Shown here: piece by piece, positions 1 to 30,098 of the stretch
How the letters are laid out: each line of letters opens with the position of its first letter
How positions within the stretch are numbered: position 1 is the first letter of the stretch
The notes under the pieces: generated by a model
What the model saw: only the letters and a program-made list of their open reading frames with translations
Told to the model about the DNA's origin: nothing
The model's database searches: none
Virus record (IMG/VR): IMGVR_UViG_3300047322_000594
Location: 1 to 30,098 of that record
Origin: a virus
DNA length: 30,098 nt
Strand: one strand, 5' to 3'
Position numbers and translations under genes: made by a program

Positions 1-241
1 CGGATCCTTCAAGCTCAATCTCCAAACGCGCAGTGCATGTCCCCACCAAGTCCTGCACCGTATAGGAGGCATAGCGAAACGCCGTGAGATATCCCACCGT
101 CAGCGTCAGCAAAATCGACATCAGGATGGTGGCCTCGCGTTTCCAGGACCTTGTGCCTGGCCAGCGCAGCAGCCTGAGCACGGTACCCCGGCCCCAGTGC
201 CCGACCGCGTGAACCCCGCTGATGAGTTTGTCGTAAGCCAT
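1..241 (-). CDS. Partial host gene, small membrane-anchored protein (3' end outside window)
   Basis: The minus strand is open from an ATG at 239-241 to the left edge, giving 80 residues without a stop. An in-frame TAA lies 24 bases upstream of the ATG, so this is the only usable start. The N-terminal third is basic and Trp/Arg-rich (around residues 16-35), followed by one clear hydrophobic segment at about residues 38-54, then a sequence continuing off the window. This suggests a type II single-pass membrane protein. It lies on the host side of the tRNA-Cys junction, so it should be chromosomal and not phage. Two longer overlapping reading frames on the same strand have implausible composition and were not chosen. 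No family is recognised. Confidence 0.55.
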   Translation of the reverse strand, partial: MAYDKLISGVHAVGHWGRGTVLRLLRWPGTRSWKREATILMSILLTLTVGYLTAFRYASYTVQDLVGTCTARLEIELEGS

Positions 242-465
242 GACCGGATCTCGCGCCCATGTTTATCAAAAGCATGGCGCTGATCGCCGTAGGGCGTTTG
301 ATCTGGATCAACCCGCGCGCAGCGGGGCATCGTTGGATGACGTCCGGTGCCATTTGGCAACGATCCGGTTTGTGGGGGGACCGCCAGGTTGAACGGCTGG
401 CGCCGACAAGAATCCACTGGACCTGAGTCTTCAAGGTTTTGCGGACAAATGAATTTCTAAGGCAA

Positions 466-500
466 TAAAAAACCCCGCAGACGTTAATCTGCGGGGCTTT
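466..500 (-). terminator. Rho-independent terminator of the host tRNA-Cys transcript
   Basis: A 9-bp perfect stem (473-481 paired with 488-496, CCCCGCAGA with TCTGCGGGG) closes a 6-base loop. On the minus strand it is followed by a run of six T residues. It sits directly downstream of the tRNA-Cys 3' end, as expected of the native host terminator. Confidence 0.85.
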
Positions 501-506
501 TAATAG

Positions 507-555
507 TGGAGGCCGAGGTCGGAATCGAACCGGCGTAGGCGGATTTGCAATCCGA
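507..555. other. Prophage attachment site (att) at the tRNA-Cys 3' half
   Basis: Phage sequence begins inside the tRNA, within or just 5' of the anticodon stem (about 541-555). The segment from the anticodon loop to the CCA end is the part expected to be duplicated at the other prophage boundary. Tyrosine integrases commonly cross over in tRNA anticodon or T-loops. The partner copy lies outside the window, so the exact core cannot be fixed. Confidence 0.65.
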
Positions 556-581
556 TACGGAAATGCATACAGGCTGCGGCC
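507..581 (-). tRNA. Chimeric tRNA-Cys (anticodon GCA); 3' half host, 5' half phage-derived
   Basis: On the minus strand the 3' portion carries an anticodon arm with loop TTGCAAA (GCA, Cys), a T-arm with TTCGATT, an acceptor 3' strand CTCGGCC and an encoded CCA end. The first 26 positions do not resemble a proper D-arm. They begin GGCCGCA, which pairs with the acceptor 3' strand at only the first five of seven positions, and the top pair of the anticodon stem is mismatched. Total length is nonetheless normal (75 with CCA). The simplest reading is that phage integration replaced the 5' half, leaving a pseudo-tRNA here, while the functional tRNA is rebuilt at the other prophage end outside the window. 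Automated tools may call it an intact tRNA-Cys. Confidence 0.75.
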
Positions 582-766
582 TCTAGCCTTTTTTAGTTCC
601 GAAACTAGGGCAAAAAAGATGCTCTACAGACCACGTAGAATGCGGGCTCGCCTTTGAGTTTGGGAACTGATTTTACCCCCTCCTCCGGCGTTCTGCCGAC
701 CTAACACCACTCCTTCCACACGAGATTTCTCGCTGCTACGCTTTCTTCGTCCACGGAGGATTCGCG

Positions 767-976
767 ATGCCGAACTCAGACCTGCTCCCTTCCCTGCTGT
801 ACAAAATCAACGAAAACCAGCTCGCCCTGGAAGCCGCCATCATGGAGCTCTCGAACTGGGTCGAGCAGCGTGGTGCAGCAGACGTCGCCGACAGTGTGCG
901 CGGCGCCCTGGTCGCCATCGACCGCAATGAGGAGTTTATCAAGATGACGCTTGCGGTGATGATGACGCCGGAGTGA
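767..976 (+). CDS. Small hypothetical protein, 69 aa
   Basis: A short acidic, mostly helical protein starting MPNSDLLPSLL and ending AVMMTPE. The start is supported by GGAGGA at 755-760, six bases before the ATG. It has no signal peptide, membrane segment or cysteines. It is the first gene inside the prophage next to the att site, and it is transcribed away from the host junction and against the three-gene operon that follows, with which it converges. I do not recognise the family. Its composition and G+C match the surrounding Pseudomonas DNA, so it is likely a genuine small gene. A role in prophage maintenance is only a guess from position. Confidence 0.6.
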   Translation: MPNSDLLPSLLYKINENQLALEAAIMELSNWVEQRGAADVADSVRGALVAIDRNEEFIKMTLAVMMTPE

Positions 977-1103
977 CTTTTTGGGACTCATGCCGACCGT
1001 TTGTCGCTGCCCCCCACCCATATTTAACGGTGCGATTACTGTATACACCAGTTCTATATGGGCGCTCGACGACCATGGCTTTCGTGCGCCGAGCCCGAAA
1101 GCC

Positions 1104-1616
1104 TTATTGCTGAGAAGCTGCAAACTCTGGATCCACCTTTTTCCTAACATCAAAGGCGAGCTTCTCGACATCTACTCGCCCTGCTTCAACTGCAACTTTC
1201 AACTTCTGCTTCAATTCCCCAGCAGTAATCAGATGGATATTTACCTCATTCTTAATTTCTTCAACAATCAAGTCAGAAATAGCCAGCAGGCTTTTCGCCG
1301 TTAATTTAGACAAATCTCTATGACTCTTAGAAAATTCCTCAGAAGCAGCTTTTCCAGGCGTCTCCTCAATTACAATTTCGCGCTCTATTAAATCAGCCTC
1401 ATCAAGCACCACAACATGTAATTTTTGAATATGGTCCTGCCCGGACACCATAGCTAAGAGTCCGTCGTCTAAGTTTTCCTTGGAGGGTATCCGCCACACA
1501 GACAATTCGTTATTATCCGTATTTAGACATTTTGAGAGAATATCAGAATTAGCATGGATAGTATCGTCCCCAACCAACCACTTATTTCTCTCAATCTTTC
1601 TGACAAGGTAAGACAT
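1104..1616 (-). CDS. Cargo operon gene C, unknown function, 170 aa
   Basis: Third and last gene of an A+T-rich operon. The chosen start is the ATG at 1614-1616 because AAGGAG lies seven bases upstream, inside the last codons of the preceding gene. A longer frame to 1667 would overlap gene B by 47 bases without a better ribosome site. The protein begins MSYLVRKIERNKW, has an acidic mixed alpha/beta N-terminal half and a helical C-terminal half, and contains the segment IVIEETPGKAASEEFSKSHRD. No signal peptide or transmembrane segment is visible, so it is probably cytoplasmic. The family is not recognised. Tight coupling to gene B argues that the two work together. Confidence 0.75.
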   Translation of the reverse strand: MSYLVRKIERNKWLVGDDTIHANSDILSKCLNTDNNELSVWRIPSKENLDDGLLAMVSGQDHIQKLHVVVLDEADLIEREIVIEETPGKAASEEFSKSHRDLSKLTAKSLLAISDLIVEEIKNEVNIHLITAGELKQKLKVAVEAGRVDVEKLAFDVRKKVDPEFAASQQ

Positions 1617-1620
1617 CCAC

Positions 1621-2265
1621 TTACTCCTTATCGTACTCTGCGACCAGCTTCTTCCTATACTCCTCAAGCCAAGCAGGAGTTAGTTCCCTATTCTTCAACT
1701 GCTTCACGATAAGTTCGGCGTCTTCCCAATACTCGTAAACACCAATAGCATATTCTTTCACATCAACCCAAGACAGAGACAAGCAACTCAAAGCAAAAAG
1801 CTCATTGATAGGCCTAAATACTTCTCGATCAGCATGAGTAATAATGTTAAGCAACCCAACTAATCTTTTCGAGTTGTCTTGGCTATCAGCGGCAATCCTA
1901 GCAAACTCCATCTGAACCATCACAGGATCAATTTTGAGCCACGATGATACAAAGTAATCAGCTGAGGAATTAATTCCAGCCTCTACAACATCGGTATCCA
2001 AGCAGCGCTCGAGACCCCGTCTAAATTCTGCTGCACGCGCGTTTTGTCTATCATTATTTCTGACTTCGATGCCACCTAAATTTGTCTTAGATTTTGGCAC
2101 GCGCAACTTCATGGGAGATTTTGATAAATCAACTATTTTTTGCGTTTCGGCAACCAACGTTGACGCGACATTACTTTCCTCAAAGGAATATGCTACTAAG
2201 TTATCGTATGAAGTACTGTTATTTGCCTCTTCCCACCCATAAGAGACTGTGCTATTTAATTTCAT
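1621..2265 (-). CDS. Cargo operon gene B, unknown function, 214 aa
   Basis: Middle gene of the three-gene A+T-rich operon. Its ATG at 2263-2265 lies inside the end of gene A (14-base overlap), and its own last codons contain the ribosome site for gene C, so all three should be translationally coupled. The N-terminal third is polar and Ser/Asn-rich. Residues from about 95 onward are largely helical with aromatic-rich stretches (for example VYEYWEDAEL), and the tail is charged (EEYRKKLVAEYDKE). No membrane segment, nuclease motif or nucleotide-binding loop was seen. The family is not recognised. Codon use with many A/T third positions differs strongly from the flanking late genes, indicating recent transfer. 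Confidence 0.75.
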   Translation of the reverse strand: MKLNSTVSYGWEEANNSTSYDNLVAYSFEESNVASTLVAETQKIVDLSKSPMKLRVPKSKTNLGGIEVRNNDRQNARAAEFRRGLERCLDTDVVEAGINSSADYFVSSWLKIDPVMVQMEFARIAADSQDNSKRLVGLLNIITHADREVFRPINELFALSCLSLSWVDVKEYAIGVYEYWEDAELIVKQLKNRELTPAWLEEYRKKLVAEYDKE

Positions 2266-3040
2266 TTAGCATAGCTCCGATTTTGATCTGAACTTCTTTC
2301 TCCTGACGCAAAGCATAATCGACAAAATGCGTGAAAAAATCTAGATTTCCTTGCACAACTCGATCACCCGGCGTGTTGATATCAACCGTAAGATGAATGG
2401 TGTCGAACTCCTTAACGCCATTCGGATCACCTATCTGTACATGTGCTTGCGCTACACTATATGTAGTGTTAACAGCATGATTCAACGGCTCACCAACTGC
2501 CTGATTTAATACTGTTCGGGATTGCCACTCGGTCATTTCCAACTCAGGAAAAACTACAGACTCTCTCACAACGAACTTATCTCTAATCGACGCCAAGCTT
2601 TCTTTAGAGAACTCTCCAACGAAGGTTTCCGACACAATCCCAAGCCTACCAAAGCTAATTCCCAACGTTTCAATGGAGCACTTCACCATTGCGGTCGCAG
2701 ACTCTATAAAGGAAGTAAAATCTAGAGCCGCAGCAGGGGAGCCAGGCAATGGAATTGCCAATACATCTATTCTACCATTAAGAAAATTTACCGATATACC
2801 GTTACGCATTGACTGCAGCGTCAAACGTGGCTCCATCCTACCGGTTTGCTGATCCATTTCTTGAACTGAACTACCAGGAATAAAACCCAAGAAAAAGAAC
2901 TTTTCAAGGCATTTTTTTAGAGTTTCCTCCGTAGGCTTTATTCCGGAATAATCACCAAACAGAGAAACTTGGTACTTCAGCTTTGTATTTTTCAAATCCG
3001 CGACTCCGTTGAACATCCTATTCGCACAAACCAATTTCAA
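2252..3040 (-). CDS. Cargo operon gene A, unknown function, about 254-262 aa
   Basis: First gene of the A+T-rich operon. The longest frame begins at a TTG at 3038-3040; an ATG eight codons later (3014-3016) is an alternative. Neither has a convincing ribosome site, so the start is uncertain. The protein is a soluble mixed alpha/beta protein with a Leu/Phe-rich region (LEKFFFLGFIPG), a central FGRLGI segment, and a C-terminal part with alternating strand-like segments (FDTIHLTVDINTPGD) followed by a helix. Size and layout loosely recall the sporadically distributed TIGR04255 family, but this is only an impression. It overlaps gene B by 14 bases and lies below an inverted-repeat operator candidate at 3079-3092. 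Confidence 0.7.
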   Translation of the reverse strand: MKLVCANRMFNGVADLKNTKLKYQVSLFGDYSGIKPTEETLKKCLEKFFFLGFIPGSSVQEMDQQTGRMEPRLTLQSMRNGISVNFLNGRIDVLAIPLPGSPAAALDFTSFIESATAMVKCSIETLGISFGRLGIVSETFVGEFSKESLASIRDKFVVRESVVFPELEMTEWQSRTVLNQAVGEPLNHAVNTTYSVAQAHVQIGDPNGVKEFDTIHLTVDINTPGDRVVQGNLDFFTHFVDYALRQEKEVQIKIGAMLNEIK

Positions 3041-3064
3041 TAACGAACAGGATTAGTTTGGCAA

Positions 3065-3095
3065 AAATTTTTTATCTATCACCTTATGGTGACAA
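3065..3095 (-). promoter_or_regulatory. Candidate promoter/operator of the cargo operon
   Basis: On the minus strand a -35-like TTGTCA (3090-3095) is followed after 17 bases by a weak -10-like AAAAAT (3067-3072). A perfect inverted repeat TCACC-TTAT-GGTGA (3079-3092) sits between them. Repressor binding there would block transcription of genes A-B-C. The repressor is unknown and the promoter call is by eye only. Confidence 0.35.
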
Positions 3096-3422
3096 ATCAT
3101 CAGTTTTCAAGTATGGCATTTTGCATCCTTGAGCCGCTAGACCCTCCCCCCTTAACAAACATGCTTTTTCTCCGAGTGATTTCACACTTGGAACAGAATT
3201 CACCACTGACCTTCACTCATCATGAAAGCAAAAATTTTAATAATCACAAGGGTTCCGAGGGGGATCGGCCTTGCATTCAAGGGACAAACCTCAACGATTC
3301 CACGCATTACACCGACACTCCTAGCAAAATTGGCCCAAGAATTGGCCCAGACCTCTCCGGCGTTCTGCCACTCGTAAACCACTTCCCGTCGCCTCACCCT
3401 CGCAGAAATTTCGCACCTCGAT

Positions 3423-3442
3423 TACTGTATATAAAAACAGTA
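3423..3442 (+). promoter_or_regulatory. LexA (SOS) box
   Basis: TACTGTATATAAAAACAGTA matches the gammaproteobacterial LexA operator CTGT-N8-ACAG perfectly in both half-sites, with the common flanking TA. A TATAAA -10-like sequence (3430-3435) lies inside the box, so LexA would occlude the promoter. The gene start is 17 bases downstream. Confidence 0.9.
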
Positions 3443-3458
3443 TTCGCAAGGCTTGAAC

Positions 3459-3776
3459 ATGGACCCGCACGAAATCGAAGATACCAGTGACTGGCTCGGT
3501 ACTCCGTCCAGACTCGAAACCGTCAAGCACTATGCGAGCATGCTCGAGGAAGACATCCAGGCATTGAAGCGGGAGCTGCAGATAGCCCGGGCAAACATCT
3601 CCGACCTTGTGAACATGAATGACCAACTATCGGCAGAGCTGAAGAAGGCTCGCACCTGGATGGCTAACCTAGAAGCGGAAACCACAGAACAGCTGGCAGA
3701 AATTCAGAGCCTGTCGTTGGTCCGTGATCAAAACGAAAAGCTGCGTAGGGATTTGGAAGCAGCCAAGCGCCGGTGA
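3459..3776 (+). CDS. SOS-regulated coiled-coil protein, 105 aa
   Basis: The start is the ATG at 3459-3461, preceded by AAGG at 3448-3451; a TTG two codons earlier is less likely. Residues 1-20 are acidic (MDPHEIEDTSDWLG). From about residue 22 to the end the protein is one long charged heptad-like helix, rich in Leu, Glu, Lys and Arg, so it should form a coiled coil. There is no membrane segment or enzymatic motif. It is read opposite to the late genes and ends one base before the stop of Rz, forming a tight convergent pair. The LexA box makes it induced by DNA damage together with the prophage. Its function is not recognised; it could modulate induction, division or lysis timing. Confidence 0.8.
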   Translation: MDPHEIEDTSDWLGTPSRLETVKHYASMLEEDIQALKRELQIARANISDLVNMNDQLSAELKKARTWMANLEAETTEQLAEIQSLSLVRDQNEKLRRDLEAAKRR

Positions 3777-3777
3777 T

Positions 3778-4293
3778 TCAACGACCCACTTCCCTGACAT
3801 ATGCCTGGCACGCGGCCAGCGCGATCAATCCTTGGTCGCCGGTGTCGGTGATTCCGATAATTCGTTGAGCATGCGCTGGGTCAAGTCTGGCGCGCGCTCC
3901 TCCATGAACCACGCCGCCGGCGCCGGTACCGGCTGGCACTGCGCAGCCACTGGCTGAATCTGCCGCATCGAGAAGGACTGACAGCCGCAAATCAGAAGTG
4001 GCAAGGCGATCGCGTAAGCGAGCCTGGTCTTTTTGAACATTGATCAATGCCTCATGATGGGTTTGGTCACTTGCCGACAAGCGCTGCTCAAGCGCCAGCC
4101 GCTTGTCCTGATCGGCACGGACTTGGGCGGCAGCCGCATTACTGATAGCGGTTAGGTCTGCCTGATGCGTGCCGGACTGCTCGGCCAGCTGCTTACCGTA
4201 GCGCCAGTCCTGCACTTTCCAAATTCCGCCGGCGGTGGTCAGCAGCAACGCCAGCGTTCCAGCCAGTGCCAGCTTCAAAGTGCCCGGACTCAT
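3778..4293 (-). CDS. Rz: Inner-membrane spanin (Rz-like), 171 aa
   Basis: Rz-type i-spanins bridge the inner membrane to an outer-membrane lipoprotein and fuse the envelopes in the last step of lysis. The ATG at 4291-4293 overlaps the endolysin stop (ATGA), which fixes the start and implies coupling. Residues 6-24 form an N-terminal membrane anchor (LKLALAGTLALLLTTAGG), followed by a long Gln/Ala/Arg-rich periplasmic coiled coil (about 35-105). The C-terminal part reads through the region that also encodes Rz1 in another frame. Order endolysin-Rz-Rz1 is the standard lysis cassette. Similarity looks closest to the DUF2514-type Rz proteins common in Pseudomonas phages. Confidence 0.85.
   Translation of the reverse strand: MSPGTLKLALAGTLALLLTTAGGIWKVQDWRYGKQLAEQSGTHQADLTAISNAAAAQVRADQDKRLALEQRLSASDQTHHEALINVQKDQARLRDRLATSDLRLSVLLDAADSASGCAVPAGTGAGGVVHGGARARLDPAHAQRIIGITDTGDQGLIALAACQAYVREVGR
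3825..4040 (-). CDS. Rz1: Outer-membrane spanin lipoprotein (Rz1-like), nested in Rz, 71 aa
   Basis: The whole gene lies inside the Rz gene in a different frame, as lambda Rz1 does. It starts MFKKTR, followed by a hydrophobic stretch ending in a lipobox ICGC with the modified cysteine at residue 20. The mature part is short and Pro/Gln/Ala-rich (QPVAAQCQPVPAPAAW), typical of o-spanins, and pairs with the C terminus of Rz across the periplasm. GAGG lies about ten bases upstream of the ATG. The full nesting, lipobox and proline-rich mature part together make the assignment firm despite low sequence conservation in the family. Confidence 0.85.
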   Translation of the reverse strand: MFKKTRLAYAIALPLLICGCQSFSMRQIQPVAAQCQPVPAPAAWFMEERAPDLTQRMLNELSESPTPATKD

Positions 4294-4712
4294 GGAACAT
4301 CCTTGAAGAAGACGTGGCCACCGAGTTTCAGGGTCTGCTTCGCCTTCGCCGCCCAGGCCGGCGCCTTGATGCTGGTGGCGTAGTAATGAGTAGCACCGCA
4401 AGTAGGATCCGGCACCTTGCCCGCGATTACCTGGTCAGCAGCAATCTGCGCCTGGGCCAGTTCTCGGAACGGGATCTGCTTGGCACCACTCAGGTAGGGG
4501 TAGTTCGGATCGTTCCTGTTCCAGCAGCTGAACTGGTACGGTTTCTGGCACACGCCAGAGTATCCTTCGCCCCACCACGACTTGGCATTGCCGTCGTTCA
4601 CGCGGTTGCGAATGGTCCAGGCCACAGCAATTTGGCCGACCAACGATTCACCGCGGGCCTCGCCCCACAGCGTGCGAGCGAGGATGTCGCGGTCTTTCTC
4701 AGTTGCAGTCAT
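4290..4712 (-). CDS. Endolysin, SleB-type cell wall hydrolase (Hydrolase_2), 140 aa
   Basis: Peptidoglycan-degrading lysis enzyme. The start at 4710-4712 (MTATEKDRDILARTLWGEARGE) is supported by GGAG upstream; an in-frame start eleven codons earlier lies too near the preceding hairpin. The motif LARTLWGEARGES (with the catalytic-type Glu), the segment AWTIRNRV and the later CGATHYYA are hallmarks of the SleB/CwlJ Hydrolase_2 family, which cleaves glycan strands. No signal peptide is present, so export depends on the holin, encoded separately at 27716-28045. The stop overlaps the Rz start. Confidence 0.9.
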   Translation of the reverse strand: MTATEKDRDILARTLWGEARGESLVGQIAVAWTIRNRVNDGNAKSWWGEGYSGVCQKPYQFSCWNRNDPNYPYLSGAKQIPFRELAQAQIAADQVIAGKVPDPTCGATHYYATSIKAPAWAAKAKQTLKLGGHVFFKDVP

Positions 4713-4729
4713 CACTTTTCTCCAGGCAA

Positions 4730-4753
4730 AAATAAACCCGCTCAATGGCGGGT
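4730..4753 (-). terminator. Hairpin with T-rich tail between tail-fibre assembly gene and endolysin
   Basis: A 6-bp stem ACCCGC/GCGGGT (4736-4741 with 4748-4753) and 6-base loop, followed on the minus strand by TTATTTTT. It resembles an intrinsic terminator within the late operon. Confidence 0.6.
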
Positions 4754-4771
4754 GTCGGTGTTCGGCTTAGA

Positions 4772-5326
4772 TCAAGCTGGCGCGGCTGGCCAGTCAATTG
4801 TGTTTGGATACCCGGCTTGCTCAGGCAGGCGATTGAGTGCGACTCGATATTTTTTCCAAGCTTTCAGCAAGGCCACTTCGGACTCCGTGGCTTCATCGAT
4901 ATCAACGGCGTCCTGAAGTGGCGCGAGCGCGAAGTCTGCAGTGGCACGCAGCCGGGCGATCTCTGATTGAGCCACCTCAAGAGGATTTATTGCAGGGGGC
5001 GGCGACACGGGCATCTCTTGTGGCGGTAAGGCCTCGACCGCCACATGCAGGGTAATGCTGTGCACTAGGTCGACAGGCACACCGTCCTTTTCCACGCTGA
5101 CGGCCAGCACCGCTTCGTTGTAGCTGATCGCGACCGAACAGGCGGCATCAGCCTGATTCAGCACGTAGCCCCACCCCTCCGGTGCCGGCGCCATGCCAAG
5201 CGTACCGTGGACCAGATACTGCCCAAGGCCCGGGTGTTCAGTGGTGATGGTGTCAACACCCAGAGACGTGATGTCGATGACAGCGCCAGTAGCGCCAAGA
5301 ATGTTTACTGCTGCGCGAGTTGTCAT
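4772..5326 (-). CDS. Tail fibre assembly protein (Caudo_TAP/Tfa-like), 184 aa
   Basis: Tfa-type chaperones help tail fibres fold and trimerise and may remain on the fibre tip. The C-terminal segment (about residues 145-184), with LLKAWKKYRVALNRLPEQ and then an I-D-W-P ending, is the hallmark of the family. The N-terminal half is a variable beta-rich region, joined through a Pro-rich linker (PPQEMPVSPPPA) and a helical stretch. The gene follows the fibre gene directly (stop of the fibre at 5327, start at 5326), the usual order. Confidence 0.85.
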   Translation of the reverse strand: MTTRAAVNILGATGAVIDITSLGVDTITTEHPGLGQYLVHGTLGMAPAPEGWGYVLNQADAACSVAISYNEAVLAVSVEKDGVPVDLVHSITLHVAVEALPPQEMPVSPPPAINPLEVAQSEIARLRATADFALAPLQDAVDIDEATESEVALLKAWKKYRVALNRLPEQAGYPNTIDWPAAPA

Positions 5327-5926
5327 TTAGATCGCCTTCAAGGTGCCGTCAGCGGCACGGGTGGTGTTGCCATCGTGGTAAATTTTCCGCCATGCGGAGA
5401 AGCCAGACGCACCTGCGAGGCACCTGAATCCCATTTCCGAAGTCGCGTAGTCCACCGCTATTTGCCCACCATAATTCGCACCACCGCTGTTCAAGGCGGA
5501 CAACTCGATGAGTGTGCCGTATCCCGACCCGAATGTAGGCTTACTAATCGTTGCCGTGTCGTACCGGTAAAAGCCAGTCGCGTAGATCTCGACCCCAGAA
5601 GCATCCGATAGTCGTGTGAGGCCTGGGTTGAACTGTGAGCCGAGGCCGAAAGCCCCTACCTGCATCACATTGCCCACGGCGACCCCGACGGTAGCTGTGG
5701 CCGCACTGCCCAGCCCAAGCCCGGCACGGGCCGCAGCCGGAGTGGCACCTCCAGTGCCGCCCTTTGCTACCGGCAACGCAGCGGGTAGGGCGAGCGGCGA
5801 TCCAGAGCCCCCCAGCGCTGTATACAGTTCATCAAAGTTAGATTGGCTTTTGGTAAAGGCGCTGCGGGGCGTATCCCCTCCTGCACCGGTGGGAGCCGTC
5901 CCTAATAAAATGGCTTGCTGAGACAT
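5327..5926 (-). CDS. Tail fibre protein, 199 aa
   Basis: The start is the ATG at 5924-5926 with AAGGAGG upstream; a frame extending to 5983 would read through the terminator hairpin. The N terminus (APTGAGGDTPRSAFTKSQSNFDELY) matches the conserved virion-attachment region of many Pseudomonas tail fibres. A Gly/Ala-rich hinge (LPVAKGGTGGATPAAARAGLGLG) is followed by a beta-rich receptor-binding tip ending FSAWRKIYHDGNT, another common fibre motif. It is probably trimeric and binds a host surface structure. It is short, so it may be a side fibre or tip protein attached to J or the baseplate. Confidence 0.85.
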   Translation of the reverse strand: MSQQAILLGTAPTGAGGDTPRSAFTKSQSNFDELYTALGGSGSPLALPAALPVAKGGTGGATPAAARAGLGLGSAATATVGVAVGNVMQVGAFGLGSQFNPGLTRLSDASGVEIYATGFYRYDTATISKPTFGSGYGTLIELSALNSGGANYGGQIAVDYATSEMGFRCLAGASGFSAWRKIYHDGNTTRAADGTLKAI

Positions 5927-5950
5927 ATCAGCCTCCTTGATTGGTTCAAT

Positions 5951-5976
5951 AAAAAACCCGCACACGGCGGGTTTTG
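5951..5976 (-). terminator. Rho-independent terminator-like hairpin upstream of the tail fibre gene
   Basis: Stem CCCGC/GCGGG (5957-5961 with 5967-5971), extended by A-T pairs on both sides, with a 5-base loop. On the minus strand it is followed by a T run. It lies between the gene ending at 5991 and the fibre gene. Confidence 0.7.
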
Positions 5977-5990
5977 TGTTCATGGGTTAT

Positions 5991-6668
5991 TTAGGAATTC
6001 ATCTTGGCAAACACTGCCGGCATGAAAAATGCGAACGGGTTACTAAAGCCATCTGTCACGGCGTACAACACACCTGCATTGAAGTCCCACAGTGTTTTGA
6101 CCAAACGTCCAGCAGCCGACGCCGTCAGCATGTTCATGCCAAAGGTGTTGATCAGCAGGTACTCGTTCTCCGGAAAGTTGAAAGGAACGCTGTAAAAAAT
6201 GCGCGTACTTCCCGTGGTCGTTGTTTCATAACGAACGTAGTTCCAGTTTTGAAACGAGCGGGTGAACAACGCCGACGGCGTACCCGAATCAAATAGCAGC
6301 TTTGCTGCCCCATCCCACAAACGAAGTCCAAACTGAGCCACCGGCTGCGCGCCAAACGTGGCGGCGAAGTAGCGACCATTCGGCTGGTTGGTGTTCACGT
6401 CGTAAGCCCGCACATAGAACCCGGTCCAGTTCCCCGCAGAGCCAATTACCTGCATGGCAGTCAATCCGCCAATGCCGCCTGTGTCTGGACGACAGAACAC
6501 CAGTGGCGGTTCGACACTGGTGATCACCCTGGGGAAGTACGTCGTTGAGCCCAAACCTGACTCTTGTGTTGGCGCATACCGGCCACTACAGATCACATTC
6601 AATCGAGCAAACTCGGAATCAATAACGACCTGATTGCTGTTGTTGATGAAGCTCAGCCCATAACTCAT
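5991..6668 (-). CDS. Putative virion protein downstream of J, 225 aa
   Basis: Located between J and the tail fibre, and coupled to the gene before it by a one-base overlap (TGATG). The sequence is beta-rich, with many aromatic and Asn/Gly residues and no membrane segment. Its first 25 residues (MSYGLSFINNSNQVVIDSEF) follow the same pattern as the N terminus of the upstream 107-residue protein, suggesting paralogous attachment domains. Genes in this position in lambda-like Pseudomonas phages usually encode tail-tip accessory or receptor-binding proteins. The exact role is not known. Confidence 0.7.
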   Translation of the reverse strand: MSYGLSFINNSNQVVIDSEFARLNVICSGRYAPTQESGLGSTTYFPRVITSVEPPLVFCRPDTGGIGGLTAMQVIGSAGNWTGFYVRAYDVNTNQPNGRYFAATFGAQPVAQFGLRLWDGAAKLLFDSGTPSALFTRSFQNWNYVRYETTTTGSTRIFYSVPFNFPENEYLLINTFGMNMLTASAAGRLVKTLWDFNAGVLYAVTDGFSNPFAFFMPAVFAKMNS

Positions 6669-6991
6669 CAGGCAAACCTTATGACCAGCAAACGCATGGT
6701 CCCACTGGTGGAAAGGCTGGCCGCGTAGGTACGCGTGTAGTTGTACACACGCGCCACCCCCGACAGCATTTCGGTTTCAAACTGGAAGGACAACGACTCG
6801 TTGTACGGACCCGTCGGGATGACGACCGCCACCGAATTCGAGGCATCACAGCCGGGCACGGAAAAGTCCTGATTGGTTTTGCTGTTATTGGCAAAGGTGA
6901 CCAAGGTCGACAGCACGACCCGCATGGTGAAGGAGTTCTCATCCAGCTGGAGCACCCCGTCGGCGCCCCATACCCGCATTCCAAAACTCAT
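6668..6991 (-). CDS. Small putative virion protein downstream of J, 107 aa
   Basis: Starts MSFGMRVWGADGVLQLDENS. Its ATG overlaps the J stop codon (ATGA), so it is coupled to J. It appears to be a compact beta-sandwich-like protein with regularly spaced hydrophobic strands and no signal or membrane segment. Its N terminus shares a pattern (MS-aromatic-G, then an Asp about 16 residues in) with the following 225-residue protein. It is probably a tail-tip accessory protein; no named family is recognised. Confidence 0.7.
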   Translation of the reverse strand: MSFGMRVWGADGVLQLDENSFTMRVVLSTLVTFANNSKTNQDFSVPGCDASNSVAVVIPTGPYNESLSFQFETEMLSGVARVYNYTRTYAASLSTSGTMRLLVIRFA

Positions 6992-9900
6992 GCGCTTAGA
7001 TCTCCCAGCTGCACACGCTTCACGCCATTGGCGTCAAAGACCTTCAGCGCGCTATTGGTCATGGTCATGCGCCCTGCCCCCGGCACATTGCCATTGATTT
7101 CAAACACCCCCGCTTTGGTAAGGCGCCAGCCCGTGGAACCTGCGACGTAGTTGTCAGACTGCAATGCATCGCCGATCTTGAGCATGGTGATTGAACCGTC
7201 CTGAATAAATGCCGATCGGATGAACACCTGGCCACCAGTAACCGCGAACGGCGACGACAGCGTGCCGTTGATCCCGTTGACGACAGCGAAAGTGTCGGCA
7301 CTCACCAGGAAGGTGCTTTGCAGGCCCGCCGGGCCATTCTCGATGCCTAGCCCAATGCCCGCGGCTACATACTGGCCCTGGGCATTGACCTGCAACTTCA
7401 CCGACCACATCGCAGAAGCCTTGCCGCTCAGGTCGACCATTGCCTGGCTGACCTGTTGAACAGTCGCACTGTTGTCATCCATCACCGCTTGCACGGTATC
7501 GACTCGCTTACCGACAGCAATCCCGTCCTCAATCCGCGCCGATTGCTCGGACCAGACCCCGACAAAACTGGTAGTCGAACCGGCATAGCCGTTGCTGTCA
7601 CCCGCAAGCGCCGGATTCACCTGGGCGTAAATACCGTCAAGCTTGGTCGCTTGGGCAGTTATCTGGCCTTCCGTGTCAGTGACGCGGGTATCCAGCGAGC
7701 TGATCGCAGTGGCTTGGCCGTAGGCTTGGCGAACCGATGGGCCAGGTACAAACTCGCTGGGCGTTGTAGCCGTACCCACTTGAGCTTCCAGCATCACCGT
7801 ATCCAACCAGGTATCGCCAATCGCCGACGTGTTCTGCGTAAACAGAAGCACTTGCGCACGCTCAACCAGCGCCGCCGGGGCGGTGACCACTGCGCTGTAA
7901 CTGGCAAGGTCCGTCCCGATGGCGATAGTTCCGACGCTGGTTTCCACGGCGGCCCCGGCGGCATTCAGATAACGAATTCGAACGCCGACGGTATGTGCCG
8001 CGCCGCCTTTTGCCTTAAGCGAGAAAATGTATTTCTTGCCCGGCTTGAGCTTCAGGTTGTAGTCCGTTGCCGAGCTGGCCAAGTACACATAAGCGCTCGT
8101 CGCCGTCGCGGTCGACACTTTCAACAGATACCCGGTGTAGGCCGTGGCATCGGCTTCGGTCGTCACGACAGTGGTGGCCGCTTTTTGCATAACCGGCGGA
8201 CTGGACGAGAACGACGTGTACTCACCCGGTAGCAGGTTGACCCCACTGCCGCCAATCGCTCCCACCGTACTTTGCAACTGAGTGACTGCCGTTCCTTGGC
8301 TGGTCAGGGTGTCGCCCTGCTGCGTGACGGTGGACGCCAGCGATTGCAACGCGCTGTTGTCCGCCTTGCCCGCCACGGTATTGGTCAATGAGGTGAGCTG
8401 ACTGCCTTGGCTGGTCAGCCCCGTTTCGGTCTGACTCACCCGGGCATCCAGCGCCGAAGTCGCCGCCGCCTGACCGGAAACAGACGCGGCCGAGTTGCCC
8501 GCAACGAATGGCGAAGGTGTCGAACTGGTATTCGCGCCTGCCATTTTTTCGATCATCACGCTGTCGATCGTGATTTCCGTACCGGCTGCCAGGGCAGACA
8601 TGTTCGGATAGATCGTGATCGCGGCGCGCGCGAAGGCGGCGGCCGTGCACACGAACACCATGCGCTGCCGCGTCGTCCCGTAGGTGGCGTTCGCTGAATA
8701 GCGATGGCTGCCGTTGTACAACGAGATACGCATGGCGCCGACCGCCGAAGCCTGAACGTACATCGAGACCAGGTATGAGCCTGGCTCCAGATCGATGTTC
8801 CAGCCGACGAGATTGTTGGTCGGCGACAGCATCAAAAACTGACTGGAGGACGTGCTGGCCGTGGTCAGTTTGATACCGAAACCCGAAGAGGCCTCGGCCA
8901 CAGCCACACCGATACGCGCCAGACTCGACCCGCTAACTGTTGCCGGTAAGCTTGTCGACGTGAGCCAACTGTATTTGTCCACCAGCAGGTTGGTACCGGC
9001 CGCCCCCAGTCCACCGATGCTGGCCTGGATGTCCGTCAGCGCTGATCCCTGCGCCGTAATGGTGTCGCCCTGCTGCGTTACGGTGTTGCTCAGTGCCTGG
9101 ACCGTTGCCGCTTCCGCTTTGGTCGCCACCTGAGTCAGCGCGCTGGCAGCCGCCGTGGCGGCATCGGTCGCCACCTTATCGGTCACCACCGCCCAGGCGG
9201 ATCCCGTCCAGCGTTTTGGCGTGTTCGCACTGCCCGTGATGTCGATCCACAGGTTCTGCGCCAGCTGATCGGCCGCCGCCGGCGCCGCGGCCTGCACAAT
9301 CACTTTGCCCTTGCCGCCGGCCAGAGTGTTCGCCGCGTTCGCGGCGTTTTGCGCTGCTGTTACGTTGGTGTTGGTGGTGGTCAGGCTGTTGTTGAGCCCA
9401 GTAATGGCCGTGCCTTGGCTAGAAATGGTGCCTTCTGCCGCAGTCACCCGCGTGGTGAGACTGTTCACTGCCGAGGCATCCGCTTTGGTGTTGGCCACGG
9501 ATAAGGCATTAGCCGCCGCTGCTGCGGCATCGGTCGCCACCTTATCGGTGACGGCCGCCCATGCTGAACCGGTCCAACGCTTTGGCGTATTGGCGCCGCC
9601 AGTGATGTCGATCCACAGGTTTTGCGCCAGTTGATCGGCCGCCGCCGGCGTTGCGGTCTGCACCAGCACCTTGCCTTTGCCGCCGGCCAGCGTATTGGCG
9701 GCATTGGCCGCATTCTGCGCGGCAGTGACGTTGCCATTGGTTGTGGTGAGGCTCGTCTGCAGACCCGTGATCGACGTGCTTTGAGCGGTATTCACCCCCT
9801 CGATGTTGGTAATTTTTGTCTCAGCGGTGCTGACGCGGGCGGCCAGGCCATTCGAGTCCTTGACGATCTGGCCCACGTCCAACCAGTAAGTGGCATTCGG

Positions 9901-12666
9901 AGGTGACATGTTGACCGGCACTGCGCTGATTGCCTGATACAGACGCTGCCCCACGCGCACGCTATCGCCAGCGGCATACGTCTTGGTGTCGTCATACTCC
10001 AGCGCATCGACGATATCGCCAATGGCGTCGATCTGCTCCTGTAATTGCTCAGTGACTGCGCCGACTTGTTCGTCGAGTTCCTTCAGACGACTGTTCACCG
10101 AGCCCGGCAGCGTCGGCGGCCCGTCGATCAGCTCAATGCGGTCAAGCAGATCCTGCCCAAGTTCGCTCTCGCCGATCTGGCCAGCGATCTGGTCGAGGAT
10201 CGGTCCCGCATCTGCACTGGCCTGCCCCATCACACCAATGCCGGTTGGGTACCACGGACCAACGTTACCGGTACGATCTATCAGCCGTGCCCAGAAGAAG
10301 AACTGCGCGCCTGCCTGCAAACTCTGCATCGAGTAGTCGCTTTGCGGGTACGCAAGGTCTGCCAGCTTGGTCGCCGCCTCAAGGCTGATCGAGGGTCCGT
10401 ACCAGATTTCCGTCCGCTGAGTGTCTTCGGCGCCGGCGGGAAAACCCCAATTGAGGCCGATACCGAAGAGCAATGGCGTAGCCGTCAGGAATGATACTGC
10501 CGGCGGCAAGCCTTCTTTCCCCTTGAGGTTGGTCAGGTTCGAACTGCGCCAGATCGACGAGATGTCGAAAGAACTCACCGCACGCACGCGGGCCACATAA
10601 GCGCCCGCATAGATGCCGACCACGTCCACGCTGGTCGTCCCGGTGCGCTGCAGCTTGATCCAGTTGCCGCTGTCCTTGCGCCATTCCACGTCATACCCGA
10701 CGGCGCCATTTACGGCGGGCCAGGTGATGGTCATGGTGGCGACGGCAATGCCCTGGGACACCACCGAGTTCGACGTGACTGTCACGCTCGCCGGCGCCGG
10801 TACCACGGTGATTGGAATGACGCTGATTGGCCGCTCTTCAAGGCGGGCGCCGGTGTCGATGAAGGCGAATTTGCTCGGCTCATATTGCAACGCGCTGATT
10901 TCGAAATCGCCCTCGGTAGTGCGCTTGGTGCGCAGCACGCGGTAAAGCGGGATCGCCAGATCATCAGCATCCAGCGCCCATTGCAGCTGCGCGATCGGCG
11001 GCTCGCTGTAGGCGACGGTCACGGTCACGGCACGGCCGCTCACACTTTGCACCGTACGTCCTTCGGCGCGACCACCAGGCAGGTTGATGATCAGACGATC
11101 ACCCACCTTGGCTTGGATGTCACGGTCCAGGGTCACGACCCGACCGGCAGCCGCCGAGATTCGACCGCCCACCTCGCGCCCAGCCAGCAACGAGTCGGCC
11201 ACCGGGATGATGTGCCCCGGCAACGGGATCACGCCCTCCATGCCGGTCTTGAACGACACGGTGCGATCTTGGTTGTTGCTCAAGATCGCCCACTTGCCGC
11301 GGCGCTGGGCTTCAGACGCACGGGTGCAGCCAATAGCGCTTAGTTCGGTTGGGCGGTCGCCGTAGCGGCGTTGCAGATCCAGATCGGCGAATGGAATGAC
11401 GTCGGTGTCATAGTTGTTTGCCGGGTTGTCGTAGCTGACCAGGGCCCGGGTGTACCGGGTCTTCGCTGAGGCGCTGCCGTAGGAAAACTTGCCGTCGATG
11501 ACATTGGCGCGAGTGAAGACGTAGTCGAAATCCTGCGCGCGCGGCATGTCGGCCTGCATCACCAGCTGGCCCTGCGCCCAGTAAGTCATGCCCCGGTAAA
11601 TGCCGGCGATGTCGCGCAACAGCGACCAGGCGTCGGCCTTGCCTTGCAGGTTCATATCACAGAGGAAGCGCGGCTCGACACCGTCGAGGCCGTTCGGCAC
11701 CAACTGGTCGCAGTACTGCGAAATCCGATACAACTCCCACTTGTCCACCATGAACGGCTTGATGCGCTTGCCCAGGCCGAAACGGTCTTCGGTGCACACC
11801 CCGTATGTGATCCAGGCCGGGTTGTTCGTCCAGGCCGACTTCATGCTGCCGTCCCAGGTACCGGTGTAGGTGCGGGCGACCGGATCGTAATTGCTCGGTA
11901 CCATCCAGCGGCGCGCCTTGCACCGCACGGTCGCCGCCGGAATGTTGGTGAACTGCTCAGCATCGAACTCGATGTACAGCAGCGCGGTGTTCGGGTAACA
12001 CAGCTTGGCGTCGATCACCTCGGTATAGCCGGCCACCAGCATGGTGTCGGCGATTCTGTTGCTGTTCTGGTTGGGAGTGAGACGGCGGATGCGGATCTGC
12101 CAGCCGGTGGTTGCCGTGGGTAGGTCGATCCGGCGCGAGCGCTCGTAGCGCGTGGTAGTCTTGCCGTCGACAGCGTCCACCAGCACCTGCTGATAGGTGC
12201 CACCATCGGTGGCCACTTCGATGGCGTACTCGACGCGGTAGCCGCCGACATTGCCCTGGTCGTCCGCACTTTGCAGAGCTGGCCAAGCCAGACGCATGCG
12301 TACAGCAGAGAGCTGAGTATTGGTGATCGAGCGAACCCACGGTGCATCGCTGCGCAGTTCGATGTTCAGCGAGGTTTCATTCTCCACCGCCGGAATGCCC
12401 GGGATATAGGTCTGATCCACTGAACCTGGCCGCCAGTCCCACTTCACGTTCGGGAAGTTGTAGTTGCCGCTGGCGTCACGGATCGGGGTGTTGTCCAGGT
12501 AGATGTCGTAGTCGGTCGGGATACCATCGAACTCACCCTCGCCCACGGCAATCAGCAGCTTTGCCAAGTTGGTCGAGCGCAGGCTGTCGCTGGCCTCAAC
12601 GGGCGACTTCGGGTTGCTGCTGCCGCCCTTCTCGCCATAGATCTCGATCTGTGCTGCTGCGCCCAT
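6988..12666 (-). CDS. J: Central tail fibre / host specificity protein J, 1892 aa
   Basis: Homologue of lambda gpJ, the tail-tip protein that contacts the receptor. The N terminus (GEKGGSSNPKSPVEASDSLRS) and the next 600 or so residues match the conserved tip-forming region. Two fibronectin type III-like domains lie at about residues 636-710 and 726-806. Helical/linker segments follow, with a carbohydrate-binding-like element (YAAGDSVRVGQRLYQAISAV, near residue 905). Two near-identical modules occur at about residues 957-1047 and 1079-1169, and two related sandwich-like modules containing NLL at about 1226 and 1472. The C-terminal 140 residues (from about 1753) resemble the DUF1983 region of J proteins. 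At 1892 residues it is much longer than lambda J (1132), mainly through the repeated modules. Confidence 0.95.
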   Translation of the reverse strand: MGAAAQIEIYGEKGGSSNPKSPVEASDSLRSTNLAKLLIAVGEGEFDGIPTDYDIYLDNTPIRDASGNYNFPNVKWDWRPGSVDQTYIPGIPAVENETSLNIELRSDAPWVRSITNTQLSAVRMRLAWPALQSADDQGNVGGYRVEYAIEVATDGGTYQQVLVDAVDGKTTTRYERSRRIDLPTATTGWQIRIRRLTPNQNSNRIADTMLVAGYTEVIDAKLCYPNTALLYIEFDAEQFTNIPAATVRCKARRWMVPSNYDPVARTYTGTWDGSMKSAWTNNPAWITYGVCTEDRFGLGKRIKPFMVDKWELYRISQYCDQLVPNGLDGVEPRFLCDMNLQGKADAWSLLRDIAGIYRGMTYWAQGQLVMQADMPRAQDFDYVFTRANVIDGKFSYGSASAKTRYTRALVSYDNPANNYDTDVIPFADLDLQRRYGDRPTELSAIGCTRASEAQRRGKWAILSNNQDRTVSFKTGMEGVIPLPGHIIPVADSLLAGREVGGRISAAAGRVVTLDRDIQAKVGDRLIINLPGGRAEGRTVQSVSGRAVTVTVAYSEPPIAQLQWALDADDLAIPLYRVLRTKRTTEGDFEISALQYEPSKFAFIDTGARLEERPISVIPITVVPAPASVTVTSNSVVSQGIAVATMTITWPAVNGAVGYDVEWRKDSGNWIKLQRTGTTSVDVVGIYAGAYVARVRAVSSFDISSIWRSSNLTNLKGKEGLPPAVSFLTATPLLFGIGLNWGFPAGAEDTQRTEIWYGPSISLEAATKLADLAYPQSDYSMQSLQAGAQFFFWARLIDRTGNVGPWYPTGIGVMGQASADAGPILDQIAGQIGESELGQDLLDRIELIDGPPTLPGSVNSRLKELDEQVGAVTEQLQEQIDAIGDIVDALEYDDTKTYAAGDSVRVGQRLYQAISAVPVNMSPPNATYWLDVGQIVKDSNGLAARVSTAETKITNIEGVNTAQSTSITGLQTSLTTTNGNVTAAQNAANAANTLAGGKGKVLVQTATPAAADQLAQNLWIDITGGANTPKRWTGSAWAAVTDKVATDAAAAAANALSVANTKADASAVNSLTTRVTAAEGTISSQGTAITGLNNSLTTTNTNVTAAQNAANAANTLAGGKGKVIVQAAAPAAADQLAQNLWIDITGSANTPKRWTGSAWAVVTDKVATDAATAAASALTQVATKAEAATVQALSNTVTQQGDTITAQGSALTDIQASIGGLGAAGTNLLVDKYSWLTSTSLPATVSGSSLARIGVAVAEASSGFGIKLTTASTSSSQFLMLSPTNNLVGWNIDLEPGSYLVSMYVQASAVGAMRISLYNGSHRYSANATYGTTRQRMVFVCTAAAFARAAITIYPNMSALAAGTEITIDSVMIEKMAGANTSSTPSPFVAGNSAASVSGQAAATSALDARVSQTETGLTSQGSQLTSLTNTVAGKADNSALQSLASTVTQQGDTLTSQGTAVTQLQSTVGAIGGSGVNLLPGEYTSFSSSPPVMQKAATTVVTTEADATAYTGYLLKVSTATATSAYVYLASSATDYNLKLKPGKKYIFSLKAKGGAAHTVGVRIRYLNAAGAAVETSVGTIAIGTDLASYSAVVTAPAALVERAQVLLFTQNTSAIGDTWLDTVMLEAQVGTATTPSEFVPGPSVRQAYGQATAISSLDTRVTDTEGQITAQATKLDGIYAQVNPALAGDSNGYAGSTTSFVGVWSEQSARIEDGIAVGKRVDTVQAVMDDNSATVQQVSQAMVDLSGKASAMWSVKLQVNAQGQYVAAGIGLGIENGPAGLQSTFLVSADTFAVVNGINGTLSSPFAVTGGQVFIRSAFIQDGSITMLKIGDALQSDNYVAGSTGWRLTKAGVFEINGNVPGAGRMTMTNSALKVFDANGVKRVQLGDLSA

Positions 12667-12682
12667 GCTTTCCTCCAGGCAT

Positions 12683-12706
12683 AAAAAAACCGCCGTCTCG
12701 GCGGTC
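12683..12706 (-). terminator. Rho-independent terminator-like hairpin between I and J
   Basis: Stem ACCGCC/GGCGGT (12690-12695 with 12700-12705), 4-base loop, followed on the minus strand by seven T residues. It lies just before the ribosome site of J. Confidence 0.75.
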
Positions 12707-12724
12707 TGCGTGTTGCTGTCCTGA

Positions 12725-13315
12725 TTACACTTTGTCTTCAGCCAGGATCGATGCCGAAATGATCATCCCGCCCCACCGGCGTTCGCCAATGCAGATCGGT
12801 ACCGGGTTGCCGCTGGCCGTGGTGTTCTTGGCGCTACCGAATGCGTAGGACGGGGCGTTTTCAGGGGATGCGCTTTGAGAAAGCCCCTTTGCCTGTGGAC
12901 TGAGCATCTGCACAACGCCGCCTGCGACGAGGGCAACACCCATTTGTACCGCCCAGGTCTGACCGAAATACGTGCCAGCGACAACAAGCACAGCTCCAAT
13001 TACAGTCTGCAGTAGGCCTGCACGCTTACTCCCAGAAATAACCGGGACAATTCGAATCTCTTGAGTGCCGCCAAGGGAAAAATCCTTTTCAGGTACGTTT
13101 TTCCTATTCCTGAAAATCGCAAAACGCATCCCTTTGCGCTCAAGATCCCTGATTGCAGTCTCGAACCCCTCTAAAGTGCACTTCAGCGCCTTGAATGCTT
13201 CACCCACAGACTTGCTTCCAAGCTCGCGGTGATGGACTCGACCAAACAGCTTTATAAGCGGCCCCGAAAGAAGAATGGTTGTCATGGCTTGGTTACTGTT
13301 GAGCGTCGTACCCAC
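12725..13315 (-). CDS. I: Tail tip assembly protein I, 196 aa
   Basis: Homologue of lambda gpI, required for initiating tail tip assembly together with J, K and L. The start is a GTG at 13313-13315, chosen because GGAG lies seven bases upstream; an internal ATG ten codons later has no such site. The N-terminal half is a ubiquitin-like fold region (LIKLFGRVHHRELG to the ERKGMRFAIF segment). Two Gly-rich hydrophobic stretches follow (about residues 100-140). The conserved C-terminal ENAPSYAFGSAKNTTASGNP motif, typical of gpI, leads into VPICIGERRWGG. It is flanked on both sides by terminator-like hairpins. Confidence 0.9.
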   Translation of the reverse strand: MGTTLNSNQAMTTILLSGPLIKLFGRVHHRELGSKSVGEAFKALKCTLEGFETAIRDLERKGMRFAIFRNRKNVPEKDFSLGGTQEIRIVPVISGSKRAGLLQTVIGAVLVVAGTYFGQTWAVQMGVALVAGGVVQMLSPQAKGLSQSASPENAPSYAFGSAKNTTASGNPVPICIGERRWGGMIISASILAEDKV

Positions 13316-13332
13316 ATCTTTTCTCCGGTCGT

Positions 13333-13354
13333 AAAAAAACCGCCCGGAGGCGGC
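13333..13354 (-). terminator. Rho-independent terminator-like hairpin after the lipoprotein gene
   Basis: Stem CCGCC/GGCGG (13340-13344 with 13349-13353), 4-base loop, followed on the minus strand by seven T residues. It lies between the lipoprotein stop and the I ribosome site. Confidence 0.75.
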
Positions 13355-13360
13355 TTCTTT

Positions 13361-13759
13361 CTATTGCATGGTTGGTGATAAATCCATGCTCATTGAGGAG
13401 TCAATGGATATCCTGAATTTTTTAGTGCTGCCAGCCTTCACATTTGCTTCTCGCTCTTTCAAGCCGCTGCCACAAGACGAAGCACCAACTATGTGTTCAC
13501 CGGCTGGAACGAAAAACTTTGCCGTTTCGCCAGCGCCGATCTCGGCCGCTTTTTGCCCGTCGATATTCACCGCAGTATTGCAGCCGCCCCCGACAAAACC
13601 GGTATCGCGAGTGACGATCAAAACAGAGTCGCCGGAAACAGGCTTCTGATAAGCAAACAGCCGCGAGCTTGGAACAGGGTCGGCTTTGCTCGATGGAACC
13701 GGAGATGTCGCACACCCCGCCAACAACGCCAAAGCCAATGCTCCTACGATCAGTTTCAT
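13361..13759 (-). CDS. Phage-encoded lipoprotein between K and I, 132 aa
   Basis: The start at 13757-13759 (MKLIVGALALALLAGC) is supported by AGGAG upstream; a frame extending to 13795 would put 12 residues before the signal peptide. A lipobox LAGC gives a lipidated Cys at residue 16. The mature protein is a small beta-rich domain with two further Cys residues (GGGCNTAVNIDG and ASSCGSG) that could form a disulphide. It resembles DUF2846-type lipoproteins. It is not a usual tail component. Its place among tail tip genes matches moron genes such as superinfection-exclusion lipoproteins in other lambdoid phages, which is an inference from position and localisation. Confidence 0.8.
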   Translation of the reverse strand: MKLIVGALALALLAGCATSPVPSSKADPVPSSRLFAYQKPVSGDSVLIVTRDTGFVGGGCNTAVNIDGQKAAEIGAGETAKFFVPAGEHIVGASSCGSGLKEREANVKAGSTKKFRISIDSSMSMDLSPTMQ

Positions 13760-13791
13760 GCAGGTCACTCCTGTGGAAATGGTCCACGATA

Positions 13792-14547
13792 TCACCGTGC
13801 GTCATTGTGGCGCAGCACCAGACGTGTGCGCTCGCCCCACGGTCCGCCGAAAACGATGACCTCGGAGGGCCTGCCGTACAGGTGGTGCAGCAAGAACGGC
13901 CCGGGGCCGAACGTCGCTGCGTCCTCGCCGGGCAGCGCCGGATCGGCGCCGAGAAAGATCCCGGCATGATTCGGGTAAACCGTCCGCCCTACTTCCATGA
14001 CGATCATGTCGCCGCGCTGCGGCTGGTCGACGCGGTAGAAGCCTGCGGCCTCGTAGTTCGCCTCGTATAGGCTGGTGTTTTCCTTGTTCTCCCACCAGCC
14101 GTCGGCACGCTTGAAGGCTTCGAACTCCAGCCCCCATTCGCGCTTGTACCAGTCAGCGCAGACTTGCCAGCAGTCCCAGGCGCCGTGCACGAATGGCCGC
14201 TTTAGCAGCGGCACCTCGCCGGACGGTGTGATGGTTCGCAGATCGTCCTCGGGCCAGCTCAGGATGTGCCACGGTAGCGCGGTCGCTTCACACATGGCCA
14301 GGTCGCGCGGCGAAGGCCGGCTGGTGGCGTCCGGATGCGAATGAATTACGCCGATTACTTCGCCGATGTCTTCGGCTTGGGCGTACTCCTCCGGGTCAAT
14401 GCGAAACTCCTCGTTCGGCTCGGTCGAAACGTTTCGGCACGGGTAATACTGCTGTTTGCGACCGATGCCCAGCAGCAGCCCGCAGCACTCTTTCGGGTAC
14501 TCGGCCGCCGCGTGCGCCTGGATCGCGTTCAAAATGTGTTTACGCAT
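13792..14547 (-). CDS. K: Tail tip protein K, JAB/NlpC-P60 peptidase, 251 aa
   Basis: Homologue of lambda gpK. The N-terminal Mov34/JAB metallopeptidase-like domain (about residues 5-105) carries ECCGLLLG and the zinc-type motif HSHPDATSRPSPRD. The C-terminal NlpC/P60 domain (about 118-240) has the catalytic Cys in HGAWDCWQ and the His in YPNHAGIFLG. In this family the protein is needed for tail tip assembly, and the peptidase domains may help DNA cross the cell wall. The gene follows L with one intervening base, in the standard order M-L-K-I-J. Confidence 0.95.
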   Translation of the reverse strand: MRKHILNAIQAHAAAEYPKECCGLLLGIGRKQQYYPCRNVSTEPNEEFRIDPEEYAQAEDIGEVIGVIHSHPDATSRPSPRDLAMCEATALPWHILSWPEDDLRTITPSGEVPLLKRPFVHGAWDCWQVCADWYKREWGLEFEAFKRADGWWENKENTSLYEANYEAAGFYRVDQPQRGDMIVMEVGRTVYPNHAGIFLGADPALPGEDAATFGPGPFLLHHLYGRPSEVIVFGGPWGERTRLVLRHNDAR

Positions 14548-14548
14548 A

Positions 14549-15298
14549 TCAGCTCCGTGCGATCAGCGAGACGGCCGGGAAGCCGCCGAAGGGCAGCGGG
14601 TTACCCTCACCGAATCGAGGAATGCAGCCCCTGCCCAGTGTGGCGTCGCACTCGTCCAATTCCGGGTTGTCGGTTACGACGCCATCCTTGGTTACGTACG
14701 GGCCGGTGTAGCCGCAGTTCGGCCCGCGGTAGCCGCCGGTGAGGCACCAGTGGCAAAGCGTCGTGGCCTGCCGGCCAATGGACTCATTGCCGACGTCGCC
14801 CGGGCTGGCAAGCTCCCAACTGACGTTTTCCCCGTCCTCGTTCGTTTTCTGGTCGATGTACCAGACTTCGATCGTCTCCTGGGTCGGATCTGCCGTCGGA
14901 TTGCCGGCCGGGAAGTTCGCCGTGTCGAGGTAGGTGCCCAGCGTATGACGCATGGTCAGCTTGAACTCGAGTAGATCCTCGAACGCGAGGCAGAGCGCCG
15001 TGATGCGCCCGTTGACGTTACCGACCGACAACGTGGGCCGAACCGCCGTGCCGTCGCCGTTCGCCTCGATGCCGTCGATCTGCATCGGCCAGGCGCCGTA
15101 CTCGTTACCTTGCCAGTAGATGGCCTTCGCGGGCAGTTGGTCAGCACCGGCGCCGGCGGCGATCAACTCGGCTGCCGTATATGGAATCGAATGTCCATGA
15201 AAGCGCAGAACATCCGCGCCATAGTCCGTACCGTCCAACTCAAAGAGCAGCACTTCGCTGCCAGGCTCGAGCACCTGGATATCACTGATCAGCGGCAT
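14549..15298 (-). CDS. L: Minor tail protein L, 249 aa
   Basis: Homologue of lambda gpL, which sits in the tail tip complex below the tube. The N-terminal half has the typical LISDIQVLEPGSEVLLFELDG start and the YWQGNEYGAWPMQIDGIE segment. The C-terminal third contains four cysteines in CHWC, GPNCGY, DECD and GRGC, the arrangement that coordinates an iron-sulphur cluster in lambda gpL. AAGGGG lies upstream of the ATG. It lies between M (ends 15308) and K. Confidence 0.93.
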   Translation of the reverse strand: MPLISDIQVLEPGSEVLLFELDGTDYGADVLRFHGHSIPYTAAELIAAGAGADQLPAKAIYWQGNEYGAWPMQIDGIEANGDGTAVRPTLSVGNVNGRITALCLAFEDLLEFKLTMRHTLGTYLDTANFPAGNPTADPTQETIEVWYIDQKTNEDGENVSWELASPGDVGNESIGRQATTLCHWCLTGGYRGPNCGYTGPYVTKDGVVTDNPELDECDATLGRGCIPRFGEGNPLPFGGFPAVSLIARS

Positions 15299-15307
15299 GA
15301 TTGCCCC

Positions 15308-15646
15308 TTATGGAAGAAATGACTGGGTAAAAGTGGTGGTAAGGGTGAACATCCCGGCACCACGCGGATTGACGGCCGGCGCGCTTGCCCGAAAGAAAGA
15401 AAGCTCCCCAAGCGGTGGTGTCCAGAAAAACGACTTGTACCCGCCATGCCGGTCGAGAAATGCCTTTATCTGCAATGCGACGTCTTCCCTGACAACAAAG
15501 GTCAGCGGCCACGAATCCACCCGATTGTTCGGACCATCACCAACAACTTGCTCGTATCCATTCCCGAACTTGGAAGATCGAGTGCGGTACTCCGGCGCAC
15601 TGGTGGCTGACACACTCGGGCACCAGGTGAAGGTTTCAACGGCCAT
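15308..15646 (-). CDS. M: Minor tail protein M, 112 aa
   Basis: Homologue of lambda gpM (Phage_min_tail family), a distal tail component that joins the tube to the tip. Family features include the N-terminal TFTWCPS, the central SSKFGNGYEQVVGDGPNN segment and the aromatic FLDRHGGYKSFFWTPP motif. The start has GGAGG upstream, and the gene overlaps the end of the tape measure gene by 11 bases. The length is as usual for the family. Confidence 0.95.
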   Translation of the reverse strand: MAVETFTWCPSVSATSAPEYRTRSSKFGNGYEQVVGDGPNNRVDSWPLTFVVREDVALQIKAFLDRHGGYKSFFWTPPLGELSFFRASAPAVNPRGAGMFTLTTTFTQSFLP

Positions 15647-18473
15647 TTACCAGCCTCCAAATTGAACCGCCTGGGCGAATCTCCTGCGCAATAGCTTGCT
15701 CAGCGCCGCGCTTAGAAACAGCGGCGTACTCCTGACCGATTGCCTGCATATCCTGACTAGAACCACCGCCACCCGACTCGGGCACCATGATGGTTTGATG
15801 GATTTCCACGCCGCTCATTGCCGAACCCGCAGGCGCGGAGCCACTGGTCATCCCCACATAACCACCGTCGGCATATCCGCGCTTGTTCAAGCGCTCCAGG
15901 TATTGGCGCATGCCCGGCTGCTGAACCACTTCCTTGCGAATGACGACTTCCCCACCGTGAACGACGCCCATCGGTTCGTACTTGCCGCCGTCGCCGGTGT
16001 AACCACCGTCCCAATGCTGGGCAGACAGCCAGCTTTGATAGGCCGTCCCTGAGTAATCCGTGGCCGCCGCCCCAGTTCCGGAAGCACCGCCACTGAAATA
16101 AGACGACCCGATCCCGATCACCGAGCTCAGCATCTGGCTCTCGCCTTGCCGAATCGCGATACGCGCAAGATCCGCCAACACCGACTTGGTGAAGTCGCCA
16201 AATGAGGCCTTGCCGTTCATGACAAAACTGGTGAGAGAGTCTTCCATCCCTCGGAAGGCCGACCCGAATAGATTTTTGGTCTGGCCAGCAACGTCCTTGG
16301 CGCTTTGCAGGTAGTCCTCGTATGCCGATGAAGCACCTCTCGACCAGTCGGACTGCGCTGTATCGACGTCCTCGTAATACTTCCGCTGCATCGCCAGGCG
16401 TTGGTCCAGCGCGCTTTTCAGCGATGCTGTCTCCTTGTCGTAGAGCTCGGTGCTGAACTGATCCTTGTTGCTCTTGTTGTAGTCAGAGGTCAGTTTGTCC
16501 AGCTGCGACTGATACGACTGTTGGATGCTGCGCTGCTCTTGCAGGCGCTGTTTCTGGACATCGCCCAGGCCGATACCGGCAAGGTTATTGTCCAGCCCCT
16601 GTTTCGCGTTGGCGATTTGGCTTTGCAGGTTCTCGTCGAAGGCCGCGAGCTTGCGCCGGGTTTCCAGCGCCTTTTCAGAAATGGTGTTCTGGGTTTCCAG
16701 CGCCGCGTTGCGCTTCAATTGGGCGGTGATTAGATCCTGGCTGGCCAGTAGGGCCTTTTGATCGGCGGTTAGCGTCTTCTTGCCTTTGATGTCGGCGAGC
16801 TGTTGCTCCCACTCGACCAGCTTTTTCGCATTGGCACCAAGCTGCTGACTGGCAGCGGACTGGTCGCCGATTAGCGCGCCTTGCTGTTGGAGAACCGCAT
16901 ACTGCTGACGAGCATCGTCCAGAGCTTTCGTGCCAGCGTCCTCCTGGTACGCCTTTACCTGTTTCGGCGCTGCGTCCTTGTAAATCGGGTTATCGCGGAT
17001 CGCCTGGTAAGCCGCCGCTTCATCGCCCGCCGAAATTTTGTAGCCAGCGGCACGAGCCTTGGTGATCCTGATCTGCTCGTCTTCGAGCGCCTTGTTCATC
17101 TTCTGGGCTTTGGTGAAGTTCGCTTCCCGCGACTTCTGGTATTCCTCGAAAGCCTTCCGCCCTTCGGTCTGGGCGACAGCGTTAGCGCCTTCGGCCTTGG
17201 TGGATGCGGCCAAAGCATCACGTTGCTTAATCAACAGATCAAGCCGTGTTTTTAGGAACCGCGTGGAATCGCTGTCGTCACCAAGTGTTCCGGGAAACAT
17301 GCGCGCCGCGAAACTGCTCTTGCGATCATCCAGCAGCTTCTGAGTGTTCTGGATCTGCTCATCAAGTGAACTTTCCCGCCCGATGCCAATGATCTCGTCC
17401 CACGCTTTCTTCGCAGATCCGGCGAGAGAATTCCACGCGCTCTCCAGCGTGCCGAGGTTTTCCTTTATCTTGGCTGAGCGCTGTTCAAGAGCCCTGGCAT
17501 AGGCGTCCTCTGCAACAGCGGCAGCGCCCTGCTTGTCGCCATTTTCCTGCAGTGCGCGAACCTGTTCATAAACCGAAGCCGTCAGAAAATGATATTTGTC
17601 GTCAAGGTCACCGAGCGTCTTTACCGGATCTTTGGCGATTTTGGCAAACTCAGCGATGGTCTGCTCGGTGGAGGTACCGGTTGCCTTCTCCCAGTCAATC
17701 GCTGCCTTGGCGATCTGCTCGAAGCTTGAACTCGCGATGTCTCCCGCGCCGGCCAATTGAGCGAGCACCTCTGCAGCCTTGCCAGTGGTCCCAACTGTAG
17801 AACCAATTCGCTCAGCCATCCCGGCCAGCTGGTTCGTACTGCTCCCGGCGGCGTTACCAGTACTGACCAATGCCACACGATAAGCGTCAGCCTCTTTCGA
17901 ACCCTGGTAATACGCCAATCCCAGTGTGCCTACCGCAGCCGCTGCCAAGGTGAATGGATTGACCAATCCAAGCACGTAGCCGCCGAGCGCTTTCGCGGCA
18001 GGCCCGATGCCCCCGAAGGAATCCTTCAGTTGCCCACCCTGCTGCAAGAGAACGGTTAACGGATCCTGACCGCCTTGAAGCGAGGTGGCGATGTCAGTGA
18101 ACTGCGCAGGTACCCCGCGCAAGGCCGCAGCGTAGGCTTTCGCCGACATTGCGCCCTTATCCATATCATTGCTGCTTTTGCTGAGCGCAGCACGCTGGTC
18201 GTTGAGCTTGGCAATGTATTCCTTGAAGTCAGTCTCATCGAGACGTCCAGCTGCACGGTGCTTTCGCAGCTGTTCTTCCATCCTGTCGAGACGGCCGTAG
18301 GCACCCACCACCGGATCGATCTGACCGACCAGCTTATCCAGTTGGCCAGCCTGATAGCTCGCTTCCTTGGTGGCTGACTTCAGAGCGCGCTGAGCGCGGT
18401 CCATTCCCTTTTCAAACCCGCCCGTGTTGGCCACCAAGTCAACCGTGAGTTGCCCAAGAGAATCAACCGCCAT
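15636..18473 (-). CDS. H: Tail length tape measure protein H, 945 aa
   Basis: It sets tail length during assembly and probably takes part in DNA ejection. The N-terminal region (about residues 1-260) matches the TMP_2-type start (LTVDLVANTGGFEKGMDRAQ) with a long helix and a hydrophobic patch at about 160-190 (GGYVLGLVNPFTLAAAAVG). The middle (about 340-690) is Gln/Lys/Ala-rich coiled coil. The C-terminal domain (from about 706, WSRGASSAYEDYLQSAKDVA) is the lambda-type tape measure C-terminal domain, followed by a Gly-rich tail. It starts three bases after the end of the GT frame. Confidence 0.95.
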   Translation of the reverse strand: MAVDSLGQLTVDLVANTGGFEKGMDRAQRALKSATKEASYQAGQLDKLVGQIDPVVGAYGRLDRMEEQLRKHRAAGRLDETDFKEYIAKLNDQRAALSKSSNDMDKGAMSAKAYAAALRGVPAQFTDIATSLQGGQDPLTVLLQQGGQLKDSFGGIGPAAKALGGYVLGLVNPFTLAAAAVGTLGLAYYQGSKEADAYRVALVSTGNAAGSSTNQLAGMAERIGSTVGTTGKAAEVLAQLAGAGDIASSSFEQIAKAAIDWEKATGTSTEQTIAEFAKIAKDPVKTLGDLDDKYHFLTASVYEQVRALQENGDKQGAAAVAEDAYARALEQRSAKIKENLGTLESAWNSLAGSAKKAWDEIIGIGRESSLDEQIQNTQKLLDDRKSSFAARMFPGTLGDDSDSTRFLKTRLDLLIKQRDALAASTKAEGANAVAQTEGRKAFEEYQKSREANFTKAQKMNKALEDEQIRITKARAAGYKISAGDEAAAYQAIRDNPIYKDAAPKQVKAYQEDAGTKALDDARQQYAVLQQQGALIGDQSAASQQLGANAKKLVEWEQQLADIKGKKTLTADQKALLASQDLITAQLKRNAALETQNTISEKALETRRKLAAFDENLQSQIANAKQGLDNNLAGIGLGDVQKQRLQEQRSIQQSYQSQLDKLTSDYNKSNKDQFSTELYDKETASLKSALDQRLAMQRKYYEDVDTAQSDWSRGASSAYEDYLQSAKDVAGQTKNLFGSAFRGMEDSLTSFVMNGKASFGDFTKSVLADLARIAIRQGESQMLSSVIGIGSSYFSGGASGTGAAATDYSGTAYQSWLSAQHWDGGYTGDGGKYEPMGVVHGGEVVIRKEVVQQPGMRQYLERLNKRGYADGGYVGMTSGSAPAGSAMSGVEIHQTIMVPESGGGGSSQDMQAIGQEYAAVSKRGAEQAIAQEIRPGGSIWRLVNGR

Positions 18474-18476
18474 AAA

Positions 18477-19144
18477 TCACCCCTTCACGCGCTGAAGCAG
18501 CGCCAGCAAATCTTGAGGCGTGGCCTCTTTCGGCTCAGCCTTGAAACCGCGATCAGGCAGGAAGTCGGAGAACTCTGCCTTGCCGCCCATGACGTTGTTG
18601 AACACTGTCGCGAGCATCGCCATCCCCTGCTCCAACCGGACGCCAAGGTTCAGCGGTCCGGTCTGCCTGATGTACGCCATCCAGGACATGGCCTCGATGT
18701 ACGTCAGGTTTGTTTTTGCTTCTGCGATCGTGCGTCCGCCGATCCCAGCGAGGACGAGCTCGTGCCAGAACTCTTCCTCGGCTTCGATTTTTTTTCGAGG
18801 GCGTTCTCCGGTACCGCGTTCACCTCACCGATCGCGGCCAGCAGCACCACACTCAACTCGGCGCTCAATGGGCCATGTCCGGTTTCCGGGGCGCCGACGA
18901 TGTCAGCCACGGTGAACACCGGCTTACCATCTTTATCGGTAATGCACGACGCGATGCGCTGCGCGGCCAGGTCTCCGCCTCGCTCCTGCGCATCCCAGCG
19001 CTGGGTCAGAGAAATGAACGACTCCTGAACCACGTAAACGGTTGCCTGTTGTGGCTTACCTTCTGCGTGCCAGGTGATGTCCTTCTTGACTGGAGGCGCG
19101 ACGAACGCGCCGGCAGCTTTCAACGAAGCAATACTCAGGTCCAT
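18477..19144 (-). CDS. GT: Tail assembly chaperone fusion GT, made by -1 frameshift, about 222 aa
   Basis: Reading starts at 19144 with G, slips back one base at the A-run (18788-18795 on this strand) after codon 119, and continues in the -1 frame to the stop at 18477. The slippery heptamer is A AAA AAA in the correct phase. The T part reads IEAEEEFWHELVLAGIGGRT and then TIAEAKTNLTYIEAMSWMAY, clearly a conserved domain that has no start codon of its own in a sensible place. In lambda, G and GT bind the tape measure and recruit the tube protein in a fixed ratio. The fusion is 119 plus 103 residues. The frame 18477-18689 alone should not be annotated as an independent gene. Confidence 0.9.
18704..19144 (-). 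CDS. G: Tail assembly chaperone G, 146 aa
   Basis: The non-frameshifted product of the G/GT gene. Start ATG at 19142-19144 with AAGGGG upstream. The conserved domain covers about residues 1-115. After the slippery site (GAA AAA AAA) the zero frame continues with a low-complexity Ser/Lys/Gln tail (KKSKPRKSSGTSSSSLGSAD) that is probably functionless, as in other phages. It lies between the major tail protein and the tape measure gene, as in lambda. It is a chaperone and not part of the mature virion. Confidence 0.9.
   Translation of the reverse strand: MDLSIASLKAAGAFVAPPVKKDITWHAEGKPQQATVYVVQESFISLTQRWDAQERGGDLAAQRIASCITDKDGKPVFTVADIVGAPETGHGPLSAELSVVLLAAIGEVNAVPENALEKKSKPRKSSGTSSSSLGSADARSQKQKQT
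18788..18795 (-). promoter_or_regulatory. Programmed -1 ribosomal frameshift site
   Basis: Eight consecutive A residues on the minus strand are read as GAA AAA AAA TCG in the zero frame. Slippage of the two AAA tRNAs back one base gives ATC GAA GCC and opens the T domain. The phase of both frames was checked against the G start and the T stop. Confidence 0.88.
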
Positions 19145-19153
19145 GGTTGCCCC

Positions 19154-19876
19154 TTAGGCGATGACCTTCGGTACAAGCACCGGATCGCCGGACACCTGAA
19201 TACCAACAGTGGATTTGACGACGTCACCCAGGCCGAACGTGAACGGGAAGCTGTTCATGTAGCCTTCGAAGGTGAGCCAGGTGCGGGTAGTCGGCAGATC
19301 GAAGTCGACGCCTTCAGCCACAACTGCGCGGGCCGATGCGCCGGTACCAGTCCCACCGGTTAGTGCCACAGTAGGGACACTGGTGTAACCAGAGCCTTCG
19401 TTGGTGAGGGTGAACCCGGTGACCTTTCCATTGGCGATCTGTGCGGTGGCGGTCGCACCGGTACCGCCACCGCCGGTGATGGCCACGGTGGGAGCAGTCG
19501 TATAACCGGAGCCAGCCGAGTTCAGCACCAGCGCAGACAGAGCGCCTTCAGCACCAACCAGAGGCGGAATTCCTTCGTCATTGATGCGGCCGTCCGACCA
19601 GCCCACCGCCCACAGCAATTTGGTGCCGGCGGTTTTCAACTGGTGAAGGCGCAGGTGAGCGGGGTTTTGCGGGTCGATGTTCAGGCCGAACGATGCGGAA
19701 CCTGGCTCAGCCAGACCGGCCTCGTACTCGCGGGCCTTCGAGTTCATGCAGGTGGTGTCGATCTGGGCAATCGAGGTGTCGATGCCGTCGAGCGAGGTGA
19801 AACAGCCGACTACGATAATGCTGTTGTCAGCCGGATCGATGGCGTAAAGATCCGTGCCTTGGGTCTTAATGGTCAA
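19154..19876 (-). CDS. V: Major tail tube protein V, 240 aa
   Basis: Position between the tail completion protein and G identifies this as the tube protein, which stacks as hexameric rings. The tube-type N-terminal region ([20 protein letters not shown] to [22 protein letters not shown]) is followed at about residues 122-189 by an insertion with two copies of a GSGYT-P-V glycine-rich repeat. The tube fold then resumes ([20 protein letters not shown]). The repeats probably project from the tail surface. There is no C-terminal Ig-like domain like that of lambda gpV, so the insertion may take its place. Confidence 0.9.
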
Positions 19877-19921
19877 TTGATACTCCCCGATTTTCTTGGA
19901 AAATCACTGTTGGGCGGGCAT

Positions 19922-19943
19922 AAAAAAACCCGCCGAAGCGGGT
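19922..19943 (-). terminator. Rho-independent terminator-like hairpin upstream of the tail tube gene
   Basis: Stem ACCCGC/GCGGGT (19928-19933 with 19938-19943), loop CGAA, followed on the minus strand by seven T residues. It lies between the tail completion gene and the V ribosome site. Confidence 0.75.
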
Positions 19944-19962
19944 CGTTCTTTCTGGTTTCCGG

Positions 19963-20328
19963 CTACAGACTCACCAGCCAGGCAACATCGAAACTCTTGC
20001 GATAGTTTTTCGTGGTTGGGTCTCGGCCATCGGCATTGAATCCGGTGACATGGGCCTGTAGTTCGATCGCGCGGCGGATAGCGGCGGCAACTTCCTCGGC
20101 CATGGCGCCGGTATCGGCGTACACATCGACCTGAAGTCCGTATCGGTCGGTATCGGGCCGGCCGCTGACGTAGTTGATCGGTGAGCCGCTGATGACCTGC
20201 CAGACGGCATAGGGCCGGGCAACGCCTTGAGGCGCCTCACCAAACGGATAGAGGCGCACCGGTGATGCCCCGAGCAAGGCGGTCACCGCCGGCGCCACAG
20301 CGCAAACTTTGAAGATTGGTGCAACCAT
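19963..20328 (-). CDS. Tail terminator/completion protein (DUF3168, HK97 gp11-like position), 121 aa
   Basis: Small alpha/beta protein with the DUF3168 signature: a start near MVAPIFKVCAVAPAVTALLG, the conserved YAVWQVISGSPINY segment, DRYGLQVDVYA, and a helix with AAAIRRAIEL. Members cap the tail tube and form the interface to the head. The stop of the previous gene overlaps its ATG by one base (TGATG). Length is normal for the family. Confidence 0.88.
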   Translation of the reverse strand: MVAPIFKVCAVAPAVTALLGASPVRLYPFGEAPQGVARPYAVWQVISGSPINYVSGRPDTDRYGLQVDVYADTGAMAEEVAAAIRRAIELQAHVTGFNADGRDPTTKNYRKSFDVAWLVSL

Positions 20329-20771
20329 CAGTTAGCCCCCAACTTGATCAACTGGTATTTGGCTGAACTGAGGAACTCCTTGAAAACTTCCTCTCGTTTG
20401 CTCGCCAGTGCGCCGCGCATGAAAGGAAAAGCCGCCGAATGCTCAGTGCCAAGCTCGACATACCACCAATAGAAAGTGTTGCCGCCGCGCTGGCCTGACC
20501 TCGATTTTTTCACGCCGACCGATACGATTGCCGCACCCAGTTCCTCGCCGAGCTTCTTCTGCTCGATCATTGCGATGTTGCTGGAGATTTGGTTTCTGGT
20601 TTCCGGGTCGTCGATGCGGTCAGCGCGATCCTTCGCGTCGATCATGACCAACTCCATCGCATCTTTTGCCGCCGGCACCGCCACCTTGGTGCGCATGCCC
20701 TGGGACAACTCACGGAACTTCGCCGACAACTCATTGGCACCGGTCAGCTTATAGCTCACCCAGTCAGCCAT
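20328..20771 (-). CDS. HK97 gp10-like head-tail protein, 147 aa
   Basis: Shows the HK97 gp10-like pattern: the N-terminal LTGANELSAKFRELSQGMR helix region, a central AIVSVGVKKSRSGQRGG strand, the characteristic WWYVELGTEHSAAFPFMRGAL motif and a C-terminal helix. These proteins act at the head-tail junction or in tail assembly. It overlaps the head closure gene by eight bases. Confidence 0.9.
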   Translation of the reverse strand: MADWVSYKLTGANELSAKFRELSQGMRTKVAVPAAKDAMELVMIDAKDRADRIDDPETRNQISSNIAMIEQKKLGEELGAAIVSVGVKKSRSGQRGGNTFYWWYVELGTEHSAAFPFMRGALASKREEVFKEFLSSAKYQLIKLGAN

Positions 20772-21099
20772 CGCTCACCCCCGCCGATACCGGAATCACC
20801 AGGTAATCAAAACCAGAGTCGTTATCGGTCATGGGCGCTGTAAAATTCCAGATGCGACCACGGTGAACCCCGCGCATGTTCGCAACGACGCCATCCCGAT
20901 GCCTGATCGTAATTTTTGCCGTGACCTCTGACTGAACAGCTTGCGCGGCCAGCAACTCACGACTGTTCACGAACTCGAATTTGGCAGGAACCTTGATCCA
21001 GCGATCCTGCCAGACTTTGATCATTTCCCCGGTTTCGGGGTCCTGAACCAGCACTGGCTCCTGAATGATGATTCGATGGCGCAGAAGACCTGCACGCAT
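20764..21099 (-). CDS. Head closure (head-tail joining) protein, 111 aa
   Basis: Phage_H_T_join family (SPP1 gp16/HK97 type). Features are MRAGLLRHRIIIQEP at the start, a central GEMIKVWQDRWIKVPAKFEF strand pair, the SRELLAAQAVQSEVTAKITI helix-strand and RHRDGVVANMRGVHRGRIW near the end. It closes the connector after packaging and provides the tail attachment site. Ends eight bases inside the next gene. Confidence 0.92.
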   Translation of the reverse strand: MRAGLLRHRIIIQEPVLVQDPETGEMIKVWQDRWIKVPAKFEFVNSRELLAAQAVQSEVTAKITIRHRDGVVANMRGVHRGRIWNFTAPMTDNDSGFDYLVIPVSAGVSDG

Positions 21100-21101
21100 A
21101 A

Positions 21102-21431
21102 TTAGGCCTCCGGAAGTGCTGCGCCGTAGAAGTTCCTGCAGGTGAAGAGCAAGCTTTCAACAGACAGTGGGACCTGAGCTGTAATGGTGCCGGTCACCAC
21201 TGCTTCACGGTTCGCGAACCAGTGTGCAACTAGCATCAGAACCGCCTGGGTCATGCGAGTCGGCACCTTCTCAGGCGTGTCGATTAATGGCTCATCGCAG
21301 GTGTACAAACAGTAATCCAAAGCAGCCTGGCAATACTGGCGAAGCAGCAGGTCATGATCCTCATGATCGATCTCGCACTGAAGGCGCAACGTTTCAATCT
21401 GGACCACTTCCAGCGCATCTATCGCCACCAT
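21102..21431 (-). CDS. Head-tail connector protein (HK97 gp6-like), 109 aa
   Basis: Mostly helical, with the gp6-like layout: LRLQCEIDHEDHDLLLRQYC, ALDYCLYTCDEPL, TQAVLMLVAHWFANREAV and a C-terminal VPLSVESLLFTCRNF segment. It forms a ring on the portal during head completion. It starts directly after the Glu-Pro-repeat gene stop. Confidence 0.9.
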   Translation of the reverse strand: MVAIDALEVVQIETLRLQCEIDHEDHDLLLRQYCQAALDYCLYTCDEPLIDTPEKVPTRMTQAVLMLVAHWFANREAVVTGTITAQVPLSVESLLFTCRNFYGAALPEA

Positions 21432-21432
21432 T

Positions 21433-21738
<306 letters not shown>

Positions 21739-21744
21739 TCATGG

Positions 21745-22908
21745 TTACGGGGTGGTTGCGAATGGACCGGTGATGATCGCGGTTGGCCGGTAGTGAGCCA
21801 GGGCCAGGCGCTCTTCGCAGAGGATGGTCAGCATGTTCTTGACGAAGTTGTCGCGGTCTTCGCGGCTGACTTCGACGGTTGCATCCATGCGATCCCAGAC
21901 CTGAGAGGCCAGGTCGAAGCCACCCACGGTGAAGGTGCCCAGGGCTTGAGCCTTGGTCGCGACCACCGGCAAGCCCCACATCACTTTTGCAGCGAACGCA
22001 GCCGGTCCGCCGAAAATGTAGCGGCCGTTCTCATCCTTTAGCAGCGCGATGGCGTGCCAATCGCGCGGGTTGAGAATGATGCCGGAGGCTTCAAATTCGG
22101 ACTCACTGGTCTGGAAAATCGCGTGAGCGATTTTGTCAGCGCGAGTATCGCCGGTGACGTTCAGCGCGGCGTCGTAAGCGGTGGCCACCTTGTTCAAGCC
22201 GGTCAGGTTGTCACCGGTGCCGTCGCCGTTCAGCAATTGACCTTCCTCGACCAGCGCCAAGCCAAACAGCAGACGGTTGTTCACGTACGATTCGAGCATC
22301 GGCGCATCGTCCATCACCTGACGCGAAGCCTGGATCCAGTGAGCGATGGTTTTAACGTTCGCTGTTTCCTTGGTGAAGGTCAGGTTCGACTCAGGCTTCA
22401 AAGTGCCTTCCGCCACCGGTGCCGCACTGTTGGTGAACACGTTTTCTCGCACATATTCCAGCGAATTCGAACTGATGCGACCTTGTGCCAACAGATCACG
22501 AATTGTCAGTCGACGCAGGCCAGGCATCAGGATACCGGCGTTGCGTTGCGGCTCGATCAGAGCGCCAGCCGAACCCGCACCGCTGCCGAGTTGTTTGTTG
22601 AAGCTCTTGACGTCCACCTTGCCCGAAGACTTACCGTCCCAGGACTTTTTCAGATCGAGCGCGGTTTGCTCGGCGAACGACTTTTTGGCTTCGGGATTAT
22701 CCAGGTTGCCCGAAGCAAGCTTCTGCTCCAGATCAAACAGGCGGGTGCCCGATTTGGTGAGCTCTTCTTGCACGGCTTGAAGATCGGTCTGCAGCTTTTT
22801 GCTGATCGCGCCGGTCTCGGTGATTTCTTTCTTCTGCGCGTCGAACAGCTGAGTCATGTTCGTCTGTGCGTCTTCGATTGCCTTTTGGATCTGGGCCAAT
22901 TCGGACAT
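21745..22908 (-). CDS. Major capsid protein, HK97 family, 387 aa
   Basis: HK97-fold shell protein. Residues 1 to about 85 are a coiled-coil delta (scaffold) domain (QKAIEDAQTNMTQLFDAQKK and following), to be removed by the protease encoded next door. The shell domain begins around residue 105. Family landmarks include EPQRNAGI, LRRLTIRDLL, HWIQASRQVMDDAPMLESYV, LLNGDGTGDNLTGL, the ILNPRDWHAI strand-helix and GLPVVAT near the A-domain. It lies three bases after the protease gene. The predicted cleavage site lies near residues 95-110 but is not certain from sequence. Confidence 0.97.
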   Translation of the reverse strand: MSELAQIQKAIEDAQTNMTQLFDAQKKEITETGAISKKLQTDLQAVQEELTKSGTRLFDLEQKLASGNLDNPEAKKSFAEQTALDLKKSWDGKSSGKVDVKSFNKQLGSGAGSAGALIEPQRNAGILMPGLRRLTIRDLLAQGRISSNSLEYVRENVFTNSAAPVAEGTLKPESNLTFTKETANVKTIAHWIQASRQVMDDAPMLESYVNNRLLFGLALVEEGQLLNGDGTGDNLTGLNKVATAYDAALNVTGDTRADKIAHAIFQTSESEFEASGIILNPRDWHAIALLKDENGRYIFGGPAAFAAKVMWGLPVVATKAQALGTFTVGGFDLASQVWDRMDATVEVSREDRDNFVKNMLTILCEERLALAHYRPTAIITGPFATTP

Positions 22909-22910
22909 TT

Positions 22911-23573
22911 TCAGTTTCCTACAGTTGGGAAGGTTTTGAGGCGATTGAGAATCGCGGTGATTTCGCCACCTTCGGAATCGCTCCGAACTGCGGACTTGAT
23001 CCGGGCGATAAGGCCCAGGGCTTGAGACTTCGAAAGACCGGCCGAATCCCTCAGCCAGTGCTCAACGTCGCGAATAGTTTCGATGCTCTCCATGCTCTTG
23101 AGCGCCGTAACGGTGGCATGCTCATTGGCAGGGAAGGTGCAGATACTGATTTCGCTCAGGCCGGCGAAGCTCTTGAAAGTGCGGCCGGTAGCGGTTATGT
23201 CGAACCCGTCACGCGAAGCGGTCGCGCCAATCGAAAGCCCCTCAACCGTTCCATGTTGCATTGCTGCCTTGATCGCCTCGGCCTGCGTGTAGCCAGGGGT
23301 CAATTCGCCTCGAGCAATAAGCCCCTTGCTGTCCTCCTCCAGACTCAGCCACTTACCGACGGGAATCTCATTGCGCCGATGATTGAAGAACATCGCAACC
23401 TGTCGGGTCTGGCCTGTCAGCGCCTTTTTGAAGGAGCCCGGCAAGATGATGTCGCCATCAGAGTCGGTCACGTTAAACACCGAGGCGTAACCCTCGAAAA
23501 TGCCCTGGGCTCCGTTGCCGGCGAACTTGATTTCAGCCTGATCAAAGGCAATGGTTTTTTCGATGATGGACAT
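22911..23573 (-). CDS. Prohead protease, HK97 family (U35), 220 aa
   Basis: Serine protease that cleaves the scaffold domain of the capsid protein after assembly. The candidate catalytic His65 is in MFFNHRRNEIPVG and Ser114 is in VEGLSIGA, the spacing expected for HK97-type proteases. The N-terminal part has the GYASVFNVTDSDGD segment, followed by ILPGSFKKAL. The C-terminal 50 residues are a separate helical tail rich in charged residues, possibly for scaffold interaction. Confidence 0.95.
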   Translation of the reverse strand: MSIIEKTIAFDQAEIKFAGNGAQGIFEGYASVFNVTDSDGDIILPGSFKKALTGQTRQVAMFFNHRRNEIPVGKWLSLEEDSKGLIARGELTPGYTQAEAIKAAMQHGTVEGLSIGATASRDGFDITATGRTFKSFAGLSEISICTFPANEHATVTALKSMESIETIRDVEHWLRDSAGLSKSQALGLIARIKSAVRSDSEGGEITAILNRLKTFPTVGN

Positions 23574-23584
23574 TAGGTAGCTCC

Positions 23585-23615
23585 AGAAAAACTAAACCCC
23601 GCTGGGTGCGGGGTT
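23585..23615 (-). terminator. Terminator-like hairpin overlapping the end of the portal gene
   Basis: An 8-bp stem AACCCCGC/GCGGGGTT (23595-23602 with 23608-23615) with a 5-base loop lies within the last codons of the portal gene. On the minus strand it is followed by TTTAGTTTTT. It lies just ahead of the protease ribosome site. Confidence 0.7.
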
Positions 23616-24860
23616 CGTTTGGCCAAGTTGGGTAAGCGGCACGTTCTGAGACTGCCGGGTGGCGACATCGCCGCCCGGGAGCGGCGGCCTATTATCAATA
23701 CGGCGGCCTTCGTTGATGGTCAGAAGGCCGGTGTCGACCTGAGTTTTCATGTAATTGGCGCGAGCAGTCGAATCACCGCTCAACAGGCCCGCACGGTTGT
23801 GCTCTGCGTGAATACGGCCTACATCGGTCGACTTAACGAGCCAGCGCAAAATGCTGGTTTCCCAGATTTCAAGGTATGGGTCGAGGGTGTACTGCAGGAA
23901 CCCGAGATTCTGCTGCTCGATGCCGGAGCCCCAGCTGGTGGACTTTTCAACATCCCCCACCAGGTGGGGCGGCACGCCGAAGAAGCGCGCCAGTTCGCTG
24001 ACCTGAAATTTTCGAGCGGCCATTGTTTCGGCATCTTGCGGACTCACACCGATTGCCTGGGTGGTGAATCCACCTTCGAGAATCCACAGCCGCTTCCTGA
24101 CCGGTCCACCGGAGATCTCCTTGAAGTTCTCCTCGAGCTGCGCGCGCTGATCCTTGCTGAGAATCTTGCCGTCAGTCATGAGAAGCTGAGGTGACTTCGC
24201 GCCATTGGCATAAAAGTCCCGCTGCTGGTCTTCCATGGCAACCGCGACGCCGGCGGTCTTTGCGCCAAAGGCAATAGGCGAGAGACCGACCAGGCCATTA
24301 AAGCCAAAACCCTTCAGGTGAAAAATGTCGCTCTGCTTGAAATCGGCGTACTCGCTGTCGCGGCGATATCGATAAACAATGCGCTTACCTTCCAGCCGTA
24401 CGTCCATGTTGACCGACATCAACGGAACAAGGCTGATGATGTCCCCGGCAGAGTTGCGTTCGATCAGTGCGTAGGCATTGCCGTAGTAGCAAAGCTGCAT
24501 GGTCATGGCCACGCGAAAATCGAATGCAGTCATGAACTGGTTGGGGCTGTAACGAAGCAATCGAGCAAGCGGGTTATCCAGCCCGACTTTTGTTCTGTCG
24601 TCACCCTTGGTCTCAAAAACATCCAGCGGCAGGCACGCGGTCACGCTGGAGATCAGTCGGACGCAGGCAAAAACTGTTGAGATTTGCAGTGAGCGCTCAT
24701 CGTTTACCACCGACTCGCCAACCACCCCGGAGGCTGAAACAGGACCGGTTTGCGATCCTTTTTCTGGAGTGACAAGCCGGCCGCCGACGAAGAAGCTCGC
24801 CATACGCGCCCAAAACGGGCTACGAGTGCGCAGGTCAATGCTGTAGTCGGTATCTGCCAT
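23592..24860 (-). CDS. Portal protein, HK97 family, 422 aa
   Basis: Forms the dodecameric DNA channel at one capsid vertex. Phage_portal (PF04860) features: an N-terminal strand-rich part, ACVRLISSVTACLPLDVFE, YGNAYALIERN, FHLKGFGFNGLVGLSPI and RFFGVPPHLVGD. The ATG at 24858-24860 overlaps the terminase stop (TGATG); a GTG one codon earlier is also possible. Its last eight codons and stop contain a strong hairpin (see 23595-23615). Confidence 0.95.
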   Translation of the reverse strand: MADTDYSIDLRTRSPFWARMASFFVGGRLVTPEKGSQTGPVSASGVVGESVVNDERSLQISTVFACVRLISSVTACLPLDVFETKGDDRTKVGLDNPLARLLRYSPNQFMTAFDFRVAMTMQLCYYGNAYALIERNSAGDIISLVPLMSVNMDVRLEGKRIVYRYRRDSEYADFKQSDIFHLKGFGFNGLVGLSPIAFGAKTAGVAVAMEDQQRDFYANGAKSPQLLMTDGKILSKDQRAQLEENFKEISGGPVRKRLWILEGGFTTQAIGVSPQDAETMAARKFQVSELARFFGVPPHLVGDVEKSTSWGSGIEQQNLGFLQYTLDPYLEIWETSILRWLVKSTDVGRIHAEHNRAGLLSGDSTARANYMKTQVDTGLLTINEGRRIDNRPPLPGGDVATRQSQNVPLTQLGQTNPAPSGV

Positions 24861-26569
24861 CACATGCTCAATGGTTTGTTGAGGAAGGCATCAGCGCTGT
24901 CTACGTTGCACAGCAACATCGCCCGATTGACGCCCATGAGCGTGGCCACAGCGCCGTCGATTTTCTTCGCCGCCTTTTCCTTTCGAGGGAAGACGTTTTC
25001 ATTTGCATCAGGTTTCGCGGTGACATTGCCCAGCATCCAGGTGAGGATCGGGTTTCCGTCGTGATGGAAACGACCGTTGAGGATCGCCCCGTTCATTTCC
25101 TTCATCGCCGGCGAGAAGGTCTTCGTGGTTTTGGGGATTTTCACAGGCGTGTGCCCTGCCCCTTCGAAGTCTTGTGCGATCTGAAACGCGCCCCATTCGT
25201 CGTGCGGAATCTCGGTGAGGGATACGTTTTTCGCATCTGCCAGCAGATCGTCGCGCACCTGGTTGAAGCTCACCTCGGCGCCGTCGTGCGACGTCAAAAG
25301 CCCCATGTTGACCCACTTCTGGTAGCGCTCTACGACTGACTTCTCGGTGCCGTACTGGATCGTCTGATCCGGCAAGTAGAAGCGCGGCGCCACGCTGTAG
25401 TAGTGCAGCACACCGCCAATCACGCGATAGAACAGGTTGATGCGGGCGCAGATGTCGGTCTTCGACGCCAGGTCGAGGCACATCAGGCATTCGCTGCCTT
25501 CGAAATCTTCCATGGCCAGCCCGGGATCGGCGCAGTCGCGCCATGCTTCCATGTTGAAATACACCTCGCGGGCCGATACCCAGACGTTCAGGTGCTTCGT
25601 TTTGAAGGTGTTCTGGAAGCTCGCATTCTTGATCGCCTTCTGCTGCTGGCTGATCAAGTAGTCTTCGTAGACCGAAACACCCATGTTCGGGTTGGCCTTT
25701 GCCATGACCTTGGGATCGGTCCAGTCGTCCCCCTCGTCGATCGTCCAGATCCATCCGAATAGTTCGTCGTCCGGGACGGTGCCCTCGAGCATTTCCACCA
25801 CACGACCGCGCATGTCGTAGCACGGGCCTTCGATGTTGCTGCCAGCGGTGGTGATGATGAACATCAGCGGCTGCCGGCGAGCCCCCATGCCGGTGAGCAT
25901 GGTTTCGTATAGCGCCGCGCTGTCATGTTCGTGATATTCGTCCACGATCGCACAGCTCGGCGAAGCGCCGTCGCCTGGGTTGCCGATCACGACTTCAAAC
26001 CGCCCGCCGTCTTCTGGCCGGCTCATGTTCGAGGCGTTGACCTCGATCCCGGCGGCCTCGATGAGCATCGGTGAGCGCTTGACCATCAAACGGGCTGGGC
26101 GGAACACCTCCCATGCCTGCTTCTCAGTAGTCGCGCCGCTGTAGATCTCGGCGCCAAACTCGTTGTCAGCGACAAACATGCCGATGCCCACGGCAGCAGC
26201 AATCACACTTTTGCCGTTTTTGCGCGGGACCTCCCAGTAGCTTTCCCTGAACCGACGCAGGCCTGACTTCTTTTTCACCCAACCGAACGTCGCGGCCAGG
26301 CCGAATTTCTGCCAAGGCTCCAGGGTGATGAGCTGACGCTTGAAAGCCCACTCCCCTTTCACGTGTGGCATCAGCTGCGCGAGCTTCAGCTTCTTCTCGG
26401 CTTTCTTCGGATCGAACTTGTAAGGAAAGCTGGCCGACTTGCTTTTGACCAGGTCATCCAAATGCCGCTGACAGGCTAGCTGCACAAGTCGGCACGCTGG
26501 TTTACGGCCTCGCACAACATCCCGCGCCCAGCGGTTTGCCGCCTCGACGTTGGGATGCTTGTAGGCCAT
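24860..26569 (-). CDS. terL: Terminase large subunit, 569 aa
   Basis: ATP-driven DNA packaging motor and nuclease (Terminase_1, HK97-like). The start at 26567-26569 ([19 protein letters not shown]) follows the small subunit stop by two bases; a frame extending to 26812 would lie inside the small subunit gene and is rejected. The Walker A-like VPRKNGKS is at about residue 115 and the Walker [11 protein letters not shown] at about 208, with an ATP-coupling ITTAGSN segment after it. The nuclease domain follows, with acidic residues in [12 protein letters not shown] (about 360-373) and later Asp residues. Confidence 0.96.
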
Positions 26570-26571
26570 GG

Positions 26572-27051
26572 TTATCCGTTGAGAAGTGCTGAAAATTCGT
26601 TGGTGCCGGCTGGCTTCTTCCCACCGGTGAGGCGGGATCGGCTTGAAGGATCGAGGCCGAGCAGTGAGCCGAACGTGACCATTTGTGCCATGGCCTCCTT
26701 CGCGGCGGTCAGGGCAGGATTTTTGATGGGTGAGCCCATCGCAGACTGAACAACAATGCCGAACTCGGCGACCGCTGACTGAGCCGCCCGCCAGTTTGCA
26801 TAAGCAGTGCAAAACGCTTCGACGTTATGCAGATCGGTAACGCACAAAACTTTCTCGGCCAAGAGCGATGGGACCACCCTGGACCACATTTCTTGCGAGT
26901 TGGAACATAGCCACTCTGGCGGGTCAATTTGCGTAACGAGCGCAAAATCCGGCTCGTTCTTATTGAGTTTTCGTTTGCCGGGATTACCGGCCAACTCCTT
27001 GCTGGCCGTGGGTTTGGGACGACGGCCGGACCGCCCCTTTACCCCCGGCAT
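26572..27051 (-). CDS. terS: Terminase small subunit, P27 family, 159 aa
   Basis: P27 family (PF05119) protein that recognises the phage packaging site and delivers DNA to the large subunit. The N terminus ([20 protein letters not shown]) is basic and typical of the family, then a [17 protein letters not shown] linker, a helical core with [18 protein letters not shown]-like spacing and the C-terminal [21 protein letters not shown] motif. It is the first gene after the probable cos gap. Confidence 0.93.
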
Positions 27052-27229
27052 CGGCGAGACTCCTGAATTTCATTTTTCGCGGTCGTGTGAATGAGACCTC
27101 AGCGCGGTCAGCGAGCCAAAAGGCCCAGACTTCTGACCCGCCCCCCTATCGACGAGGCCGAATCGATAAATTTCGTCATATTTCGTGCATTTCGCATGAA
27201 TTCTGGTCCTTTTCGACCTGATTTGAGAA
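27052..27229. other. Non-coding gap, probable cos/packaging region with phased TTTCG repeats
   Basis: This 178-base gap lies between the HNH endonuclease and terS, where HK97-like phages have cos. TTTCG occurs at 27171, 27181, 27190 and 27211, so spacing is about one, one and two helical turns. A C-rich stretch lies at about 27139-27147. No convincing gene is present. Assignment as cos is by position; the cut site is not identified. Confidence 0.5.
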
Positions 27230-27595
27230 TCATTCGCGGCGATTCGACTCTCGGGCGGTCTTTTCCTTGTGGCAGTCGTGGTTGATGGCCTGAAGATTGC
27301 CCGGGTCATCGGTGCCACCGTTCGCCTTGCCGATGATGTGGTCGACCTCGGTCGCCTCACGCACTCGACCGAGGCCGGAGCAGACAGAGCACTGGCATAT
27401 GTAGTGGTCACGCTTGAGGATCGAGGCACGAAGGCGTTGCCATGCCGCACCGTACCCACGCGAGGTCGTGCTGCCTGCCCTTCTCTCTCTGACCCAGGCG
27501 CCGCGCTGTGAAGCATGGTCGTCGCAGAAGCCTTGCTCGGCCTTCGACTTGACCAGGTTTGGGCAGCGCGTGGATCTACAAGGTCTTGCCGCCAT
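27230..27595 (-). CDS. HNH endonuclease, 121 aa
   Basis: HNH nucleases next to cos stimulate terminase cutting in HK97-type phages. An N-terminal zinc-knuckle-like part (CRSTRCPN, then GFCDDH) is followed by SRGYGAAWQRLRASILKRD, a typical phage HNH leader. The ExDHI core (TEVDHIIGKANGGTDDPGN) and the final NHDCHKEKT supply the His-Asn-His metal site and zinc ligands. It overlaps the preceding 46-codon gene by 20 bases, and lies immediately before the packaging gap. Confidence 0.95.
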   Translation of the reverse strand: MAARPCRSTRCPNLVKSKAEQGFCDDHASQRGAWVRERRAGSTTSRGYGAAWQRLRASILKRDHYICQCSVCSGLGRVREATEVDHIIGKANGGTDDPGNLQAINHDCHKEKTARESNRRE

Positions 27596-27716
27596 CGATC
27601 TTGCCCTCAGGTTGGTTCGATGGTGCTGGCCTGATCAGGCTCTTGGCCCTCTCGATTGCCTCCTGCGTCCACTTGATTGCCCGGGCACGGCGAGCAGCAC
27701 ATCCACTGCAAGCCAT
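27576..27716 (-). CDS. Small CxxC protein, 46 aa
   Basis: A short frame from an ATG at 27714-27716 to a TAG at 27576-27578. It encodes a basic peptide beginning MACSGCAARRARAIKW and ending DGGKTL. GGAGGG lies two bases before the start region, and the ATG overlaps the holin stop by one base (TGATG), strong signs of a coupled gene. The CSGC pair could bind metal. Similar tiny CxxC proteins occur between the holin and HNH genes of Pseudomonas phages as far as I recall; function is unknown. Confidence 0.75.
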   Translation of the reverse strand: MACSGCAARRARAIKWTQEAIERAKSLIRPAPSNQPEGKIDGGKTL

Positions 27717-28045
27717 CACTCAGCCCTCCGAGGCAGCTTGAAGTCGGCGAAGCGATCAGCAAGGTCAGCGATCTTCTTCACACCCAGGAAGCCAATGAAC
27801 ACACCGGCGGCAGTAGCAAAGTTCTGTGGCAGGCCGAAGTACTCCAGCAGCGGGATCAGGCCAATGGTGATCAGAGTGCAGAGCGAGGCTTCGAGCAGCG
27901 CCTGTCGCCGAGTGCCACCGCCGTAAATGATGCGCAAGGCACCCACCACGAAAGACAGTCCACCGGCATAGATCGTTGGCGAATGCTGGCTCAGCCATGC
28001 GAGTACGAGCAGCCAGGTGTCTGGTTTGTCGGGCATGTTTGACAT
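27716..28045 (-). CDS. Holin, lambda S family, 109 aa
   Basis: Makes holes in the inner membrane to release the endolysin. Three membrane segments are visible at about residues 11-28, 32-49 and 52-72 region plus a hydrophobic stretch at 75-90 around a Gly-rich turn (FATAAGVFIGFLGV). The basic C-terminal tail (DLADRFADFKLPRRAE) is typical. The N terminus MSNMPDKPD closely parallels the lambda S start MKMPEKHD, with a second Met at position 4. A GGGAGGA ribosome site lies eight bases before the first ATG. The partner endolysin is over 23 kb away at the other end of the late operon. Confidence 0.9.
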   Translation of the reverse strand: MSNMPDKPDTWLLVLAWLSQHSPTIYAGGLSFVVGALRIIYGGGTRRQALLEASLCTLITIGLIPLLEYFGLPQNFATAAGVFIGFLGVKKIADLADRFADFKLPRRAE

Positions 28046-28133
28046 CTCGGCGTCCTCCCTTTCGGGGAGCGAATAGATCCGGCTCCAGCAGCACTCCCAG
28101 CTCGGAGCAATGGGTGTGGTGGAACCGAAAACG

Positions 28134-28159
28134 AAAAAGCCCCGGCAAATGCCGAGGCT
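28134..28159 (-). terminator. Terminator tR'-like (second of two), upstream of holin
   Basis: A 9-bp stem AGCCTCGGC/GCCGGGGCT with one T-G wobble (28151-28159 with 28138-28146) and loop ATTT, then TTTTT on the minus strand. A strong intrinsic terminator between Q and the holin. Confidence 0.8.
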
Positions 28160-28178
28160 CGTAGAGTTGTAGAAAGCA

Positions 28179-28206
28179 AAAAGCCCAACTCAAGGGTCGG
28201 GCTTTG
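28179..28206 (-). terminator. Terminator tR'-like (first of two), downstream of candidate late promoter
   Basis: Stem GCCCGAC/GTTGGGC with one G-T wobble, about 28183-28202, flanked by A/T pairs, followed on the minus strand by TTTTT. It is located about 20-45 bases after the expected transcription start. Confidence 0.75.
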
Positions 28207-28233
28207 CTCGCGGAAAAACCGCAAAGTAACTGA

Positions 28234-28262
28234 AATCTATAGTTCGTCCCCGGCCCTGTCAA
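28234..28262 (-). promoter_or_regulatory. Candidate late promoter pR'
   Basis: On the minus strand a perfect -35 TTGACA (28257-28262) overlaps the Q stop codon. After 17 bases comes a -10-like TAGATT (28234-28239). Two terminators and then the holin follow, which is the lambda pR'-tR'-S arrangement. The Q protein presumably binds between or upstream of these boxes. Confidence 0.7.
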
Positions 28263-28612
28263 GCAGCCTCGCGACGGAAATCCAAAGCACCATCGATCCA
28301 TGCGATGCCAGCCTTCCAAAGCTGCCGGGTTTTCTCCTCACCGAAGCCGAGCTTCTTGCCAACGTCCACCAACGCCTTATCCCTTGCGGTGTAGTACTTC
28401 ATCAGCACGTTGCCGCATTCCGGGTAGCGCTTCAGCAATCGGCCCATCAAGCCATCGATCATCAGCGCATCGTCATCGGTGATCATCGGCGTGTGCAGGG
28501 TGTTCTCGCGGGACGCACAGCAGGACACGCCCGACCCCAACACCACCCAGCGGCCCCAATGCTCCAGCAGATCTTCAGCAGTGCGCTCGGTGAAGCTTTT
28601 TGTTCTCGCCAT
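28259..28612 (-). CDS. Q: Late antitermination protein Q, 117 aa
   Basis: Q modifies RNA polymerase at the late promoter so that it reads through terminators into the 25-kb late operon. The sequence follows the phage antitermQ pattern: AEDLLEHWGRWVVLGSG, then MITDDDALMIDGLMGRLLKR, YPECGNVLMKYY and a helix-turn-helix-like C terminus (DVGKKLGFGEEKTRQLWKA). Its stop codon overlaps the -35 box of the candidate late promoter. No regulatory site for Q itself was seen; it is likely transcribed from an early promoter outside the window. Confidence 0.85.
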   Translation of the reverse strand: MARTKSFTERTAEDLLEHWGRWVVLGSGVSCCASRENTLHTPMITDDDALMIDGLMGRLLKRYPECGNVLMKYYTARDKALVDVGKKLGFGEEKTRQLWKAGIAWIDGALDFRREAA

Positions 28613-28615
28613 GAA

Positions 28616-28930
28616 TCAATCCCCCTTGAAAGACGAGCGGCCGGCGCCGCGATTGTTGTTCTGCTGGTACTGGTCGACGGTGTCGTTCGCTGTCGTGGCC
28701 AAGGACGCGAGATGACGCTCCCGGCGCAGCAACATGCCCAACTGCACCACCAGGTCTACCACCGGTAACGGCTCCAGAGTGATCGCATGGACTTGGCCGG
28801 AGGCGTGGCAACCGATGCAGTCGAGCTGGTGAAACACGCCTTGGATGACCCCCTTCCCGGCACAGGACGGGCAGTCAGTGAGCGGGATCAGGCAACGCAC
28901 AAAGGCGGGTCCGTGAGTCCTTTTATCCAT
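28616..28930 (-). CDS. Zinc-ribbon-like phage protein, 104 aa
   Basis: An N-terminal DnaJ-type cysteine arrangement, CPSCAGKGVIQGVFHQLDC then IGCHASG (about residues 20-45), could bind one zinc. The rest is helical and ends in an Asn/Gln/Gly-rich tail (QQNNNRGAGRSSF). The gene sits three bases from Q and two bases after the integrase stop, so it is co-transcribed with both. GAGG lies upstream of the ATG. The function is unknown; small Cys-rich proteins of this kind are frequent in the region just upstream of Q. Confidence 0.8.
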   Translation of the reverse strand: MDKRTHGPAFVRCLIPLTDCPSCAGKGVIQGVFHQLDCIGCHASGQVHAITLEPLPVVDLVVQLGMLLRRERHLASLATTANDTVDQYQQNNNRGAGRSSFKGD

Positions 28931-28932
28931 TT

Positions 28933-30098
28933 TTAAACCTCGCCTATGGTTGATTCTTGGAAGGCCTCGCAGGCCTTGTGTTCTGCGGCTTCCAGCGCAT
29001 TTCCGGAATCTCCGAATCTATTGCCGGTCAATCCGTGGATCAGGGCAAAACCCTTCTGGTCTAGATGGGCGTGCCACTTCTCCAGGGCATCGCGCTTGCG
29101 GCTCATCACGTCCGACTGGATGTACACCTTCACGTTGTGACCCATGGCATGGTTGATCAGCAGCTCACCGATTAGATGATCGATGCCGATGTCTGCCCAG
29201 CCGGTGCGGGCCACCTTGCGCAGGTCGTGGCTGGTCCACTCGCCCTTGCCCAACCGGGTGAACACGGCACTGGCCTGGCCTTCGCTCAGCGGCTTGCCGT
29301 TGCGTGCCGGGAACACGTACTGCCCGTCGTAGCCATTGGCGTACTGCCCATCGCGGTAGTGCTTCAGGATCTCGCACATCTGCTCGGTCAGCGGCAGGTG
29401 ATGCTCGACGCCGGTCTTGGTGTGATCGCCGGGGATGAACCACTCGCGCTCGGCCAGGCTGATGTGCGGCCACTGGGTCAGCCGGCTTTCGCCGATGCGC
29501 GTGCCATGGCAAAGCATCAGCAGCGCCAGCATCGCGTCTCGCGGGGCAGCGACGAACACCTCGGCCAGTTGCTCGAGTAGCTCAGGCAGTTGCACGCCGC
29601 GCAGCCGGGACGGCTTGATCCCGACCTTGGCCTTGGAGAAGTCGCTGAACTTGATGCCGGCCATGGGGTTGGAGGCGATCAGTTCCAGCTTGAAGGCTTG
29701 GCGGAAGGCCAGGGCCAGCAACTGGAACACCAGGCGCACGTAGTCGATGGACAGCGTCTCTTGCAGCGGCCACATCAACAGGCTGTCGAGGGCGGCCTTG
29801 TCCACGCTGGTCAGCGGCAGCTCACCCAAGCGCGGAATCAGGTGGCACTTGATTGCCGAGGCGCCGGTCTTTTTGCGCTTGCTCGACAGATTGCGATCAC
29901 GGGCCATGCGTTCGGCGAACCACTCCAGCAGCTCGCCAGTGGTAACCCACTTCGAAAGGGTCGAGCCGGCACCGGCTTCCAGGCGCAGGCGTATCGCCGG
30001 CAGGGCCGAGATCACCTGCTTGGTGTTGAGGTCGGGGAAGTGGCCGATGCGGTTCCACTCCCCTTTCACCACCAGGTACCACGATGCCCGGGCACGAT
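28933..30098 (-). CDS. Tyrosine recombinase/integrase, 5' end outside window (at least 388 aa visible)
   Basis: The frame is open to the right edge, so the start lies outside; internal GTGs at 30070-30072 are not required. The catalytic residues are all visible: Arg in CHGTRIGE, Lys in HTKTGVEH, His/Arg in SHDLRKVAR, His in HAMGHN and Tyr in VKVYIQSD. A SAM-like DNA-binding core precedes them (about 29600-29890). It is therefore probably active. It lies immediately upstream of the zinc-ribbon and Q genes and is transcribed with them, a location more like the nin region than a typical integrase next to attP. It may be the prophage integrase or a second recombinase; the missing right side would tell. 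Confidence 0.92.
   Translation of the reverse strand, partial: RARASWYLVVKGEWNRIGHFPDLNTKQVISALPAIRLRLEAGAGSTLSKWVTTGELLEWFAERMARDRNLSSKRKKTGASAIKCHLIPRLGELPLTSVDKAALDSLLMWPLQETLSIDYVRLVFQLLALAFRQAFKLELIASNPMAGIKFSDFSKAKVGIKPSRLRGVQLPELLEQLAEVFVAAPRDAMLALLMLCHGTRIGESRLTQWPHISLAEREWFIPGDHTKTGVEHHLPLTEQMCEILKHYRDGQYANGYDGQYVFPARNGKPLSEGQASAVFTRLGKGEWTSHDLRKVARTGWADIGIDHLIGELLINHAMGHNVKVYIQSDVMSRKRDALEKWHAHLDQKGFALIHGLTGNRFGDSGNALEAAEHKACEAFQESTIGEV

Follow-up and report, generated by a model that had tools for sequence, protein, structure and literature searches.

Three genes, referred to here as A, B and C, lie on the minus strand of the window, which is the whole stretch of viral DNA analysed (30,098 nucleotides) and is the late end of a Pseudomonas-type prophage. 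According to the list of open reading frames (ORFs), gene A (2252–3016) encodes 254 amino acids when read from the ATG at 3016, which is more likely to be its start than the alternative TTG at 3040. Gene B (1621–2265) encodes 214 amino acids from an ATG, and gene C (1104–1616) encodes 170 amino acids, also from an ATG, with a longer frame beginning at the TTG at 1667. The ends of A and B share 14 bases (2252–2265, minus strand), which points to translational coupling, and an overlap of equal length is found in the related loci L004 and L039. The ribosome site of gene C (AAGGAG, 1617–1630, minus strand), as read from the sequence, is located within the last codons of B, and the ATG of C starts 4 bases after the stop of B. 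Hence, the three coupled genes of the preliminary description, together with the overlap and the ribosome site inside gene B, were found where that description had placed them. A promoter scan upstream of gene A returned one site (3095–3067), which was not better than those obtained with shuffled sequences.

The operon is located between the lysis genes and the end of the prophage. On one side, the lysis module ends with Rz-like and cell-wall hydrolase genes on the minus strand (3778–4401 and 4290–4745), which were identified from the ORF list and from a DNA match to Pseudomonas phage phiAH14a, where part of the pair is 79% identical to the peptidoglycan hydrolase/Rz genes. On the other side, a 47-base motif exactly matches the 3′ half of tRNA-Cys (507–553, minus strand) and forms the attachment core; it recurs beside the end of a related prophage in L125. 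A terminator-like hairpin (473–496) lies behind this motif, and the host chromosome is most likely to its left. ARAGORN detected no whole tRNA at this site. The stretch preceding the tRNA-Cys 3′ half (507–585) is still able to pair with the acceptor stem, and a decayed or decoy tRNA could be considered as a side reading of the att site. A 69-amino-acid plus-strand ORF (MPNSDLLPSLLYKINENQ...) adjoins it at 767–976, and related prophages have a similar frame downstream of their lysis genes. The operon thus adjoins att as cargo would, as had been proposed, and its lower G+C content was also confirmed, with 42.0% in the region 1104–3040 versus 59.1% in the region 3778–30098.

The searches of family libraries agreed with the earlier view that none of the three proteins carries a recognised motif. 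There was no credible match of A, B or C in Pfam or NCBIfam, no credible model in PADLOC and no match by sequence in PDB, and no known defence domain was found in any of them. Protein C of the window weakly matched the PADLOC model of LmuA (E-value 3.7e-4, 18 bits, 67 residues), but this match was absent in seven other C proteins. Because it is not shared by the relatives scanned, it was taken as chance, and the operon also contains no SMC gene that could serve as an LmuB-type partner, so Lamassu was rejected. All three proteins belong to separately listed PHROG families of unknown function. Protein C is in phrog_10743 (1.6e-19) and protein B in phrog_14576 (5e-7), with the B proteins of relatives in phrog_21208, while the match of A to phrog_19817 is weak in the window (0.0046) and strong in relatives (9e-18). 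A literature search by accession returned no mention.

The comparison of 14 cassettes defined the conserved positions of each protein. Protein C is the best conserved of the three, with invariant R6, W13, N36, L38, S39, W41, H99 and L105. In protein A the residues R124, E163, D212 and N214 are invariant, and R167 is present in 13 of the 14. Protein B has invariant E171 and Y203; its N-terminal third is variable, while a C-terminal stretch (KEYAxxxxEYWED ... LEEY), which its sequence suggests is likely helical, is conserved. The predicted structure of C (pLDDT 84.5, pTM 0.79) combines an alpha/beta part of three strands with a C-terminal part made of helices, and its fold had no match in PDB, where the best hit was a tRNA 2′-phosphotransferase (E-value 0.66, probability 0.15). 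Protein A was predicted (pLDDT 81.9, pTM 0.80) as a pseudo-repeated alpha/beta protein with two beta-alpha-beta-sheet-alpha halves. Foldseek searches with this model returned giant-virus proteins as well as an AdoMetDC prozyme (E-value 5e-4, probability 0.99), but the TM-scores were about 0.3, and hence the resemblance to the prozyme is a loose one of general architecture only. The proteins are mostly acidic. Hydropathy analysis indicated no transmembrane segment in the 14 cassettes (best 19-residue mean at most 1.6), which is consistent with the proposal that all three are soluble.

A faint kinship of protein A to TIGR04255, which had been suggested previously, was not borne out. At an E-value of up to 1 there was no HMM match in seven members of the A family, the model cut-off of 30 bits was not reached by A, and the hhalign probability to a true member was 0.2. 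In our reading the strands and helices follow one another in a similar order, but the likeness goes no further. The genes of TIGR04255 likewise head short operons with varied partners. In two Bacillota genomes true TIGR04255 genes (L225:1489-3174 and L226:1492-3120) are the first in short coupled operons whose second and third genes differ, and one of these third genes has a weak HEPN match. These operons may represent a further family of modular systems, in which TIGR04255 would be the constant component, and may be a case parallel to that of ABC.

When protein C was used as bait, the order A-B-C was recovered in 12 independent clusters, in which the proteins have diverged strongly, down to 10–20% identity. 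These clusters comprise Pseudomonas-type prophages (in two positions), Acinetobacter prophages and plasmids, lambdoid-type prophages, a P2-like prophage, Col plasmids of Klebsiella and Enterobacter of 4–5 kb, and a Bacillota chromosome. The loci identified in this way included prophages L007–L009, Klebsiella Col plasmids of 4.4 and 8 kb, Acinetobacter plasmids, Enterobacter plasmids of 5.0 kb, eight prophage loci (L137–L144) and the Bacillota chromosome G168. Every intact C has A and B upstream on the same strand. In the final scan the full A-B-C set was present on one strand in 59 of the 65 fetched loci with any hit, many of which are near-identical copies or re-fetches, so that the number of independent clusters remains 12; the 59 include an Enterobacter plasmid in which A crosses the start of the record. 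In the other six loci the cassette is truncated, partly deleted, interrupted or degenerate. The recurrence of the order in unrelated elements supports the view that the three genes form one operon and one system, for which their absence together elsewhere had been named as a refutation. ABC is rare in Bacillota, where it was found in two of 398 genomes. A genome search with B alone gave no match, while another search with B detected a degenerate copy in Neobacillus. In this copy (Neobacillus cucumis, L047:5511-6348) degenerate B and C lie directly behind rpsI, a transposon-like ORF is fused behind them, and A is missing.

The homology of the more distant members was supported by profile searches. 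In the Acinetobacter phages, which were found by C (7e-15), two genes of matching size precede it; B was matched with an E-value of 1e-9, while A is too diverged for BLASTP and aligns in the family profile, of which it was a training member. Profiles built without the loci in question recovered B of L053 (2e-17) and both B (2e-11) and A (4e-14) of L054 beside C. Similarly, profiles built without L137–L144 recovered their A (6e-33 to 4e-19), B (4e-43 to 2e-18) and C proteins. Since these members did not contribute to the profiles, their recovery is independent evidence of homology. Two PLSDB "plasmids" of A. baumannii (L055, NZ_CP064203.1, and NZ_CP077849.1), 3.7–4.0 Mb in size, are evidently chromosomes with an Ab105-type prophage.

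The rates of substitution showed that A, B and C are genes rather than chance ORFs, because the dN/dS values were low in two independent pairs. Between the window and its nearest relative, L004, whose cassette is 84–88% identical, they were 0.11 for A, 0.08 for B and 0.09 for C, and between L007 and L008 they were in the range 0.05–0.13. The distances of the three proteins correlate across the 14 cassettes with r = 0.93–0.95, a value to which shared descent contributes and which was reached in none of 2000 permutations. The intergenic gaps are between −32 and +10 bases throughout the cassettes compared, and in each of the 10 elements measured the G+C content of ABC is 11–23 points lower than that of the DNA around it. 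Taken together, the correlated distances, the small gaps and the low G+C content fit a cassette that moves as a whole. ABC is thus a coupled operon under purifying selection, in which the order is always A-B-C and which is inherited as a unit. Unrelated elements share it, its composition deviates and near relatives are without it, as defines a mobile cargo (moron) cassette.

The genomic settings of the cassette are diverse. In the window and in L004 it lies between the lysis genes and the prophage end, in L007–L009 directly behind the integrase (PF00589), in the Acinetobacter phages between endolysin and integrase, and in the lambdoid-type prophages L137–L143 in the early region beside DUF1367. 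On the Col plasmids of 4–5 kb ABC is the only evident load besides the replication genes, and in G168 it forms a chromosomal islet, alone between housekeeping genes. In L144, which was identified as a P2-like prophage by Pfam matches to GPA, portal and P2 capsid (PF05125), the cassette lies at the old/tin position (gpA-gpQ locus), where it is flanked by GPA (PF05840) and portal (PF04860); of the 12 clusters, only one is found in this setting. This locus of P2-like phages, which contains old and tin, has been reported to be a hotspot of anti-phage systems (PMC9122126). The same gap, 1.0–5.4 kb in size, was filled with changing cargo in 68 related P2-like loci, and this cargo gave many PADLOC matches, including restriction enzymes, methyltransferases, PtuA, AriA and others. 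The stretch from the lysis genes to the prophage end is likely also a cargo hotspot in related Pseudomonas-type phages. In the loci L056–L135 this stretch contains 303 ORFs in 174 clusters, many of which are surely spurious frames. None of the 160 related phage loci, 80 Pseudomonas-type with a related endolysin and 80 P2-like, carried ABC.

These data suggest that defence is the best-supported reading of the function of ABC, solely by its position and distribution, because the cassette of L144 stands in place of old/tin in a defence hotspot and because ABC is the sole evident cargo of small plasmids. There was no proven defence system beside ABC at the loci examined. We consider it moderately likely that ABC is a new three-component, soluble anti-phage system borne by mobile elements, which would act in inter-element exclusion. 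The other possibility raised in the preliminary description, conversion in the sense of virulence, found no support.

The main functional rival to defence is addiction, in which ABC would be a stabilisation module of one toxin and two restraining proteins that kills cells from which the plasmid or prophage has been lost. The carriage by small Col-type plasmids and prophages, the coupled operon and the mostly acidic, soluble proteins are consistent with such a role. However, three genes of 170–260 codons would be unusual for such a module, and neither a toxin nor an antitoxin family was matched in Pfam, NCBIfam or PADLOC. Damaged copies bear on this question as well. In phage B1251 and related isolated Acinetobacter phages (L035, L036 and L042) a recombination junction leaves about 52 residues of C with A and B intact, and in phage Acba_1 (L041:4712-5372) an internal deletion joins the N-terminal part of A to the C-terminal part of C. 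The persistence of phages with truncated C and intact A and B, and the occurrence of internal deletions, argue against addiction, although deletion is also compatible with the loss of a toxin. Overall, we regard addiction as unlikely.

The setting in L144 also invites comparison with 3HP (three hypothetical proteins), a system reported to protect against P1, whose three genes lie at the P2 locus and have no clear domain (Rousset et al. 2022; PMC9122126). ABC could be a distant form of this system of E. coli P2-like phages, since both consist of three genes without clear domain and both occur at the gpA-gpQ locus, ABC in L144. On the other hand, a review gives 3HP a match to PF08878 (HamA) (PMC10952713), and this domain was not matched in A, B or C by HMM or hhalign. 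Kinship to HamA was not found, as there was no Pfam match at an E-value of up to 1 in 13 proteins, and the hhalign probabilities against a HamA protein were 0.2–1.9. Neither the ABC DNA of L144 nor that of the Klebsiella plasmid was matched in 5,426 E. coli genomes, in a DNA comparison that misses diverged proteins. In contrast to 3HP of E. coli, ABC is found in Pseudomonas-type, Acinetobacter, Klebsiella, Enterobacter and Bacillota elements. Hence, the lack of PF08878 in ABC and the absence of the L144 cassette DNA from the E. coli genomes make identity with 3HP quite improbable, the two being set apart by the published description of 3HP, not by its sequence. The old and tin genes of phage P2, which exclude other phages, are similarly accessory genes at the same locus, but neither an AAA/OLD nuclease domain nor other sequence kinship to them was found in ABC with Pfam.

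It is also very unlikely that ABC serves the phage itself, in lysis timing, regulation or superinfection immunity specific to its kind. Such a role would agree with the location of ABC after the lysis genes in the window and in the Acinetobacter phages; however, the cassette is also located by the integrase, in the early region, in the place of old/tin, on a chromosome and on plasmids that carry no phage genes, and the 80 related Pseudomonas-type and 80 P2-like loci do without it. Another benefit to the host, such as stress response or metabolite or surface modification, would suit genes whose function is unknown and the ligand-pocket-like predicted fold of A with its weak AdoMetDC-like matches, but it is hardly probable given that no enzyme family was matched, no membrane segment was found and the unrelated niches of the carriers indicate no common environment.

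Under the preferred reading of ABC as a defence system, the cassette carried by mobile elements would benefit the lysogen or the host of the plasmid, and the three proteins may act as a complex in the cytosol. Protein B, with its hypervariable N-terminal third, and protein A, with its pocket-like alpha/beta fold and R/E/R/D/N set, could recognise a signal of infection. They would then release or switch on protein C, which could stop phage growth through its invariant R-W-N-S-W-H set, probably at the cost of the cell. This division of labour is guesswork. It is a more tentative proposal, though a plausible one, that the folds and chemistry of sensor, adaptor and effector are all new to bacterial immunity and that the system has spread across phyla on phages, small plasmids and chromosomes.

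The data presented here show that at least four orphan PHROG families belong to a single system, as phrog_19817 (A), phrog_14576 and phrog_21208 (B) and phrog_10743 (C), which are separate listings without function, form one cassette. None of the domain libraries searched had picked up the cassette, because A, B and C all lack annotation and have diverged to 10–25% identity, and yet the gene order has been kept across two phyla. The HMM profiles are ready for finding more ABC cassettes, which are small (about 1.9 kb, and 1.8 kb on the Klebsiella plasmid) and occur on natural plasmids of 4.4 kb. If the defence reading is true, the components of ABC would add new folds to bacterial immunity.
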